Below are positions 1 to 64,000 of a stretch of DNA of 64,000 bases, in pieces. The notes beneath the pieces were generated by a model, which worked only from the letters and a program-made list of their open reading frames with translations, was not told the origin of the DNA and searched no databases. The DNA comes from an uncultured Bacilli bacterium (lineage in GTDB: Bacteria; Bacillota_I; Bacilli_A; RF39; UBA660). The position numbers were made by a program, and so were the translations under genes. The stretch's first letter is position 1, and each line of letters starts with the position of its first letter. The stretch covers positions 160,015 to 224,014 of the forward strand of contig CALVIG010000001.1 in NCBI GenBank assembly GCA_944329425.1, in the 5' to 3' direction.

Positions 1-55
1 TACTAAATAGTGCTAACATTATTAAAATCTTATTTTCGTTCTTAATTTTGTTCAT
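1..55 (-). CDS. Partial unknown gene, N-terminus only
   Basis: A minus-strand reading frame starts at an ATG at position 55 and runs off the left window edge. The visible residues read MNKIKNENKILIMLALFS, a short charged start followed by a hydrophobic stretch, as in a signal peptide or membrane segment. An AAGGATG ribosome-binding site lies about 8 bases upstream of the ATG. A possible minus-strand -10 (TATAAT) lies in the 108-141 repeat. Too little is visible to name a product. Confidence 0.5.
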   Translation of the reverse strand, partial: MNKIKNENKILIMLALFS

Positions 56-107
56 CTTTATATCTCATCCTTAATTAAAAAAATATTAAAGTAATTTTAA
101 CTAATAG

Positions 108-141
108 AATTATACTATATTTAGACATTTTTTTCCATACT
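108..141. repeat. 34-bp intergenic repeat, copy 1
   Basis: This AT-rich stretch matches 5190-5223 in the same orientation at 31 of 34 positions. In both places it sits between a minus-strand gene start and a plus-strand promoter beginning TTGAAA. Its minus strand offers a TATAAT hexamer for the leftward gene. It may be a duplicated bidirectional promoter region. Confidence 0.6.
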
Positions 142-145
142 ACCA

Positions 146-174
146 TTGAAATTTAACAACAATTCATGTATAAT
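146..174 (+). promoter_or_regulatory. SigA-type promoter for a short leader RNA
   Basis: The -35 TTGAAA lies at 146-151 and the -10 TATAAT at 169-174, with a 17-bp spacer and an upstream TG (extended -10). It faces right, towards the 262-288 terminator and the gene at 321. Confidence 0.65.
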
Positions 175-180
175 CTTTTT

Positions 181-288
181 AGAAGGAGAACAAAGTTCGT
201 AACTTGTATGTTATTCGCTCCATAAGGTAAAATCGTCGCACCAATGTGACGTTATTGATTAAATCAATCTGAAAAGATTGATTTTTTT
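181..288 (+). ncRNA. Leader RNA ending in an intrinsic terminator
   Basis: Downstream of the 146-174 promoter, about 100 bases precede a hairpin with arms AATCAATC (262-269) and GATTGATT (276-283) and a run of seven T. An upstream small stem (CGTC/GACG, 234-252) suggests alternative folding. The arrangement resembles a transcription attenuator in front of the gene at 321. I do not recognise a known riboswitch class. Position 195-209 is complementary, with one mismatch, to 5329-5343 in the second leader. Confidence 0.4.
262..288 (+). terminator. Attenuator-like terminator
   Basis: Eight-base-pair stem with a six-base loop, followed by T7 at 282-288. It lies 33 bases before the next gene. Confidence 0.7.
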
Positions 289-320
289 GTGCGTTATTGC
301 AAAGAAAGGTGTGATGTGAT

Positions 321-593
321 ATGATTAGAATAATTAAAAAGAAAATCAATATGAGTGATGAACTCAAAACCAAAATTAATTGGTCTTGCAAATTTAACAA
401 TAGGCCCTACGAAATTATAGAGGGTCATCTAAGAATTGTTGAGAATACCAATTTAGCGTATGTCGAGCCTCATAAGGTTATTATAAATAACCAATTATAT
501 CTGTTCTTTAATGAACAAAAATACTTTTATGTCGGGAACTTAAAGAAGAAAATCCCAATTGCTGATTTATCAGAGTACATAGCAAGGCATTAA
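321..593 (+). CDS. Hypothetical 90-residue island protein
   Basis: I do not recognise this family. The protein is small and basic, with a central part rich in aromatic residues (about residues 23-75) that could be a small beta-rich fold. No membrane segment or catalytic motif is visible. The start at 321 is supported by AAAGGTG about 10 bases upstream; an internal ATG at residue 11 is an alternative. It lies between an attenuator-like terminator (262-288) and another terminator (664-693), so it is probably a monocistronic gene controlled by the leader. Its place next to a serine recombinase suggests it is island cargo or an accessory gene. Confidence 0.6.
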   Translation: MIRIIKKKINMSDELKTKINWSCKFNNRPYEIIEGHLRIVENTNLAYVEPHKVIINNQLYLFFNEQKYFYVGNLKKKIPIADLSEYIARH

Positions 594-661
594 TTAATTG
601 AGAGTTTATATACTCCCACAATATTGGTTTATTTTGTCGTGTAAATAAATTAATATGTTAG

Positions 662-2566
<1,905 letters not shown>

Positions 2567-2569
2567 ATT

Positions 2570-2932
2570 ATGGAATTAAAATATACAAGAACTGGTGATT
2601 ATGAATTACCAAATTTAATTTTAAATGATAATAAAAAAGGAACGATTAATAAATATGGAATGTTAAGACTCAATTATTTAAAACACCATAAAAAATCACA
2701 TTATACTACACTTTTAATGAAAGATGAACTTACTAATCATCTTGTTTCAGTAAGTAAAGATGCAGAAACTCTATTAAATAATTTAATAGAAAGTTATAAA
2801 AAAAGAGATAAAAAACTATCTGAAAAAAACAAAGAAATTAACCAACTTGAATGGGTAAAGTTAATGAATAATTATAAAAAGACAGCAGAAGAAATAATTT
2901 TAAAAGAACTAATTTATATAGAAAATGTGTGA
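2570..2932 (+). CDS. tnpV: TnpV family transposon-encoded protein
   Basis: A 120-residue protein that matches the TnpV family from memory of its hallmark features: an N-terminal YTRTGDYELPNL, the KYG..RL.YLK.HK segment, the YTTLLM segment, and the C-terminal WV.LMNN...AEEI.LKELIY. TnpV proteins occur beside large serine recombinases in Tn4451-type and related conjugative elements; their biochemical role is not established. It starts 3 bases after the recombinase stop, so the two are very likely co-transcribed and translationally linked. It ends with TGA, which helps show the code is standard. Confidence 0.88.
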   Translation: MELKYTRTGDYELPNLILNDNKKGTINKYGMLRLNYLKHHKKSHYTTLLMKDELTNHLVSVSKDAETLLNNLIESYKKRDKKLSEKNKEINQLEWVKLMNNYKKTAEEIILKELIYIENV

Positions 2933-2957
2933 GTACATCATCACATATTTTGTCTGG

Positions 2958-3012
2958 CAAGCACTGAATTTGTACTCCCGTACAAATTCTTTTATGGGAA
3001 TTCCCATACCCT
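2958..3012 (+). repeat. Hairpin plus palindrome element, copy 1 (possible oriT or operator)
   Basis: Two perfect symmetric structures lie back to back: a hairpin GAATTTGTAC / GTACAAATTC (2966-2975 and 2980-2989, TCCC loop), then a 16-bp palindrome TATGGGAATTCCCATA (2993-3008). They sit 30 bases before the mobC-like gene. A degenerate second copy occurs at 5464-5515. Position next to a relaxosome gene makes oriT or an autoregulatory operator plausible; no nick site can be assigned. Confidence 0.6.
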
Positions 3013-3039
3013 TAAATTTTAGAAAGGAGACCTTAAATT

Positions 3040-3414
3040 ATGAGAAGAAGAAATAATAAAGTTAATGTATTTTTAAGTGATGATGAAAAATTTATTTTAA
3101 AAAGAGATTCTTCAAAATTAAATTTATCTCAATCTGAATATATTAGAAATTTAATTATAGGATATGAAGTTAAAAATACAAAAGTTAAAGAAGAAACCAA
3201 AAATAGTATTGATGAATATATTATAGAAAAAATTTTTAAAACATTAGAAGAAAATATCAATTGTTTAATCAAAGTAAAAAATAAATTTCATTATCTTGGT
3301 TACTTTGAAGATGAACGAGCAATCGGAACTAAAATAGAAGTTTTAAAAACACAAAACAGAGAGATAAAAGAATGTTTATCTTCTATTATAAACGACAAAG
3401 ACAATGCCAATTAA
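3040..3414 (+). CDS. MobC-like ribbon-helix-helix relaxosome protein
   Basis: A 124-residue basic protein. The N-terminal 45 residues read as a ribbon-helix-helix DNA-binding unit (VNVFLSDDEK, then LNLSQSEYIRNLI), the pattern of MobC-type mobilization accessory proteins in Bacillota elements. The rest is helical and charged. RHH proteins of this kind bind near oriT and help the relaxase; here no relaxase gene is visible, so mobilization would need one in trans or the module has decayed. AAAGGAG precedes the ATG by about 10 bases. The structured element at 2958-3012 lies directly upstream and is the obvious candidate binding site. Confidence 0.72.
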   Translation: MRRRNNKVNVFLSDDEKFILKRDSSKLNLSQSEYIRNLIIGYEVKNTKVKEETKNSIDEYIIEKIFKTLEENINCLIKVKNKFHYLGYFEDERAIGTKIEVLKTQNREIKECLSSIINDKDNAN

Positions 3415-3425
3415 GCATTGTCTTT
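3397..3425. terminator. Perfect 11-bp hairpin between convergent genes
   Basis: AAAGACAATGC (3397-3407) pairs with GCATTGTCTTT (3415-3425) around a 7-base loop. It overlaps the last codons of the mobC-like gene and faces the end of the ABC exporter gene, so it could stop transcription from both sides; the T-runs are short. Confidence 0.6.
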
Positions 3426-3431
3426 ACAACT

Positions 3432-5150
3432 TTAACCTTCAATTTCATATAAATTTTTATATTCTGGGCATTTCTTTATTAATTCATTATGAGTACCACT
3501 ATCAATTATTTCATGATTGTTTAAAACAAATATACAATCTGAGTCAATTATTGTGCTCAGTCTATGTGCCACAATTATCACTGTATGATCTTTAGATAAA
3601 TTCTTAATAATATTTTTAATTTTTTCTTGATTATTGTTGTCTAATGAACTTGTAGCCTCATCAAATAAAACTATCTTTGATTTTTTTATAAGAGCTCTGG
3701 CAATTGCTAATCTTTGCTTTTGTCCACCACTTAATATTACTCCATTTTCACCCACAATTGTTTCATATCCATCTTGCATTTCCATAATAGCATCATGTAA
3801 TTGAGCCTTCCTACATACATCTTCTATTTCTTTATCTGAAGCTTTAGGATTTGCTAATCTGATATTTTCTTTTATTGAAAGATTAAATATATAAGGTGAT
3901 TGAGAAACTACTGAAATATTATTTCTTATTGTTGTTTCTGATAAAGTATTTATATTATAATTATCTATTAAGATTTCACCATCACTAGCGCTGTAACTTT
4001 TATTAATTAACTTTAATATAGTAGACTTTCCCTCGCCACTTTTTCCAACTATAGCCACCATTTTATTACAATCTATTTTAAAATTAAGATTTTCAAATAA
4101 ATTATTTGAACCATATTTGAATTTTAAATTCTTAAATTCAATTGAACCTTTTATATTTTTGATATCTAAATCTCCATATGTTTCCTTAGAAAATGATTTA
4201 TATGTAATTATATCAAATACTCTTTGAGATGATACTTTTCCATCTGCTAATTTTTCTCTTATCTCAGATATATAATTTATCAAATCTAGTACTTTATTTT
4301 TATATAAGAAAATTATTAAAAATGAACTGATTTCAAGAGAATTATGCGTAATAAAATAAATTGATATTAATATAAATATAAAGTCTAATATATGTTGAAA
4401 AGCTTTAATCCATCTATTCCATGTCCTTCTTGTATCTATACTCTTTATTTCAGCTTTAATTGTTTCCGTTTGTTTTTGATTGACGTCTTGTAAAACTGTT
4501 GACTTTAAATTAAGATCTTTTATTTCTCTTATTCCTCTTACTACGTCTGTATATAGTCCTACTACTTTTTCATCTTTTTCTTTGTAATCTTTTTTTACTC
4601 TTTTGTAATAAAATAATTTCTTCGATGTTAAAATATATACTAAAATTACATTTAAAATTAAATAGAAGCCTAAATATATATTAAGAAAAAATACATAAAT
4701 TATAAAACTGATGTTAAGTATAATACCAGATAAATCATCTGTTATATAATCAAATAACTCAGACAATTCGGTTGTATCTTTATTTAATCTGGATATAAAA
4801 AGTCCTGAATTTGTATTATCAAAGTTTTTTATTTCAAAATTAGTTAAACTTTTTAACATATCACTTTTTAAATCAAAATTTACTTTTCCATTTAATTTCA
4901 AAACTGTTCTTGACCATAAATTAGTAACTATTTCTATTATAATTCTTAATATAACTAAAAATAAAGCAGTATTTAATATTTGGTTTTTATTAAAATTTTC
5001 AAAAAAACCTAACATTTTACCTTCATATATAGGTGATAATAAAGATATTCCAGCATACCCCAAACTTAATATAATTACCATTATAGATAAAAACTTATAT
5101 TTTTTATAATATTTAAATAATTTACTTAAATTATTAGTATTTTTTTTCAT
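3432..5150 (-). CDS. ABC transporter, fused permease and ATPase (MsbA/LmrA type)
   Basis: A 572-residue half-transporter expected to act as a homodimer in the membrane. The N-terminal part (about residues 20-320) has six hydrophobic spans typical of type I exporter domains. The C-terminal nucleotide-binding domain has Walker A GKSGEGKS, the signature LSGGQKQRLAIARAL, Walker B IVLFDEATSSLD and the switch histidine in VAHRLST. The substrate cannot be told; drug, lipid or peptide export are all possible. AGGGAG precedes the ATG. It sits in the recombinase island and its upstream region holds one copy of the 34-bp repeat, so it is probably cargo. There is no peptidase C39 domain, arguing against a bacteriocin-processing exporter. 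Confidence 0.92.
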   Translation of the reverse strand: MKKNTNNLSKLFKYYKKYKFLSIMVIILSLGYAGISLLSPIYEGKMLGFFENFNKNQILNTALFLVILRIIIEIVTNLWSRTVLKLNGKVNFDLKSDMLKSLTNFEIKNFDNTNSGLFISRLNKDTTELSELFDYITDDLSGIILNISFIIYVFFLNIYLGFYLILNVILVYILTSKKLFYYKRVKKDYKEKDEKVVGLYTDVVRGIREIKDLNLKSTVLQDVNQKQTETIKAEIKSIDTRRTWNRWIKAFQHILDFIFILISIYFITHNSLEISSFLIIFLYKNKVLDLINYISEIREKLADGKVSSQRVFDIITYKSFSKETYGDLDIKNIKGSIEFKNLKFKYGSNNLFENLNFKIDCNKMVAIVGKSGEGKSTILKLINKSYSASDGEILIDNYNINTLSETTIRNNISVVSQSPYIFNLSIKENIRLANPKASDKEIEDVCRKAQLHDAIMEMQDGYETIVGENGVILSGGQKQRLAIARALIKKSKIVLFDEATSSLDNNNQEKIKNIIKNLSKDHTVIIVAHRLSTIIDSDCIFVLNNHEIIDSGTHNELIKKCPEYKNLYEIEG

Positions 5151-5189
5151 AATTGTAACTCCCTGTATAAATTAAATTCCCATCACAAA

Positions 5190-5223
5190 AATTATACTAT
5201 ATTTTGACAATTTTTTCTATACT
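5190..5223. repeat. 34-bp intergenic repeat, copy 2
   Basis: Matches 108-141 at 31 of 34 positions in direct orientation. Its minus strand contains a TATAAT for the ABC exporter, and the plus-strand promoter at 5226-5253 follows, the same arrangement as in copy 1. Confidence 0.6.
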
Positions 5224-5225
5224 CC

Positions 5226-5253
5226 TTGAAAATATTTAATGGAATGGTATAAT
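5226..5253 (+). promoter_or_regulatory. Promoter of an orphan short RNA
   Basis: TTGAAA at 5226-5231, 16-bp spacer, and an extended -10 TGGTATAAT with TATAAT at 5248-5253. It points right, but no plus-strand gene follows before the minus-strand HD gene. Confidence 0.6.
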
Positions 5254-5259
5254 AAATTT

Positions 5260-5365
5260 GTCAGAGAGATTTAATCATTCTTGGGAGTATTATTTTTCGC
5301 ATACGTGTATAGTTAAGGCTCCATTTGAATACAACTTACGAACTTTTTATTGTTCGTAAGTTTTT
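5260..5365 (+). ncRNA. Orphan leader or small RNA of about 100 bases
   Basis: Bounded by the 5226-5253 promoter and a strong terminator hairpin (ACTTACGAAC at 5334-5343 with GTTCGTAAGT at 5352-5361, then T5). No open reading frame of useful size follows on the plus strand, so the transcript is likely non-coding, or the remnant of an attenuator whose gene was lost. No known RNA family was recognised. Confidence 0.4.
5334..5365 (+). terminator. Intrinsic terminator of the short RNA
   Basis: Perfect 10-bp stem, 8-base loop, T-run at 5361-5365. Confidence 0.75.
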
Positions 5366-5385
5366 ATTTTATATAAATAATTATC

Positions 5386-5427
5386 AAAAAAGAGGAAAAA
5401 ATTATAAAAAAAATTAATCCTCTTTTT
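5386..5427. terminator. Terminator-like inverted repeat
   Basis: AAAAAGAGGA near 5387-5396 pairs with TCCTCTTTTT at 5418-5427 across a long A-rich loop. It may act as a second terminator, in either direction. Confidence 0.4.
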
Positions 5428-5463
5428 ATATTTTATTTAATATGAAAGTAATTTGATTGTATA

Positions 5464-5515
5464 GTAAGCACTGAATTTATACTCCTAGACAATTCTATTA
5501 TATGAATTCTCATAA
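5464..5515 (+). repeat. Hairpin plus palindrome element, copy 2 (degenerate)
   Basis: Aligns with 2958-3012 (AAGCACTGAATTT, TACTCC, AATTCT, TTAT, GAATTC and CATA blocks in the same order and spacing, one gap). The inverted symmetry of the first hairpin is mostly lost and the palindrome is imperfect. It abuts the 3' end of the HD gene and may mark a second element junction or a decayed copy. Confidence 0.55.
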
Positions 5516-5519
5516 TCGT

Positions 5520-6554
5520 CTAATCACTAAAATTAAAATCTAGATACACATAATTATTCATGTCATAAGACAAATTGTTTTCTATCAACTTATTTGCAAT
5601 TTTACAACATTCAGAAATTCTTTTGCCATTAAATAATGGATCAATATACCTAATTTTTGCACCATGATGTACATAATAAACGTTTTTAGGCTCTTCTTTT
5701 GAGATTTTTACTTTCTTAGCATTTTTCCAAATATTAAATATGTTATTATATCTAGAATTTTCTATAATATTAATTACTTCACTTTCTTTTAATTCATATA
5801 AATCTTTTTTAGATATTTTGTTTTCATTACTTAATCTTTTTAAAATATCTGCTAGTAACCGCATAGAATATCTAGTTCTATCTTCACGATATATAACAGA
5901 TAATCTGCTTGTAAATTTTACAAAATTTCTAGCCATTTTTTTAGTCCTAAAACCCAACTCTATTTCATTTTCTTCATTTAATTGAATCTCTATATCATCA
6001 TAAATTTCTTTAATACTTTCAAAATCTAACAATTTATACGTAAACAAAGCATTTGAAAGAGAATATTCTAATCTGTCAGCAGATAGTTTTGGAGTATCAT
6101 TATCTGCAATTGGATATAAGTGATAATTGTCTACTTCTTCTATATTAATTTTATCTCTTTTTAATAGGGTCGTTATTTCTTTAGATTTTTTAATCATTTC
6201 TGTGGTTAAATCTTCTGTTGACTCTTGTGCCATATAATCTCCATTTAGAAAATCTACGCAATGCTTAAATACAGGTGTGGCTATATCATGAAATAGACCA
6301 GATAAAGTCTGTTTTTTATCATGAGTAAAATGCCAAACAATTAGTGCAACGGCTACAGAATGATCTAAACTTGAAAAGAAAAAATTACTTTCAAATAAAT
6401 CAGAATATATAGTACCACAAGTAATACTAATATATTGTTGTGATATTAATTCTTTTGTATCTATGTATTCGTTTAACCATTCTGGGAAATCAGGCTCTAA
6501 AATTTTAAAATAATCTTTTATTTTTTTACTAACATTATCATAATATTTACTCAT
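5520..6554 (-). CDS. HD-domain phosphohydrolase-like protein
   Basis: A 344-residue cytoplasmic protein with an HD-superfamily signature: LDHSVAVALIVWHF followed by GLFHDIATPVFKH at about residues 83-120, and a later Asp (KLSADRLEY near residue 160) that would complete the metal site. Such proteins hydrolyse phosphate esters of nucleotides or similar substrates; the substrate here is unknown. AAAGGAGA lies 9 bases before the ATG. It follows a degraded ASCH gene on the same strand and ends beside the copy-2 palindrome element, so it may be island cargo or the first chromosomal gene outside the island. Confidence 0.78.
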   Translation of the reverse strand: MSKYYDNVSKKIKDYFKILEPDFPEWLNEYIDTKELISQQYISITCGTIYSDLFESNFFFSSLDHSVAVALIVWHFTHDKKQTLSGLFHDIATPVFKHCVDFLNGDYMAQESTEDLTTEMIKKSKEITTLLKRDKINIEEVDNYHLYPIADNDTPKLSADRLEYSLSNALFTYKLLDFESIKEIYDDIEIQLNEENEIELGFRTKKMARNFVKFTSRLSVIYREDRTRYSMRLLADILKRLSNENKISKKDLYELKESEVINIIENSRYNNIFNIWKNAKKVKISKEEPKNVYYVHHGAKIRYIDPLFNGKRISECCKIANKLIENNLSYDMNNYVYLDFNFSD

Positions 6555-6676
6555 TATGCATCTCTCCTTTTATCACAGTGAATATATTATTTGCTTGTTT
6601 TTCAGTATACAAATTAAAACCGAACTTATAATCTTTATAGATTGTCCTTGATTATCAGAACAAAGTTAATTCAATT

Positions 6677-7030
6677 TCATTTTTTTACTTCAAATATTTC
6701 AAACAGAACTTTTGTATTACCATTAAATATTGGATTAATTGATTTAAAATAGTCTACATGTACATTTTTCCATTCATCAAATGTGCCTTCTCCTTCAAGA
6801 AGCGCAAGATCTTCAGTAATATTTTTAAATTCTGTTATTATTACTTGTTTTGTTTTAGTAATACATGCTTTTTCCCCATTATCAAAAGTTAGTATAGATT
6901 CTTCACCAACAATTGGAATATCTTTTTCATCATAAATACAAGTAGTAGCAGTTTTTTTACCAGATAAAACTAATTCTACCAATTTATCATTATCTATTCC
7001 AAAATATTAAGTTTTAAGTTTATTATACAT
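6677..7030 (-). pseudogene. Broken ASCH-domain protein gene
   Basis: The readable part from about 7006 down encodes an ASCH-like domain: FGIDNDK, then LVLSGKKTATT near the start, and FDEWKNVHVDYF with a final VLFEIFEV. ASCH proteins have a beta-barrel that binds RNA or nucleotide-like ligands. The conserved N-terminus is missing: reading upstream in frame gives a TAA at 7007-7009 and then only MYNKLKT from an ATG at 7030 with no ribosome-binding site. The only in-frame start after the stop is a TTG (6982) inside the domain, also without a good site. Family members are usually about 140 residues; 101 remain. I read this as a 5'-truncated or nonsense-mutated gene. Confidence 0.65.
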
Positions 7031-7106
7031 AATAATCAATTTTTTTACATATTATAACATAAATTCTATTAAATCAAAATTTTATATAATAATATCATTC
7101 ATTTTA

Positions 7107-7136
7107 TCTACACAAATAAAATACATATGCTATAAT
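7107..7136 (+). promoter_or_regulatory. metK promoter
   Basis: An extended -10 TGCTATAAT (TATAAT at 7131-7136) with a weak -35 TCTACA at 7107-7112, spacer 18. It lies just upstream of the SAM riboswitch. Confidence 0.6.
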
Positions 7137-7145
7137 ATTAATAGA

Positions 7146-7257
7146 AACCTTATAAAGAGTAGCGGAGGGACTGGCCCTATGAAACTACAGCAACCTATTA
7201 AATTAGGTGCTAAAGCCGAATGATAAGGAGCTTTAAACGGGTTTTGTCCCGTTTTTT
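7146..7257 (+). promoter_or_regulatory. SAM-I (S-box) riboswitch with terminator
   Basis: The conserved S-box core is visible: AAGAGTAGCGGAGGGACTGG at 7154-7173, then GAAAC, GCAACC and GGTGCTAAAGCC, with P1 formed by CCTTAT (7149-7154) and ATAAGG (7223-7228). An expression platform follows: AAACGGG (7235-7241) with CCCGTTT (7248-7254) and T6. SAM binding would favour the terminator and shut off metK, matching the downstream gene's product. Confidence 0.95.
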
Positions 7258-7289
7258 ATTTGGTTTCAATAACTAAAAGGAGTGATATT

Positions 7290-8315
7290 ATGAAATTATA
7301 TTCAAATGAAATCGTTTTTCGTGGACACCCAGATAAAGTGTGTGATCAAATAAGCGATGCCATACTAGATGAGTATCTAAAAAAAGATAAGTTTTCTAGA
7401 TGCGCAATTGAGGTTATGGGAGGTAAAGGTAAAATCTTTATAACGGGAGAAGTAACATCAAAAGCTAAAGTAAACGTTATAGCCGTCGTAAAAAGAGTTT
7501 TAAAAGATGTCGGGTACCAAGAAGAATATGAAATAATAAATAATTTGGGAAAGCAAAGTAAGGATATTGCGTTAGGTACTAACAAAGAAGTTGGTGGTGC
7601 TGGTGACCAAGGTATGATGTTTGGTTACGCTTGTAACGATACTAAGGAGCTACTTCCAACCGCTATGGTAATACTTCAAAAATTAAGTATGTGGTATGAT
7701 GAAGAAAGAAAAAGATGCCCTTACTTATACTCTGATGGAAAAGCACAAATAACCGGGTATTATGATGATGATGACATGAAGTTACAAAAAATAAAATACT
7801 TTACTATCTCTTACCAAAACGATGAACTTCATAGAGATGAAACGGATGAAAAAATAAAACAAAAATGCCTTGAAATATGTAAATATTACGATATTGAGAT
7901 AGAAGAATTCTTAATTAACCCAACTGGTAAATTTTTAATTGGAGGTTTTAATGCTGATGCAGGCCTTACCGGAAGAAAAATAGTAGTAGATAGCTACCAA
8001 TCATTTGCTAAGGTTGGAGGTGGTGCTTTTAGCGGAAAAGACCCAAGTAAAGTAGATAGAAGCGCTGCGTATAAAGCAAGAGAAATTGCTAAACAGTTCT
8101 TAATAAAATACAACTTAAAATGGTGCAGTGTTCAGCTAAGTTATGCAATAGGAATAGAAAAACCTCTTGCTATATACATTAACAGTAATTTAGGAGATAT
8201 AAAAGTTGATGAATCTTTATATAAAAAGTGTACACCTAATAACATCATTAAAGATTTAAAGCTTTATAAACCTTTGTATGAGCAAAAAGCTAGGTTTGGA
8301 CATTTTTTAAATTAA
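7290..8315 (+). CDS. metK: S-adenosylmethionine synthetase (short form)
   Basis: Makes SAM from methionine and ATP in the cytoplasm. Signature segments are clear: GHPDKVCDQISDAILDEYL near the N-terminus, GAGDQGMMFGYA near residue 105, and GGGAFSGKDPSKVDRSAAY near residue 245. The start at 7290 is set by AAAAGGAG 8 bases upstream; the frame extends further but into the riboswitch. At 341 residues it is about 40-50 shorter than usual MetK (around 385-400); the C-terminus stops soon after the FGHF motif, and the central domain is compact. The catalytic segments seem intact, so it is probably active. Controlled by the SAM-I riboswitch. Confidence 0.95.
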   Translation: MKLYSNEIVFRGHPDKVCDQISDAILDEYLKKDKFSRCAIEVMGGKGKIFITGEVTSKAKVNVIAVVKRVLKDVGYQEEYEIINNLGKQSKDIALGTNKEVGGAGDQGMMFGYACNDTKELLPTAMVILQKLSMWYDEERKRCPYLYSDGKAQITGYYDDDDMKLQKIKYFTISYQNDELHRDETDEKIKQKCLEICKYYDIEIEEFLINPTGKFLIGGFNADAGLTGRKIVVDSYQSFAKVGGGAFSGKDPSKVDRSAAYKAREIAKQFLIKYNLKWCSVQLSYAIGIEKPLAIYINSNLGDIKVDESLYKKCTPNNIIKDLKLYKPLYEQKARFGHFLN

Positions 8316-8333
8316 ATAACAACAAATTATAAT

Positions 8334-8368
8334 AAAAAAGAATAATATTGTAATTATTCTTTTTTTAC
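8334..8368. terminator. Bidirectional terminator between metK and pncC-like gene
   Basis: An AAAAAAGAATAAT arm pairs with ATTATTCTTTTTTT around a 6-base loop; the A-run and T-run make it usable from both converging genes. Confidence 0.75.
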
Positions 8369-8374
8369 GTTACT

Positions 8375-8842
8375 TTAAACTATGTTTAATAACATTTCGT
8401 TTACTTTTTCTATTACTAATAATTTGTTTTCTTTTCTACAATGTTTAACAGCTTTTAACGTATCATTGTAAAATTTATTATTATCTTTATCATATATGCT
8501 TATAAACACAGTATAATCATCACCAGCTAAATTTTCTTTATCTATTTTTCCAAACTTACCTGTTATTCCAACGCCATAATTACTATTAGTAAACTTTGAT
8601 ATGTTATAACTCATTTCTTTTGCGGTTTCAATACTGTAAACTGAGTATTTATCGATTATATCTTTTGATACTCCCATTTTTATTTTAAACTGGTTAGAAT
8701 ATGTAATAGCAGAAAATTTAAGTATTTCAGACGCACCTTCTACATTGGTAATGCTACTTGCTAAAGCACCACCCGTACAAGATTCCATTGTTGATATAGT
8801 TTTTTTATTATTAATTAACTTTTTAACCAATTTTTCTAACAT
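8375..8842 (-). CDS. pncC: CinA C-terminal domain protein, NMN amidase-like
   Basis: A 155-residue stand-alone CinA-C domain. The hallmark MESCTGGALASSI lies at about residues 19-31 and GVGITGKFG near residue 92. Stand-alone members hydrolyse nicotinamide mononucleotide to NaMN plus ammonia (NMN deamidase), which recycles NAD; that is known for the family, not shown here. The N-terminal molybdopterin-like domain of full CinA is absent. It shares its orientation with the MBL-fold gene 9 bases upstream, so the two may be one transcript with ppa. Confidence 0.85.
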   Translation of the reverse strand: MLEKLVKKLINNKKTISTMESCTGGALASSITNVEGASEILKFSAITYSNQFKIKMGVSKDIIDKYSVYSIETAKEMSYNISKFTNSNYGVGITGKFGKIDKENLAGDDYTVFISIYDKDNNKFYNDTLKAVKHCRKENKLLVIEKVNEMLLNIV

Positions 8843-8851
8843 TTATGTCAC

Positions 8852-9655
8852 CTATTTTAATATTATACCTTTAATATTCTCGTTTAATCCATCAGTAAAA
8901 TTATTCGCGTTAACGCTTGAACCTACTTCATCATAATGAACAGGAACCGCATATTTAGGTTTCATTTCGTTAACCACCGAAGCAGCGTCACTATCAGTCA
9001 TTGTATACGTTCCCCCTACTGGTATAAATATTACGTCACAATTAACTTTTTTTAGTTCATCGGTAACGTCACTATCCCCTACCACGTAATACGTTATACC
9101 ATCAATGTTAACGTTATATCCTACCCAATTATAAGATTTTTTATGATATGTCTTATCAGTATTATAAGCTGGTATAACTTCAAAAGATAAATCCATAACA
9201 GTATGATTTTCATTAGGATATACAACCGTTATTTTATCATCACTAACTCCTAATTTTTTAATCTTACTTTCTAAATCGTTCGTAACAATAAAATTAGTAT
9301 CACTATTCATAACCTTTTTAATATCTTCCTCCGAATAATGATCGTAATGCGAGTGAGTTATAAAAACATAATCAGCGTCATTTTTTGCTTCCGTTATTTT
9401 GAAAGGATCAAAATAAATTATCATACCCTTTTTTTCTATTCTAATTGACGACTGGTAATTAAGCGTTATTCCATCCATTATATCTTCTTCCTCATCCTTT
9501 TCATTTTCTTTATCACTTTCAGTAGTTGTTGTTACATTGTTTTCGGTTTTATTCTCATTTTCTTCTTTTTCTATTTGCGTTTCGTTAAAATACGAAACCA
9601 AAGCCGCAATTAAAAATATTATTGCAATAATTACTACATAAAGCTTTTTATTCAT
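8852..9655 (-). CDS. Membrane-anchored MBL-fold metal-dependent hydrolase
   Basis: About 267 residues. An N-terminal hydrophobic segment (LYVVIIAIIFLIAALVSYF) followed by an acidic, Thr/Glu-rich linker suggests a membrane anchor with an outside-facing catalytic domain. The metallo-beta-lactamase motif HSHYDHY sits near residue 120, with GDSDVTD and PVHYDEV further on, as in UlaG-like hydrolases. The substrate is unknown. The start at 9655 is chosen because AGAAGGAT lies 6 bases upstream; it overlaps the end of ppa by 8 bases, showing translational coupling. Confidence 0.8.
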   Translation of the reverse strand: MNKKLYVVIIAIIFLIAALVSYFNETQIEKEENENKTENNVTTTTESDKENEKDEEEDIMDGITLNYQSSIRIEKKGMIIYFDPFKITEAKNDADYVFITHSHYDHYSEEDIKKVMNSDTNFIVTNDLESKIKKLGVSDDKITVVYPNENHTVMDLSFEVIPAYNTDKTYHKKSYNWVGYNVNIDGITYYVVGDSDVTDELKKVNCDVIFIPVGGTYTMTDSDAASVVNEMKPKYAVPVHYDEVGSSVNANNFTDGLNENIKGIILK

Positions 9656-10148
9656 TATTATCCTTCTTTTCATATCTTTCTTTACATTTTTGAATAAGTT
9701 CTAATGCATCTTGTTTATCATGATACCTACCAACTTTAACTTCGATATGCTGTAAAGTTTTATAGTTTTCAAAGAAATTTTTTATTTCGTCTAGTATGAA
9801 TGGTGATAAATCACTAAGTTCATTAACCTCGTTATACCTTGGATCAACATCAACAACCGATATTAGTTTATAGTCTTCAAAACCATTATCAATTGCTTCT
9901 AAATAACCAACTACCCTTGCTGGAACAATGCAACCAGGATATGTAGGCTCGGTTCCTATTACCAAAATATCAAGAGGATCACCATCAAGTGCTAAAGTTC
10001 CTTCTAAAAATCCATATTCTGCTGGATAACCCATCGCTGAATATAAAACCCTATCCAATTTTATTCTGCCCGTTTCATGATCTACCTCGTATTTATTTCT
10101 AGATCTATAAGGTATTTCTATAATAGCTTGTACTACATCTTTTTTCAT
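9648..10148 (-). CDS. ppa: Soluble inorganic pyrophosphatase (family I)
   Basis: A 166-residue enzyme that hydrolyses pyrophosphate to phosphate, pulling biosynthetic reactions forward. The family I signature DGDPLDILV is present near residue 65, preceded by EYGFLEGTLA and followed by a conserved DVDPRYNEV. GGAGGA lies 6 bases before the ATG at 10148; an earlier ATG at 10154 sits on top of the binding site and is unlikely. Many Bacilli carry the manganese family II enzyme instead, so a family I enzyme is worth noting. It heads a transcript with the MBL and CinA-C genes. Confidence 0.93.
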   Translation of the reverse strand: MKKDVVQAIIEIPYRSRNKYEVDHETGRIKLDRVLYSAMGYPAEYGFLEGTLALDGDPLDILVIGTEPTYPGCIVPARVVGYLEAIDNGFEDYKLISVVDVDPRYNEVNELSDLSPFILDEIKNFFENYKTLQHIEVKVGRYHDKQDALELIQKCKERYEKKDNNE

Positions 10149-10202
10149 AAACATTCCTCCAATAATACTTTCTTATATACAAAATTATATCACAAAACAA
10201 AA

Positions 10203-10226
10203 AAGATTAGAATAACTTCTAATCTT
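10203..10226 (-). terminator. Terminator of the padR-HAAS operon
   Basis: AAGATTAGAA (10203-10212) pairs with TTCTAATCTT (10217-10226); on the minus strand it is followed by T6 and overlaps the stop codon of the gene at 10225. Confidence 0.75.
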
Positions 10227-11634
10227 AATAAACATCATAACAACCATAAACATTACAAGAACAGTTTTGAGGATTATTACATTGTGATTTATTTTTTTCA
10301 ATTATTTTATTTTGGGTATCACTACTTAATTTAATGGTTACCTTAATTTCTTGAAGTTTACCATAATTATATATTTTTCTTTGTTTTAAATCATTAATAA
10401 AAATATCGTAAAACTCTTTAAGTGAAAATTCTTCATTTTCTTTATGTTTATATTTTAAATCATCTGTAATTTCATATGATTTATTAAAATCATAGTAAGA
10501 TACGGTAGCTACTACGTTATCATTTAGTGAATCATCTATTTCATAAGTGCAATTAGTATGAGGGAAACCATCACACGTCAAATTTAAATCATCAGTATAA
10601 GTAACTTGTTTTTCCTTAACTATTTTCTTATATCTACTAGGAACACCATCAACATAGGTAGTATTTATTACTTCATAAAACGATAATGCAACGCCAATAA
10701 CAAATAACACAACCGTGGTAATTATACTTCCTAATAATAATTTATTATTTAACTTCTTATTAAAAATAAACCTAAAACATAAATCTATGAATATGTAATT
10801 TAAACTAACATACGTTAACCCACATAAGAATATTCCGATGTAAGGCAAACCTTGAAACAACAAAACAAAACCAATTACCAAACAAACAAGTGATATCAAA
10901 AAGCTAAATATCGCAGGTATTAATATAAATGCTAAAGAAATTTTAATAATTACCATTAATATTTTAATTAACGTACCACTTGATTCTTTTTTTACTTTAT
11001 TAACGTTTTTTTCTTTAATTTTAGTTTTTATATCAACGTTTTTTTGTTCTGGTTTAGTTTCTTTGCTTTTAACGCTATCGTCATTCATTTTTTCACCTTC
11101 TAAATACCTTTTTTTAACAAAACTAATTATGCATGCAACCGAAAGAATAAAGTAGATTATTTCTATCATAAATTTCCATATTGAAGCTAAAACATTTCCA
11201 AATGGTGATATAAATTCTCCAAATACCATCCAGCCTAATTTTTCAACAAATAACACTGGCAGTTTTAAAATAGCTATAAATATTATAAGAACAATAAATT
11301 CAAATACAAATCTTATGATATCTTCTTTTGATCTTTTGGAAATATTTTCAATAAATTCTTTAAAAAAAGATACACAGCTTTCCGCGAATTCCTGAATAAC
11401 GTTTTTTTCTTTTTTCTCTTCATCATAATCTTCATTTATTTTATACGCTGATAAAATTTCTTTAACCAACTCATCAAAATCACCAAAGTCTTTTATTGCT
11501 TCTTCTTCAGTTTTACCAGAAGAAACCTTTTCATTAATGTGACCTTCATATTCCTCAATAATGTCTTCAATCTCTTCACTTTTTAATATACTAAGTCTTT
11601 TTCTAAGTTTATCTAAAAACGTTTTTTTATTCAC
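10225..11634 (-). CDS. HAAS/DUF1700-domain membrane protein
   Basis: About 469 residues. The first 65 form a HAAS (DUF1700) domain: FLDKLRKRLS, then IIEEYEGHI and AIKDFGDFDELV. About four to six membrane spans follow (around residues 100-165 and 220-330). The C-terminal 130 residues are probably outside and end in a short Cys-rich tail (CNNPQNCSCNVYGC). HAAS proteins are typically paired with a PadR repressor and influence membrane or stress responses. The GTG at 11634 is favoured because AAAGGAG precedes it by about 10 bases; it overlaps the padR end by 8 bases. Confidence 0.78.
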   Translation of the reverse strand: MNKKTFLDKLRKRLSILKSEEIEDIIEEYEGHINEKVSSGKTEEEAIKDFGDFDELVKEILSAYKINEDYDEEKKEKNVIQEFAESCVSFFKEFIENISKRSKEDIIRFVFEFIVLIIFIAILKLPVLFVEKLGWMVFGEFISPFGNVLASIWKFMIEIIYFILSVACIISFVKKRYLEGEKMNDDSVKSKETKPEQKNVDIKTKIKEKNVNKVKKESSGTLIKILMVIIKISLAFILIPAIFSFLISLVCLVIGFVLLFQGLPYIGIFLCGLTYVSLNYIFIDLCFRFIFNKKLNNKLLLGSIITTVVLFVIGVALSFYEVINTTYVDGVPSRYKKIVKEKQVTYTDDLNLTCDGFPHTNCTYEIDDSLNDNVVATVSYYDFNKSYEITDDLKYKHKENEEFSLKEFYDIFINDLKQRKIYNYGKLQEIKVTIKLSSDTQNKIIEKNKSQCNNPQNCSCNVYGCYDVY

Positions 11635-11983
11635 TTTTTCCACTCTCCTTTATAAACTTACTAACACTTTCATTAAATTTAGTCCACTCGCTTAATAATT
11701 CATCTTTTCTTTGTTTACCTAAAACGGTTAAATGATAATATTTTCTAGGTGGTCCTTCCGTAGATTCTTTAAGATAAGTTTCAAAATATCGTTCGTTGGT
11801 CAATCTTTTTAAAATTGGATAAATCGTTCCTTCATTAACGTTTACTATTTTTGATACTTCTTCAACAAGTTCATAGCCATATTTATCATTAGCTTGAACT
11901 ATTAATAACACCAGAAGCTCTAAAACTCCCTTTTTAAATTGAGTATTTATATTAATCACCTCACGTTTTAATAATATCACCAA
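11627..11983 (-). CDS. PadR-family transcriptional repressor
   Basis: A winged-helix regulator: the conserved NTQFKKGVLELLVLLI, YGYELVEEV, GTIYPILKRL and PPRKYYHLT segments are all present. Such PadR proteins usually repress their own operon, here padR plus the HAAS membrane gene. The coordinate given uses the only common start codon in frame (TTG, 11983), but that codon lies inside the apparent promoter (TTGACA at 11995-12000, TATTAT at 11971-11976) and has no ribosome-binding site. A strong GAGGTGAT site at 11964-11955 region instead points to an ATA start at 11950 or an ATT at 11956, which also fits the usual N-terminus of the family. Confidence 0.88.
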   Translation of the reverse strand: MVILLKREVININTQFKKGVLELLVLLIVQANDKYGYELVEEVSKIVNVNEGTIYPILKRLTNERYFETYLKESTEGPPRKYYHLTVLGKQRKDELLSEWTKFNESVSKFIKESGKSE

Positions 11984-12005
11984 GTACTGTGTATTGTCAA
12001 GTACT
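11971..12005 (-). promoter_or_regulatory. padR promoter with repeated AGTACT operator
   Basis: TTGACA (11995-12000), 18-bp spacer, TATTAT (11971-11976) on the minus strand. The octamer CAAGTACT occurs twice exactly 17 bp apart (11981-11988 and 11998-12005), flanking and overlapping the -35; each contains the palindrome AGTACT. This is a likely PadR binding site for autoregulation. Confidence 0.65.
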
Positions 12006-12019
12006 AAATTATGTAAAAT

Positions 12020-12051
12020 AATAAAGAAGATTATTCATTATCTTCTTTATT
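12020..12051 (-). terminator. Terminator of the DHH gene
   Basis: AATAAAGAAGAT (12020-12031) and ATCTTCTTTATT (12040-12051) pair perfectly over 12 bp, overlapping the last codons of the DHH gene; the minus-strand tail is AT-rich with TTATTATTTT. Confidence 0.6.
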
Positions 12052-13263
12052 AACTTTCTTTTTTATTTTTATAATACGATATCTTTTTCTTGGAGACTCT
12101 TTTTGATGATATATTACTTCTTTTATATTTCTAAAAAGTTTTTCATGTTCCTCTTCGATTGAATCCCCGTCTATAAAAATAGGCCTTGCAGCAGCACTAG
12201 ATCTGTTACCTCCGCCTTTATTTAAAATATACATTAATTTTCCTATATCTACATTACCCCTGTTACTTCTTGCCTTTACAAGGTAATTTCCATTTTTATC
12301 TTTACCAGCATAAATAGCTGCTTCGCAAGTATATTTTAAAGCATAATCTGCGGCCTTTGCTATTTCTTCATCACTATATATTTCATTACCTATACCAATA
12401 GCGTACCTTATTGTTATCCATTTTGTTTCATCAACTAGCCTTTGTATTTTTCTATCAGTTTCAAAATCAACAGATAAATATTCATTTACTTTATTTTCAT
12501 CTGCTCCTTTTTTATCAATAAGTTCACTAATGCATTCAAAAGTGCTTGGATAAGTATTTTTTCTTTTTCTATTTGTATCTAGATAAATTCCAAGTAATAA
12601 AAAATTATAATAATCCACGTCCTTGACTACAACCTTATATTGTTTTAAAAGCCAATACATAATTTCGCTACAAGATGAAACAACATATATAGGTTTTTCA
12701 CTTTTATCATTTAAAATCAACTTATTTTTAGTTTTAATAGTGTCGCTATCCTCATCATGATGATCTATAATTACTATGTTATCAAAATCATTATAATTAT
12801 TTTTTAAGGGAGTCATAAATTGTTTATTAACGTCAACCGCGATTAAAAGAGATTTTTCAGTCTTGTTAGCGTTAAACCAATCTAAATTAACTATTACAAA
12901 TTTATCTTCCAATTTTTTAAACATTTGAGCTTTGTCGTAAGGTAAATTATCATATTCTTCTTGATCGATAACTATGTAAGGAGATTTTTTTAATTTACGA
13001 CAAATAAGACCAATAGCTCCTAAAGAAGCTATGGCATCATAATCAACGTTTTTATGCGTAGTTAAATACACTTGATTACTATCCTCAATCAAATTGGTTA
13101 ATTTTTCTTTAAATTCAGCAATTTTCTTTCTAACCAACATACCTTGTTTTTTGTTATTTTGTTTTATTACATTTCCAGGCACACTTGTTTCAATTTCTAT
13201 TTGTGCTTTATTATCTTCAGACTGTTTTACTTCAGTTTCTACTTGTTTTAAATCGTTTTCCAT
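12031..13263 (-). CDS. DHH-DHHA1 phosphodiesterase, GdpP C-terminal-like
   Basis: A 410-residue protein with a charged N-terminal 50 residues and then a DHH phosphoesterase core: THKNVDYDAIASLGAIG, LIAVDVN, and the DHH triad in VIIDHHDEDSD. The DHHA1 part ends with NKGGGNRSSAAA. This order and the CSEIMYWLL and GIYLDTN segments resemble the catalytic half of GdpP, the c-di-AMP phosphodiesterase, but the membrane, PAS and GGDEF parts of GdpP are missing. c-di-AMP hydrolysis is an inference; oligoribonuclease (NrnA-like) or pApA activity is possible. It has its own start region and ends at a terminator. Confidence 0.78.
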   Translation of the reverse strand: MENDLKQVETEVKQSEDNKAQIEIETSVPGNVIKQNNKKQGMLVRKKIAEFKEKLTNLIEDSNQVYLTTHKNVDYDAIASLGAIGLICRKLKKSPYIVIDQEEYDNLPYDKAQMFKKLEDKFVIVNLDWFNANKTEKSLLIAVDVNKQFMTPLKNNYNDFDNIVIIDHHDEDSDTIKTKNKLILNDKSEKPIYVVSSCSEIMYWLLKQYKVVVKDVDYYNFLLLGIYLDTNRKRKNTYPSTFECISELIDKKGADENKVNEYLSVDFETDRKIQRLVDETKWITIRYAIGIGNEIYSDEEIAKAADYALKYTCEAAIYAGKDKNGNYLVKARSNRGNVDIGKLMYILNKGGGNRSSAAARPIFIDGDSIEEEHEKLFRNIKEVIYHQKESPRKRYRIIKIKKKVNKEDNE

Positions 13264-13320
13264 ATTTTCCTATCTCCAGTTAGAAAATATAATACTCATT
13301 TTTAATACTTTGTCAATAAA

Positions 13321-13351
13321 AAAAAGAAAAGGTGTGATTTTTCGCACCTTA
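13321..13351 (-). terminator. Terminator of tex
   Basis: On the minus strand a stem AAGGTG...CACCTT is followed by TTTTCTTTTTTTT directly after the tex stop codon. Confidence 0.7.
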
Positions 13352-15511
13352 TTCATTTGGATTTATAAGACTTAATGCTACTTTTTCCTTATCATTAAAT
13401 ATTTCTTCAACGTAGCAATCAACTATATCTCCAACACTCAATACATCAGATGGATGTTTTATGTAATCTTTTGATATTTTAGATATATGAACTAACCCAT
13501 CGTTATGAAGTCCTATATCTATAAAAGCACCAAAATCAACCACGTTTCTTACCGTTCCTTGAAGTTTCATACCAACCTTTAAGTCTTTTATATCCAAAAC
13601 ATCACTTTTTAACATAGGCTGTGGCATCTCATCCCTAGGATCCCTGTTTGGTCTTTTTAAATTATTTACAACATCCTCTAAGGTATACTTATCAGTATTA
13701 AGTTTATTTACATAATTATCTATATCTATGTTATCCATCTTATTAATTAGTTTATCAGTTCCCACGTCTTTTAGTGAAAAGCCTAAATCATTTAATAATG
13801 CTAAAGCAACACTATAACTTTCAGGATGAATACCAGTTTGGTCTAAAACGTTAGTTCCTTCCGTTATTCTTAAGAAGCCTATCGCTTGTTCATACGTTTT
13901 ATCACTTAAAAGCTTTTCTTTTTTTAACTCTTCTCTTGAATTTATTCTTCCGTGTTTTTCCCTATAAGATATTATTTTTTCAATGTTGTTTTTCTTAATA
14001 CCTGACACGTACTTAAGTAGTGATGGTGATGCCGTGTTTACGTTTACACCAACACTATTTACAGCCTTTGTAACAACGAAATCTAAGCTATCAGATAATT
14101 TTTTACCAGACACATCATGTTGGTATAAACCAACCCCTATTCCTTCTGGCGGAACTTTAACAAGTTCCGATAATGGGTCTTGAAGCCTTCTTCCAATTGA
14201 TACCGCGCTTCTTTTTTCAACCGCTAAATCCGGAAACTCATCTATCGCGATTTTACTTGCACTATATATTGAAGCTCCCGCTTCTGATACGATAACGTAC
14301 TTACAACTAAGGCTGTATTCTTTTATCATCTCGGCACAAAAACGTTCCGACTCACGTGATGCGGTACCATTTCCTATGGCAATTATGTCAACGTTGTATT
14401 TTTTTATTAAGTTAACAACATCTTTCTTACACTTATTAATTTTCGCTTCATCAATGTTATTTAAGAATGGTTTTATAACCATGGAATCTAAATATTTACC
14501 CGTTTTATCAACCACCGCAAGTTTACATCCGTTAACATAACCCGGATCAAACGCTAAAACAACCTTTTCTTTTAATGGAGGAGTAAGTAAAAGAGCTTGT
14601 AAATTTTTACCAAAATTTTCAATGGCAGATTCTTCTGCCTTATCAGATAAATCGCTTCTTATTTCTCTTTCTACTGAAGGAAAAATAAGTCTTTTATAAC
14701 TATCTTCAATAGCTTCTTTTATGTACTTTGCACAAAAACTATCTTTATTTTTAATGTTTTTACGTTCTAAAAATTCCATTATCTTAGCACTGTCTAAACT
14801 TATTTTAACGGATATTATACCTTCTTTTTCAGCCCTGTTAACAGCAAGAATTCTATGAGGTTTAATTTTCAAAACTGGTTCGTTATAGTCATAATACATT
14901 TCATAAAGTTTATTTTTATCTTCAGCGTTTTTCTTTAGTTTAGTTTCGATAATGCCAAATTTATACATGCTATTTCTTATGTATTTTCTGTAAGAAGCAT
15001 TGTCACTAATCCACTCAGCAATTATGTATTTTGCTCCTTCTACCGCTTTCTCTACGTTTTCTACATTATCGTTTATAAACTTACTAGCAAGCTTGTTTAT
15101 GTCACCAGTTAAAGGGCATGACATAATCATTTTAGCTAACGGCTCAAGTCCGTTTTTAATTGCTTCGGTAGCTTTAGTTTTTTTCTTTTCCTTATAAGGT
15201 CTATATAGATCTTCTACCTCTACCAACTTGGTACAATTCATAATATCTGTCTTAAGTTCATCAGTTAATAATCCCTTTTCTTCAATAAGTCTTATAACGT
15301 CTTCTTTTCTTTTTAATAAATTAACCTGATATTCATAAGCATCCGCTATTACTTTTATCTGCTCTTCGGTAAGGCCTTGAGTTTTATCCTTTCTATACCT
15401 TGCAATAAATGGTATAGTGTTACCCTCCTGTAACATCTCAAGAGTAACTTCTACTTGCTTATTAGTTACGTTAAGCTCATCGCTTATTTGCTTTATTATA
15501 TTTTCATTCAT
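13349..15511 (-). CDS. tex: Tex family S1 RNA-binding protein
   Basis: A 720-residue nucleic-acid-binding protein of the Tex/Spt6-related family. Parts in order: Tex N-terminal helices with IPFIARYRKDKTQGLTEEQI near residue 35, a YqgF/RNase H-like domain (VLAFDPGYVNGCKLAVVD near residue 320), helix-hairpin-helix segments around residues 490-560 (VNVNTASPSLLKYVSG), and a C-terminal S1 domain (VGMKLQGTVRNVVDFGAFID). It acts in transcription or RNA turnover in other bacteria; its exact role is unsettled. AAGGAG lies 6 bases before the ATG. Confidence 0.94.
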   Translation of the reverse strand: MNENIIKQISDELNVTNKQVEVTLEMLQEGNTIPFIARYRKDKTQGLTEEQIKVIADAYEYQVNLLKRKEDVIRLIEEKGLLTDELKTDIMNCTKLVEVEDLYRPYKEKKKTKATEAIKNGLEPLAKMIMSCPLTGDINKLASKFINDNVENVEKAVEGAKYIIAEWISDNASYRKYIRNSMYKFGIIETKLKKNAEDKNKLYEMYYDYNEPVLKIKPHRILAVNRAEKEGIISVKISLDSAKIMEFLERKNIKNKDSFCAKYIKEAIEDSYKRLIFPSVEREIRSDLSDKAEESAIENFGKNLQALLLTPPLKEKVVLAFDPGYVNGCKLAVVDKTGKYLDSMVIKPFLNNIDEAKINKCKKDVVNLIKKYNVDIIAIGNGTASRESERFCAEMIKEYSLSCKYVIVSEAGASIYSASKIAIDEFPDLAVEKRSAVSIGRRLQDPLSELVKVPPEGIGVGLYQHDVSGKKLSDSLDFVVTKAVNSVGVNVNTASPSLLKYVSGIKKNNIEKIISYREKHGRINSREELKKEKLLSDKTYEQAIGFLRITEGTNVLDQTGIHPESYSVALALLNDLGFSLKDVGTDKLINKMDNIDIDNYVNKLNTDKYTLEDVVNNLKRPNRDPRDEMPQPMLKSDVLDIKDLKVGMKLQGTVRNVVDFGAFIDIGLHNDGLVHISKISKDYIKHPSDVLSVGDIVDCYVEEIFNDKEKVALSLINPNE

Positions 15512-15544
15512 ATTAAACTCCTTAATATATATTTCAAAATAAAA

Positions 15545-15560
15545 AGGTTATCGCTAACCT
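15545..15560 (-). terminator. Terminator after the 105-residue membrane protein
   Basis: AGGTTA and TAACCT form a 6-bp stem with a 4-base loop followed on the minus strand by TTTTTATTTT. Confidence 0.65.
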
Positions 15561-15566
15561 ATAATT

Positions 15567-15884
15567 TTATATTTTCTTTCTTTTAATAAATATTCTTATA
15601 ACGTAGTATAAAAATACTGCCATTATAACAACGTATGCCCATATTAAAACGGTGTTAAAAACGCCTTTAGTATATACGTTTATTACTCCCGGAACCGATT
15701 CAGGAATATAAGTATTTATAAATGTTCTTACTTCTTTAATCGGTATAAAACCATTTATAATGTTTAATATCCTAAATAATATATCAATCATTCCAAAACC
15801 AAAAATATAAGTTTGAAACCTTTTAGAATAAATAATTACAATAACAATTAAAACTAGTAAAACAACTAAATCTACGTATGCCAT
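15567..15884 (-). CDS. Small membrane protein, unknown function
   Basis: A 105-residue protein with an N-terminal hydrophobic span (residues 4-20), an amphipathic middle (about 30-75) and a C-terminal span (about 80-97) ending in the basic RIFIKRKKI, so the C-terminus is probably inside. The family is not recognised. AGGAGG lies 6 bases before the ATG. It has a terminator directly downstream and the DUF362 gene on its upstream side, 84 bases away, so it may be expressed alone. Confidence 0.6.
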   Translation of the reverse strand: MAYVDLVVLLVLIVIVIIYSKRFQTYIFGFGMIDILFRILNIINGFIPIKEVRTFINTYIPESVPGVINVYTKGVFNTVLIWAYVVIMAVFLYYVIRIFIKRKKI

Positions 15885-15967
15885 AATACCTCCTAATACC
15901 TTAATAAAATAATATCATAATATCTTAAAGGTTACAATTTAAAATAAAACAAGTGTAAATAAATGTA

Positions 15968-16852
15968 TTAATCAATGTTAATTAATTCGTAATTTCTACT
16001 ACCTACCCCAATACTTGATGCGGCTTCTATCGTATGAATACCGTTTTGTCTTTCTACCCTTTTAATGAAATGTTCTTTACCTGGATCTTTAGAATTATAT
16101 ATTAAATCAATACAAGCTTGATCTATAGCAACCGGATCAAGGCTAGCTAAAACCCCAATATCTTTCATACAAGGGTCTTCCGCAACCGCACAGCAATCAC
16201 AATCTACCGATAAGTTACACATAACGTTTATATAAGCAACGTTAGGTTTAAAATAATTAACTACGGAAGAAGCTGCATCCGCCATGGACTCCAAAAACTT
16301 ATCTTGCTCTGGAAGATCACCCCAGACCTTGGTTTGGTCAGTATATTTTCCAGCAGAGTGAATGTAACTTTTACCCGCTGACGAAGCAACCCCTATGGAT
16401 AATTGTTTTAAAGCTCCTCCATAGCCTCCCATAGGATGGCCTTTAAAGTGGGATAAAACAAGTAAAGAATCATAGTTTTTTAAGTTTTTACCAACATAAT
16501 TCTTTTTAATTACTTTACCATTAGGTATATCTAGAACCATATCAGGTCCAACTTCATCCATTAAATCAACGTTAAAATACTTTGTCCAACCATGTTTTTC
16601 TAATAATTTTTTGTGTTTGTCAGTTGAGTTTCTTGCACCTTCATACGCCGTATTACACTCAACAACCGTTCCATTAACCCTTTCAACTATTGCTTTTACA
16701 AAATCAGGCTTTATATAATTTTGATTGCCTTCTTCTCCCGAATGAAGCTTAACCGCAACGTTACCAGGTAATTTAATTCCTAGTTTTTCGTATACTTTAA
16801 TAACACTTTGAGGGGTTATTTCCTTAGTAAAATACACCTTAGCTTTTTCCAC
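15968..16852 (-). CDS. DUF362 domain protein
   Basis: A 294-residue protein of the DUF362 family, recognised by GHPMGGYGGALKQLSIGVAS near residue 140, the Cys cluster CNLSVDCDCCAVAEDPC near residue 212, and DPVAIDQACIDLI. Some relatives carry ferredoxin-like [4Fe-4S] domains; here the extra ferredoxin part is absent, but the Cys cluster could bind metal. Function is unknown. The start is a GTG at 16852 preceded by GAGGTGAT. Confidence 0.85.
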   Translation of the reverse strand: MEKAKVYFTKEITPQSVIKVYEKLGIKLPGNVAVKLHSGEEGNQNYIKPDFVKAIVERVNGTVVECNTAYEGARNSTDKHKKLLEKHGWTKYFNVDLMDEVGPDMVLDIPNGKVIKKNYVGKNLKNYDSLLVLSHFKGHPMGGYGGALKQLSIGVASSAGKSYIHSAGKYTDQTKVWGDLPEQDKFLESMADAASSVVNYFKPNVAYINVMCNLSVDCDCCAVAEDPCMKDIGVLASLDPVAIDQACIDLIYNSKDPGKEHFIKRVERQNGIHTIEAASSIGVGSRNYELINID

Positions 16853-16972
16853 TTATCATCACCTCAATTATATTATAACACACATCTAGTTTTTATAATC
16901 TTTTCAAATAAAAAACCACGTATAAACGTGATAAAATAAAAAAAATCTAAATACATAGTTAATTATATAATA

Positions 16973-16998
16973 AAACCCGAAACATAAATTTCGAGTTT
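16973..16998 (-). terminator. Terminator after the tRNA pair
   Basis: AAACCCGAAA (16973-16982) and TTTCGAGTTT (16989-16998) form a stem with one wobble pair, followed on the minus strand by a T-rich tract. A second hairpin (CACG/CGTG then T6) lies near 16911-16931. Confidence 0.55.
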
Positions 16999-17008
16999 AA
17001 TATCAACA

Positions 17009-17084
17009 TGGTGGACCGTTAGGGATTCGAACCCTAGACCCACTGATTAAGAGTCAGTTGCTCTACCAACTGAGCTAACGGTCC
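17009..17084 (-). tRNA. tRNA-Lys (CTT)
   Basis: Full cloverleaf on the minus strand: acceptor GGACCGT, D-arm AGCTCAGTTGGTAGAGC, anticodon loop CTCTTAA (anticodon CTT), T-arm with GGTTCGAATCC, and an encoded CCA at 17009-17011. Confidence 0.96.
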
Positions 17085-17147
17085 ATAAATTTACTAGTTA
17101 ATTATAACACATAATTTTTATTTTGAAAATACTTTTATCAAAATAAA

Positions 17148-17224
17148 TGGTGGACGCTATAGGACTCGAACCTATGACCCCCTGCTTGTAAGGCAGGTGC
17201 TCTAACCAACTGAGCTAAGCATCC
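17148..17224 (-). tRNA. tRNA-Val (TAC)
   Basis: Cloverleaf on the minus strand with acceptor GGATGCT/AGCGTCC (one GU pair), anticodon loop CTTACAA (anticodon TAC), T-arm GGTTCGAGTCC and encoded CCA at 17148-17150. It lies 63 bases upstream of tRNA-Lys in the same direction, so both are probably one transcript. Confidence 0.96.
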
Positions 17225-17280
17225 AAAAGCACTATTATTTTACTACATTTAAACATAAATATCAAGTATAAAAAATGAAA

Positions 17281-17910
17281 CTAAATACGTTTCATCTTTT
17301 TTTGATATCCAACTTCCTCTAAATGAATCTGGTGATAATCTGGATCGTATTCATTTAACTCATTATACATATCCATAAAAAAGCAATTAAAAGGAGCGTA
17401 ATGGGATCTTGAATTACGAAACCTTATAGATACTGCATTATCATAATCTTCTATTTTATTTTTCGTAAATTCTAATATTATCTCTTCATTTTGCTTATAT
17501 ATTTTTAAAACATCTGATACATCATATGGATAATCATCACTATGCCAATGTATTATTCCATCATTATATAATTCTTTATAATTATCTTGTTTTTTTAAAT
17601 TCCCGTTATATTTTTCTACTTTATGATATAATTCCATTACTTCTTCTTTCGTTTCACAAAATTCTAGTTCTAAAGAAGAAACCTTGTGTAATTTTGGATT
17701 GTTTAATGCCATAATTAATTTTAGAAAAACATTATATATACTCATGTTTTCCTTAGTAATTTTAAAGCAACTACTATTACAATTATTACTCTTAACAAAA
17801 GTAAAATACAAATCCCCATTACCACTGAAATTAATAAATAACTTTTTATCTACTTCACTTAACACATAATCAAATGTTTCTTGCTCATTAAAATAACGTT
17901 CTACTTTCAT
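17281..17910 (-). CDS. Hypothetical 209-residue protein
   Basis: I do not recognise this protein. It is soluble, acidic and rich in Tyr, Asn and His, with no membrane segment or signal peptide. Notable pieces are GIIHWHSDDYPYDVSD near residue 115 and a His/Tyr/Asp-rich C-terminus (NEYDPDYHQIHLEEVG), which could be a metal or ligand site but is not a known motif. An AAGGCGG site lies 7 bases before the ATG. It is flanked by tRNA genes downstream and a small membrane protein gene upstream; no operon partner is clear. Confidence 0.55.
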   Translation of the reverse strand: MKVERYFNEQETFDYVLSEVDKKLFINFSGNGDLYFTFVKSNNCNSSCFKITKENMSIYNVFLKLIMALNNPKLHKVSSLELEFCETKEEVMELYHKVEKYNGNLKKQDNYKELYNDGIIHWHSDDYPYDVSDVLKIYKQNEEIILEFTKNKIEDYDNAVSIRFRNSRSHYAPFNCFFMDMYNELNEYDPDYHQIHLEEVGYQKKMKRI

Positions 17911-17983
17911 GTTAAAACCGCCTTGTAGGTAATATTATAATATACACAAAATAAGATTTCAATAAAAAATAGCCTTAAAAAGG

Positions 17984-18343
17984 CTATTCTCTTACGCTTG
18001 GAATTCTTATAATCCACTTAGTATAACACTTAACGTATTCTTGCTTTTTTCCGTCAACAATAACGTCTTTAGTTGTTTTATAATAAGTGGTAGTATCGGT
18101 TGAAATATTTTCCTGTTTTTCCATACCAGTTGTGTATGCAATTACTGGATGGCCAGATAAAGCTATTGAAAGACGTGCTGCTCCTTCTTCGGTAAAAAAA
18201 GAAAACCAGCAAAACCCTAAAATTAATACCATAATTAAAATATTTAATATTTTCATACCTGCTTTAATTAATAATATAACGGCTCCAATTGCAAGTATTA
18301 ATACCACCCATTTAGTTATTTCTGCTGTTATCAAATCAATCAC
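17984..18343 (-). CDS. Small membrane protein, unknown function
   Basis: A 119-residue protein with two hydrophobic spans (about residues 12-27 and 31-50) and a polar C-terminal half with several Tyr and Thr residues, which would lie outside or inside depending on topology. The family is not recognised. The stop codon TAG is inside the stem of a terminator hairpin (AATAGCC / GGCTATT, about 17970-17992). Confidence 0.55.
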   Translation of the reverse strand: MIDLITAEITKWVVLILAIGAVILLIKAGMKILNILIMVLILGFCWFSFFTEEGAARLSIALSGHPVIAYTTGMEKQENISTDTTTYYKTTKDVIVDGKKQEYVKCYTKWIIRIPSVRE

Positions 18344-18439
18344 TCCTACTATAAATAGTATACTAATTTTTTGCTTTTTTTACAACACAAATTAAAAAAA
18401 AGAAAATAATCAGAAATTACTTTTTTGTTTATAAAAAAA

Positions 18440-18461
18440 TCAATTCTATTTTTAGAATTGA
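18440..18461 (-). terminator. Terminator after the Leu/CAT tRNA pair
   Basis: TCAATTCT and AGAATTGA pair around a 6-base loop, followed on the minus strand by T7. A further inverted repeat (ATTGAAC / GTTCAAT) lies at about 18476-18496. Confidence 0.65.
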
Positions 18462-18506
18462 CTTTTATTAATTAATTGAACTTTTATAGTTCAATAATAT
18501 TTTTTA

Positions 18507-18591
18507 TGGTGCGGGTGAAGGGACTTGAACCCCCACGGATAAATCCACTAGATCCTAAGTCTAGCGCGTCTGCCAATTTCGCCACACCCGC
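18507..18591 (-). tRNA. tRNA-Leu (TAG)
   Basis: Class II tRNA on the minus strand with acceptor GCGGGTG/CACCCGC, anticodon loop CTTAGGA (anticodon TAG), a long variable arm (GGATTTATCC), T-arm GGTTCAAGTCC and encoded CCA at 18507-18509. Confidence 0.95.
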
Positions 18592-18602
18592 AAAAAAATA
18601 AG

Positions 18603-18679
<77 letters not shown>

Positions 18680-18762
18680 AATTAACACTTGCTTCTATAT
18701 ATTATCATATTATTCTAAGTTTATCAATATTATTAATTAAAAAAAATTAAAAAAATGATGAA

Positions 18763-19188
18763 TTAATCACCATTTTGTAACATGTTTAACAAATCAATCT
18801 TGAATTTATCCTTATCAGAGTTTGCTTTTGAAATCATAACGCCCTTATAAGCTTGTAATTCTTGCCTGTGTCCTTCAATTAAAAGACTTTCTGGTGTTAT
18901 TGTTTCAAGTATGATTGTTTTACTATTTTCACATACAGAATAATGCAAAACAATTTCACCATGAACCCTTACAAATAAATCATCCGTAGGTAACTTAAGT
19001 TCGTACTTTTTAGTGCCTTCGGTACTGTTTTCACTAACTAGCTTACCTAAAAAATTACCATCCTTCATTTGTGAATAATATTCGAAAACTAGTTTTTTAT
19101 AAGCAAGCATGTTGTATTTTTTTACAGAACGCTCTAGCTTTCTAAATTCATTTTCGTTTAAATATTCAAAAATGTAAGTTCCTTTCAT
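18763..19188 (-). CDS. Hypothetical 141-residue protein with strong regulated promoter
   Basis: I do not recognise the family. The protein is soluble, with an N-terminal helical part (FEYLNENEFRKLERSVKKY), a beta-rich middle (about residues 60-105: LFVRVHGEIVLHYSV, TIILETI) and a helical end. It could be a small ligand-binding or single-domain regulatory protein, but no motif decides. It is monocistronic between the tRNAs and mutM and has the only textbook-perfect SigA promoter seen here (19253-19281), with a long leader carrying inverted repeats. High, controlled expression is inferred. Confidence 0.6.
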   Translation of the reverse strand: MKGTYIFEYLNENEFRKLERSVKKYNMLAYKKLVFEYYSQMKDGNFLGKLVSENSTEGTKKYELKLPTDDLFVRVHGEIVLHYSVCENSKTIILETITPESLLIEGHRQELQAYKGVMISKANSDKDKFKIDLLNMLQNGD

Positions 19189-19208
19189 AACGTTAACCCC
19201 CTATTCAT

Positions 19209-19281
19209 AATTGGTTACCATGCATATTACATATTACCCAATTGGTACAGGTATTATATCATAAACGACAAAGAATGTCAA
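19209..19281 (-). promoter_or_regulatory. Consensus promoter with two operator-like repeats
   Basis: TTGACA (19276-19281), 17-bp spacer, TGATATAAT with TATAAT at 19253-19258, all on the minus strand. In the transcript leader AATTGGT.AC occurs twice, 31 bp apart (from 19209 and 19240), each inside a small palindrome: TGGTTACCA at 19212-19220 and TACCCAATTGGTA at 19235-19247. Spacing of three helical turns suggests cooperative repressor binding. Confidence 0.65.
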
Positions 19282-19287
19282 ATTTAT

Positions 19288-20097
19288 TTACACTTTCTTC
19301 TGACAATGAGGACAATAGTAAGTGCCCCTTCCACCTACTTTTTCTTTTATAATGGTATTTCCACAAACATAGCAAGGCCTTTTTTCCCTTTTATGAACTT
19401 TTAAATGCTCTTCGAAAGTTCCTCTTTTACCATCTATGTTTGGGTAGGTTCCCTTATATCTTAATGATTTTTCAAAAACAATTTTAGTATTATCAATTAT
19501 TTTTTGTAAATCATTTTTACTTAACTTATCGGCATAACTTTTAGGATTTATCCTTGATTCAAAAAGTATTTCATCAGCGTATATGTTACCAATACCCGTA
19601 ATGTATTCTTGTGATAACAACATTTTCTTTATATCAGTATGATGATTTTTAAATTTTTGCTTTAAATATGAAGAAGTAAGATTAGGATCATCATATTCTA
19701 ATCCAAGTTTTTTAGAAGTGAAAAAATCATCTATTTTATCTTTAGCAATAACCTCCATTTTTCCAAACAATCTAGGATCATTATAATGTAAAGAAAAATC
19801 ATCAAAATAGAAAACAACATAATCGTGCTTATCTATTTTTTCTTCTCTTGGTAAAAGGTAGAACCTACCTTCCATCCTAAAATGAATTACTAAATAATCA
19901 TCATCAAGTTCAAATAAGAGCCATTTTCCCCTTCTTTTTACCTTGTTTACGGTTTGTCCTTCTATTTTTTTTATAAATTCGTCCTTTTTAAAATAAACAA
20001 TTTTATCTAAGTATACCTCTACTTTACGAATTATTTTACCTTCTATTATTTTACTTAAATCAGACCTTGTGGTTTCTACCTCAACTAATTCTGGCAT
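19288..20097 (-). CDS. mutM: Formamidopyrimidine-DNA glycosylase
   Basis: Base-excision repair enzyme that removes 8-oxoguanine and cuts the DNA backbone. The N-terminal PELVEVETTR includes the catalytic Pro2 and Glu3, so the second of two adjacent ATGs (20097) must be the start. A helix-two-turn-helix region (ITGIGNIYADEILFESRI) lies near residue 165 and the C-terminal zinc finger has CYVCG and CPHC with the conserved Arg before it. It follows polA by 22 bases in the same direction, the common Bacillota polA-mutM pairing; coaE, often next, is absent. Confidence 0.96.
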   Translation of the reverse strand: MPELVEVETTRSDLSKIIEGKIIRKVEVYLDKIVYFKKDEFIKKIEGQTVNKVKRRGKWLLFELDDDYLVIHFRMEGRFYLLPREEKIDKHDYVVFYFDDFSLHYNDPRLFGKMEVIAKDKIDDFFTSKKLGLEYDDPNLTSSYLKQKFKNHHTDIKKMLLSQEYITGIGNIYADEILFESRINPKSYADKLSKNDLQKIIDNTKIVFEKSLRYKGTYPNIDGKRGTFEEHLKVHKREKRPCYVCGNTIIKEKVGGRGTYYCPHCQKKV

Positions 20098-20119
20098 CAT
20101 TACACCCCCTATTATTTAA

Positions 20120-22699
20120 TTACTTTGCTTCATACCAATTTTTTCCAGTTTCTATATCTACTTTTAAAGGAACATCTAATTTATACGCATTATCCATACA
20201 CCTTCTAACAATGTCCGTAACTTCATCTACTTCATTTTCTAAGACGTTAAAAATAAGTTCATCATGAACTTGTAATAACATTTTACTTTTTATGTTATTA
20301 CTTTTAAATTCATTATATATATCAATCATGGCTTTTTTCAAAATATCCGCACTAGAACCCTGTATTGGGGTATTTAAAGCCATTCTTTCACCTTGTTGTC
20401 TTATTATGTAATTCGTATTATTAAGTTCATCTATTCTTCTTTTACGGTTCATAATCGTTGTTACATAGCCTTTTTGATAAGCGTCTTTTACCACTTTATC
20501 CATGTATATTTTAGTACCACTATAAGTTTCAAAATACTTATTAATAAATTCTTTAGCTTCTTTTACTGATATACCCAAATCTTGAGCTAAACCAAAACTA
20601 CTTATACCATACAAAATACCAAAGTTTACGGCTTTAGCTTGCCTTCTCATAAGTGGTGTAACATCTTCTTTAGATACGTTAAATATGTCCATTGCAGTCC
20701 TAGTATGAATATCTAAATCATTTTTAAAAGCATCTATCCAGTTTGGAACCTTTGAAAAATGTGCAAATACCCTAAGTTCAATTTGTGAATAATCACTAGA
20801 TAATAAAACACTATCTTTTTCAGGAATAAAAGCTTTTCTAATTAACTTACCATAATCGGTTCTTGCTGGAATGTTTTGTAAATTAGGCTCAATAGAAGAA
20901 AGCCTTCCCGTTCTAGTTAAAGTTTGGGTATAAATCGTATGTATCTTACCATCATCCAATATACTAGCTTCCAATCCTACCACGTAAGTACTTTGTAATT
21001 TAGTAAGCATTCTATGTTCTAACACCAAAGGAATAATCGGATGTCTATCAACGTATTTTTCAAGTACTGATTTATCCGTTGAATAACCACTTTTTGTTTT
21101 CTTACCTTTTCCCACTTTCAATTTTTCAAATAATATCTCTCCTAATTGTTTAGGTGAAGATATATTAAATTCTTCATTTGCTAAGTCATATATCTTATCA
21201 GATACTTCTTTTATCTTTTCTTCTAATTCATTATTCATGTCATGAAGAACGTTTCTATCAACCCTGATTCCTTCATACTCCATGTTTGCTAAAACAATCG
21301 ATAAAGGCATTTCAATATCATTAAATAAATACCCACATTCTTCTTTTTCGATTTCTTCTTTTAATTCATCTTTAGTATCATAAATAAACTTAGCTTTTTT
21401 TACAACCAGATCCTTTATAGTTTGTTCTGAAACTTCCTTAGTTTTACTAATTATTTCATAAAATGGAATATCAAAACCAAACTGATTAGCTAAATAAGCA
21501 ATATCATCCTTTACGTTATAGTTTAAAAGATACGCTGCTATCATAGAATCAAAAGTAACGTTATTTAAAACAACACCAAGCTTTTTTAACGTTACATAAT
21601 GTTTTTTTAAATCATAAGTATAAATTTCTTTATTACTTATTTTACTCATTACGTCTGGTATTTGACCTGGTTTAACATAATAAGCTGTTTTCCCATCATA
21701 TATTCCCATTGCAAGAACGTTTGCAACATGATAATTAGATTTATCTATTTCAATATAAACCGAAATTTTATCATTAAGTTTATCTATATCAGTTAAATCA
21801 TTAAATTCCATAATTTCTATGTTTTGCTTCGTTCTTTGAATTTTCATGTTTTTTAAAAACGAATAGAATTCTAAATCTTCATACGTTTTTTTTAGTTCTT
21901 CTAAGTTACCATCTGAAATTTTAGTATCTTCTATACCGAACCCTAAAGGTACATCTTTGTATATGGTTACTAAATCCTTACTTTCAAACGCTTTTTCCTT
22001 ACCCTCAATAAGTTTTTGTGATACAGAACCCTTAATGCTATTAACGTTTTCATAAACGCCTTCTAGTGAACCATAATCTTGTAATAACTTTAAAGCTGTC
22101 TTCTCCCCTATTCCCTTAACACCAGGAATATTATCAGAAGCATCACCTTGTAAAGCTTTTATATCAATCATTTTATCTGGAGTAAGACCATACGTTTCAA
22201 AAAAGGTTTCTTTTGTCATCATTACGTAATCTTTACTTTTTAACATCTTCATTACTACTTTATCTGAAATAAGTTGTAATAAATCTTTATCACTGCTTAT
22301 TATTAATCCGTTATATAAGTCTGACTCATCAATCTTTTTAGCTAACGTACCAACAATGTCATCAGCTTCATAATTATCTATTTCAAACCATTTTATACCT
22401 AAATTTGTAAGTATTTGTTTAGCAAGGGGAAACTGTGCTTTAAGTTCGTTTGGCATTTCTATTCTACCAGCTTTATAATCTTCATATTTATCATGTCTAA
22501 ACGTTTTACCTTTATCAAAAGCAACTAACATATATTCTGGCTTTTCATCGTTTATTATCTTGTTTATCATGTTTATAAAACCATATAAAGCATTCGTTGG
22601 AAATCCTTTAGAATTCTTCATAAAATTACCAGAATAAGCCGTTGCATAATAACTTCTAAATAACAAATTATTACCATCAATTAATACTACTTCTTTCAT
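20120..22699 (-). CDS. polA: DNA polymerase I
   Basis: About 860 residues. The 5'-nuclease domain occupies residues 1-290 (LIDGNNLLFRSYYA, YEADDIVGTLA, GDASDNIPGVKGIGEKTA). The middle domain (about 300-460) lacks the Asp-x-Glu exonuclease motif, so proofreading is probably lost, as in Bacillus Pol I. The polymerase domain has motif A DYSQIELRVFAHFSK, motif B RRQAKAVNFGILYGIS and motif C LQVHDELIF. It fills gaps in repair and Okazaki fragment processing. The start at 22699 follows AAAGGTG by 6 bases. Followed by mutM. Confidence 0.97.
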   Translation of the reverse strand: MKEVVLIDGNNLLFRSYYATAYSGNFMKNSKGFPTNALYGFINMINKIINDEKPEYMLVAFDKGKTFRHDKYEDYKAGRIEMPNELKAQFPLAKQILTNLGIKWFEIDNYEADDIVGTLAKKIDESDLYNGLIISSDKDLLQLISDKVVMKMLKSKDYVMMTKETFFETYGLTPDKMIDIKALQGDASDNIPGVKGIGEKTALKLLQDYGSLEGVYENVNSIKGSVSQKLIEGKEKAFESKDLVTIYKDVPLGFGIEDTKISDGNLEELKKTYEDLEFYSFLKNMKIQRTKQNIEIMEFNDLTDIDKLNDKISVYIEIDKSNYHVANVLAMGIYDGKTAYYVKPGQIPDVMSKISNKEIYTYDLKKHYVTLKKLGVVLNNVTFDSMIAAYLLNYNVKDDIAYLANQFGFDIPFYEIISKTKEVSEQTIKDLVVKKAKFIYDTKDELKEEIEKEECGYLFNDIEMPLSIVLANMEYEGIRVDRNVLHDMNNELEEKIKEVSDKIYDLANEEFNISSPKQLGEILFEKLKVGKGKKTKSGYSTDKSVLEKYVDRHPIIPLVLEHRMLTKLQSTYVVGLEASILDDGKIHTIYTQTLTRTGRLSSIEPNLQNIPARTDYGKLIRKAFIPEKDSVLLSSDYSQIELRVFAHFSKVPNWIDAFKNDLDIHTRTAMDIFNVSKEDVTPLMRRQAKAVNFGILYGISSFGLAQDLGISVKEAKEFINKYFETYSGTKIYMDKVVKDAYQKGYVTTIMNRKRRIDELNNTNYIIRQQGERMALNTPIQGSSADILKKAMIDIYNEFKSNNIKSKMLLQVHDELIFNVLENEVDEVTDIVRRCMDNAYKLDVPLKVDIETGKNWYEAK

Positions 22700-22730
22700 C
22701 ATTATCACCTTTTTTCATTATATCATTTTA

Positions 22731-23333
22731 TTAATCATTATCCCAAGGGATTATGGTTAGTTTTGGCCAATTTTGCTTCCATTTTCTTGTTTTTTCCTCA
22801 TAACCTTTTTTAATAAAATTTTCTTTATTAGGCCTTATTATTAAACTAAATAAATCATTTAAACCATACGGTGCAAAAATAGTAAGCTCATTGTTTTTTA
22901 ACCTAACTCCTATACATGTAACGGTAGATCCCCACTTACTTATCGCATCTTCAACTGATTTATTTGGTTCGATTGAATACCCAAACTTATTTTTAAACCA
23001 TAAATGCACCCTAGCTTGATTTTTAATATCAAGACTAACGTTTAAATCTTTACATAATAAATTAATTTCCTTAATTATTTTATCTTCTTTTTCATAACTT
23101 AAATCTTCATCATAATAAACTATGTCATAATCATCTATTAAATAGTTCATGCTATTATTATGATAATAATTAAATACCGTTTGGTTTATGGCTCCCGCAG
23201 CAACGTAATAATTATCTAAACCATATCCTTCTAATCTTTCTAAAATCGTCTTTAAAACATTATTTTTTAATATTATTTCTTTAAACAAATTCATTTGATA
23301 ATCCAAATCCTTATTTTTACCCTGCTTTATCAT
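22731..23333 (-). CDS. Nucleotidyltransferase family protein (NTP_transf_6 type)
   Basis: A 200-residue protein matching the DUF925/NTP_transf_6 group: AAGAINQTVFNYYH near residue 47 and IDDYDIVYYDEDLSYEKE near residue 67, giving the Asp-x-Asp metal pair of nucleotidyltransferase folds, then RVHLWFKNKFG and the C-terminal PYGLNDLFSLIIRPN. The substrate is unknown. A weak GGTG site precedes the ATG. It sits 31 bases upstream of polA in the same direction and may be co-transcribed. Confidence 0.82.
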   Translation of the reverse strand: MIKQGKNKDLDYQMNLFKEIILKNNVLKTILERLEGYGLDNYYVAAGAINQTVFNYYHNNSMNYLIDDYDIVYYDEDLSYEKEDKIIKEINLLCKDLNVSLDIKNQARVHLWFKNKFGYSIEPNKSVEDAISKWGSTVTCIGVRLKNNELTIFAPYGLNDLFSLIIRPNKENFIKKGYEEKTRKWKQNWPKLTIIPWDND

Positions 23334-23393
23334 TTATTACACCACCATCTTAATTATAGCATTAAAAAAAGAGTTTTAAAAACCCTTTTATGT

Positions 23394-24701
23394 TTATTGA
23401 TTATTTCTATTTGACCAAAATGATGTATGTGGCTTTTCTGCGTTAATTATTGCTTCATTTGGTTCGATACCTTGAGCACTATTTTGGTTCGGTTCACTTT
23501 GATTAACATTATTTTCTACTACTTGTTGTGAAACATTATTAACAGGTTCTTCAATACTTGGTGTAGAGCTTGGAGCAACGTAACCTTGGTTCATATTATT
23601 CATTAGTGTACTTTGGTTAATATCATTATTTACCATAGGTTGTGAAACGTTGTTAATAGGTTCTTCAGCACTTGGTGTAGCTGGCGTGTCAAAACTTGGA
23701 GCAACATAACCTTGGTTCATATTGTTCATTGATGAACCTTGATTAATATCGTTATTTACCATCGGTTGTGAAACGTTGTTAACTGGTTCTTCAGCACTTG
23801 TTGTAGAGCTTGGAGCAACGTAACCTTGGTTCATATTATTCATTAGTGTACTTTGATTAACATCATTATTTACCATAGGTTGCGAAACGTTGTTAACAGG
23901 TTCTTCAGTGACTGGTGTAGCTGGCGTTTCAAAATTTGGAGCAACATAACCTTGGTTCATATTGCTCATTGATGAACCTTGATTAGCATCATTATTTACC
24001 ATAGGTTGTGAAACGTTGTTAACATGTTCTTCAGTAACTGGTGTAGCTGGCGTTCCAAAGCTTGGAGCAACGTAACCTTGGTTCATATTGTTCATTGGTG
24101 AACTTTGATTAATATCATTATTTGCCATAGGTTGTGAAACGTTGTTAACATGTTCTTCAGCACTTGGTGTAGCTGGCGTTTCAAAGCTTGGAGCAACATA
24201 ACCTTGGTTCATATTGTTCGTATTATTATCAACGATATTTGCATCAACATTTTGTACGGATTGTTCTAGATTAGTACTTCCAAAACCTTTATTTTTATCA
24301 ATCATTTGTGCATCAGAAAATGCTAAGATTGGTAAAAAAATGTAAGGTAAGAAAAGCATTCCAACGCTAAATCCCGTAGATTTACCAAATTTTTTGCTAA
24401 CACCATCATACACAACGAATAAAGAATATATTTGTGCTATTGGTACAAATAATAACAAAACATGCCACCATTGTTTTTCTGCTATCTCACACATTACGTA
24501 GTAGTTGTAAAATGGTATTAAAGCTGCCCAACCCGGTTTACCTGCTTTTTTAAATATTTTCCATAATGAAACTATACCAATTACTCCTATTATTATTGAT
24601 ATTATCCACATAATAACCATAAAAACAAACATACCACCAACTATGGAAGAATTTGCAGCATTATATCCATAATACGTATCTACATAATAACTAGTATCCA
24701 T
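23394..24701 (-). CDS. DUF5684-like membrane protein with repetitive Asn/Pro-rich tail
   Basis: A 435-residue protein. Residues 20-135 form three or four membrane spans with the segment LWKIFKKAGKPGWAALIPFY, which is typical of a small integral membrane domain also found before signal-peptidase-like or unknown tails (DUF5684, from memory). From about residue 165 a tail of six near-identical units of 38-42 residues follows, each with MNQGYVAPSF, EEPVNNVSQPMVNND and a variable NQ/SS/TL linker. The tail is likely disordered. AGGAGG lies before the ATG. Function unknown. Confidence 0.7.
   Translation of the reverse strand: MDTSYYVDTYYGYNAANSSIVGGMFVFMVIMWIISIIIGVIGIVSLWKIFKKAGKPGWAALIPFYNYYVMCEIAEKQWWHVLLLFVPIAQIYSLFVVYDGVSKKFGKSTGFSVGMLFLPYIFLPILAFSDAQMIDKNKGFGSTNLEQSVQNVDANIVDNNTNNMNQGYVAPSFETPATPSAEEHVNNVSQPMANNDINQSSPMNNMNQGYVAPSFGTPATPVTEEHVNNVSQPMVNNDANQGSSMSNMNQGYVAPNFETPATPVTEEPVNNVSQPMVNNDVNQSTLMNNMNQGYVAPSSTTSAEEPVNNVSQPMVNNDINQGSSMNNMNQGYVAPSFDTPATPSAEEPINNVSQPMVNNDINQSTLMNNMNQGYVAPSSTPSIEEPVNNVSQQVVENNVNQSEPNQNSAQGIEPNEAIINAEKPHTSFWSNRNNQ
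23480..24220 (-). repeat. In-frame tandem repeat, about 126-bp units
   Basis: Six units in the tail of the membrane protein; two units are shortened by 12 bp. Unit length varies only by whole codons, so the reading frame is kept. Such arrays often change copy number between strains. Confidence 0.85.
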
Positions 24702-24811
24702 TTTATCCCTCCTATTTTACTTAATTATATAAATTTTTTATAACATTATCAACAAAATTTAGTATAATTTGACGTTTTTTACAGAAAACTATACTGAAAG
24801 GAATGATATTA

Positions 24812-25021
24812 ATGGAAAATATAAGTATTAGACAGTATATAATAGACAGTTTTAAAGGTGATAACGAAAGTGAAATAAAAGAGTCAATTGAAGATACGAT
24901 AAAAGAAGGTTTAGAAGAAGCTTTGCCTGGACTTGGTGTATTTATGGAAATAATATGGAAAAACGCATCTGATGAACTAAAAAAAGAGCTTTTAGAAATT
25001 CTAAAAACTCATTTAAATTAA
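24812..25021 (+). CDS. sspI: Small acid-soluble spore protein I family
   Basis: A 69-residue protein whose layout matches SspI of Bacillus: an N-terminal IRQYIIDSF, an acidic helix, the invariant-looking LPGLGVFMEIIWKNA, and LKKELLEIL at the end. SspI is a minor spore-core protein made in the forespore. The start at 24812 is chosen because AAAGGA lies 9 bases upstream; the ATG at 24803 sits on the binding site. It is the only plus-strand gene between 8.3 kb and the window end and overlaps the 3' end of pheT by 4 bases. A TTGACG...TATACT pair with a short 15-bp spacer lies upstream; a clear SigG promoter is not visible. Confidence 0.87.
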   Translation: MENISIRQYIIDSFKGDNESEIKESIEDTIKEGLEEALPGLGVFMEIIWKNASDELKKELLEILKTHLN

Positions 25022-27390
25022 TTATCTCTTAAGGTTGCTGGAACACTTTCAGTAACCTTTTTTATTATGTTGTTAAATACTGCCATTACTTCTTCTTCCG
25101 TAAGCGTTCTATCTGGTGCAGCAAAGGTTAATGAATAAGCAATTTGTTTTTCTTCATTACCTATTTTATCTCCAGTATAAACGTCAAATACGTTTATGTT
25201 GGTAAGAAGTCTTCCACCCGCTTTTTTAATTGCGGATTCTACCGTTTTTGAACTGATATCCTTGTTTACTATAAACGCAACGTCTTTTATTATTTCAGGA
25301 TATTTTGGAGCTTCTTTAAACTTAAGAGGTTTAACGCTTCTTATTAGCTTTGACATAGATATTTCACAAACGTATATTTCATCTTTACATACTTGTGGAT
25401 GAACCCTACCAAAAACACCTATTTCTTCTCTATCCAACAATAATTTAGCACTCATTCCAGGGTGAAAATATTTATTTTCTAAAACTTCATAATCATACCT
25501 ATTTTTTAACCCTAAAAAATCGAGTAAGTTTTCTATTATTCCCTTTAATAAGTAAAAATCTACTTTAACAGAAGTATTTTGCCACTCATTAGTAATGTAA
25601 TTACCACTCATTAAAATAGCAATTTTACTATCTTCTTTATAATCAATATCATAAGTTTTTGATATTTCATATATGTTAACATCTTTTACGTGTCTTTTTT
25701 TATTATAATCATAAGTGTTCATAAGTGATGATAACAAACTTGTTCTTATAACTGACTTATCACTACTCATTGGGTTTGGTAAATCAATACTTTTTTTATC
25801 TTCGTATTTAAACATATCATCCATTTCTTTAGAAATTAACGTATAAGTCTTAACTTCATTTAAACCAAGGGTTCTAAGTCTTTTTGAAATGGATTTACGA
25901 TAAGAAACATCACCTACGTATACGCCTTTTTTAGTTACTCCTAAAGGCAAAGTAGAAACTAAGTTATGATATCCGTATAAACGCCCTATTTCTTCCGCGA
26001 TATCCGCAACGGTTGGGTCAATATCTAGTCTTCTTGGTGGGATAGTAGCAGTAAATAAACCATCTTTATAGTCATAAGCAAAATCCAACTTTTCTAATTC
26101 TTTTTTCATATCTTCATCAGATATATTTATACCAAGTAATTTGTTAACGTCTTTAGATAAGAAAGTAACCGTTTTTGGGGTTTTATCAACCTTATCATGC
26201 ATAACCATACCTTTTAAAACTTTACCATCTGCATACTTTTCAAGTAAGTAGCAAGCTCTTTCGATAGCCATTAAAGTATATTCATAACTTAAACCTTTAC
26301 CATACCTAATTGATGCTTCACTTTTTAGGTTAAGTTTATTTGCGGTATTACGAATGTTTATGGCATCAAAAATAGCACTTTCTATTAATATATCAGTAGT
26401 ATTATCATCTACTTCAGTATTTTCACCACCCATAACGCCCGCTATACAAACTGGTTTGTTACCATCTGTTATAACGATATCATCAGAATTTAAAACCCTT
26501 TCTTTACCATCTAAGGTTTTAATGGTTTCATTATCTTCAGCCATCCTAACCAAAACTTTATTTCCTAATTTATTTTTATCAAAGAAATGAAGTGGTTGAC
26601 CAAATTCTAACATTACGTAATTAGATATATCAACAACGTTATTAATTGATCTCATACCCGCAGATCCTAATCTTTTCTTAATGAAATCAGGAGATGGTCC
26701 AATCTTAACGTCTTTTACCATTCTAGCAGTATATAAAGGACATTTATCTGTTTTTACATCCAAGCTAAAATAATTATTAATATCATCATCTATTTCTGTT
26801 ACAGGACTTTTTGGTAAATTAACTTTTTTACCTAATATGCACGCTACTTCATACGCAAAACCAATATGATAATAGCAATCATTATTACGATGTTTATGAA
26901 CGTCTAAATCATATAAAGTATCATCTAACCCAAGATACTCTAATGGATCACTACCTACTTTAGCATCTTCACCTAGCTCAGTAATTCCCTTAGCATAAGT
27001 TTCTTCCGTTTTTTCTTCTAATCCTAACTCAAATAACGCGCATATCATCCCGTTTGATTCAATGCCACGTATCTTACCTTTTTTTATTTCAAAATTACCA
27101 GGTAAAACAGCACCAGGTAGTGCAACTATTACCTTTAAATCTTTTCTTACGTTTGATGCACCACATACTATTTGAATTATTTCATTACCAACATCTACCA
27201 TGCAAACGTTTAAATGATCACTATCAGGATGAGGTTTTACATCAGTTATTTTACCAACAACTAAGTTATCAATATGATTAGTTACAACAGCTTCTACGTT
27301 AATACCAGCCTTAGTAACTTTTACCGCTAAATCTTTTAAATCTTCACCAGTTAAATCAACGTAATCCTTTACCCAATTCATACTAATCAT
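25018..27390 (-). CDS. pheT: Phenylalanyl-tRNA synthetase beta subunit
   Basis: About 790 residues; with PheS it forms the heterotetramer that charges tRNA-Phe. Parts in order: tRNA-binding OB fold (VVGKITDVKPHPDSDHLNVC, residues 45-150), B3/B4 editing region, B5 domain (TIPPRRLDIDPTVADIAEEI), a synthetase-like core and a C-terminal FDX-ACB anticodon domain (KYPEIIKDVAFIV). The start at 27390 gives the family-typical MISMNWVKDYVDL. It begins 2 bases from the pheS stop. Confidence 0.97.
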   Translation of the reverse strand: MISMNWVKDYVDLTGEDLKDLAVKVTKAGINVEAVVTNHIDNLVVGKITDVKPHPDSDHLNVCMVDVGNEIIQIVCGASNVRKDLKVIVALPGAVLPGNFEIKKGKIRGIESNGMICALFELGLEEKTEETYAKGITELGEDAKVGSDPLEYLGLDDTLYDLDVHKHRNNDCYYHIGFAYEVACILGKKVNLPKSPVTEIDDDINNYFSLDVKTDKCPLYTARMVKDVKIGPSPDFIKKRLGSAGMRSINNVVDISNYVMLEFGQPLHFFDKNKLGNKVLVRMAEDNETIKTLDGKERVLNSDDIVITDGNKPVCIAGVMGGENTEVDDNTTDILIESAIFDAINIRNTANKLNLKSEASIRYGKGLSYEYTLMAIERACYLLEKYADGKVLKGMVMHDKVDKTPKTVTFLSKDVNKLLGINISDEDMKKELEKLDFAYDYKDGLFTATIPPRRLDIDPTVADIAEEIGRLYGYHNLVSTLPLGVTKKGVYVGDVSYRKSISKRLRTLGLNEVKTYTLISKEMDDMFKYEDKKSIDLPNPMSSDKSVIRTSLLSSLMNTYDYNKKRHVKDVNIYEISKTYDIDYKEDSKIAILMSGNYITNEWQNTSVKVDFYLLKGIIENLLDFLGLKNRYDYEVLENKYFHPGMSAKLLLDREEIGVFGRVHPQVCKDEIYVCEISMSKLIRSVKPLKFKEAPKYPEIIKDVAFIVNKDISSKTVESAIKKAGGRLLTNINVFDVYTGDKIGNEEKQIAYSLTFAAPDRTLTEEEVMAVFNNIIKKVTESVPATLRDN

Positions 27391-27391
27391 A

Positions 27392-28438
27392 TTATTCACC
27401 ATCCTTTCTATCAAAGTTTTTTACTTCTCTTAAATCTGTGTTATAAAACGTTCTTATATCATTAATACCATATTTAAGCATTGCTAAACGTTCAGCTCCA
27501 AAACCAAACGCAAACCCTGTCCATACCTTTGGATCATAACCACAGTCTTCTAATACTTTTGGATTAACCATACCAGCTCCTGATACCGTTATCCAACCAG
27601 TATTTTTACATATACTGCAGCCCTTTCCGTGGCAATTAAAACAAGATATATCCGTTTCAACAGAAGGCTCAGTAAATGGATAATAACTTGGTCTAAACCT
27701 TGTTTTACAATCTTCACCGAATAATTTTTTAGCAATCACGTCAAAGGTACCTTTTAAATCTGATAAACTAACGTTTTTATCAACTAATAATCCTTCTATT
27801 TGCATAAATTGATGTGAGTGAGTAGCATCATCATCATCCCTTCTATACGTTTTACCAGGACATATCATTCTAATTGGTTTTTCACCTTTATTTGCTAACA
27901 TCACACGAGCCTGCACTGGAGATGTTTGACTTCTTAATAACAACTTATCATCTTCGATGTAAAAAGTATCTTGTGCATCTCTTGCAGGATGTCCTTTTGG
28001 TATGTTTAATAATTCAAAGTTATAATGATCTTCTTCTATTTCAGGTCCATCTACTACATCATAGCCCATACTCATAAGAAGTTCTTCTACTTCTTCTATT
28101 ATTTTTTCTAGTATGTTTGGTGAACCAACCGGAATTTTAGTTGCTGGTAAGGTAATGTCTATTTTTTCACTAGCCAACTTTTCGTTTAACGCTTTTTCTT
28201 CTAGTTCTTTTTTCTTTTCATCTAGACTAGATGTAACATAATTTCTAACTTCATTAACAAGCATACCAAACTCTTTTTTTTGTTCATTAGGTATATCCTT
28301 CATCATCTTGGATAATTCTGTTACCTTACCTTGTTTACCTAAATACTCCACCCTTACATCATTTAGTTTTTTTAAATCAGCAATAGATAATAAATCTTTT
28401 TCAAAAGACTCTTTAATCAAATTTACTTTTTCATTCAT
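27392..28438 (-). CDS. pheS: Phenylalanyl-tRNA synthetase alpha subunit
   Basis: A 348-residue catalytic subunit. Class II motifs are visible: FRPSYYPFTEPSVE (motif 2 area), GWITVSGAGMVNPKVL, and FAFGFGAERLAMLKYGI (motif 3). The start at 28438 is fixed by GGAGG 7 bases upstream; the frame reads further into the T-box leader but that part is not coding. Expression depends on the T-box at 28445-28676, which senses uncharged tRNA-Phe. Confidence 0.97.
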   Translation of the reverse strand: MNEKVNLIKESFEKDLLSIADLKKLNDVRVEYLGKQGKVTELSKMMKDIPNEQKKEFGMLVNEVRNYVTSSLDEKKKELEEKALNEKLASEKIDITLPATKIPVGSPNILEKIIEEVEELLMSMGYDVVDGPEIEEDHYNFELLNIPKGHPARDAQDTFYIEDDKLLLRSQTSPVQARVMLANKGEKPIRMICPGKTYRRDDDDATHSHQFMQIEGLLVDKNVSLSDLKGTFDVIAKKLFGEDCKTRFRPSYYPFTEPSVETDISCFNCHGKGCSICKNTGWITVSGAGMVNPKVLEDCGYDPKVWTGFAFGFGAERLAMLKYGINDIRTFYNTDLREVKNFDRKDGE

Positions 28439-28444
28439 AGTATT

Positions 28445-28676
28445 TCCTCCTAAATAAAAAAATCTATAAAACAAGGGCGAAAACATTTTCCGTGGTACCA
28501 CCTTGCTTCATAGATTTCTATGCACTTTATTTCTTGTAACGTAAGATAAACGTGATAACTTTAGGGTTACCCAGCTCCAAAGTGAATTCATAAGATATTA
28601 CCATTAGCTTCCACCTACCGCTAACTCTCTATCGGCTTTTTTCTTACTACTACTCTTTTTCATTGCCTTTAACTAG
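28445..28676 (-). promoter_or_regulatory. T-box leader of pheST
   Basis: The T-box core GGTGGTACCACG is at about 28489-28503. Stem I has the AGAGA-type motif and a specifier region GAATTCACTTTGG in which TTC fits Phe. A long terminator stem (TCTATGAAGCAAGG pairing with CCTTGTTTTATAGA) followed by T7 lies between the T-box and pheS. Binding of uncharged tRNA-Phe would favour the antiterminator. Confidence 0.95.
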
Positions 28677-28681
28677 AAGTT

Positions 28682-28710
28682 ATTGTAACACAAAAAAAGA
28701 AGTTAATCAA
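28682..28710 (-). promoter_or_regulatory. pheST promoter
   Basis: TTGATT (28705-28710), 17-bp spacer and TACAAT (28682-28687) on the minus strand, just upstream of the T-box leader. Confidence 0.65.
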
Positions 28711-28713
28711 TAA

Positions 28714-29379
28714 TTACTTAACTTCCTTAACATCACTAATGTTTCCAGCTTCATCAACTACCCTAACATACGAGTAATCAAAATCCTTTTTACCCATGCT
28801 AACCATGGTACCTGATATTTCTTCACTATCCCAGTTAACACCGTCATAAGAAAATTGAACGTTTGATAAACCATAATTATCCTCTGCCGTTACGTTAATA
28901 CCATAATTTTTTTTACTCACTTTAACTTTAGGTTTTTCTTTATCTATTTTGATACTTGTTTCGTAAACATAACTTTGGTAACCTTTTTCGTTTTCTACTT
29001 TAATATACAACTTTTCATCCATGCTTTCGTTAAATACTAATTTAATGTTTGCCTCTTTTCCATAATTAGCTTCAAAAGCATCATCATACCAAGTTTCTTT
29101 ATCAAAAGAGTAATAAACTTTATCTATTTTATACTGACTTTCCGCTATAACCGTTACCGCAACATCCTCGTTTACTAACCTTTGCCCACTAGAGTTAATA
29201 ACCATGGTTATTACAGGATAATAACTAGCATTTACATCTTCATTTACGTTAGCTGATAATTTACTTAAACTTGCCTTTATTTTATTTGTAGTACCACTTA
29301 CAAATAAAAAGTAACTAGTTAGGATTATCACCATTAAGATTAAAAATAGAATTAAAATGTTTTTCTTATCTTTCTTCAT
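28714..29379 (-). CDS. Membrane-anchored extracellular protein with Ig-like repeats
   Basis: A 221-residue protein. An N-terminal basic stretch and hydrophobic helix (ILILFLILMVIILTSYFLF, residues 9-27) act as an uncleaved anchor or signal. Outside are two or three beta-sandwich-like units with repeated patterns: VYYSFDKETWYDD, IKVENEKGYQSYVYETSIKID and VQFSYDGVNWDSEE, ending VRVVDEAGNISDV, which is typical of bacterial Ig-like surface modules. Binding partner unknown. AGGAGG lies before the ATG. Confidence 0.72.
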   Translation of the reverse strand: MKKDKKNILILFLILMVIILTSYFLFVSGTTNKIKASLSKLSANVNEDVNASYYPVITMVINSSGQRLVNEDVAVTVIAESQYKIDKVYYSFDKETWYDDAFEANYGKEANIKLVFNESMDEKLYIKVENEKGYQSYVYETSIKIDKEKPKVKVSKKNYGINVTAEDNYGLSNVQFSYDGVNWDSEEISGTMVSMGKKDFDYSYVRVVDEAGNISDVKEVK

Positions 29380-29426
29380 CTTAACCCTCCTAGACTAATA
29401 TAATTATACTTTCTTTTTATAAAAAA

Positions 29427-29448
29427 AACAATAACTTTTGTTATTGTT
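29427..29448 (-). terminator. Terminator of the rpsB-tsf-frr operon
   Basis: AACAATAAC (29427-29435) pairs with GTTATTGTT (29440-29448) and is followed on the minus strand by T8, directly after the frr stop. Confidence 0.8.
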
Positions 29449-29993
29449 TATATTTCCATTAATTCACTTTCCTTTATTTTTAACTTTTCGTCCACTACTT
29501 TATTATACTTATTAATTAACTCTTGAATATCTTCTTGTCCACCTTTTTGTTCATCTTCTGGTATTTCTAATTTTTTAATTGAATTATTAGCATCTTGTCT
29601 TATGTTTCTAAGTGCTATTTTAGCTTCTTCTGCTAAATTTTTAGCTTCCTTAACGTATTCTTTTCTTCTTTCTTCAGTAAGTTCCGGAATAACAAGCATA
29701 ACCGTTTCACCATTATTATTAGGTGTAAGACCAAGATCTGCTTCAAAAATTGCTTTTTCAATTGATCCTATACTACTTCTATCAAAAGGTTTTATAACTA
29801 TCTTACGTGCTTCTGGAACAGAAATAGTAGCTAACTGAATAAGTGGTGTTGGAGCACCATAATACTCTACCATCACCTTATCTAATATCTTAGGGTTAGC
29901 ACGACCAGCCCTAACGTTTAAAAACCTATTTTCCATTACCTCTATTGCTTTTTGCATTTTATCTTCTGCTTCTAGTAAAATTTCTTCTAACAT
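29448..29993 (-). CDS. frr: Ribosome recycling factor
   Basis: A 181-residue, two-domain tRNA-mimic that with EF-G splits the ribosome after termination. Conserved pieces are NRFLNVRAGRANPKILDKV, VEYYGAPTPLIQLATIS, KPFDRSSIGSIEKAI and LTEERRKEYVKEAK. GAGGGA lies before the ATG. It is the last gene of the rpsB-tsf transcript; the kinase gene pyrH, which normally lies between tsf and frr, is absent here. Confidence 0.97.
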   Translation of the reverse strand: MLEEILLEAEDKMQKAIEVMENRFLNVRAGRANPKILDKVMVEYYGAPTPLIQLATISVPEARKIVIKPFDRSSIGSIEKAIFEADLGLTPNNNGETVMLVIPELTEERRKEYVKEAKNLAEEAKIALRNIRQDANNSIKKLEIPEDEQKGGQEDIQELINKYNKVVDEKLKIKESELMEI

Positions 29994-30042
29994 TTTATCC
30001 CTCTTTCATATATATAATATTATATAATAAAAAAAGACTTTA

Positions 30043-30639
30043 TTACAAGTCTTTTTGTTCTTCTTGACTACTAGTAGTTTCTTCAATTAACATTTTATCA
30101 ATCAAACTAGAAAAATTATTTTTTAAACGTTCTTTTTCTTCCTTAGTCATGATTTCTTCAGAATCAGGATTTAATTTACCGATGTATACCCCAACTACGT
30201 TTCCTTTATTTACGAAAATAATGGTTGGTGCGGTAATTTTTTTTACACCCTCTTCGGTTTCATTTAAATATGAAGATAATAATTCAACTAATTTTAAATA
30301 TTCTTCGGTATTATTTTCTCTTATATCCTTAAAATTATAATAAAGTATTTCTTTTACACCTTTATCTTTAGCAACATCATTTAATACTGGTATAACTTCT
30401 TTACATAAATCACAAGCTGGAAAACCTAAGTATATAATGCCACTTCCAGATTCAATGGTATCAACAACGTTATCATAAGTTGTATACTTATAAACGTTAT
30501 TAACGTTATCTAAGGAATATTCCTTGCTAAACCTTATAGCATCAGTTTCAATATCATCTTCTACTTTAGTAACTTCTATTGATTCACATCCCACTAAAAC
30601 CAATAAAAAAGTTAGTAATAACGCCACTAACTTTTTCAT
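30043..30639 (-). CDS. Thioredoxin-fold lipoprotein
   Basis: A 198-residue predicted lipoprotein. The signal peptide ends in the lipobox LVGC at residues 15-18, so Cys18 would be lipidated and the protein held on the outer face of the membrane. A thioredoxin-like core follows with GFPACDLCKEVIPVL (CxxC near residue 76) and a cis-Pro-like ITAPTIIFVNKG near residue 135. It could reduce or form disulfides in surface proteins such as the Cys-rich protein at 35374-37203. It starts 2 bases after the tsf stop, where pyrH would be expected. Confidence 0.83.
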   Translation of the reverse strand: MKKLVALLLTFLLVLVGCESIEVTKVEDDIETDAIRFSKEYSLDNVNNVYKYTTYDNVVDTIESGSGIIYLGFPACDLCKEVIPVLNDVAKDKGVKEILYYNFKDIRENNTEEYLKLVELLSSYLNETEEGVKKITAPTIIFVNKGNVVGVYIGKLNPDSEEIMTKEEKERLKNNFSSLIDKMLIEETTSSQEEQKDL

Positions 30640-30641
30640 AA

Positions 30642-31514
30642 CTATTCACCTTTCATTTGAGCAGCTACTTCTTCAGCAAAGTTGTCTTGACGTTTTTCCA
30701 TACCTTCACCAACTTCGTATCTTATAACATCAACGATTTTACCACCATTATTGCTTACGTACTTACCAACGGTAACGGAATTATCCTTAACGAAATCTTG
30801 TTCTTCTAAGCAGATTTCCTTGTAATATTTAGAGATTCTTCCCATTACCATCTTCTCTGCAATGTTAGCTGGTTTGCCTTCTGCCATAGCTTGTTCAGTT
30901 AAAATTTTCTTTTCATGTTCTACTTGTTCTTCTGGAACTTGCTCTTTTGTTACGTATTCTGGGCGCATTGCAGCAGCGTGCATACAAACGTCCTTTGCAA
31001 CCTCTTCGTTAGCTCCTTTAATCAATGATAAAACAGAAATCTTACCACCCATGTGAATGTATGAGCCAAAATGTTCATCTGCTTCTTTAGTTAAAATAGC
31101 AAATCTTCTAAACGAAATTTTCTCACCAATTGTAGCAGTCATATTAGTAACATAATCACTTAACTTACCTGCTTCACATGGTAATTCCAATGCTTCTTCC
31201 ATTGTTTTAACGTTACTAGCTAAAACTATTTTAGCAACGTCCTTTAAGAAGTTTTGAAATTTTTCGTTTTTAGCTACGAAATCAGTTTCACAGTTAATTT
31301 CTATGATTACCGCTTTATTTCCATCAATTTCTATGGTTGATAGACCTTCTGCTGCTATTCTATCAGCTTTTTTAGCAGCTTTAGCAATTCCCTTTTCCCT
31401 TAACCATTCAACTGCTTTTTTAATATCATTACCATTTTCTTCTAAAGCCTTCTTGCAATCCATCATTCCAGCTCCAGACATATCTCTTAGTTCTCTAATT
31501 AAACTTGCATTCAT
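30642..31514 (-). CDS. tsf: Elongation factor Ts
   Basis: A 290-residue guanine-nucleotide exchange factor for EF-Tu. The N-terminal UBA-like helix RELRDMSGAGMMDCKKALEE is nearly invariant in the family, followed by INCETDFVAKNEKF and the later HAAAMRPEYV. Length is usual. A GGGAG site precedes the ATG. It lies 48 bases after rpsB, the standard pairing. Confidence 0.98.
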   Translation of the reverse strand: MNASLIRELRDMSGAGMMDCKKALEENGNDIKKAVEWLREKGIAKAAKKADRIAAEGLSTIEIDGNKAVIIEINCETDFVAKNEKFQNFLKDVAKIVLASNVKTMEEALELPCEAGKLSDYVTNMTATIGEKISFRRFAILTKEADEHFGSYIHMGGKISVLSLIKGANEEVAKDVCMHAAAMRPEYVTKEQVPEEQVEHEKKILTEQAMAEGKPANIAEKMVMGRISKYYKEICLEEQDFVKDNSVTVGKYVSNNGGKIVDVIRYEVGEGMEKRQDNFAEEVAAQMKGE

Positions 31515-31562
31515 TTGTTAACTCTCCCTTTTATAATCAAAAATGACACTCATTTTAAAGTC

Positions 31563-32603
31563 TTATTTTTTTAATGCTTTTACTAATTCATCTTTCTTTA
31601 GTTTTGAATAACCTTCAATTTTAGCTTCCTTTGCCATTGCTTTTAATTCTGCTACCGTTTTCTTTGTTAAATCAACGACTTCTTCTTTAACTTCCTTAGC
31701 TTTCTTTGAAACCGCTTTTTTTACTTCTTCAGCTTTTTTCTCAACAACTGGTTTTACTTCTTCAACTGCTTCTTTTACTTCTTTTTTTATTTCTTCTACT
31801 TTTTCAGCAGCTTTCTTCTTAACAACTTCCTTAACGTCGTTAGCTAATTCTTTTGCATCATTAACTAATTCCTTAGCAGCAGCTTTAGTCTTATCTTCTT
31901 CGGTTATGTAATCTTCAACTGGTTTTCCAGTAGCTTCACATATTGCGTTATTTAAAACTCCAAGAACGATCTTAACGGCACGAATAGCATCATCATTACC
32001 TGGAATAACATAATCAACCATATCAGGATCACAGTTAGTATCTACGATACCAAATACTGGTATTCCAAGCTTTCTAGCTTCGTTAATAGCATTAACTTCT
32101 TTTTTAGGATCAACTATAATCATAGCTTGTGGTAATTTTTTCATTTCTCTTAACCCACAGAAATAAGAGTTTAATTTTTCGTATTCCTTACGAATCTTAA
32201 CAACTTCTTTTTTAGGTAACTTATCAAAAGTTCCATCTTTTTCCATTTTTTCAATTTGATCCAAACGACCAATTCTTCTTCTAATGGTTCTAAAGTTAGT
32301 TAAAGTTCCACCTAACCAACGTTTTGCAACGTAATAGCTATCAGATCTTTTTGCTTCTTCTTCAGCAGACTCTTGAGCTTGCTTTTTAGTTCCTACAAAA
32401 ATAACCTTTCCGCCATTAGCAGCGATTTCTTTTAAGGCAGCGTAAGCTTCTTCTATCTTCTTAACTGTCTTTTGCAAATCGATGATGTAAATATCATCCC
32501 TTGCGGTAAAAATATATTCTTTCATCTTTGGGTTCCATCTTTTAGTTTGATGTCCAAAATGTACACCTGCTTCTAAAAGATAACTCATTGATACAACTGG
32601 CAT
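31563..32603 (-). CDS. rpsB: Ribosomal protein S2 with long C-terminal extension
   Basis: The first 235 or so residues are a normal S2 of the small ribosomal subunit: [44 protein letters not shown] and [15 protein letters not shown]. The start at 32603 follows GGAGGA by 6 bases. A further 110 residues are Lys/Glu/Ala/Val-rich, look like a long charged helix or coiled coil, and end in [20 protein letters not shown] plus KKDELVKAL, a Rho-N/SAP/HeH-like helix-loop-helix. Typical S2 is 230-260 residues. The extension is unusual and may bind nucleic acid. Confidence 0.96.
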
Positions 32604-32716
32604 TTTCATTCCTCCTTCGTTATCTCCTCCAAGTTCTTCTTCTTCACATACTCATCCTCTTCGGACACTCGAGATGTAAATCCAAACTTGTGTGTATTTC
32701 TTTTCCTCGAAAAGCC
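32604..32716 (-). promoter_or_regulatory. Structured rpsB leader, possible autoregulatory element
   Basis: About 110 bases separate the promoter from rpsB. The middle (about 32646-32678) folds into an imperfect hairpin closed by ACAT/ATGT with CTC/GAG and inner TCC/GGA pairs, and the 3' part is purine-rich. S2 or S1 autoregulation by leader RNAs is known in other bacteria; here it is inference. Confidence 0.35.
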
Positions 32717-32722
32717 AAAGAT

Positions 32723-32751
32723 ATTATATAACAAAATAATAATCATTTCAA
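32723..32751 (-). promoter_or_regulatory. rpsB promoter
   Basis: TTGAAA (32746-32751), 17-bp spacer, TATAAT (32723-32728) on the minus strand. Confidence 0.75.
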
Positions 32752-32757
32752 GTTATT

Positions 32758-33082
32758 TTATGCCAAAAAACCACTACTTATATTTTTTTTATAAACTGAT
32801 TCATACCCTATACAATTGTAACCCATCGGCTTTCCGTTTTCATCAACCCCAAGTTTTTCACGATAAAAAGCCCTGCAAGTGGGATTACAGCAAAGTAAGC
32901 AGCCCTTATTTTCATCAACGTATTGTTGATCAACAGCCTTAATTAAGTAAGTTTTTTCATCAAAGCCACCCATCATTTCTTTTTTCTTTAACATTATTTC
33001 AAAAACTTCTTCTTGGCTAACGTTGTTAAATTCGATTAATTTTAAAATAAACTTTAACCAATCTTTCTATAATTTCTTGCAT
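32758..33082 (-). pseudogene. Frameshifted small Cys-rich gene
   Basis: An ATG at 33082 with an excellent AAAGGGG site 7 bases upstream starts MQEIIERLV and hits a stop at about 33028. In the +1 frame a coherent protein begins near 33070 (KDWLKFILKLIEFNNVSQ) and continues through MLKKKEMMGGFDEKTY to the end at 32758, including a Cys cluster CLLCCNPTCRAFY and GYNCIGY. The two halves join naturally if one base is removed or skipped around 33062-33075. Without the shift only an internal ATG at 32994 is available. Family not recognised; the Cys cluster may bind metal. Confidence 0.6.
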
Positions 33083-33131
33083 AACATAACCCCTTTAATA
33101 TGTATTTTTATGTTTTATGATTTTTGTTTTT

Positions 33132-35297
33132 TTAAAAATTTATCGGATCAAAATCTAAACTAACTTTGATTTTCGCGTTACCTTCGTATATTTTAATTAT
33201 TTGATTAAGAAAATAATATAATTTTTCTTCTTTTTTATATTTTAAGATGACGCTAAAATTATAATTATTGTTTACCTTTAAAACGCTTGCTATCGAAGGC
33301 CCTAAAACGCTTGTGTTCTTTAAATTTTGCCTTAGGTAATTACTAATCTTTTTAGCTTCCCCTATACCATAATTAAAGTCTTTTGATGATATTTTTATTA
33401 AGGCAATAAAACAAAAAGGCGGATAATTAAGTTTTTTTCTAACGTACATCTCATGATTAAAAAATGATTTATAGTCATGGTTTGAAGCACATACTATACT
33501 GTAATGATCAGGGTTAAAGGTTTGAATAACTGCTTCTCCTTCTTTATCCGCTCTACCACAGCGCCCTATAACTTGGTCTAGTAAACTAAAGGTTTGCTCA
33601 CTACTTCTAAAATTTGGAATGTTTAAAGAAACGTCAGCGTTTATAACCCCAACTAACGTAACGCAAGGAAAATTAAGCCCTTTAGAAATCATTTGCGTTC
33701 CAACTAAAACGTTATATTCACCCGTATTAAAAGAACTTATTATTTTATTATGTGATCCTTTTTTACTAGTCGTATCAGCATCCATTCTAAGAACCTTTGC
33801 TAACGGAAATTCCTCTTTTATTTTTTCTTCTAGTTTTTCAGTTCCAACGCCCATTTGCTTTATGCTTTTTTCTTTACAAGCGGGGCATACCTCAAGTTTT
33901 TTACTTGCGTATCCACAGTAATGACAGCGCATCATCCCCGAAGTTTTATGATAAGTTAAGGTTATATCACAATTAGGGCACTTAAACACGAAACCACAAT
34001 TATTACATGTTAAATAATTCGCGTATCCTCTTCTATTTAGGAGTAACATAACTTGTTCCTTTTTTATTAACCTATCATTTATCTTATTTCGTAGTTCATC
34101 CGAGAAAATAGCGTTTCCTTTTCTAATTTCTTTTTTCATGTCAACTATGCTAACATTTGGAAGCGGCTTATTATTAACCCTTGAAGGAAGTTCTAATAAT
34201 TGATAATATCCTTTTTTAGCTCTAGCATAACTTTCTATCTTAGGAGTTGCACTTCCTAGGATAACTGGACACTCATGCGTTTTTGATCTTTCAACTGCTA
34301 TATCTAAAGTACTATACCTTGGGTTATTTTCCTGTTTATAACTTTCAGAATGTTCTTCATCTATTATTATTATACCTATGTTATTAAGCGGTGCAAATAT
34401 AGCGCTACGAGCACCTATTACAACGCTTACCTCTTTTCTAATTATTTTACGGTACTCATCATACCTTTCACCATCAGATAAAGAAGAATGTAAAATGGCA
34501 ATTTCATCCTTAAAAACGCCCTTAAACCTAGCTGTTATTTGTGGCGTTAAGCTTATTTCAGGAACTAGTATAATGGCACTTTTACCACTTTTAACAACTT
34601 CCTTAACCACGTCTATATAAACCTCTGTCTTGCCACTTCCAGTAACTCCATATAATAATGTTACCAGTTGCTTATTTAAATAAGATTTTATCGTTTTACT
34701 AACAAGTTTCTGCTCTTTAGTTAACAATATTTCTTTACGGTCAAGCTCAGTTTCAACTTTTCTATACGTTTCTTTATAATATTCTAATACTATGCCTTTT
34801 TCTATTAGTTTGCTTAATGAAGATTTACTTTGTATAGAGCTTTTTAATACTTCTTTGTTATCCTTTAAAAAGTCTATTATTTCAAGTTGCCTTTTAACCT
34901 TAACATCAGCATTTATAACGTTATCATTTAATTTAACATATAAAAGTTTTTTTATTCCGCCACCGTTTTTTACACCAGCTTTTAACGCTTTAGGAAGCAT
35001 ACTTTGATAACAATTTATTAAAGGACATAAATACTTTTTACTCATGTAAATTCCAAGATTAATAAGTTCATCGTTTAATACTGGTTCATCATCTATGATT
35101 TTTATTATATCCTTTATTTCATAATCATCTGTTTTAGCATCATAACCTAAAACAAACCCTTCTACCGTTCTATTTGAAAACGGGACAAGCACCCTTTTAC
35201 CGATTAACAAATTATCTTCTACGTTTGATGGCACGTGATAAGTAAAAGTCATGTCGTTACTTTTTACCCTGGTTTCTATTAATACTTTTACATACAC
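33132..35297 (-). CDS. priA: Primosomal protein N' (PriA helicase)
   Basis: A 721-residue replication-restart helicase. Features in order: N-terminal DNA-binding part, Walker A YGVTGSGKTEVY near residue 217, DEEH box IIIIDEEHSESY near 312, then the zinc-binding region with CNNCGF, CPNC, CHYCGY and CPACK (about 430-480) and helicase motifs VLVGTQMISKGLNFP and QVIGRCGRADKEG. It reloads the replisome at stalled forks. It is followed after its own end by intergenic space, with the frameshifted Cys-rich gene downstream. Confidence 0.97.
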   Translation of the reverse strand: MYVKVLIETRVKSNDMTFTYHVPSNVEDNLLIGKRVLVPFSNRTVEGFVLGYDAKTDDYEIKDIIKIIDDEPVLNDELINLGIYMSKKYLCPLINCYQSMLPKALKAGVKNGGGIKKLLYVKLNDNVINADVKVKRQLEIIDFLKDNKEVLKSSIQSKSSLSKLIEKGIVLEYYKETYRKVETELDRKEILLTKEQKLVSKTIKSYLNKQLVTLLYGVTGSGKTEVYIDVVKEVVKSGKSAIILVPEISLTPQITARFKGVFKDEIAILHSSLSDGERYDEYRKIIRKEVSVVIGARSAIFAPLNNIGIIIIDEEHSESYKQENNPRYSTLDIAVERSKTHECPVILGSATPKIESYARAKKGYYQLLELPSRVNNKPLPNVSIVDMKKEIRKGNAIFSDELRNKINDRLIKKEQVMLLLNRRGYANYLTCNNCGFVFKCPNCDITLTYHKTSGMMRCHYCGYASKKLEVCPACKEKSIKQMGVGTEKLEEKIKEEFPLAKVLRMDADTTSKKGSHNKIISSFNTGEYNVLVGTQMISKGLNFPCVTLVGVINADVSLNIPNFRSSEQTFSLLDQVIGRCGRADKEGEAVIQTFNPDHYSIVCASNHDYKSFFNHEMYVRKKLNYPPFCFIALIKISSKDFNYGIGEAKKISNYLRQNLKNTSVLGPSIASVLKVNNNYNFSVILKYKKEEKLYYFLNQIIKIYEGNAKIKVSLDFDPINF

Positions 35298-35373
35298 ATT
35301 ATCACCACCTTACTATAAGTATAACAAAAAAGAAGACTTACAAAAAGCCTTCTTTAACCCTTTATTATTCTTT

Positions 35374-37203
35374 TTATTTTATTTCTCTTTTATTTCCGGT
35401 ATAAATCCAACCATCAATTGAAGTACTTGTAGACCACTTGTACTTTTGATCACAAGAGATTCTATACGTTGGTTCCGCATCTTTAGTATCACTAGTATTT
35501 ACGGTTTTAACGCATTTTGTACCACTTAAAGTATAACCACTATCACATGAATAAGTTACCTTTTGTGTTGTAGTTGTCTTAGTACACTTTGTTCCGTTTA
35601 ACGTGTATCCTGGATATGCTTCACAAGAATACGTAGTACTAGAATTTGTTTTTATACAATATAACTTATCTTCGGTTTGAACGGTTCCTTCAGGACAAGA
35701 ACATACCTTAACCTTAGACTTAACGGTACACTTTGTTCCGTTTAACGTATATGTTTTATTTGAAGTATTAGGAGGACATGAATAAGTTGTTTTAGAACAC
35801 TTTCCTCCACTAATTGCGGTTGTTCCTGCTGGACAACCATAAACGTCTTTCTTACAATATTTTTCATCAGATGTTTTGGTTGTTCCCGCTGGGCACGAAT
35901 AACTTACCGTTGTTTTAGTACATGTTTTTTTGTTTTCATCTAGCACGTAATCTGATCCATACTTAGAACAACTATAAGTAACTTCTTGCTTTGAACAAGT
36001 AGAGCCATTATCGGTGTATCCATCAGGACACTTTGTTGTAACGGTAGTTGCTTTTCTACACTTGTCGCCATCATATTTTTCATAACCTGGGAAAGCATCA
36101 CACGAGTAAGTATAACCAGTGGCTTCCTTTTTATAACGCCAATATTGATAAACCGTTACAGTTGTAAAACAAGTATCACAAGCAAGTTCTTCCCAAGAAT
36201 CAACTAAAACTAATTTTTCATTATCATTAGTAAAAGCCAAATTACTTTTATCAGATATTAAGGTAGATTGGTAAGTCCATTTATAACCTGTTGCCACTTT
36301 TGTTGCGCTTATTACGTCATAATTTTGAACGGTTATCTTGTTAGCAGTAACCGTTTTAACGGTTCCAACGGCACCTTTAACATCATAACTATATTTTTTA
36401 TCAGCTGTTATAGTTTGTGTTCCAGTTTTAATTTGATCAGTAACCGTACTTGATGGAGTTGCATCAATGGTTGAAGTTAATGTGGTAACCTTACAAGTTG
36501 CGGGTTCTTTTTCATCAGTACTAGTAATTATTGGCTTAGCATCTTTAGTATCAGTAGAAGACACGTTCGTTACGTGCTTATATGCATCTACACTAACCGT
36601 TTGAGAGCCATCCTTCATACACTTGTTTCCAACTAAATAATATCCAGATGGACATACGTACTTATCAAATTTCTCGGTACACTCGTTTTTCATAAACTGA
36701 TATTCATACAATTTACCGTTATTTTTAGTTGTTACTTTACCATTTGTTGTTTTATCATTTTTATTTGTTGTTTCAAGTATTTTACACACATCACTACAAA
36801 TATCATAACATCCAAAGTGCTCAATTACGTAATCTTTTTTATCAGTACATGATAATTGAACTTTTATAACGTACTCATTTTCTAACTTAGTAATTTGAAC
36901 GTATGAATCATCTTCACTACAATAATTACCATTTGAGTCCATCAAAGGTAAAATAAGATGTTCATCTATCATTTCCTTTAAAGTCATTTTTTTAGACGTG
37001 TTAAAATCTTGAGGTAATCTTTCAACCGTATAATATGATTTTGCAACATCCTTCATTCGATCAATGTTATCTGCAAAAATTTGATTATTTAAAGGTTTTA
37101 AATCTGGCATAGGAAATAACCAAATTAATAAAAAGATAAATATTACTATTAACACTAACCTAATTAACAAGTCCTTTACCGTTAATCCACTTTTATTTTC
37201 CAT
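35374..37203 (-). CDS. Cysteine-rich membrane-anchored surface protein
   Basis: A 609-residue protein. A single N-terminal hydrophobic helix (about residues 12-28) without clear cleavage site suggests an anchored protein with a large outside part. Residues 35-160 form a first domain with a few Cys. From about residue 340 on, 8 to 10 short modules follow, each like YSCPAGTTKTSDEKYCKK or YSCDSGYTLSGTKCVK, resembling EGF/growth-factor-receptor-like Cys modules. The Thr/Ser/Lys richness suggests a stalk. Two TSDTKDAEP-type segments recur. Function unknown; adhesion is only a guess. Confidence 0.72.
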   Translation of the reverse strand: MENKSGLTVKDLLIRLVLIVIFIFLLIWLFPMPDLKPLNNQIFADNIDRMKDVAKSYYTVERLPQDFNTSKKMTLKEMIDEHLILPLMDSNGNYCSEDDSYVQITKLENEYVIKVQLSCTDKKDYVIEHFGCYDICSDVCKILETTNKNDKTTNGKVTTKNNGKLYEYQFMKNECTEKFDKYVCPSGYYLVGNKCMKDGSQTVSVDAYKHVTNVSSTDTKDAKPIITSTDEKEPATCKVTTLTSTIDATPSSTVTDQIKTGTQTITADKKYSYDVKGAVGTVKTVTANKITVQNYDVISATKVATGYKWTYQSTLISDKSNLAFTNDNEKLVLVDSWEELACDTCFTTVTVYQYWRYKKEATGYTYSCDAFPGYEKYDGDKCRKATTVTTKCPDGYTDNGSTCSKQEVTYSCSKYGSDYVLDENKKTCTKTTVSYSCPAGTTKTSDEKYCKKDVYGCPAGTTAISGGKCSKTTYSCPPNTSNKTYTLNGTKCTVKSKVKVCSCPEGTVQTEDKLYCIKTNSSTTYSCEAYPGYTLNGTKCTKTTTTQKVTYSCDSGYTLSGTKCVKTVNTSDTKDAEPTYRISCDQKYKWSTSTSIDGWIYTGNKREIK

Positions 37204-37362
37204 GAAAATTCCCCCTTCTTCACCGAATGGCTGTTATAATAGCATAAAAGGTTAAAATTGTCAACTTTTTTACAAAAAGTGACTTGTACTCTTACATCTA
37301 TGATTATAATACTAATTAAAATTAAAAAAAGACCTATTGGTCCATTTTTTTTCTAGTTTACA

Positions 37363-37629
37363 TTATTTTAAATAAACTACCGTACACCCTTGGTTATAAT
37401 GATTTAAGTGATATGATTCAACCCTTTTATCATTTTTTAAAACGTTGTATACCTCTTCTTTTATTGCTCCAGTTCCTACACCGTGGATTATAAGTATTCT
37501 TTTATTTTTTAAAACGTAGTTATCATAAATAAATTCCTTCACCAATACCCTTGCTGAAAACCTAAACTCACCATGAAGGTCAAGGCTAGGAACGTTATCT
37601 ATGAAAACATCATCTAGCTGCGTTTTCAT
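37363..37629 (-). CDS. Stand-alone Smr domain protein
   Basis: An 88-residue Smr (small MutS-related) domain: LDLHGEFRF near residue 16 and IIHGVGTGAIKEEV near residue 46, ending with a TVVYLK strand. Smr domains bind and nick DNA or RNA; in MutS2 they act at the C-terminus, but here there is no MutS2 part. There is no obvious ribosome-binding site and the gene starts 1 base after the folD stop, so it is probably translated by coupling as the last gene of the addB-addA-glyA-folD operon. Confidence 0.88.
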   Translation of the reverse strand: MKTQLDDVFIDNVPSLDLHGEFRFSARVLVKEFIYDNYVLKNKRILIIHGVGTGAIKEEVYNVLKNDKRVESYHLNHYNQGCTVVYLK

Positions 37630-37630
37630 A

Positions 37631-38464
37631 TTAATTTTGAATCTGGTATGCTTTTACCACGTTTTTTAAAAGACATGCAACGGTCATTGGGCCAACGCCA
37701 CCCGGAACGGGGGTTATTAAAGAAGCCTTCTTGCTAACACCATCAAAGTCGACATCACCACGAAGTAGGTTACCCTCTTTATTTATACCAACATCAATTA
37801 TAACAACCCCATCCTTTACCATGTCTTTAGTAATAAGGTTAGGGTGGCCTGCTGCCACGATTAAAACATCGGCCTGTTTAGTATGATTTTTTATATCTAA
37901 ACTTTTAGAATGACATATGCTTAAAGTAGCATCATTTCTTAATAAAAGCTGAATTAAAGGTTTACCAACCAAATTACTTCTTCCAACTAAGCAAACGTTT
38001 TTTCCTGATAAACGAACGTTATAAGCTTTTAAAAGTTCCATTACTCCTAAAGGAGTACATGGCACTAAGCAATCATTTTCTAAAACCAAGTTACCAACGT
38101 TTTGGTAAGTTAACCCATCAACGTCTTTTACCGGGCTTATTGTGTTTATTATTTTACCTTCGTCAAAGCCAAGCGGAAGCGGTAATTGAACAAGTATTCC
38201 GTTAATGCTAATATCATTATTAAGCCTTTTAATTTCATTAATCACTAACTCTTCGGATATGGTATCATTAAACTTTATGTGCTCAAACCTTATCCCCACT
38301 TCTTCGCAAGCCTTCTTTTTATTTTTTATGTATATGCTACTTGCTTTATTATCCCCAACTTGAATAACCGCTAAAGCGGGAGTAATCTTTGTTTCGTTTA
38401 TGATCTGTTTTATATCTTTTCTTATCTCAGTACTTATCTTTATACCATCAATTATGTTATTCAT
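37631..38464 (-). CDS. folD: Methylenetetrahydrofolate dehydrogenase/cyclohydrolase
   Basis: A 277-residue bifunctional enzyme that interconverts 5,10-methylene-THF and 10-formyl-THF with NADP. Signatures: [11 protein letters not shown] near residue 92, [11 protein letters not shown], the nucleotide-binding [10 protein letters not shown] near 165, and [12 protein letters not shown] at the end. It overlaps the glyA stop by 8 bases; the GlyA product is its substrate, so the pair forms a one-carbon module. Confidence 0.97.
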
Positions 38465-39695
38465 ACTTCACCTTCTCATATATTGGGTGTTCATTGCAAA
38501 GTCTTTTAACCCTATCTTTTAAATCGGTTAATATTCTATCATCTTCCGTGTTATGAAGACAAGCGGAAATTATTTTACCAACTTCAACAAAATCTTGCTC
38601 TTTAAATCCCCTTGTTGTCATAGCGGCGGTACCTAACCTTATACCACTAGTAATAAACGGCGTTGTTACGTCATACGGTATCATGTTTTTGTTACAAGTT
38701 ATTCCTATGCTTTCAAGTATTTTTTCCGCTTCTTTACCAGTCATGTTAACGGATTTTTTAACGTCTACCAAAATCAAATGATTATCCGTACCATTTGTAA
38801 CGATTTTAAAACCTTCTATTTTTAAAACATCACATAATATTTTTGCGTTTTTAATTACTTGTTTTTGATAATTTATAAAATCGGTGGACATTGCCTCCGC
38901 AAAGCAAACGGCTTTAGCAGCAATAACGTGCATTAAAGGGCCTCCCTGAATTCCAGGGAAAACCATCTTATCTATTTTTTTAGCTAACACCTCGTCGTTC
39001 GTTAAAATAATTCCCCCTCTTGGTCCCCTTAACGTTTTATGGGTTGTTGAGGTAACAACATCAGCGTATTTACATGGGTTTTGATGTAAACCGGCAGCAA
39101 CTATTCCCGCTATATGTGCCATGTCAACCATAAGGTATGCCCCACAAAAATGAGCAATATCACGAAACTCAGCAAAATCTATTTTTCTAGAATAAGCAGA
39201 AGCTCCCGCAACGATTAACTTTGGTTTTTCTTTTAGAGCTATTTTTCTTACCTCATCATAATTTATTTGACCGGTTTCTTTATCAACGTCATACGATATA
39301 AAATTATAATCCATCCCGCTAAAAGAAAGGTTACTACCATGAGTTAGGTGTCCTCCAGAATTAAGGTTCATTCCCAAAACCTTATCTCCTGGTTTTAAAA
39401 GAGCACGGTAAACAGCCATGTTAGCGGATGAACCTGAGTGAGGCTGGACGTTAACATATTTTACACCAAATAACTTTTTAGCGTTAGAGATTGCCATTTG
39501 TTCAATTTCATCCACGTACTTACACCCACCATAATAACGCTTATTTGGATAACCTTCTGCGTACTTGTTAGTTAAAATACTACCTTGTGCTTTAAGCACG
39601 TTTTCACTAACAAAGTTTTCGGACGCAATTAACTCAATCGTATCTTGCTGTCTTTTTTTCTCCCGTTCTATGGTAGCAAATATTTCATCAACCAT
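38457..39695 (-). CDS. glyA: Serine hydroxymethyltransferase
   Basis: A 412-residue PLP enzyme that converts serine and THF to glycine and methylene-THF. The PLP lysine lies in [14 protein letters not shown] near residue 227; other conserved pieces are [25 protein letters not shown] and [17 protein letters not shown] lies before the ATG. Located 12 bases after addA and overlapping folD, it is part of a five-gene run. Confidence 0.98.
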
Positions 39696-39706
39696 TTTAT
39701 TACCTC

Positions 39707-42700
39707 CTAAACTTCTATAAATTTATTCAATTTTATAGAATATATGAATTTTCTTACTTTTTTAGCTTTCAAAACATCTTTAACGGCTATTTCATACAAA
39801 TCAAGCTGTACCTTATAACGATCTTTTAACTCTTCGATAAGATCAACGTTATCGGTTTTATAATCCACTATTACGTATGTATCGCTTGTTTTACAAAGTA
39901 AATCAATTACCCCATCAACTAATACATCCATACCTGATAAAGAATCATCATAGTAATTTATTGGTGCTTTAAAAGTTATTTTATATTCTCTTCTTACATC
40001 AGTACTATTTAGTATCATATCATAAATATCAGAAGTTAGGTATGCAAATAACTTATCCATGTTAAGTTTTTTTAAATCTTCTTTAGAAACTACGTTCTTT
40101 TTTACCATGTTATTTAATTCATGGTTTAAATCAGTTATATGATACTTCTTTATTGGTAAGTTTTCTAACACTTTATGATATAAAGTGCCTATGTCAGTGT
40201 GGTTTACACCATCATTTAAAAAGTTAGGTTTTCTAAGAAATTGTTTTTTCTTTTTTATTTCACTAACGCTTACCAAAGAAGGAACTTTAGTAAACTTATC
40301 GTCATATTTAAAATTAAGTACTTTATTTAACCAATCATGGTCAAACTCTCTTGACAAGATACGTTCTTTTACTAAAAACTCACTTTCATTAATTTCATTT
40401 GCATTAATAACGTTAACGTTTAAGTTAAAACGTGCATCTTGGGTTTTTACGTCCATCAAACTATAATCTCTTAAGTTTTTACACATAGGATGTCTTAAGA
40501 AACATGGCATCATAATATCCAGGTAACTTCTTGATGCATCTAAATATAAATTAGACACAACGTCATAATTTCCCATTTTAGATGCAGCTTTGTTAATTAA
40601 GCCTTCCAAATTCCTACTAAATCCCGTTATTATTATCTTTTCTTTAGCCCTTGTTAAAGCTACGTAAAGTATTCTTAGTTCCTCAGAAAGAGCTTTTTTA
40701 AATTCATAGTTTTTAAAGGTCATCATTGGAAGCGAAACGTATTTTACCTTATAATCATCGTTTCTTAAATTAAAAGCCACGTTTAAATCAGTGTTAATCA
40801 TTAAATCATTTTTTAAATCTTTAAGGTTAAACCCCCTTCCGGTTTCACTTAAAAAAACCACCGGATACTCTAACCCTTTTGATTTATGAATCGTGGTTAT
40901 AAGAACGTTATCTTCATTAGATAAAGGATTTACACCTTCTAAAGTTCCCTTATTTAAAATAATGTTTTCTATGTAAGTAATAAATTCATGAAGGCTTTTA
41001 CATTCAAATAAATTAGCATGGTTCAACATGTGTATAAGGTTTTTAACACGGTTACCACCTTGTTTTAAACCTCCTATTACCGCTAACAAATCAAAGTCTT
41101 TATACACTTTATTTAATAATTTATAAACGGAATTATTATTAGCATAACTTTTAAGCTCTAATAACAAGTTTAAAACTTTATTAACGCATTCATTACTACT
41201 TTCCATCATGTTTTCATATAAAGACACGTTTTTATTTAACGCTCTTAAACTTACTACATCATCTAAACTTACGTCTATCAAATCAGAGTTTAAAACACTC
41301 ATCAACGATATGTCATCATATGGGTTATCCACTGCCTTTAACAAGCTAATTACTAACTTAATTTCATAGTTATCAAAATATTCATGTGAAACCTCAGAGT
41401 ACGCACTTATGTTTCTTTTATTAAGTGCTTTAATATAAAGATCACTGTTACTAAGAGATCTTAGCAAAATAACTATATCACTTGGTTTTAACTTACGCCA
41501 TAATCCCTTTTTGTTATCAAATACCTTGTAACCATTACTTAACATATCCTTTATCTTATCCGCAACTACGATGGCTTCTTTTTGAGCGTTAGTAAGTTCA
41601 TCGTCTTCGTCTTCACTTTTTACCTTTCCGTCGATTAATAAAACTTCAGGATCTAAGTTATCACCCTGTTCAAAATTAGCTCCCAAATAAAGCATTTCAT
41701 CCTTATCATAACTAACCTCTCCAAAGTAACTGGTCATGGTATTAGAAAAAATAAAGTTACAAAAGTCTAAAACTTCTTTTCTACTTCTAAAGTTTTTAGA
41801 TAAAGTAATCAATAAAGGAAACGATTCTTTACTAGCCTTTTGCTTATCCTCATTAAAAATTTCAGGGCAAGCACTTCTGAATCTATATATACTTTGTTTT
41901 ACGTCTCCAACAACGAAAAGATTAGAATCATCATTTGATATAGCGTTAAAAATAACGTTTTGTAAATTATTAGTATCTTGATACTCATCAATTAGTATTT
42001 CTTTATACCTTAAAGACAATTCCTTTGCAAGTTTAGTTTTATGATTATCTTTTATCAAAAGCTCAATAACAAAGTGCGCTATATCAGAAAAAGAATACGC
42101 GTTTATTTTTTTCTTTTCTTCTAACAACTTTTCTTTAAAGGTGTTTATAAAATCAAACAAAGTAACTAACGTTTTTCTAGTTATTTCTTGCTCTTTTTTA
42201 AATCTATCTTCGGTTATAAAGCCAAGTTCAAAATAATCTTTTTGAATAACTTTCTTTAAATCATCTCTTATGGTTTTATACCTTATTATGATAGGATCAT
42301 CTTTAAAACCTTTCGGTGTTGATAGTCTATCAAAAGAAATGCTTCTAATAAGGGATGATAGTTCATCTAAATCTTTTACCAAAAGGAAGTTATTTATAAA
42401 CTTTCTTTCGTTTTCGATAACTACTAAAACCCGTTCAAACGTTTTATCTTCTTTGAAAAGATCAATTATTTCATCATAAATTTGGGTAAATGATTCCATT
42501 TTTTGCTTAACTTGATTTAACATTAGATCTCTATGAAAATGATTATTACTTGAATACTTCGAAATACTATCTTTTATAAACTCATTTGGAAAAGCAATCG
42601 TATCTAGGTAGGAGCTTATTTTTAAAACTGGCTCCTTAATTAAAAGTTCACCTTCGGTTTTAAACATCTTAAGCACGTCACTAAAACCTTCAAGATTAGT

Positions 42701-43132
42701 AAAAGCATTTTCTAAAACTTCTTTTAGTACTTTATTTTTAATGATTTTTTCTTCTTCCTGAGACAAAATACTAAAGTTTCTATCAATTTTTAACTTATCA
42801 AAGTTTTCTTTAACAAGGTTATTATAAAAAGCATCCATTGTGGTAATTTGAGCTGTTTCAACGAGCTGCAACTGGTTTTTCAAATGATTATTATCTGGAT
42901 TTTTAACCGTGGCATTTACTATTTCTTTTTTTATTCTTTCCTTCATTTCTTGTGCGGCAGCATTAGTAAAAGTAACGATTAAAAGATCATCAATGTTGCC
43001 TCCATCAGTAACATAGGTTATTACCCTTTGGGATAAAACGGCGGTTTTACCACTTCCAGCTGCAGCACTAACGATTATTTTACCCCCTCTTGAAGTAATT
43101 GCTTTTTTTTGGTCATCAGTCCAACTAGGCAT
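39707..43132 (-). CDS. addA: ATP-dependent helicase/nuclease subunit A
   Basis: About 1141 residues. UvrD-like helicase with Walker [17 protein letters not shown] near the N-terminus, DEYQDTN (motif II), [17 protein letters not shown] and [10 protein letters not shown]. The C-terminal RecB-like nuclease domain has [11 protein letters not shown] and DGVIDLL...VDYKTD. With AddB it resects double-strand breaks for recombination. The start at 43132 is chosen because GAGGGTG lies 6 bases upstream; it overlaps the addB end by 8 bases. Confidence 0.97.
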
Positions 43133-46010
43133 CTTTTTCACCCTCTAACTTTTCAAACACCTCTTTATTAGAATAACTAGGTATTTTTATTTTTTTATCT
43201 ATTTCTTGATCAAATTTACAAATGCTCTTAAATTTACAATATTCACAAACATCAGTATCTTTGTTTTTTGGGTTTACCAAAACCTTTCCATCCAATATAT
43301 CATTTCCTATTGTTTTTAAGGTTTTTTTAACGCTATCAAATAACAAATCTAAGCTTTCTACGTTATAAATCTTTTCTTCTGAAAGTTTACCTCTTTGGAA
43401 TATATCAGCATAAGTACTAAATAAATCGCCGCCCAAAGCATCATATATAACTTTATCGTAATTTAGCATACCATTCATTTTTAACCTGTTAACGATACTA
43501 AGATTAAGTTCCTCCTTGGTTAGGTTTCTGCTTACACAAGTTTCCTTCAATAAGGATGGATAATAAAAGAAACCCGCTGGAATAAGTTTTTTACCATGGT
43601 TAATACCATTTTCTTTTATGGAAAAAACGTATAAAAGCATCTGAAGGTTAAGGCCTGCTAAAACGTCATCTAACCTAAATTTCTTGTTACCAGTCTTATA
43701 ATCAATCACACGATAATAATGATTTTCTTCATCATCAAACACGTCAATTCTATCTACCGTACCAATTATCGATAAATCACCATTATCTAGTTTTATGTTT
43801 ATTGGTTTAATCTTTTCTAAATTTCCTATTTTAAACTCAAAATACTTAGGTTTAAATTTAGATATCTTCTGTTCGTTAATAATGTTTTTTAATATTATGG
43901 AAACGTTTTTACTAAGCTCTTTTATCGTGTATAAAGTAACGTTATTAACTAACTTATTATTATCTTCTAAATAATTAGAAGCGTATTTTTCTATTAGCTG
44001 TAAAGCATTTTCTTCGTTTAGAAAATCATAATCATTTTTAATGATATTTTCTAAGACGTAGTGCACGAAAGTTCCCACTTCCCTACTATCAAATAAATGT
44101 TTTTCTTTAACTTTAAGTTTTAGTCCGTACTGACAAAAATGATAAAAGGCACATTTACAATATGTTTCTATACTACTTGGACTTACAACCAAGTTATTTG
44201 TGTATAATTTAACCGCATTAACATTACTAATTTTTTTATTTATGTCATGCTTATTTGATTTATTTATATGGTTAAAAATAGGTATATTGCATGGTAAAAC
44301 CTCGTTTTTAGATAATTTAAGTGCATAATCATTTTCTATTAACGAAACGTTATAAATACGCTCGTCTAATTCTTCGATAAATTTTAAGTTAAGCAAATCA
44401 TTAGAAAAGTTTTTAAGCTTTAAATCTGGTGATAATTTATGATAAGTTATCATAACAAAATCATTATTAAGCACTTTAGACAAATTATAATTTTCTTCTT
44501 TTTGAAAATTATTCGCTAACTTAATTAATTGTTCTTTTTTTAAATCAGAAAAAGAAATAAGCCCTGGTAATTTAAAACTGCCTGGTAATACATCACTACT
44601 TGCACCAATTAAATAAACGAATTTTTTATCCTCAAAATTAGCATCTTTCATGCTAGTTATGCACACTTCATCAACCATGGAAACGCTTTTTGAAGAAAGC
44701 AAATTAACGTTACTAATTACCGAAAACAATTCACCAATTCCCATATCAATATCCAAGTAATCATTTATGTTTTCTAATAAACTAATAAAGTTAGATAACC
44801 CTTCAGCATCTTTTTCATTTAACTTTTCATCAATTTTTTCTTCAGATAAATAAGTATAAAACCACTTTAAGTTAGCGCTAACGCTCTTTTCATTAAAAAC
44901 GTTTTCTAATAAACATTTAATTGGTAAAACAACGCTATCTTTTATATCATTTAGTTTTTGAAGTAGTTTTTTATCTTTATCAGTAAAAGCCTTATTTCCA
45001 TTTGGATTATACGTAAAAGGTTTATAAAAGTTTTCGTTTTCTAAATTCCATTCATAAACGTAATTATCTATTTTGTCTACTTCTAAAGAAGTAACGTTAA
45101 ATAAATCAAGCTTAAGTAAATTAATAAAATTTAAATAAGAAAAATCACCATTTAACATGTTAGAAAATAGTTTTATAAACCTGCTGGTTAAAACCCCACT
45201 TTGTTTCTTTTTAGAATAAGGAATATCAAAAATTAAATCCATGTATGGTAAATACGTATCAATATCATTAGAAACAATTATAAAATCATGATACTTATTA
45301 CCTTCCATTACTTTTTTGGATATATCATTAAGAACGAAAGAAAGTTCATCTTGAACGTCGTTTAATCCTTTAAAAACGACTTCTTTACCATCATAACTTT
45401 TAAAATCCAATTTTAAATTAGTTTTATCAACCATGGATAATTTATCAAATAAGTTTTCATTATTTAAAAGTTTAGGTAAAACGTAAACAAATCCATCATC
45501 ACTCATTTTTTTGAATATCTTAAGTTCTTTATCATCAAGGTATTCCAGGTTTAAAAATAAATAATTAGAATTAAACTTAGTATTGTTAATAACCCAATTT
45601 AAAACCATTTTATAATTAATTAACCCTTTTTTCTTTAAAAGTTCCTCATATTCATGATATATCGTGCTTAAATCACTTACTTTGTTACTAAAAATCAAAT
45701 CATACTCATCATAATTTTGATAAGTCTCTAACAAATCATTTACAAAAGAAACTGAGTAAAAGTCTTTATAACGTTTCAGTTTATCCTTAACGTTTAAAAA
45801 GGCTTTAAGCATGATGATAAATTCCTGAAATTTATTAGTTAACTTACCATTACCATCATAGTTATCTAAAACAAGTTTTCTTGGCGTAGTAATGTTATAA
45901 CAATTACCATAATATTTATTTTTATAATACTGCTCGCTAAAAGAAGGTACGATTACAATACTGTCTTTAATAATACAATCCATATCTTTTTCATTTATTA
46001 TCTTCATCAT
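43125..46010 (-). CDS. addB: ATP-dependent nuclease subunit B
   Basis: A 961-residue partner of AddA. The helicase-like N-terminal part is degenerate. The C-terminal nuclease region shows CKCAFYHFCQYGLKL near residue 630, GTFVHYVLENII, VDRIDVF and VIDYKTGNKKF, then CEYCKFKSICKFD near 930; the four Cys would hold the [4Fe-4S] cluster known for AddB. It is shorter than the usual 1150-residue AddB. First gene of the addB-addA-glyA-folD-smr run. Confidence 0.94.
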   Translation of the reverse strand: MMKIINEKDMDCIIKDSIVIVPSFSEQYYKNKYYGNCYNITTPRKLVLDNYDGNGKLTNKFQEFIIMLKAFLNVKDKLKRYKDFYSVSFVNDLLETYQNYDEYDLIFSNKVSDLSTIYHEYEELLKKKGLINYKMVLNWVINNTKFNSNYLFLNLEYLDDKELKIFKKMSDDGFVYVLPKLLNNENLFDKLSMVDKTNLKLDFKSYDGKEVVFKGLNDVQDELSFVLNDISKKVMEGNKYHDFIIVSNDIDTYLPYMDLIFDIPYSKKKQSGVLTSRFIKLFSNMLNGDFSYLNFINLLKLDLFNVTSLEVDKIDNYVYEWNLENENFYKPFTYNPNGNKAFTDKDKKLLQKLNDIKDSVVLPIKCLLENVFNEKSVSANLKWFYTYLSEEKIDEKLNEKDAEGLSNFISLLENINDYLDIDMGIGELFSVISNVNLLSSKSVSMVDEVCITSMKDANFEDKKFVYLIGASSDVLPGSFKLPGLISFSDLKKEQLIKLANNFQKEENYNLSKVLNNDFVMITYHKLSPDLKLKNFSNDLLNLKFIEELDERIYNVSLIENDYALKLSKNEVLPCNIPIFNHINKSNKHDINKKISNVNAVKLYTNNLVVSPSSIETYCKCAFYHFCQYGLKLKVKEKHLFDSREVGTFVHYVLENIIKNDYDFLNEENALQLIEKYASNYLEDNNKLVNNVTLYTIKELSKNVSIILKNIINEQKISKFKPKYFEFKIGNLEKIKPINIKLDNGDLSIIGTVDRIDVFDDEENHYYRVIDYKTGNKKFRLDDVLAGLNLQMLLYVFSIKENGINHGKKLIPAGFFYYPSLLKETCVSRNLTKEELNLSIVNRLKMNGMLNYDKVIYDALGGDLFSTYADIFQRGKLSEEKIYNVESLDLLFDSVKKTLKTIGNDILDGKVLVNPKNKDTDVCEYCKFKSICKFDQEIDKKIKIPSYSNKEVFEKLEGEKDA

Positions 46011-46054
46011 AATAACACCTTCTTTTTCTTAATTATTATAACAAAATATTTAAA

Positions 46055-46083
46055 AAAAAAGAACCCGGCAAGGGTCTTTTAAA
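46055..46083 (-). terminator. Terminator of the third TasA-like gene
   Basis: An AAGACCC/GGGTTCTT stem with a one-base bulge and a 5-base loop is followed on the minus strand by T9. Confidence 0.65.
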
Positions 46084-46088
46084 TTTTA

Positions 46089-46709
46089 TTAATTTGCGGA
46101 TTGTTCAAAGCCTAACGTCATGTTATATTGCATAGTTGCTTGCCCATTTGATAACTCAGGTTGTGATTCTAAACCTAGCATATCTGAATCCATCCACATG
46201 TTATAGATATAAAAATCTACAGATTCTCCAGTTTGTAAAGTTACAGTTGCTTCTTCTAATGCTCCATCACCGTTAGCGGAAATTAATTCATTATTTTTAC
46301 GAACTTCGTAATATCCAAATAATGCAGTTGTTTTATCTAAATAAAATACGTCACCTACATCAGTCATATTTGAAGCTACATTATTTGATGAATCAACCGT
46401 CTTTAATACTGCTGGTATTGATCCGTTATTTGTTACCGTTACCTTGAAAATTGAAAAATCAGTTGGCTTAGATAGTTTACTAGTTGTTGTTATTTCATTA
46501 CCTTCAACTTGGCATGAACCCGTTCCAGTTGATGCTGATGTTTCTTGGTCTTCTCCCCAACTAATATCTTCATCAACAAACTCACATGCATAACTTAAAT
46601 TAAAATCTCCTTGAGCGGTTGCCGTTCCACTTATGGTTAACGTATCTGAAAATATTGCATATCCTACCGCTACTACAAGTATTAGAGCTATTACTCCTAT
46701 TATTATCAT
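46089..46709 (-). CDS. TasA/camelysin-like secreted protein, out of frame at a poly-A tract
   Basis: A 206-residue open frame starting at an internal ATG. It has the hydrophobic GVIALILVVAVGYAIFSDTL shared with two paralogs in this window and a beta-rich Asn/Thr/Gly-rich body, the pattern of SipW-processed TasA/CalY-like proteins, ending with a conserved SDMLGLESQP segment. The expected start is the ATG at 46723, which has AAGGAT 7 bases upstream, but the tract ATG-A10-C-ATG is one A short: paralogs read MKKKNMII there, while here translation ends after four codons. An A11 variant would restore the full 5' end. See findings. Confidence 0.72.
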   Translation of the reverse strand: MIIIGVIALILVVAVGYAIFSDTLTISGTATAQGDFNLSYACEFVDEDISWGEDQETSASTGTGSCQVEGNEITTTSKLSKPTDFSIFKVTVTNNGSIPAVLKTVDSSNNVASNMTDVGDVFYLDKTTALFGYYEVRKNNELISANGDGALEEATVTLQTGESVDFYIYNMWMDSDMLGLESQPELSNGQATMQYNMTLGFEQSAN

Positions 46710-46792
46710 GTTTTTTTTTTCATCTTTTTTATCCTTACTCCTTTTAAAATATTAAAGTATAATCTTTTTATTATTTGTTTACCTAACAAAAA

Positions 46793-47497
46793 TTAGTTAT
46801 TAGTTACTTGACTAAAAGTAAATTCACTCGTCATTGTTTGCTTAAATAAAACTTTGTTTGAACCCTCAATGGTTTCACCCAAATTACCCCAATGAGTGTT
46901 TGAAACTAAAAATATACTTTCTCCTGCATCAAGAACAATATTTTCCATTTTTTCATCAAAAAATTGAAGTACATCATCAAGACTACTCTCGTTAGCTATT
47001 ACAACAGTACCATCTTCTTTTTCGAAACCAACCAACTTGTTATATAACATATTTTCTTCTGGTTCTACAATATTAGAATCGCAATCAGTAAAATCATTAG
47101 TATCGTAATTACCAACACATGATTCAATGGTAACTTGGCTTCCAGTTGTCAAATTAAGTTGTGCTGGTATGCTACCAGTATTAGTTATTTTTATGGTAAA
47201 ATTTCTCGTTGCACCTGGTTGTAGTAATTTTGCACTATAAGTAACCTTATTATCATTTGCAGTACAACTATCACCACTATAATTGTTATCAGCATCTATT
47301 GGTTCTGAATGTATTAAATTAGCATTTAAAAATCCTTCATTAGTGATTCCTGGCGTGCATGTTGTCGTTATGCTAAAATCTCCTTTCGCAGTTGCACTTC
47401 CGTTTATCGTTAATGTATCAGAAAATAATGCATATCCTACCGCTACTACTAATATTAGTGCTATTACTCCTATTATTATCATGTTTTTCTTTTTCAT
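46793..47497 (-). CDS. TasA/camelysin-like secreted protein
   Basis: About 234 residues. N-terminus MKKKNMIIIGVIALILVVAV, then ALFSDTLTINGSATAKGDF, a SipW-type signal peptide in which cleavage is expected near the SDTLT region. The body is acidic and beta-rich, with a CTPG / CTAND / ESCVGNYDTNDFTDCD Cys pattern. TasA/CalY relatives form extracellular fibres or surface layers in other Bacilli. GGAGG lies 10 bases before the ATG. A 90-bp upstream region is nearly the same as that of the 50394-50999 gene. SipW itself is not in the window. Confidence 0.78.
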   Translation of the reverse strand: MKKKNMIIIGVIALILVVAVGYALFSDTLTINGSATAKGDFSITTTCTPGITNEGFLNANLIHSEPIDADNNYSGDSCTANDNKVTYSAKLLQPGATRNFTIKITNTGSIPAQLNLTTGSQVTIESCVGNYDTNDFTDCDSNIVEPEENMLYNKLVGFEKEDGTVVIANESSLDDVLQFFDEKMENIVLDAGESIFLVSNTHWGNLGETIEGSNKVLFKQTMTSEFTFSQVTNN

Positions 47498-47649
47498 CTT
47501 TTTACTTCCTCCTATTATGTATTTTAACACATACCTTTATCATTATTCATAACTACATATTGATATTTACATTTGTTTACAAAAATATGAGTTAAAACGG
47601 AATTTATATAAATATTTAAAAAACGTACTAATTAGTACGTTTCTTACTT

Positions 47650-50277
47650 TTAATTATTTTCTTTTAACTTAGCTTGCGCTGCAGCAAGTCTTGCTATTGG
47701 TACTCTAAATGGAGAGCAAGATACATAGTCAAGTCCAATCTTATGACAGAACTCTACTGAAGAAGGATCTCCACCATGTTCACCACAGATACCAATGTGT
47801 AAATTTGGATTAACTGGTTTACCAAGTTTAATTGCAGTTTCCATTAACTTACCAACACCAGTTTGGTCTAGTTTAGCGAATGGATCATTTTCAAATATCT
47901 TCTTATCATAGTATGCATCTAAGAATTTACCTGCATCATCCCTTGAGAATCCATAAGTCATTTGAGTTAAATCGTTTGTTCCGAAGCAGAAGAAATCAGC
48001 ATCTTTAGCTATTTCATCAGCTGTTAATGCAGCTCTTGGAATTTCGATCATGGTACCTACTTCATATTCTAATTCGATACCTGATTCTTTTATTTCGTTA
48101 TCAGCTGTTTCAACAACTATGTTTTTAACGTATTTTAACTCTTTATCATCACAGATAAGTGGAATCATAATTTCTGGTTTAACGTTCCAATCTGGATGTT
48201 TTTTCTTAGTATTAATTGCTGCTCTAATAACGGCTTTAGTTTGCATTTTTGCTATTTCTGGATATGTAACAGCAAGACGGCATCCTCTGTGTCCCATCAT
48301 TGGGTTAAATTCGTGTAAAGAAGCAATTATTGCTTTAATGGTTTCAACTGATTTTCCTTGAGCATCTGCTAATTTCTTAATGTCTGCTTCTTCGGTTGGA
48401 ACGAATTCATGCAATGGTGGATCTAGGTACCTAATAGTAACTGGATATCCTTGTAAAGCTTCATATAAAGCTTCAAAATCACTTTGTTGATAAGGTAAAA
48501 TCTTATCTAAAGCTGCTTCTCTTTCCTCAACGGTATCAGCACAAATCATTTCTCTAAATGCTGCTATTCTGTCTTCTTCAAAGAACATGTGTTCAGTACG
48601 GCAAAGACCAATACCTTCAGCACCTAATTCACGAGCTTTTTTAGCATCAGCTGGAGTATCAGCGTTCGTTCTAACCTTTAGCGTTCTAATCTTATCAGCC
48701 CATGCCATAACACGTCCAAATTCACCTGCTATAGTAGCATCAACGGTTGGGATTTGTCCATCATATATGTTACCAGTAGAACCATCAATTGAGATATAAT
48801 CTCCTTCATGGTAAGTCTTTCCAGCTAAAGTGAATTTTTTGTTTTCTTCATCCATTACGATATCACCGCAACCAGATACACAGCAAGTACCCATACCACG
48901 AGCTACAACGGCAGCGTGAGAAGTCATACCACCACGAACGGTTAAAATACCTTGTGATGCTTTCATACCCGTAATATCTTCTGGAGAAGTTTCAAGTCTA
49001 ACTAAAACGACTTTTTCTCCTCTTGCGTTCCAATTTTCAGCATCTTCAGCGGTAAATACTACCTTACCACAAGCTGCACCTGGAGACGCTCCAAGTCCTT
49101 TTCCAGCAGGAGTTGCTGCTTTTAATGCTTTAGCATCAAATTGTGGGTGAAGTAAAGTATCCAAGTTACGAGGATCAATCATTGCAACTGCTTCTTCTTC
49201 ACTGCGCATTCCTTCATCAACTAAATCACAAGCTATCTTTAATGCTGCTTGAGCAGTTCTCTTACCATTTCTTGTTTGAAGCATGTATAATTTACCATGC
49301 TCTACGGTAAATTCCATATCTTGCATATCCCTATAATGATTTTCTAGAGTTTTGCAAACTTCCTTAAATTGTTTGAATGCTTCTGGGAATTTTTCTTCCA
49401 TTTCAGTAATGTGCATTGGTGTTCTAACACCTGCAACAACGTCTTCACCTTGTGCGTTAGTTAAGAATTCCCCAAATAAACCTTTTTCACCAGTAGCAGG
49501 GTCACGAGTGAATGCAACACCAGTACCACAGTCGTCTCCCATGTTACCAAATGCCATAGCTTGTACGTTTACAGCAGTTCCCCATGAATAAGGAATATCA
49601 TTATCTCTTCTATAAACGTTTGCTCTTGGGTTATCCCATGATCTAAATACAGCTTTAACAGCTCCCATTAATTGTTCTTTAGGATCATCTGGGAAATCAG
49701 CACCAATCTTAGACTTATATTCTGCTTTAAATTGGTTAGCTAATTCTTTTAAATCTTCAGCATCAAGTTCAACGTCTTGTTTAACGCCTTTCTTTTCTTT
49801 CATTTCGTCAATAAGTTGTTCAAAATACTTCTTACCAACTTCCATAACTACATCTGAATACATTTGAATAAATCTTCTATAGCAATCCCAAGCCCAACGA
49901 GGATTATTTGATTTTTCTGCAATAACGTTTACAACATCTTCGTTAAGACCCAAATTTAAAATAGTATCCATCATACCAGGCATAGATGCTCTAGCACCAG
50001 ATCTAACAGAAACTAAAAGTGGATTTTCTTTATCACCAAACTTCTTTCCAGTGATTTCTTCCATCTTGCCAATATACTCATTAATTTGAGATTGAATTTC
50101 TTCGTTTATTTCTTTTCCATCTTCATAATACTGAGTACATGCTTCAGTAGTGATTGTGAAACCTTGTGGTACTGGAAGACCAATATTAGTCATTTCTGCT
50201 AAGTTAGCACCTTTACCACCAAGAAGGTTTCTCATATCAGCGTTTCCTTCTTTAAAAAGGTAAACCCATTTCTTCAT
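47650..50277 (-). CDS. ppdK: Pyruvate, phosphate dikinase
   Basis: An 875-residue enzyme converting pyruvate, ATP and phosphate to PEP, AMP and pyrophosphate, or the reverse in glycolysis of anaerobes. N-terminal ATP-grasp part (LLGGKGANLAEMTNIGLPVPQ), the swinging domain with the phospho-His in GGMTSHAAVVARGMGT near residue 450, and the C-terminal PEP/pyruvate barrel (GHRGCRLAVTYPEI, CGEHGGDPSSVEF). Pyrophosphate it makes can be hydrolysed by the Ppa at 9648-10148. GGAGG lies before the ATG. It stands alone between TasA-like genes. Confidence 0.98.
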   Translation of the reverse strand: MKKWVYLFKEGNADMRNLLGGKGANLAEMTNIGLPVPQGFTITTEACTQYYEDGKEINEEIQSQINEYIGKMEEITGKKFGDKENPLLVSVRSGARASMPGMMDTILNLGLNEDVVNVIAEKSNNPRWAWDCYRRFIQMYSDVVMEVGKKYFEQLIDEMKEKKGVKQDVELDAEDLKELANQFKAEYKSKIGADFPDDPKEQLMGAVKAVFRSWDNPRANVYRRDNDIPYSWGTAVNVQAMAFGNMGDDCGTGVAFTRDPATGEKGLFGEFLTNAQGEDVVAGVRTPMHITEMEEKFPEAFKQFKEVCKTLENHYRDMQDMEFTVEHGKLYMLQTRNGKRTAQAALKIACDLVDEGMRSEEEAVAMIDPRNLDTLLHPQFDAKALKAATPAGKGLGASPGAACGKVVFTAEDAENWNARGEKVVLVRLETSPEDITGMKASQGILTVRGGMTSHAAVVARGMGTCCVSGCGDIVMDEENKKFTLAGKTYHEGDYISIDGSTGNIYDGQIPTVDATIAGEFGRVMAWADKIRTLKVRTNADTPADAKKARELGAEGIGLCRTEHMFFEEDRIAAFREMICADTVEEREAALDKILPYQQSDFEALYEALQGYPVTIRYLDPPLHEFVPTEEADIKKLADAQGKSVETIKAIIASLHEFNPMMGHRGCRLAVTYPEIAKMQTKAVIRAAINTKKKHPDWNVKPEIMIPLICDDKELKYVKNIVVETADNEIKESGIELEYEVGTMIEIPRAALTADEIAKDADFFCFGTNDLTQMTYGFSRDDAGKFLDAYYDKKIFENDPFAKLDQTGVGKLMETAIKLGKPVNPNLHIGICGEHGGDPSSVEFCHKIGLDYVSCSPFRVPIARLAAAQAKLKENN

Positions 50278-50326
50278 TTATATTCCTCCTTCTTCATTTG
50301 AACATAACAATTATAACACAAACAAA

Positions 50327-50352
50327 AAAGCACTTACAATAATAAATGCTTT
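50327..50352 (-). terminator. Terminator of the 50394-50999 gene
   Basis: AAGCACTT and AAATGCTT-type arms pair imperfectly on the minus strand and are followed by T6. Confidence 0.55.
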
Positions 50353-50393
50353 ATTTTTCTTTATTTTACAATAATTTTTATATTTAAACAAAA

Positions 50394-50999
50394 CTAGTTT
50401 TGTGCTTGTTGAAATTTAAATGTTAAATTATATGTTAAAGGTTTTCCTTCTACAGGCAATTGTGGTTGTGATTCTAAACCTAACATATCAGAATCAACCC
50501 AACCATGTACAACGGTTATGTCAATTTCCTCGCCTGGTTGAAGGGTAATGTTAGCATTTGACACCTCACTATCACCCGTTTTTCCAGTTTCTTCTCCTTC
50601 TTCGGTAACACCATAATAAGCAGCCAAACTATAATCAGTATCTACATAAGAAGCATCTCCTTCAGTTTTAAAATCCATACCCTTATTGTTAGGAGATGTT
50701 ACTTCTTTAAGAACTGCAGGAATCGATCCATCATTTGTTACCGTAACATGAAATAAAACGGCTTCATTTGGTTTTAAAAATGAACTTTTCATTTCAATAT
50801 TGCTTCCATCAACTTTACATTTTGCAGATTCTTTGTTAGCGCTTGATTCATCAATTTCACAAGAATAACTCAAACTAAAATCTCCTTGAGCCGTTGCACT
50901 TCCGTTTATGGTTAACGTATCTGAAAATATTGCGTATCCTACCGCTACTACTAATATTAGAGCTACTACACCTATTATTACCATGTTTTTCTTTTTCAT
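50394..50999 (-). CDS. TasA/camelysin-like secreted protein
   Basis: About 201 residues with the same N-terminus (MKKKNMVIIGVVALILVVAV then FSDTLTINGSATAQGDFSLSY) and the same C-terminal DSDMLGLESQPQL segment as the 46089 paralog; the body again has two Cys pairs (CEID, CKVD). The start is the MKKKN ATG, with GGAG about 11 bases upstream. Its 90-bp upstream region matches that of the 46793-47497 gene closely, suggesting shared control. Surface fibre or matrix role is inferred from the family. Confidence 0.78.
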   Translation of the reverse strand: MKKKNMVIIGVVALILVVAVGYAIFSDTLTINGSATAQGDFSLSYSCEIDESSANKESAKCKVDGSNIEMKSSFLKPNEAVLFHVTVTNDGSIPAVLKEVTSPNNKGMDFKTEGDASYVDTDYSLAAYYGVTEEGEETGKTGDSEVSNANITLQPGEEIDITVVHGWVDSDMLGLESQPQLPVEGKPLTYNLTFKFQQAQN

Positions 51000-51110
51000 C
51001 TTTTCACTTTCTCCTATTATGTATTTTAACACATGTATTTATTACTATTCATGATATATTTGAAACATTTACATTTATTTACAAAAAATAAAAAAGACTA
51101 AAAGCCTTTT

Positions 51111-51737
51111 TCATAAATGTTTTGATCCATCTTCTTTCACATCAACTTTAACCAACGCATTCTTAAAAAGCATCTGTAGCAAACTAGGATATAAATACTT
51201 ATCTTTTACCGCCATCAAAAATTCATCTGGATTTATCTTTGTAAAATCTAGTTCAACGTTAAAAGGCAATTGCTCTTTTTTAGAAAGAACAAACTCTCTT
51301 AAAAATTCTCTTACACTACGACCATTTCCTTCTCTAAACGGATGAATAACCATAAGTTCATAATATTCTTCCGCTAAAAAATACGAATATCCATCTATAC
51401 TCAAAATATTTTTTACTTCTTTATTCATTTTATCAAGCTCATTTTTTAACCTTACTTCTATTTCATCAGGATTTACGAATTCCCTAAATCTGGCCATTTC
51501 ACATTTGCGATATTCTCCGGCAAAATAATAAATATCATTAAATAAAAAATAATGTATTTTTCTTAAATGATCACTATCAAATTTACCTTCTATGGGAAAC
51601 ATTTCTAAGTAAGCTAATTTTTTTAACGTTATTATCTTTTCATTTTTTGATAATTCTTCTTTATTTGTTATTCCAAGTTTATTTTTTAGTACGTTTGTAC
51701 CTTCTATAAAATACTCATCCCACGTATCATTACTCAT
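51111..51737 (-). CDS. Fic/DOC family AMP-transferase toxin
   Basis: A 208-residue Fic protein. The catalytic loop HPFREGNGR lies at residues 132-140, with the active His132, and is complete; the flap and substrate region precede it (FAGEYRKCEMARFREFV). Fic enzymes move AMP from ATP onto target proteins, for example gyrase subunits in VbhT/FicT systems. It overlaps the small upstream gene by 8 bases, the usual arrangement for a class I Fic with a separate antitoxin. It ends with TGA. Confidence 0.92.
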   Translation of the reverse strand: MSNDTWDEYFIEGTNVLKNKLGITNKEELSKNEKIITLKKLAYLEMFPIEGKFDSDHLRKIHYFLFNDIYYFAGEYRKCEMARFREFVNPDEIEVRLKNELDKMNKEVKNILSIDGYSYFLAEEYYELMVIHPFREGNGRSVREFLREFVLSKKEQLPFNVELDFTKINPDEFLMAVKDKYLYPSLLQMLFKNALVKVDVKEDGSKHL

Positions 51738-51921
51738 GTTTATTTTCCTTTCGCTTTAAAAGTAAAATCTTAGGATTTTTCATAAAACACTGTTTTATGC
51801 TTTCTCTTTCTTCTTCACTTATAATTATCCCATCAATTGCAAAGCTTGCAACCGCATCATTTACGGCCTTTTCAACCAATTTCTCATATTCTTTATTTTT
51901 TTCATCATCAACGTAACGCAT
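51730..51921 (-). CDS. VbhA-like antitoxin of the Fic protein
   Basis: A 63-residue helical protein. SFAIDGIIISEEE at residues 26-38 matches the antitoxin pattern that carries the inhibitory [S/T]xxxE[G/N] motif of class I Fic modules, but here the key Glu is Asp (S26-F-A-I-D30-G31). In VbhA the Glu blocks ATP in the Fic active site. Position directly upstream with 8 bases overlap supports the assignment. Confidence 0.83.
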   Translation of the reverse strand: MRYVDDEKNKEYEKLVEKAVNDAVASFAIDGIIISEEERESIKQCFMKNPKILLLKRKENKHE

Positions 51922-51934
51922 AAATTTACTTCCT

Positions 51935-52834
51935 TTACTTATTTTTATTTAATGGATGGCATTTTAAGTATACTTGCCTTAACCTCTCGTTTGATACGTG
52001 AGTATATATTTGGGTAGATTCTAAAGATTCATGCCCCAAAAGCTCTTGTACCGTTAAAATATCACAACCTTCGTTAAGCAAATGCGTTGCAAAAGTATGT
52101 CTTAACATGTGCGGCGAAACATGTTTTTTTAACGCAGCTTTTTTTACTATGTTATCAATTATTTTTTCTACACCTCTAGTTGTTATGTTCTTACCATGCT
52201 CATTTATTATTAAATAGTCACTATTTATTTTATGCTTTTGTAATATCTTTTTTCTACCATCGTTTATAAAATTATTCATCGAATCCAAACAATAATCTCC
52301 AAACGGATCAATTCTTTCTTTATTACCTTTACCTAAAATTCTTACCTCTTTTCTAGAAAAGTCTATATCATCTAACTTTATGTTTACCAATTCACTTACC
52401 CTTATACCGGTTGCGTACAATACTTCTAATATTAATCTATCCCTTTGACCTAAAGGGGTTGTAACATCGGGAGTATTAAAAATTATTTCTAGCTCCTCCA
52501 CCCCTAAATACCTAGGTAATTTCTTTTCTTTTTTAGGAGTTGAAACATACTTAAATGGATTGGTACTAATTAAATCGTTTTTAAATAAATATTTATAAAA
52601 ACACCTTAGTGAACTAAGTTTTCTTGCAACTGAACTTCTGGATAGTTTTTTATTATAAAGTTCCATTAAATATCCCTTAATGAAATCATAATCCACCGCT
52701 AAATAATCAATCATTTCTTTATCTAAATAATCTTTAAATTCCAAAATATCAATATTATAATTTTTAGCGGTATTTAAAGAATAATTTTTTTGTTTTATTA
52801 TGTAATTCATAAATTTTTGTATATTATCATTCAT
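51935..52834 (-). CDS. XerC/XerD-type tyrosine recombinase
   Basis: About 299 residues. N-terminal SAM-like core-binding domain (YSLNTAKNYNIDILEF) and C-terminal catalytic domain with the first Arg in ATGIRVSELVN, HMLRHTFATHLL, LGHESLESTQIYTHV and the nucleophilic Tyr therein. It probably resolves chromosome dimers at dif; whether it is XerC or XerD cannot be told, and only one is visible. The start at 52834 follows AGGTG by 6 bases. A terminator-like hairpin (GATAAAAG/CTTTTATC) separates it from the upstream gene. Confidence 0.92.
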   Translation of the reverse strand: MNDNIQKFMNYIIKQKNYSLNTAKNYNIDILEFKDYLDKEMIDYLAVDYDFIKGYLMELYNKKLSRSSVARKLSSLRCFYKYLFKNDLISTNPFKYVSTPKKEKKLPRYLGVEELEIIFNTPDVTTPLGQRDRLILEVLYATGIRVSELVNIKLDDIDFSRKEVRILGKGNKERIDPFGDYCLDSMNNFINDGRKKILQKHKINSDYLIINEHGKNITTRGVEKIIDNIVKKAALKKHVSPHMLRHTFATHLLNEGCDILTVQELLGHESLESTQIYTHVSNERLRQVYLKCHPLNKNK

Positions 52835-52874
52835 ATACATCACCTAAAATAATTATAACATAAAAGATAAAAGT

Positions 52875-54029
52875 CTAAATACTTTTATCCTCCACGTCCA
52901 CGATAAATCCCGCATCACTATAAACCATGTTATGATTTTCTAATTCACAAAGATAATACTCTAATTTTTGTATCTTTTTTTCCAAATCTTTAATATCACT
53001 TAAAACGATGTTAAGCTGTGCTGTTACAAAGTCTTTATCTTGAGTAAAACCTCCCGTTTTCAAAGATTGTTGTAAATTTACTTCTTCATCTTTCTTTTGG
53101 GATAAACATGATCTTAGTTCTTCTATTTCGATCATTAATTCAAATTCATTATCTTCCTTAGAATCTTGATCTTGTGATAACCGTTGTTTGTTATAATCTA
53201 TTATTTCTTGCTCGGTAATCTTACTTGGGTTATTTACAACTATTTCATTCGGAGTATTTTCGTTCATGAATTTTCTTACGTTTCTTCTAATACTATTTCT
53301 GACGTACGAAACATAACTACCACATACTTGTTTTTCTAGATTTTTATTTAACGCTTTTACATTGCTATACGAATAGTCGGTTAGCAAATTACCAGTCCTT
53401 TGTTTTACTAAAAAAGCAAAGTTAATTCTTTTTCGATCATCTTTAAACGCATCTTCTACCAAAGCTTGAGCACACGTGCTTGATACCGCTATAAACATCC
53501 AAGGATTATTAAATAAAACCCCATATCTTTCATCGTACTTATACGGATCATCCATGTCATATTTCATGCATCTTACTTTATGCTTGGCATAATCAAAATT
53601 TTTACCCGCAAACTGACCATGTAATTGTTTTAAAAACGTCTTATCTTCTTTGCTAATGTTATCAAAAACACAATCATCTAAAGATATAGAAAAACTACTT
53701 ATAAGTTTATCTTTTAATACTTTTTTATCCGCTAACAAAACGTCTATGTCAGGATTGTAAACCATTTTTATTTTATTAGATTTTTTTGACTTGGACGTCC
53801 TAATAGAAAAAGGATCATTATCAAAACTTAAATTAGGATTTAAATAACGCATTAAATAACTTCTTACGGAAAAAGTCTTATCGTTTGGCATAAACTTAAG
53901 TAATTCACTTGGATTATTACAATATGACACGTACTTTTCAAGGGTAATCAAATCATAACTGGCCAAAGGCACTAAAAAGGATTTTCCGTTAACATTTAAA
54001 TTTACCGTTAAAACATACTTCTTTTTCAT
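52875..54029 (-). CDS. Unknown protein A of a two-gene paralogous operon
   Basis: A 384-residue protein I do not recognise. The N-terminal 110 residues (YVLTVNLNVNGKSFLVPLAS, then KIKMVYNPDIDVLLADKKVL) resemble the same region of the upstream 261-residue protein. The middle is soluble with several Cys (CVFDN, VRCMKYD, TCAQALVED, VCGSY), and the C-terminal 110 residues form a charged coiled coil (IEELRSCLSQKKDEE, IKDLEKKIQKLEYYL). No membrane segment. It starts 15 bases after the upstream gene. Likely a lineage-specific family. Confidence 0.65.
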   Translation of the reverse strand: MKKKYVLTVNLNVNGKSFLVPLASYDLITLEKYVSYCNNPSELLKFMPNDKTFSVRSYLMRYLNPNLSFDNDPFSIRTSKSKKSNKIKMVYNPDIDVLLADKKVLKDKLISSFSISLDDCVFDNISKEDKTFLKQLHGQFAGKNFDYAKHKVRCMKYDMDDPYKYDERYGVLFNNPWMFIAVSSTCAQALVEDAFKDDRKRINFAFLVKQRTGNLLTDYSYSNVKALNKNLEKQVCGSYVSYVRNSIRRNVRKFMNENTPNEIVVNNPSKITEQEIIDYNKQRLSQDQDSKEDNEFELMIEIEELRSCLSQKKDEEVNLQQSLKTGGFTQDKDFVTAQLNIVLSDIKDLEKKIQKLEYYLCELENHNMVYSDAGFIVDVEDKSI

Positions 54030-54044
54030 GAGACCTCCAAAACA

Positions 54045-54830
54045 CTACTTTAAATTTTCGTATTCTTTATCATATTTATTTTTAAATTGCTCTAAATTTA
54101 AAATCATTTGATTACGTAATTCTTTATCGTCTAACATACTTTTTCTTTCGTTTAATGATGATGCACTTATCATGTTAGTTATACCATTGTCTAAAGAATT
54201 AAATAATTTCTTAAACTTAAGTGCTAAGTTCCTTCTAGATTCAATGCTTTGATTAAGTTTTTTACACAATATCGCTATGTTATCTTTGTCCGTTGCTATA
54301 GCCGCTACCATAAGTTCATCATAAGGAAGATCTGAAAATTCTTTATAAACTTCATAAGTATCTATCATGCAAGAAATTTTTTTATTTTTAACGTAAGTTT
54401 CATACAAATATTTAAAAAAGTTATACTTATTTAAGGCTTTGTTTAATCTTGAAGTTTTAAGCTTTGATCTTTGAAACTCATCATAACTCATTTTCTCTTT
54501 TACGATGGCATTTTTTAATTCAATTTCATTAATGTATAATACGTCCATATCATTTTTAAAAATAACGTCCATTATGGGCTTAAAATCCCCATCTGTTATG
54601 AAAAAATTATCACTTAAATCATTATTATTTAAATCTATCATATGACATAAATTATTTTTTACATATTCTTTTAATTCAGTCGGTAACGAATTAAATAATT
54701 CAAGGTAACCATCATAATTACTCGTAAATTCATCCATGCTTTTTAAATCAAGTGATAATATTGGAAAGTTATGTTCATGACCATATTTGTTTTTTCCTTT
54801 AAAATACAAAGTATACTTTTTTAATGCCAT
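54045..54830 (-). CDS. Unknown protein B of a two-gene paralogous operon
   Basis: A 261-residue protein I do not recognise. N-terminus KKYTLYFKGKNKYGHEHNF then PILSLDLKSMDEFTSNYDGY, LFNSLPTELKEYV and MDVIFKNDMDVLYINEIEL; this aligns by eye with the N-terminal part of the 384-residue neighbour. The C-terminal half is helical and basic. It is first in its operon, with a palindrome-covered promoter at 54850-54885. No signal peptide. Confidence 0.65.
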   Translation of the reverse strand: MALKKYTLYFKGKNKYGHEHNFPILSLDLKSMDEFTSNYDGYLELFNSLPTELKEYVKNNLCHMIDLNNNDLSDNFFITDGDFKPIMDVIFKNDMDVLYINEIELKNAIVKEKMSYDEFQRSKLKTSRLNKALNKYNFFKYLYETYVKNKKISCMIDTYEVYKEFSDLPYDELMVAAIATDKDNIAILCKKLNQSIESRRNLALKFKKLFNSLDNGITNMISASSLNERKSMLDDKELRNQMILNLEQFKNKYDKEYENLK

Positions 54831-54849
54831 AATAAAAGCCTCCTATTAT

Positions 54850-54885
54850 GTGATAATAATATCACTTTTTAAAGAGGCTTGTCAA
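54850..54885 (-). promoter_or_regulatory. Promoter with palindromic operator over the -10
   Basis: TTGACA (54880-54885), 18-bp spacer, TATTAT (54856-54861) on the minus strand. A perfect inverted repeat GTGATA / TATCAC (54850-54855 and 54860-54865) covers the -10, a typical repressor site. The RBS AGGAGG follows. Confidence 0.7.
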
Positions 54886-54897
54886 TCAAACTACTCG

Positions 54898-55374
54898 TTA
54901 TAAAAGTTTGTTTTTCTTAAAAACAAAAAGCTTATTGGTAACGTAATTAAACATAAAGGTTATTAAAGAACTTAACACCTTAGAGTAAGCGTTTGGAACG
55001 TTAAATTTTTCGATTAACAGTACCAAAATAGAAGAATCTATCATAAAACCAATTATCCTTAATACTATGAAAACAAATAGTTGATAAATCCTCGCTTTTC
55101 TTCTTATTGGTCTACTTTTAAAAATTCTTTGGTCCCAAACGAAAAGAACCGCAAAAGAAACAAAGTACGCGATAAAGTTAGCTACAATATACTTGCCGTT
55201 AGTTATCCATGTTATGAAAAAATATAAAAAATAAAGAATACCCGTACAAACGGTAGAAACTATGCTATAATCAAAAAATTCTTTGTTTTTATAATATAAT
55301 TTTTCTATAAAGTTTTTCTTTTTAAAAATGTTTTTTATATTTCTTTTTTTAAATATATCCACTTCTATCACCAC
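54898..55374 (-). CDS. GtrA family membrane protein
   Basis: A 158-residue protein with four hydrophobic spans and the GtrA-type pattern (FFDYSIVSTVCTGILYFL, VANFIAYFVSFAVLFVWDQRIF, and the final SSLITFMFNYVTNKLFVF). GtrA proteins help flip or attach sugars for cell-wall or teichoic-acid modification. The N-terminal 30 residues are strongly basic. No partner glycosyltransferase is visible in the window. Confidence 0.85.
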   Translation of the reverse strand: MVIEVDIFKKRNIKNIFKKKNFIEKLYYKNKEFFDYSIVSTVCTGILYFLYFFITWITNGKYIVANFIAYFVSFAVLFVWDQRIFKSRPIRRKARIYQLFVFIVLRIIGFMIDSSILVLLIEKFNVPNAYSKVLSSLITFMFNYVTNKLFVFKKNKLL

Positions 55375-55406
55375 TTTAAAACTATCGTTAATTATACCAC
55401 AAAAAA

Positions 55407-55425
55407 AGAAGCTTATCTAGCTTCT
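55407..55425 (-). terminator. Terminator of spoVS
   Basis: AGAAGCT and AGCTTCT pair around a 5-base loop with T7 on the minus strand; overlaps the spoVS stop. Confidence 0.75.
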
Positions 55426-55673
55426 ACTATTAATTTAATTGCGGTTCTTTCTTCCCCTTCAATTACTATATCCGTAAATGCTGGGATGCAAACCAAGTTT
55501 TTACCTGATGGAGCAACAAACCCTCTTGCTATTGCAATGGCTTTTATCGCTTGGTTTAAAGCTCCCGCACCAATTGCCTGTATCTCAACTGATCCTTTTT
55601 CTCTAAATACGTTAGCAAGTGCTCCTGCAACGCTACTTGGATTTGACTTTGATGAAACTTTAAGTGTTTCCAT
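55413..55673 (-). CDS. spoVS: Stage V sporulation protein S
   Basis: An 86-residue Alba-like protein. The sequence LKVSSKSNPSSVAGALANVF, then IQAIGAGALNQAIKAIAIAR and ICIPAFTDI-type end are near-invariant in SpoVS. In Bacillus it is needed for normal spore development; homologs also occur in some non-spore-formers. Its presence with SspI supports sporulation in this lineage. AAGGAGG precedes the ATG and a terminator follows, so it is monocistronic. Confidence 0.95.
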   Translation of the reverse strand: METLKVSSKSNPSSVAGALANVFREKGSVEIQAIGAGALNQAIKAIAIARGFVAPSGKNLVCIPAFTDIVIEGEERTAIKLIVEAR

Positions 55674-55737
55674 GTTTATTTCCTCCTTAATATTTTAGTC
55701 ATTATAAATATATTAAAAAAGAAAATAATTATTCTAA

Positions 55738-56238
55738 TTATTGGTTAAACATGTCAATAACTTCTGATAAATGTGATATTTCTGGAAAGTCTCCGTTTTC
55801 TGGTTCTTTAACAAACTTTATTCCAATACCAAGTCTTTTTTGCCACTCTTTAATGTTACCAGAATAATCATCAATAAGTATCGCAGCACTTGGGTTTACC
55901 ACGTCTGTTTTTGGAATTTCTTTAGGAACGCTAACAACCGTAACCAGTGGTAAAACCTTATGTAAATACTTTATTTTTTGTACCATTTCGTTAGTTGAAT
56001 TAACGTGTGTTAATATGTACACGTTAAATTTTTTAGATGCACATATTTTCTTTATTTCATTTATGCTATCGTTTATAACGTCCGTTTCTTCGATTAACTT
56101 TTTCCAGTCTAAGTTCCTAAAATACTCCGTTACTTTTTCATAATCATTTTTATCTATTCCTGATTCTTCTAACACCTTATAAGTTTTACTCATGGTATCT
56201 AATATAACTCCATCAAAGTCTATGTATAATTGTTTCAT
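55738..56238 (-). CDS. HAD-superfamily phosphatase, 5'-nucleotidase-like
   Basis: A 166-residue HAD protein with motif I DFDGVILDT at residues 7-15, motif II in YILTHVNST near 95, and motif III/IV near IDDYSGNIKEW at 125. The short cap and the IDDYSGN ending resemble the NT5C/deoxyribonucleotidase group. The substrate is not known. It overlaps the end of the upstream RluA gene by 26 bases. Confidence 0.8.
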   Translation of the reverse strand: MKQLYIDFDGVILDTMSKTYKVLEESGIDKNDYEKVTEYFRNLDWKKLIEETDVINDSINEIKKICASKKFNVYILTHVNSTNEMVQKIKYLHKVLPLVTVVSVPKEIPKTDVVNPSAAILIDDYSGNIKEWQKRLGIGIKFVKEPENGDFPEISHLSEVIDMFNQ

Positions 56239-56890
56239 CTTTTAATTCCTCCCATTTTGGTAATAATTTAAAACATAATCTTTCTTTCGTTACCGGATGA
56301 TTAAACGCCAGTAAATAAGCATAAAGCCTTATTTGCTCATTATTTTCTTTACCATAAAGTTGATCACCGTATAAAGGATAACCTAAGGCTTTAAATTGAA
56401 GCCTTATTTGGTGGTGACGACCCGTTATTAAATTAACTTTAACAATCGTATTATTTTTATAATAACCGATTACCTCATAATTAAGTTTGGATAACTTACC
56501 ACCAGTAAAACCTTTATCCACAACCTTACTTATACCAGTTTTACTATCCTTATATAAATAATTTACTAATTCATCTTTTTCTTTTTTTAATATACCATCT
56601 AATACAGCAACGTAAGTTTTGTTAAACTCATGATTTTTTATTTGCTCATTTAACCTTTTAGCAGCCTTAGAAGTTCTTGCAAACACCATAACACCACCCA
56701 CTGGTCTATCTAGCCGGTGCACGAGCCCAATGTAAACGTTTCCAGGTTTATCATACTTTTCTTTAACATAACTTTTAACCATGGTAAGTAAATCCATATC
56801 TCCCGTTACATCACTTTGAGATAAAACGTTAGGCTTTTTTTCCACCACGATTAAATGGTTATCTTCATATAAAACATTTAATTTATTCAT
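56213..56890 (-). CDS. RluA-type pseudouridine synthase
   Basis: A 225-residue single-domain RluA enzyme without an S4 domain. The catalytic Asp lies in HRLDRPVGGVMVFARTSKA near residue 58; the later GRHHQIRLQFKALGYPLYGD is the RluA-family signature. It changes uridine to pseudouridine in rRNA or tRNA; the target base is not known. A second RluA protein is at 61526-62197. Confidence 0.9.
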   Translation of the reverse strand: MNKLNVLYEDNHLIVVEKKPNVLSQSDVTGDMDLLTMVKSYVKEKYDKPGNVYIGLVHRLDRPVGGVMVFARTSKAAKRLNEQIKNHEFNKTYVAVLDGILKKEKDELVNYLYKDSKTGISKVVDKGFTGGKLSKLNYEVIGYYKNNTIVKVNLITGRHHQIRLQFKALGYPLYGDQLYGKENNEQIRLYAYLLAFNHPVTKERLCFKLLPKWEELKDETIIHRL

Positions 56891-56921
56891 AATATATCAC
56901 CACTATATTTATTATAAATAT

Positions 56922-57203
56922 TTAATCTTCATACATAACGTCCATTAATGATAAATCTTCACCTAGTTCATCAACGTAGTTTTCACCTAATTTTTGTTTT
57001 AGTTTTTCAAATCTTTTTACAAATTCATCTTTACTCATTAAAAACAAATCCAAATATAATAAGAATAAATCTTTTGAATAATAAATACCGTTATCTAATA
57101 AATATTTATTAATACTAGCTACGTTATTTATATCTATTTTTTTTATTAGTTCATCATCAAAATTTTCTTTTAGTACTTTAATATCTAATTCATCTATATT
57201 CAT
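56922..57203 (-). CDS. Hypothetical 93-residue acidic protein
   Basis: I do not recognise the family. The protein is helical and acidic with Leu-rich stretches (DLFLLYLDLFLMSKDEFVKRF). It starts 12 bases after the stop of the 16-repeat protein, with AGGAGA 9 bases upstream, so the two are probably co-transcribed and may act together. It shares the helical Leu/Asp character of the N-terminal part of that protein. Confidence 0.55.
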   Translation of the reverse strand: MNIDELDIKVLKENFDDELIKKIDINNVASINKYLLDNGIYYSKDLFLLYLDLFLMSKDEFVKRFEKLKQKLGENYVDELGEDLSLMDVMYED

Positions 57204-57214
57204 ATACTTATCTC

Positions 57215-59437
57215 CTATTTTACCATTACTTTTTCCACGTAAGGATATTTAATCATTAATTCTTTTATATCTAAGTTATATTTCTTTTTTAATACGTTTG
57301 GTGCTTTACCAAAAATAGAATTCAATTTACAATCTTCGGTTATTAAAGGAATCTCATTATCAATAAGATAATTAATTAACGCGTAATTTTGACTAGGTGA
57401 TAATATTAAATAACTGGTTGTTAAGTATTCATCAATACCATATTCTTCTGCCATTTTAAATAATATAGGTAACTTTTTTAACATTGATTTACTTTTAGCT
57501 ACTATGATAGAGGTTAATAACCTTTTATATTTTTCTTCTTGCCAATATGGGAGATTTAATAACAAACGAATATCTTCTATGTTAGAATGTGCTAACACTT
57601 CTGAAGTAAATAGTTCAGGATGCTCCTTAAACTCTTTACTGTTTATTATTGCTTGAATCTTTTCTATGTTAGACTTCGCTAACACAGTTGAAGTGAATAG
57701 TTCAGGATGCTCCTTAAACTCTTTACTGTTTATTATCGCTTGAATCTTCTCTATGTTAGACTGCGCTAACACTTGTGAAGTAAACAACTCTGGATGTTCC
57801 TTATACTCTTTACTATCTATTATCGCTTGAATCTTCTCTATGTTAGACTGTGCTAACACAGTTGAAGTAAATAGTTCAGGATGTTCTTTATACTCTTTAC
57901 TGTTTATTATCGCTTGAATCTTCTCTATGTTAGACTGCGCTAACACAGTTGAAGTAAATAGTTCAGGATGCTCCTTAAACTCTTTACTGTTTATTATTGC
58001 TTGAATCTTTTCTATGTTAGACTGCGCTAACACTTGTGAAGTAAACAACTCTGGATGTTCTTCAAACTCTTTACTATCTATTATCGCTTGAATCTTTTCT
58101 ATGTTAGACTGTGCTAACGTTGTTGAAGTAAACAATTCTGGATGCTCCGTATACTCTTTACTGTTTATTATCTCTTGAATCTTTTCTATGTTAGAATGCG
58201 CTAACGTACTTGATGTAAACAACTCAGGATGGTCTTTAAACTCTTTACTGTTTATTATCTCTTGAATCTTTTCTATGTTAGAATACGCTAACACTTGTGA
58301 AGTAAACAACTCGGGATGCTTTTTATACTCCTTACTATTTATTACCTTTTGAATCTTTTCTATGTTAGACTGCGATAACGTTGTTGAAGTAAATAGCTCT
58401 GGATGCTCTTTAAACTCCTTACTATCTATTATTGCTTGAATCTTTTCTATGTTAGACTTTGCTAACGTTGTTGAGGTGAACAACTGAGGATGTTCTTTAT
58501 ACTCCTTACTATTTATTATCGCTTGAATCTTTTCTATGTTAGACTGCGCTAACACAGTTGAAGTAAATAGTTCAGGATGCTCCTTAAATTCATTACTGTT
58601 TATTATCGCTTGAATCTTTTCTATGTTAGACTTTGCTAACACTTGTGAAGTAAACAACTCGGGATGTTCTTCAAACTCTTTACTGCTTATTATCGCTTGA
58701 ATGTTTTCTATGTTAGATTCCGCTATCGTTGTTGAGGTGAATAGTTCGGGATGCTCTTTATACTCTTTACTGTTTATTATCGCTTGGACCTCTTCTATAT
58801 TAGAATAAGCTAACGTTGTTGAGGTGAATAGTTCGGGATGCTCTTTATATTCTTTACTGTTTATTATCGCTTGGACCTCTTCTATATTAGAATAAGCTAA
58901 CGTTGTTGAGGTGAATAGTTCGGGATGCTCTTTATATTCTTTACTATTTATTATTTTTTTAATATCATCAACGCTATTTCTTCCTATAGATATAGAAATA
59001 ATATCTTGTTTTTTAAAGTTAGGAATATTTAAATTTTCTATTCCTATTATTTTTTCTTTTGGTACCCTTAATATACTTGTAACTTTGTTAATAACTTTTG
59101 TTCCATAATTTCTTTCAACGTAATTATAAGTATCAATTAACTGCTTTGAATCCGTACTTAGTACGTGTAAGCATGACTCAACGCTAGAAAATTTTATATT
59201 CTTCTCTTTTAAAAACTTAACGTTATTTTTTATATCTCCAACGTTCATATACAAAATACTAGGACATTTTTCTATATAAGCTTTGTTAATTTTTAGTTCA
59301 TTTATTAAATAATTTAAAGTATCATAAATTTCCTTATACTCTCCATAAGTTAAAATATTATCATTAATATTTAAAACTTTTTCTACGTTCAACCCATATT
59401 TTTCCAATAACTTATTTAGCTCAAATTCTCCTATCAT
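57215..59437 (-). CDS. Sixteen-repeat solenoid protein, unknown function
   Basis: A 740-residue cytosolic-looking protein. About 175 N-terminal residues are helical (LNYLINELKINKAYIEKCPS, VKFLKEKNIKF). Then 16 tandem 29-residue units follow, each like SKEFKEHPELFTSTVLAQSN plus IEKIQAIIN, with small changes at a few positions (Y/F, T/Q/E, K/Q/H). The final 120 residues are non-repetitive. Two helices per unit would form a solenoid. The DNA repeats are 87 bp and nearly the same. Operon neighbours: an RlmI-like methyltransferase 22 bases upstream and a 93-residue protein downstream. Family not recognised. Confidence 0.7.
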   Translation of the reverse strand: MIGEFELNKLLEKYGLNVEKVLNINDNILTYGEYKEIYDTLNYLINELKINKAYIEKCPSILYMNVGDIKNNVKFLKEKNIKFSSVESCLHVLSTDSKQLIDTYNYVERNYGTKVINKVTSILRVPKEKIIGIENLNIPNFKKQDIISISIGRNSVDDIKKIINSKEYKEHPELFTSTTLAYSNIEEVQAIINSKEYKEHPELFTSTTLAYSNIEEVQAIINSKEYKEHPELFTSTTIAESNIENIQAIISSKEFEEHPELFTSQVLAKSNIEKIQAIINSNEFKEHPELFTSTVLAQSNIEKIQAIINSKEYKEHPQLFTSTTLAKSNIEKIQAIIDSKEFKEHPELFTSTTLSQSNIEKIQKVINSKEYKKHPELFTSQVLAYSNIEKIQEIINSKEFKDHPELFTSSTLAHSNIEKIQEIINSKEYTEHPELFTSTTLAQSNIEKIQAIIDSKEFEEHPELFTSQVLAQSNIEKIQAIINSKEFKEHPELFTSTVLAQSNIEKIQAIINSKEYKEHPELFTSTVLAQSNIEKIQAIIDSKEYKEHPELFTSQVLAQSNIEKIQAIINSKEFKEHPELFTSTVLAKSNIEKIQAIINSKEFKEHPELFTSEVLAHSNIEDIRLLLNLPYWQEEKYKRLLTSIIVAKSKSMLKKLPILFKMAEEYGIDEYLTTSYLILSPSQNYALINYLIDNEIPLITEDCKLNSIFGKAPNVLKKKYNLDIKELMIKYPYVEKVMVK
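57568..58960 (-). repeat. Sixteen tandem 87-bp in-frame repeats
   Basis: Unit spacing measured between neighbouring GTTAGA marks is 87 bp (for example 57581 to 57668). Units differ mostly at a few codons and some blocks of two or three units are almost identical, indicating recent duplication or gene conversion. Confidence 0.9.
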
Positions 59438-59458
59438 GCTTATCTCTCCATTTTTAGT

Positions 59459-60325
59459 TTACTTATTTTCCCATTTTCCATATATACCGCAAGGTAATAC
59501 TAAATTGCTATCAGTCATAGGAAGTCCTATCTCCCCGCTAGTTATTTTACCACTAACTTTTTTGTTAACCGTTAATAACAAAACGTTTTCTAACACTTTA
59601 GGTGATAAACCTGTTGTATAAGAATTAATTAAAAAGAATAAAGGATTATCACTTAATACCTGAACGCACAATTCAACTAATTCATACAAGCTTTCTTCTA
59701 TGTTCCAAACCTCACCATTAGCGCCTCTTCCAAATGAAGGTGGATCCATTACGATGGCATCATACTTATTGCCTCGCCTTATTTCTCTTTTAACAAACTT
59801 AATTACGTCATCTACGATAAACCTAACGTACCTATCGGTTAAATTAGATGATGCAATGTTTTCTTTAGCCCAAGCAATCATGCCCTTAGATGAATCAACG
59901 TGAACAACGTCAGCCCCGGCATAAGCGCAGGCAACCGTTGCACCACCAGTGTACGCAAATAAATTAAGCACTTTTATTTTACGATTACTTTTCTTTATTT
60001 TATCGATCATGTAATCCCAGTTAACCGCTTGTTCTGGAAATAAACCAGTGTGCTTAAAACCCATTTGCTTTATGTTAAAAGTTAGGTCTTTGTACTTTAT
60101 TTGCCAATTTTCAGGAACGCTGTTTACGTTTTCCCAGTGTCCCCCACCTTTATTGCTACGGATGTATTTGGCATCTAAGTTTTTCCATTTTTCTTTAAAA
60201 GTTTTTTCTTTCCATATTATCTGTGGATCAGGTCTACTTAATACGTACTTTCCCCAACGCTCTAGTTTCATCCCAGAAGCCATATCAAGTAACTCATAAT
60301 CTTTCCATTCATTTGCTAATTTCAA
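59459..60325 (-). CDS. Class I SAM-dependent rRNA methyltransferase, RlmI-like
   Basis: About 288 residues. SAM-binding motif I VLNLFAYTGGATVACAYAGA near residue 128 with VDSSKGMIAWAKEN, and the DPPSFGRG motif IV near 200, the layout of RlmI/RlmK-type RNA methyltransferases that modify 23S rRNA. The PUA domain found in full RlmI is not visible at the N-terminus. A TTG start at 60325 is favoured because GAGGTGG lies 5 bases upstream. The gene precedes the repeat protein by 22 bases. Confidence 0.88.
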   Translation of the reverse strand: MKLANEWKDYELLDMASGMKLERWGKYVLSRPDPQIIWKEKTFKEKWKNLDAKYIRSNKGGGHWENVNSVPENWQIKYKDLTFNIKQMGFKHTGLFPEQAVNWDYMIDKIKKSNRKIKVLNLFAYTGGATVACAYAGADVVHVDSSKGMIAWAKENIASSNLTDRYVRFIVDDVIKFVKREIRRGNKYDAIVMDPPSFGRGANGEVWNIEESLYELVELCVQVLSDNPLFFLINSYTTGLSPKVLENVLLLTVNKKVSGKITSGEIGLPMTDSNLVLPCGIYGKWENK

Positions 60326-60412
60326 GATAACCACCTCTTTAATAATTTTATCATTAATGTAATTAATTTAAAAGAACTATGTATTTTTTTGTAAACTATT
60401 TTCATTATTAAA

Positions 60413-60440
60413 AAAATTAGAATGTCATCATTCTAATTTT
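60413..60440 (-). terminator. Terminator of the GDPD gene
   Basis: AAATTAGAATG and CATTCTAATTT pair over 11 bp with a 4-base loop and T-run on the minus strand. Confidence 0.75.
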
Positions 60441-61159
60441 TCGATGTTCTCACAAATCAAGTTATCACAGTAGCGTTTCCCTTTCGTATAATCCGCTTTG
60501 TTTCTAACCGTCCAGCCTAAAACAAGCTTACTTTTTCTTTTGTTTTGGACGTAAGAGCTTGGAAGTGCGTTTATGTCATAAGAAATGAAATCAGTTCTTA
60601 AAATAATGTCCATTAACAAGGTTTTTCCAATCCACTTTCTTAAGTTACTTATGTTTCGTTTATTAAAATCACTAGATAATAACCCTACGACGTATTTCTT
60701 TTTATGTTTTCTAAACCAGTTTATTGAAAAAAAGTTAAAACTTTGAATTGCAAAAGAACCATTATAATCATCTAATAGTTTGGATAATTCCCGTTCTAAA
60801 TTACCATTAAAATTAATTGTTTTAGTCTCTATTAGCAATCCTACCTTACCATTTACTAAGTTAAGTACGCTAGATAAAAGGGGAATTTTATGCTTGGTAT
60901 TAAACAAGTTATACTTTAATAGTTCATCATAAGTGCAGCTTTCTATTACCTTATTAACACCACAAGCCCTTTTTAAATTATAATCATGAAATACCACTAT
61001 TTTGTTATCACGGGTTAAATGAACGTCTAATTCTATTACGTAGTTATTTCTAATCGCCCTTTTAAAAGCTGCTAAAGAGTTTTCGGGAATTCCTTCCTTT
61101 AGGTTATGAAACCCTCGGTGCGCAATTAGGTTACCTTTTAAAAAATCTAAGTTTTTCAT
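60428..61159 (-). CDS. Glycerophosphodiester phosphodiesterase
   Basis: A 243-residue GDPD enzyme. The signature AHRGFHNLKEGIPENSLAAF at the N-terminus holds the catalytic His and metal-binding Glu, followed by IELDVHLTRDNKIVVFHD with the second His. It releases glycerol-3-phosphate from phospholipid head groups; no signal peptide is seen, so it works in the cytoplasm. It lies 13 bases after the ArsC-like gene, in one probable operon with it and the RluA gene. Confidence 0.92.
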   Translation of the reverse strand: MKNLDFLKGNLIAHRGFHNLKEGIPENSLAAFKRAIRNNYVIELDVHLTRDNKIVVFHDYNLKRACGVNKVIESCTYDELLKYNLFNTKHKIPLLSSVLNLVNGKVGLLIETKTINFNGNLERELSKLLDDYNGSFAIQSFNFFSINWFRKHKKKYVVGLLSSDFNKRNISNLRKWIGKTLLMDIILRTDFISYDINALPSSYVQNKRKSKLVLGWTVRNKADYTKGKRYCDNLICENIEKLE

Positions 61160-61172
61160 GTTATCACCATTA

Positions 61173-61526
61173 TTATTTTATTAAATCATCCCATTCTTTT
61201 TGATTAAAACCTACCAAAACCTTATCTTTTAAAACGAGTATTGGCCTTTTTACGAGCATCCCGTTAGTTGATAAAACGCTTAGTTTTTCTTCGTAGCTCA
61301 TTAAAGGTAACTTGTCTTTTAATTTTAGTTCTTTATAAACTAACCCACTGGTATTAAAAAACGCTTTTACGTCCTTACTAGATAATTTAATAAATTTATC
61401 TAGTTCTTCTTTAGATGGATTATCTTCTTTAATATCCCTTTTTATAAAATCAATTTTATTATCCGTTAAAAACTTCTGTGCTTTCTTGCAAGTAGAACAC
61501 TTTTCATAACAAATAAACGTATTCAT
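61173..61526 (-). CDS. ArsC/Spx family protein
   Basis: A 117-residue thioredoxin-like ArsC-superfamily protein. N-terminal CYEKCSTCKKAQKFL holds a CxxC-type pair, then DIKEDNPSKEELDKF, KAFFNTSG and the conserved NGMLVKRPIL. This pattern suits the YffB/MgsR/Spx group; arsenate reductase proper or a regulator cannot be told apart by eye. Start and upstream stop share a base (TAATG), so it is translationally coupled to the RluA gene. Confidence 0.88.
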   Translation of the reverse strand: MNTFICYEKCSTCKKAQKFLTDNKIDFIKRDIKEDNPSKEELDKFIKLSSKDVKAFFNTSGLVYKELKLKDKLPLMSYEEKLSVLSTNGMLVKRPILVLKDKVLVGFNQKEWDDLIK

Positions 61527-62197
61527 TATTTTACCTCCTTAAACATGTCTTCAAATAACTTTGGTGTTTTACTTATAAACTCCATTTTCTTTTTACTTTT
61601 TGGATTAATTATAACTAGTTTATAAGCATGAAGCATTAACCGGTTAGTAAAGCTTCGTTTATTACCATATTTTTTATCACCCACTATCGGATGGTTAATG
61701 TCCTTCATGTGAACCCTTATTTGGTTTTTTCTTCCGGTTTTAATTTCAATATCTAACAGAGAATAACGTTTATTTTCTTTTATAACCGAGTAATTAGTTA
61801 TGGCAAGTTTCCCGTTTTTTTTATCATTACTTGAATACACCAAAAGTGTTTTGGTTTCTTTAAGGTATGATGTTACCTTTCCTTTTTTTGTTTCTAAAAC
61901 ACCGTTTACAACCGCTATATAGCATCTTTCTTTAACCAAGTTATCCCAGTTATTTTGGTATAAGTACTTGGTTTCTTTATCCTTAGCAAACATAACGATA
62001 CCAGAAGTATCCTTATCAAGTCTGTGGATTATAAATACCTTAGCTTTAGGATTACTTTTCTTTAAATAACTTGAAACTTCATGGTATAACGTTCTTTCTT
62101 TTTCGTTCACGCTTGAAACCGTTAATAATCCAGATGGTTTATTAACCACTATTATCTTTTTATCTTCATATATTATGTCTAGTTTTTTCTTTTTCAT
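61526..62197 (-). CDS. RluA-type pseudouridine synthase
   Basis: About 223 residues. The catalytic segment HRLDKDTSGIVMFAKDKET is near residue 58 and GRKNQIRVHMKDINHPIVGD near 160, both typical for the RluA family. The start at 62197 follows AAGGTGAG by 4 to 7 bases; the longer frame has no binding site. It differs clearly from the synthase at 56213-56890, so the two likely modify different sites. Confidence 0.9.
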   Translation of the reverse strand: MKKKKLDIIYEDKKIIVVNKPSGLLTVSSVNEKERTLYHEVSSYLKKSNPKAKVFIIHRLDKDTSGIVMFAKDKETKYLYQNNWDNLVKERCYIAVVNGVLETKKGKVTSYLKETKTLLVYSSNDKKNGKLAITNYSVIKENKRYSLLDIEIKTGRKNQIRVHMKDINHPIVGDKKYGNKRSFTNRLMLHAYKLVIINPKSKKKMEFISKTPKLFEDMFKEVK

Positions 62198-62228
62198 ATA
62201 ACTCACCTTGATAATTATACCATAATAA

Positions 62229-62252
62229 AAAAGCACTTAAAATAGTGCTTTT
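62229..62252 (-). terminator. Terminator of the rubrerythrin operon
   Basis: AAAAGCACTT and AGTGCTTTT arms with a 5- to 6-base loop and T-run on the minus strand, just after the rubrerythrin stop. Confidence 0.8.
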
Positions 62253-62256
62253 CTTA

Positions 62257-62796
62257 TTAGTAGTTCTTGCTTCTTAATTCGAAGTAGCTTTGTGGATGAG
62301 AACATACTGGACATACTTTAGGAGCTTCTTCTCCTTCGTAAACGTATCCGCAGTTACGGCAAATCCATACGGTTTTTTCTCCTTTTTTAAATACCATGTC
62401 ATCGTTTACGTTACCAAGTAAAGTCATGTATCTTTCTTCGTGTTCTTTTTCTATTTTTGCAACTTCTTCAAACAAGAATGCTATGTGGTCAAACCCTTCT
62501 TCTTTAGCTTCCTTAGCAAAAGTAGCGTACATGTCGGTCCATTCATAGTTTTCACCTTCTGCTGCTGCTTTTAAGTTATCTTTAGTAGTTCCTACTTCAC
62601 CACCATTAAGTAGCTTAAACCAAATCTTAGCATGCTCTTTTTCGTTATTTGCTGTATCAGTAAATATTTGAGCGATTTGTTCATAACCTTCCTTTTTTGC
62701 TTTACTAGCGAAATAAGTATACTTATTTCTAGCTTGGCTTTCTCCTGCAAAGGCAGTCATTAAGTTTGCTTCTGTTTTTGATCCTTTTAGTTCCAT
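62257..62796 (-). CDS. rbr: Rubrerythrin
   Basis: A 179-residue oxidative-stress protein. The N-terminal ferritin-like di-iron domain has [24 protein letters not shown] and [10 protein letters not shown] with the metal-binding Glu/His. The C-terminal rubredoxin domain has [12 protein letters not shown] and [11 protein letters not shown] with all four Cys. It reduces hydrogen peroxide in anaerobes. It starts 2 bases after the Fur-family gene, forming a two-gene operon under the 63197-63217 operator. Confidence 0.97.
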
Positions 62797-62798
62797 TG

Positions 62799-63185
62799 TT
62801 ATTCCTCCTTCTTATTAATGCAACTTTTACATATTCCATTTATATTAAAATTACAATCAGTAATTTTAAAACCTGTTTGTCGTTCTAAATTTTCTAACTC
62901 TTTTTCATCTAATTTTAAGTTTATGTCCACAACCTTACCACATTTTACACAGTAAATATGGTTATGACTCATAACGCTTTTATCAAAAACATCATTACCA
63001 TTTTTTAATTTTATTTTCTTTATAAAACCATTTTTTTCTAAATCATTAAGGTTTCGGTAAACGGTTCCCAAACTAATGTTAGGTATTGTTTTTTTAACCA
63101 TTTCATAAACCCCGTTTGCGTCTAAGTGATCTTGTGACGCTTTAATGGTTTTCAATATTTCTTCCCTTTGTTTAGAATACCTCAT
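62799..63185 (-). CDS. Fur-family regulator, PerR-like
   Basis: A 128-residue metal-dependent repressor. The winged-helix part has [17 protein letters not shown], and the metal regions [15 protein letters not shown] and CKSC show the two CxxC pairs that hold structural zinc. The neighbour, rubrerythrin, and the operator over the promoter argue for a peroxide-sensing PerR role; an iron-sensing Fur cannot be excluded by sequence alone. AGGAG lies before the ATG, next to the operator. Confidence 0.92.
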
Positions 63186-63196
63186 GATTAACTCCT

Positions 63197-63247
63197 AAAT
63201 AGTAATGATTACTATTTAATTATAGTTTATAAACAATTTTAAGTCAA
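63197..63247 (-). promoter_or_regulatory. Fur/PerR operator and promoter
   Basis: TTGACT (63242-63247), 17-bp spacer and TATAAT (63219-63224) on the minus strand. Directly downstream, between -10 and RBS, lies a perfect 10-1-10 palindrome (63197-63217, half-site AAATAGTAAT) of the Fur/PerR box type. This fits autorepression of the regulator-rubrerythrin operon. Confidence 0.88.
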
Positions 63248-63248
63248 G

Positions 63249-64000
63249 TTATTTTGCTTTCTTTTTTTCGATTCTTTCGTTTACGTACTCCCTAAATAGC
63301 GCATAAATGATTGATGATAATGGGATGCTTATTATTACTCCGATAAAGCCGAAAACGCTTCCACCAATTAAGGCTGCAAGTAAAGCCAATAAAGCTGGCA
63401 AGCCAACTGATTTACCCACTATTTTAGGATAAGTAAAGTTTTCATCTAGTTGTTGTAACGCGAAGAATATTATAACGTACCATAATGACATGATTGGGTT
63501 TGTTACCGCGATCAATAAAACACCAACCGCAAGGGCGATAAACGCTCCTATGTATGGTATTAACGCCGTTATCGCAAATAAAACGGCAATTATAAGAGCA
63601 TAAGGTATGTGCAATAAGCTCATTATGATAAATAATAACGTTGCTATAAGTATCGCGTCTAAACACTGACCGGTTATAAAGTTAGTAAAGGTGGTGTTAC
63701 TTAGCTTAACTACCTTTATTACGTTATTTCTTACGTCATCACTTACGAACGCGGTCATTAGTTTATTACACTGTCTTGCTAGGTTTTCTTTGTCTAATAA
63801 AATGTATATTGATAGAATAAAACCAATGAAGAAAATAATTATTCTTGATATTAAGCTTGATAAGAATCCTATTATAACGGTAACGAAACTTCCCGCTGAA
63901 TTAATTGAAGTTTCAATAAGACTCTTGGTATCTATCTCTTTAATATATTGTTCTAAACTTGGATATAAATCACTTAATTTATTTGCTATATCATTAACCC
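63249..64000 (-). CDS. AI-2E family transporter, partial at window edge
   Basis: The frame is open from 63249 to the window end; an internal ATG at 63758 is not the true start, since the upstream codons (IIIFFIGFILSIYILLDKEN and more) belong to the same protein. It has several membrane spans and the family segments NFITGQCLDAILIATLLF, YIGAFIALAVGVLL and the basic C-terminus. AI-2E family members are eight-span proteins that export AI-2 or act as ion antiporters; which applies here is unknown. Confidence 0.9.
   Translation of the reverse strand, partial: VNDIANKLSDLYPSLEQYIKEIDTKSLIETSINSAGSFVTVIIGFLSSLISRIIIFFIGFILSIYILLDKENLARQCNKLMTAFVSDDVRNNVIKVVKLSNTTFTNFITGQCLDAILIATLLFIIMSLLHIPYALIIAVLFAITALIPYIGAFIALAVGVLLIAVTNPIMSLWYVIIFFALQQLDENFTYPKIVGKSVGLPALLALLAALIGGSVFGFIGVIISIPLSSIIYALFREYVNERIEKKKAK

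Follow-up and report, generated by a model that had tools for sequence, protein, structure and literature searches.

The window, by which we mean the whole stretch of 64,000 nucleotides that was analysed from a small gut-type bacterium, carries on its minus strand two intact members of a putative surface-protein gene family and, directly downstream of one of them, a copy whose start is broken (Table 1). Elsewhere in the window, the large serine recombinase gene and the small ORFs that follow it are possibly an integrated element, and a 63-codon ORF just upstream of the Fic-type gene may encode its antitoxin.

Table 1. Features of the window, in window positions
Feature	Position	Strand	Remarks
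Expected start ATG	46721..46723	-	Homologous to the start of the MKKKN-type paralogs; opens the five-codon ORF 46706-46723
A10 tract	46711..46720	-	T10 on the plus strand; same place is A5-G-A5-C in paralogs
ATGA	46706..46709	-	Overlap of the five-codon ORF's stop (TGA) with the following ATG, itself in the body frame
Out-of-frame body	46089..46709	-	206 codons; predicted to comprise a helical hydrophobic signal core (residues 3-21) and a beta-sandwich domain
Terminator-like hairpin with T tract	46062..46076	-	Downstream of the body
GTAAACAAAT, possible box remnant	46773..46782	-	49 bases before ATG 46723, without the rest of the box
Intact paralog directly upstream	46793..47497	-	Start ATG 47497, MKKKNMIIIGV...
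Second intact paralog	50394..50999	-	Start 50999, MKKKNMVIIGV...
Box GTAAAYAAATGTAAA	47566-47580	-	
Box GTAAAYAAATGTAAA	51068-51082	-	
Fic-type adenylyltransferase gene	51111-51921	-	VbhT/Fic models, below cut-off; adjoins the paralog at 50394
Large serine recombinase gene	680-2566	+	CcrB-related (staphylococcal cassettes) by NCBIfam, below cut-off, E 4.6e-44; two small unnamed ORFs follow

On the minus strand the expected start codon (46723-46721) is followed by ten A residues (46720-46711), a single C (46710) and a second ATG (46709-46707), and the sequence-only reading was right to place the body of the gene off-frame: the ORF 46089-46709 is open over 206 codons in a frame other than that of the ATG at 46723. 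Translation from that ATG gives M-K-K-K-T before the TGA at 46708-46706, which is five codons and not the four previously counted. The window paralogs starting at 47497 and 50999 both read ATG-AAAAAGAAAAAC, and an A5-G-A5-C start is present in 6/6 MKKKN-type copies of this genome (L002-L007, both window paralogs included). The broken copy is one base short of its paralogs, as had been claimed, but this is not a bare change of run length, the interrupting G being lost too. The ribosome-binding site, previously called good, is better described as fair, with AGGA 8 nt and GGAG 14 nt before the ATG compared with AGGAGG or AGGAG about 10 nt before the ATG of the window paralogs. Frame is set by homopolymer length in the 5' coding part, as in phase-variable genes, and the run, with its one-base frame difference, reaches the length of about 9 or more given for transcriptional slippage in the available part of PMC1088944; the A10 start also contains a -1 slippery heptamer, A-AAA-AAA, in phase. 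The earlier description of the tract as slippery can be upheld.

The 206-residue ORF, modelled from a 14-sequence alignment (mean pLDDT 86.6, pTM 0.78), is predicted to form an N-terminal helix (3-21) followed by a mostly beta domain. The top Foldseek match is the TasA fibre 8aur_A (E 1.4e-3, prob 0.87), weak at a TM of 0.29, and the next is the type 1 pilus complex chain 9fy9_F; VIA matches all fall below Z 8, with pilins among them, and TasA is not among the 50 listed, which does not speak against it. No Pfam family was found for the protein, sequence-profile searches of Pfam, NCBIfam and PDB yielded no usable name (best PDB E 0.5), and Pfam M73 (PF12389) has no match in this genome, the Bacillus subtilis control matching. 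The label 'TasA-like' is thus a weak one, favoured by the top Foldseek match but not by any M73 match. The TIGR04088 signal-peptide profile scores 16.6 bits for the neighbouring paralog against a cut-off of 19, and matches 4 of 12 family members at E values up to 1 (best 0.01), all 12 entries starting after the n-region. A SipW-type signal peptidase scores over the TIGR02228 cut-off at C8:25198-25560, and its gene sits between the family members at C8:24606 and C8:27229 (region C8:24606-27525; L008, L009), an arrangement that recalls the tapA-sipW-tasA operon of Bacillus. As far as this evidence goes, the family would consist of secreted surface proteins with a beta-sandwich and a SipW-type layout, probably with a surface or matrix function.

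The assembly has 1,114,951 bases in 18 contigs and is 95.8% complete. Nine places in it match the protein, the frameshifted copy included, and family matches occur in 25 of the 59 genomes searched (this genome and relatives), with many genus genomes holding multiple copies, up to 17. We examined the starts at all 86 places with E <= 7.4e-10, 26 from search loci and 60 from short stretches, all of them in this genome or its genus. An in-frame start is present in 85 (82 ATG, 3 GTG), followed by 2-6 Lys or Arg before the hydrophobic core, and a Shine-Dalgarno-like motif precedes 84 of these 85 in a scan for which GGA or AGG suffices. The sole exception is the frameshifted copy, which has no in-frame upstream start and the longest A/T run near the start (10, compared with a maximum of 8 elsewhere, reached in 6 of the 85). 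By this comparison the poly-A start is not a trait of the family, because all other starts are in frame and the frameshifted copy alone combines a lost frame with the longest run. A family-wide poly-A switch can be rejected on the same counts, which likewise give no support to phase variation as an evolved trait; the sequence-only reading had proposed looking for the tract in related genomes, and it is not kept there. No other start among the 86 is shifted, and we found no frameshift kept between lineages. A start-pattern scan of the genus matched this genome alone, at five places, four of them with the interrupted start, and a scan for copies or strains gave no hits among genome contigs or viral contigs, from which records near this genome were possibly left out. 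Stops or fragments are also seen in other family members of the genus, for example G016:C18, G012:C1:67781 and G015:C5.

The body of the gene is a mosaic. It is 95% identical to a paralog elsewhere in the genome (L002, C2:27133-27747), with which it shares one stretch of 299 identical bases, and 23 of 206 codons differ, 11 synonymously and 12 not, the last being the stop codon of that paralog. Codons 2-17 equal those of L002 and the differing codons of 18-25 equal those of L004; codons 18, 19, 22, 25, 33 and 34 match the window paralog 50394..50999, unlike L002. This mosaic identity suggests gene conversion among the surface-protein paralogs, although a chimeric assembly could also produce it; our literature search found no papers on poly-A phase variation of Mycoplasma lipoproteins or on gene conversion in such genomes. 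It had been argued that the rest of the gene is intact, and 46089-46709 is indeed open, but this says little about long maintenance because so much of the sequence was recently shared with L002. The body appears to have been renewed not long ago, and that no further damage is visible in it argues weakly for maintenance of the gene.

The region upstream of the broken start also sets it apart. Exact copies of the box GTAAAYAAATGTAAA number four in the genome and precede the paralogs L003, L004, L005 and L006, one apiece, and a one-mismatch version lies upstream of L002; two further one-mismatch places occur in the genome, and the reversed-pattern control gives three. Among the six closest copies in this genome the frameshifted one alone lacks the shared box, and its GTAAACAAAT stands at a spacing unlike that of the box in the paralogs. 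A TGTGYTAAAATACAT block is conserved nearer the start than the box in five close paralogs, and together the two are a candidate site for a common regulator or promoter. The 5' flank of the frameshifted copy differs from those of the paralogs in several places, much of it aligning poorly. We saw no terminator on this strand in the 69-base gap between the stop codon of the upstream paralog (46793..47497) and the ATG at 46723, and therefore read-through into 46723 is possible. A promoter scan of the region gave 10 matches compared with 10.3 in shuffled sequences, and thus no excess.

A10 at a start is unusual. Exact A10 occurs six times in the assembly and exact A9 43 times, with no longer runs, and none of the six A10 runs lies inside an ORF of at least 60 codons. 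Runs of A11 or longer are present in 6 of the 18 genus genomes (eight matches, two of them overlapping), and ATG-A10 at five places in 3 of the 18. Two further ATG-A10 places in this genome were looked at and set aside. The DUF402 gene C1:53735-54278 (L044, L143, L147) lies outside the window and opens with ATG-A10. Relative to 3/3 genus relatives that have the gene, its register shifts by one base some tens of bases past the tract; the A10 itself (L044/L147) keeps the frame, with the break downstream of it, so that this place, considered as a possible second slippery start, lends no support to a common A10 rule, and the break probably reflects either a pseudogene or an assembly error. A third ATG-A10 place (L047/L151) is flanked by plus-strand ORFs, no long minus-strand ORF runs from its ATG, and it looks intergenic.

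Our preferred interpretation, which we hold tentatively and regard as close to evenly balanced, is a real and recent frame loss that silences one duplicate in a recombining family of beta-sandwich surface proteins that carry signal peptides and are present in multiple copies. It brings together features observed directly in the DNA (a lost frame shared by no other family start examined, the absent upstream box and the mosaic body) with the proposal that the organism really carries this allele, that it arose recently and that the copy is dispensable; it rests on one assembled genome and on the tract length as assembled. A chance origin of the pattern seems improbable from the 85 of 86 homologous starts in frame and the mere six exact A10 runs, with none longer, in the assembly. 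The conserved A5-G-A5-C start would have lost its interrupting G and ended one base short, creating the uninterrupted A10. Ribosomes from the proper ATG would then stop after MKKKT, leaving the charged n-region unlinked from the hydrophobic core, and a product begun at the next ATG, without the positively charged n-region of the other 85 starts, would be poorly exported. The copy is probably off or nearly off because of this early stop and the poor export of the alternative product, although slippage on A10 may yield a low level of in-frame protein. By analogy, the tract may be physically prone to length change and to transcriptional slip whether or not this is selected, and leaky expression or reversion, as in Listeria inlA, is plausible. 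Loss of one copy is likely to be tolerable because the genome has nine. Some of the same observations can be read differently: the lack of decay past the start also fits a reversible or rescued gene, and the missing box could mean reliance on the promoter of the upstream gene and not death of the copy.

An unlikely but serious alternative is a consensus or assembly error in this metagenome-type assembly, with the gene in frame in the organism. Long A runs are a common site of consensus errors, the assembly is in 18 contigs and not quite complete, near-identical paralogs complicate assembly, and the DUF402 gene is likewise one base off at an A-rich 5' end relative to its relatives. Against an error, the change relative to the paralogs is not one of run length alone, the interrupting G being gone too, and the 5' untranslated flank also departs from those of the paralogs. 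Of the 28 distinct A9 runs assessed (among the 43), 13 lie inside open ORFs, and none of five overlapping pairs of neighbouring ORFs in the window proved to be a gene split across two frames.

Also improbable, in our judgement, is that the copy is the reversible OFF state of a contingency gene, in which replication slippage shifts the length of the A tract and expression flips between cells. The tract does directly follow the start codon of a surface-protein gene, and Listeria monocytogenes inlA provides a precedent of the same form: the available text of PMC2831843 describes 5' alleles with A2GA4 (in frame and stable), A7 (in frame) and A6 (a stop after 8 amino acids), with reversion from A6 to A7 at about 5.5e-7, deletions in A2GA4 below about 3e-10, and length change commoner once the interrupting G has been lost. 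Poly-A phase variants are also known in the wbeL and manA genes of Vibrio cholerae, according to the portion of PMC3441752 at hand. Against this, the other 85 starts are all in frame with A/T runs of at most 8, the interrupted form is retained in all six close copies of this genome, ATG-A10 is scarce in the genus, and a single allele is present in the one genome.

Rescue during decoding, from unchanged DNA, we likewise consider doubtful; it could come about by transcriptional slippage on A10, by -1 frameshifting at A-AAA-AAA, or by reinitiation at the ATGA overlap, a possible termination-reinitiation site. Transcriptional slippage is plausible by analogy with the systems described in the available parts of PMC1088944 and PMC3017870, the latter reporting frameshifted poly-A genes of Buchnera and Blochmannia that are rescued in this way. 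Long A/T runs are also rarer in the window than under a dinucleotide Markov model (mean of 20 simulations), with 17 observed compared with 29 at length 8, 1 with 12.6 at length 9, 1 with 5.0 at length 10, and 0 with about 3 at lengths of at least 11. This scarcity fits slipperiness in this organism, as where runs slip in the excerpted account of PMC1088944, but it is explicable by DNA slippage or mutation alone. We found no stimulatory RNA structure for frameshifting at A10 (z 0.31), a reinitiated product would lack the charged n-region, and there is no sign of selection on the gene in its present state. Least probable is that the A10 copy of this recombining family is kept for a purpose, either as a contingency variant switched by its start or as an untranslated donor whose body feeds the expressed copies through gene conversion, a silent store while the surface of the family changes.

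Silencing of a duplicate is the interpretation we prefer, and the finding is an ordinary one unless two tract lengths turn up in sequencing reads. A real and switchable allele would make this an inlA-type contingency surface gene in a lineage seen mainly through assembled genomes, and would hint that the surface family diversifies by exchange between its copies. Should the copy instead be a dead duplicate, or the frameshift a consensus error, the case serves as a caution that single-base frame losses at poly-A starts in assemblies are weak evidence for phase variation.

Three known systems bear comparison with these observations. The family resembles the SipW-dependent matrix proteins TasA and CalY of Bacillus in its Lys-rich n-region, hydrophobic core and beta-sandwich, and in the SipW-like peptidase gene near two of its members, but differs in having no Pfam M73 match in this genome, TIGR04088 scores under the cut-off and only a weak fold match to the TasA fibre. 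The broken copy resembles those of Buchnera and Blochmannia in combining a small AT-rich genome, a single-base shift in a long A run and an otherwise open gene. In those genomes, however, long in-gene runs are abundant (114-153 runs of 9 or more per genome in Blochmannia) and some poly-A frameshifts are conserved across populations or species, as given in the available part of PMC3017870, whereas in the present genome such runs are few and a single instance of the shift is seen. For Listeria inlA there are population data and a measured reversion, and the interrupted and broken forms are alleles, whereas here there is one assembly with a run of 10 and the two forms are paralogs; the two cases share a surface-protein gene, a G-interrupted run in most relatives, and a broken form that is uninterrupted, one base short and stopped early.

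What the first reader, a model, noticed from the sequence alone, without database searches (positions are those of the whole stretch)
57215..59437. Protein with sixteen near-identical 29-residue repeats in a housekeeping operon
Sixteen 87-bp units code for a helical solenoid of the type SKE(Y/F)KEHPELFTS...SNIEKIQAII. The high nucleotide similarity shows recent expansion or conversion. Variation is concentrated at two or three positions, as in repeat proteins that read a ligand array (TALE, PPR or mTERF style). It lies after an RNA methyltransferase gene and before a small acidic protein. No known family was recognised. A modular RNA-, DNA- or protein-binding system is possible; that is a guess.
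Basis: partly seen in the sequence, partly recalled or inferred. Interest (0 to 1): 0.72.

Follow-up and report, generated by a model that had tools for sequence, protein, structure and literature searches.

The report
Bacterial mTERF-like repeat protein with partner
A gut bacterium carries a coiled repeat protein related to the mitochondrial DNA-binding mTERF family, with two highly variable residues per repeat and a small co-encoded mTERF-like partner; a few prokaryotic mTERF-like proteins were reported in 2024, but this branch, its partner and its shared tail appear undescribed.

Summary
ORF 57215-59437 (-) codes for 740 aa with 16 tandem 29-aa units. The protein is not an orphan. Its N-domain carries the mTERF motif, and an N-domain profile ranks 13 human mTERF chains first among all PDB sequences. 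Models give three short helices per unit. They match DNA-bound MTERF1 and TAL effectors best, with modest E-values. In the same bacterial family there are unmistakable mTERF proteins (Pfam E=1e-54) and at least four sister repeat types. In every type examined, within-protein variation peaks near one equivalent site (unit position 20 here), and a second variable site lies 2-4 residues before it (position 16: T/Q/E). A small acidic mTERF-like partner sits beside 44 of 58 proteins that share the C-tail, including SF2 helicases with tandem HA repeats. The module is patchy: in ten congeners MTase and RluA genes abut directly, and two hold a relic. The "housekeeping operon" site is therefore incidental. 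pTERF (prokaryotic mTERF-like, DNA-binding; Hu et al. 2024) is the closest known thing. Best reading: a modular nucleic-acid-reading solenoid working with its partner. The array's acidity (pI 5.1) argues against that and keeps a protein-binding role open. New variant of a known kind.

The parts
57215..59437 (-). repeat-protein gene, 740 aa (mTERF-like N-domain, 16 x 29-aa array, conserved C-tail)
58973..59437 (-). N-domain, aa 1-155; holds mTERF motif IEKCPSILYMNVGDIKNNVKFL (P, then hydrophobic at +3, +10, +17)
57560..58951 (-). 16 tandem 87-bp units, aa 163-626; hypervariable unit positions 16 and 20
57218..57559 (-). C-domain aa 627-740: degenerate repeats plus conserved C-tail (aa 673-725, window 57263-57421) shared with sister repeat proteins and HA helicases
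56922..57203 (-). small acidic partner gene, 93 aa, mTERF-like; a homologue lies beside 44 of 58 tail-bearing proteins in related genomes
59459..60334 (-). upstream Methyltrans_SAM (RlmK/RlmI-like) gene; conserved flank, directly abuts RluA in species without the module
56213..56890 (-). downstream RluA-family pseudouridine synthase; other flank of the module's site

Best explanation
This is a bacterial mTERF-superfamily solenoid, a divergent branch of the kind published as pTERF, encoded as a two-gene module with a small mTERF-like partner. Shown by computation: 16 near-identical units, modelled as three short helices each, stack between an mTERF-like N-domain and a conserved C-tail, and in each unit two residues (positions 16 and 20, on one short helix) vary far more non-synonymously than the rest. 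Inferred: the superhelix lies along a nucleic acid and each unit reads one or a few bases through positions 16 (T/Q/E) and 20 (H/Y/Q/K/R), as TALE or PPR repeats do. The co-encoded partner, itself an mTERF-like fragment, docks on the solenoid or tail, and the complex blocks or modulates expression or replication of its target. Units are gained, lost and homogenised in frame, which changes target length and sequence while keeping the fold.
For: N-domain profile against all PDB sequences: best 13 of 15 hits are mTERF chains, top E 4e-5. 11 of 18 N-domains hit Pfam mTERF, below its cut-off. Proteins of the same bacterial family reach Pfam mTERF E 1e-54 to 2e-25, and their adjacent small partners also match mTERF (E 1.7e-9 and 3e-5); 14 control genomes have none. 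Three helices per unit in both models. Foldseek ranks DNA-bound MTERF1 first for the 3-unit orthologue, and TAL effector and BurrH bound to DNA first for the window protein (E 1.2e-4). Position 16 has 1.17 and position 20 has 0.70 non-synonymous differences per unit pair, against 0-0.45 elsewhere. In types 2, 3 and 4 the most variable column is likewise the residue just after the conserved F/W that ends helix 1. Partner adjacency 44 of 58. pTERF1, a tandem-repeat mTERF-like protein of a ruminant-gut Bacillota MAG, binds dsDNA ACTNNNAGTC with Kd 1.87 nM (PMC11417379).
Against: The window's array is acidic (pI 5.13, net -28; full protein pI 5.55), unlike the true mTERF relatives (pI 9.0-9.3) and unlike most nucleic-acid-wrapping solenoids. 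The window protein itself is below the Pfam mTERF cut-off, and the array units lack the mTERF hydrophobics at +10 and +17. The models rest on 4 sequences (pLDDT 76-78, pTM 0.43-0.63), TM-scores to MTERF1 and TALE are low (about 0.3-0.4), and some designed repeat proteins match too. Hypervariable surface residues also mark protein-binding repeats. No binding data exist for this branch.
Confidence: 0.5

Rival explanations
1. Same fold and module, but the acidic arrays of this branch bind a protein or peptide array (or act as an acidic decoy or DNA mimic) and positions 16 and 20 set protein specificity. The basic mTERF relatives are the nucleic-acid binders.
For: Array pI 5.13 and net -28, with other type-1 proteins also mostly acidic. 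The hypervariable-surface pattern is equally typical of ankyrin or TPR-like arrays (general knowledge).
Against: Fold neighbours are almost all DNA-bound proteins. Position 16 uses a narrow polar alphabet (T/Q/E), more like a base-reading site than a protein-binding surface. N- and C-domains are basic.
Confidence: 0.33
2. The pair is a genetic-conflict module (toxin/antitoxin-like or anti-element defence): a large variable effector with a shared C-tail plus a small acidic partner that binds and restrains or licenses it. This can overlap with either binding mode.
For: Small acidic partner immediately adjacent, often overlapping. The tail and partner also occur with ResIII-HA helicases. Patchy presence and relics at one site. 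Diversification of arrays.
Against: No match to PADLOC defence models for the window proteins. No catalytic domain in the repeat protein. Module synonymous divergence equals that of the flanking genes, so it is not a fresh arrival. No phage or plasmid copies found.
Confidence: 0.3
3. It is an rRNA or ribosome-biogenesis factor working with the neighbouring methyltransferase, as human MTERF4 does with NSUN4.
For: The methyltransferase gene lies 21 bp upstream and RluA 31 bp beyond the partner. mTERF4 structures are among the profile hits.
Against: In ten congeners the MTase and RluA genes directly abut with no module, and orthologues of the module elsewhere have other neighbours, such as an SDR gene.
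Confidence: 0.07
4. A host-directed or surface solenoid (adhesin or injected effector).
For: Gut-associated host lineage (record titles), and long repeat proteins often serve this in bacteria.
Against: No signal peptide or membrane segment is apparent in the sequence, the gene sits in a cytoplasmic housekeeping operon, and fold neighbours are DNA binders.
Confidence: 0.05

Closest known systems
pTERF (prokaryotic mTERF-like proteins; Hu et al. 2024, NAR, PMC11417379)
   Same: Tandem-repeat mTERF-like solenoid of uncultured Bacillota from animal gut; three helices per unit; variable unit number; unit differences proposed to set specificity.
   Different: Published family has 3-11 units, here 16. 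The paper's pTERF section as I read it mentions no partner gene, shared C-tail or helicase fusion.
Eukaryotic mTERF family (PF02536: MTERF1, MTERF3, MTERF4)
   Same: N-domain motif P/+3/+10/+17; profile and fold similarity; three-helix unit.
   Different: Window protein is below the Pfam cut-off; array is near-identical tandem units of 29 aa and acidic; bacterial; has an encoded small partner.
TAL effectors and BurrH/BAT-type TALE-likes
   Same: Superhelical array with two specificity-like residues at and near the end of the first helix of each unit; Foldseek neighbours.
   Different: 29 not 33-35 aa units, three helices not two, no LTPxQVVAIAS-type sequence and no Pfam or PDB sequence match.
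SF2 helicases with tandem HA domains (PF04851 + PF03457) carrying the same C-tail and partner
   Same: Share C-tail and adjacent partner; also built of near-identical tandem repeats.
   Different: Body is a helicase with HA repeats, not an mTERF-like solenoid.

Membership tests
mTERF family (PF02536) | Pfam profile match over the gathering score | tested here: not met
   Window protein has no listed mTERF match; its N-domain gives 13.8 bits against 23.1. Relatives in the same bacterial family do pass.
mTERF family (PF02536) | Conserved Pro with hydrophobics at +3, +10, +17 (P8/L11/L18/L25) | tested here: met
   Met in the N-domain (P, L+3, I+10, L+17 in CPSILYMNVGDIKNNVKFL); not met in the array units (P10, F13, but x20 and Q27), by reading.
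mTERF family (PF02536) | Distant sequence relationship to solved mTERF proteins | tested here: met
   N-domain profile against PDB: 13 mTERF chains on top, best E 4e-5.
mTERF family (PF02536) | Three-helix repeat and mTERF superhelix | tested here: inconclusive
   Three helices per unit. MTERF1 is top Foldseek hit for the orthologue but E 3.6e-3 and TM 0.34.
pTERF (Hu et al. 2024) | Sequence homology to pTERF1/pTERF2 | not testable with these tools
   Sequences are only in figures and supplement; supplement not held.
pTERF (Hu et al. 2024) | Tandem mTERF-like repeats in Bacillota MAGs | tested here: met
   16 units in the window, 3-14 in orthologues, lineage Bacilli.
pTERF (Hu et al. 2024) | Sequence-specific dsDNA binding | not testable with these tools
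   Needs SELEX or EMSA; array charge is unfavourable.
TAL effector / TALE-like | TALE repeat sequence signature and 33-35 aa two-helix unit | tested here: not met
   No Pfam TALE match; unit is 29 aa with three helices; only fold resemblance.
PPR / PUF | Pfam profile match | tested here: not met
   None among Pfam matches up to E 1.
Known anti-phage defence systems (PADLOC) | Match to a system protein model | tested here: not met
   No match for the window protein or partner.

The most novel reading that the evidence does not exclude
A lineage of gut Bacilli runs an open-ended, recombining set of programmable nucleic-acid readers. mTERF-derived arrays of several unit types read their targets with a two-residue code at one conserved helix, and each works with a small mTERF-like partner through a shared C-tail that is also attached to HA-repeat helicases. 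It would be a bacterial counterpart of organellar mTERF/PPR expansions and a new programmable binding scaffold.
Probability: 0.3. Interest if true: 0.88.

Novelty: new variant of a known kind. Interest (0 to 1): 0.66.

Why it matters
mTERF proteins were regarded as eukaryotic until pTERF was reported in 2024. This locus and its relatives put clear mTERF proteins (Pfam E 1e-54) and several divergent array types in one bacterial family. They add two parts I found no report of, a co-encoded mTERF-like partner and a shared C-tail, and point to two residues per unit as the likely specificity code. If they bind nucleic acid, the arrays are candidates for a compact programmable scaffold, and the lineage offers a view of how mTERF arrays evolve outside organelles.

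Tried and rejected
Library matches inside the array (CoA_transf_3, formyl-CoA transferase, PHROG hits) look like chance matches of short stretches to single units; none of the Pfam or NCBIfam ones is over its curated cut-off. A link to the methyltransferase (MTERF4-NSUN4 analogy) was rejected because most congeners have MTase and RluA directly adjacent. Viral or plasmid origin: no relatives in viral contigs, phages or plasmids and no viral fold match. On/off phase variation by repeat number was rejected because units are 87 bp, in frame. A 42-residue motif profile alone found nothing in PDB. hhalign of the thin alignments against the bacterial mTERFs gave only weak scores (E 0.0012 and 0.027), though it aligned C-tail with C-tail. 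A guess that the variable residues coincide with MTERF1's base-stacking residues was not supported by the alignment range and was dropped.

Full report
Observation. The ORF at 57215-59437 (-) codes for 740 aa with 16 units of exactly 29 aa (aa 163-626), found by translation and by Tandem Repeats Finder. Between units pS is 0.44 and pN 0.10. The closest pairs differ by 1-5 nt and most by 10-25 nt. Some units are fresh duplicates, but the array as a whole is older and held by purifying selection, with homogenisation inside each protein (83% nt identity within, 69% between orthologues).

Relatives. Orthologues with 3 to 14 counted units occur in other small-genome uncultured Bacilli, for example L013 and G009 with 3, L011 with 6, G376 with 12 and G337 with 14 and 10 in two paralogues. 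A profile of the family found members in 44 of 386 genomes of the same taxonomic family, and an N-domain profile found almost nothing elsewhere in the class. The same genomes carry sister repeat types with similar ends: type 2 (LKVFEDHPELLTPSAFKKTAPEIEEIV), type 3 (LPYWNDPKFQPLLTSTIWHSNPTDVKSIL), type 4 (CKQNNIEITGSVFTKPADEIEKIIEV) and type 5 (CPSILAKGKAQEIEKILTLLES). One iterated N-domain profile recognises members of all of these and the small partner.

Link to mTERF. The N-domain contains CPSILYMNVGDIKNNVKFL, with the diagnostic proline and hydrophobics at +3, +10 and +17. Its profile against 177,635 PDB sequences returns 13 mTERF chains before anything else (best E 4e-5). 11 of 18 N-domains hit Pfam mTERF below its cut-off. 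A Pfam mTERF search of the order found members over the cut-off (E to 5e-22 per stretch) in 15 of 193 genomes and in none of 14 controls. Their full proteins score E 1e-54, 3e-45, 7e-41 and 2e-25, and several have a small adjacent mTERF-like partner. The window protein itself does not reach the Pfam cut-off, so I do not file it as an mTERF member, only as a divergent relative.

Fold. AlphaFold2 models of the 3-unit orthologue (pLDDT 78, pTM 0.63) and of the window protein (pLDDT 76, pTM 0.43) show three short helices per unit. Foldseek places DNA-bound human MTERF1 first for the orthologue (E 3.6e-3) followed by TAL effectors. For the window protein, TAL effector PthXo1 and BurrH on DNA come first (E 1e-4). 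TM-scores are low and the alignments thin, so this supports a superhelical array, not a detailed pose.

Variable positions. Over 106 units of the orthologues, position 16 (T/Q/E) and position 20 (H/Y/R/Q/K) carry 1.17 and 0.70 non-synonymous differences per unit pair within proteins, against 0-0.45 at all other positions. In types 2, 3 and 4 the most variable column is again the residue just after the conserved F or W at the end of helix 1, with a further variable column two residues before that aromatic. This recurring pair in separately amplified arrays is the strongest sign of a specificity code. It does not say whether the ligand is nucleic acid or protein.

Partner and tail. The 93-aa acidic protein downstream is conserved. 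44 of 58 proteins bearing the C-tail have a partner gene on the same strand with gaps from -41 to +21 bp. Several of the exceptions are paralogues in clusters that share one partner. The tail and partner also go with ResIII-HA helicases whose HA repeats are themselves tandem. In some genomes a partner-like domain is fused to, or lies next to, a coiled-coil protein.

Site history. In the same genus, ten species have MTase and RluA directly abutting, three (window, G009, G001) carry the module (in G001 a contig end cuts the repeat gene, next to partner and RluA), and two (G015, G017) retain a relic in which the first codons of the repeat gene are fused in frame to the last codons of the partner. 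Module bearers are scattered on the species tree, and synonymous divergence of the module between the window and G009 equals that of the flanking genes. This suggests an old module lost repeatedly as one unit. The housekeeping operon is its address, not its function.

Mechanism. I favour a nucleic-acid-reading solenoid assisted by its partner, at 0.5. The main objection is charge: the array is acidic (net -28), whereas the true mTERF relatives are basic. A protein-binding array is the chief rival. The nearest published system is pTERF, a DNA-binding prokaryotic mTERF-like protein of a gut Bacillota MAG (PMC11417379).

Noticed in passing
window 23394-24701 (-): 435-aa membrane protein whose C-terminal half is a tandem array (about 126 and 240 bp periods, EEPVNNVSQPMVNNDINQSSPMNNMNQGYVAPSF...), low complexity, Asn-rich.
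   Followed up: no
L058:55-564: Partner-like domain appears fused in frame behind a release-factor-2-like N-terminal stretch at a contig start; could be an assembly joint or a real insertion into prfB.
   Followed up: no
L158:3-4773, L146:2-1780, L159:707-3547, L160:4807-8073, L087, L088: ResIII/SF2 helicases with tandem HA domains (5 and 7 in the two that were scanned) that carry the same C-tail as the mTERF-like arrays, most with an adjacent partner gene.
   Followed up: partly
L177:3686-4807, L179:3567-6704, L181, L176, L178: Clear mTERF-family proteins in bacterial MAG contigs (Pfam E to 1e-54), some as clusters of paralogues, some with near-identical tandem units of about 35 aa.
   Followed up: partly
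L085:3928-6222, L086:105-5576: Long type-5 arrays (CPTILARGKAKEIDTIIKLI) joined to a C-terminal region that resembles a sigma-factor-like helical domain by eye; not tested.
   Followed up: no
L149:4217-6232, L150:2560-4530, L155:2868-4454; L141-L144: Widespread coiled-coil proteins with an mTERF-like C-terminal part and a partner domain fused or encoded just downstream; may be the core ancestor of the partner system.
   Followed up: no
L060:1419-12752, L061:2026-13001, L062:1881-10143: Clusters of several type-4 repeat paralogues, up to 1115 aa, in one genus, with a FabG-like SDR gene beyond the cluster.
   Followed up: no
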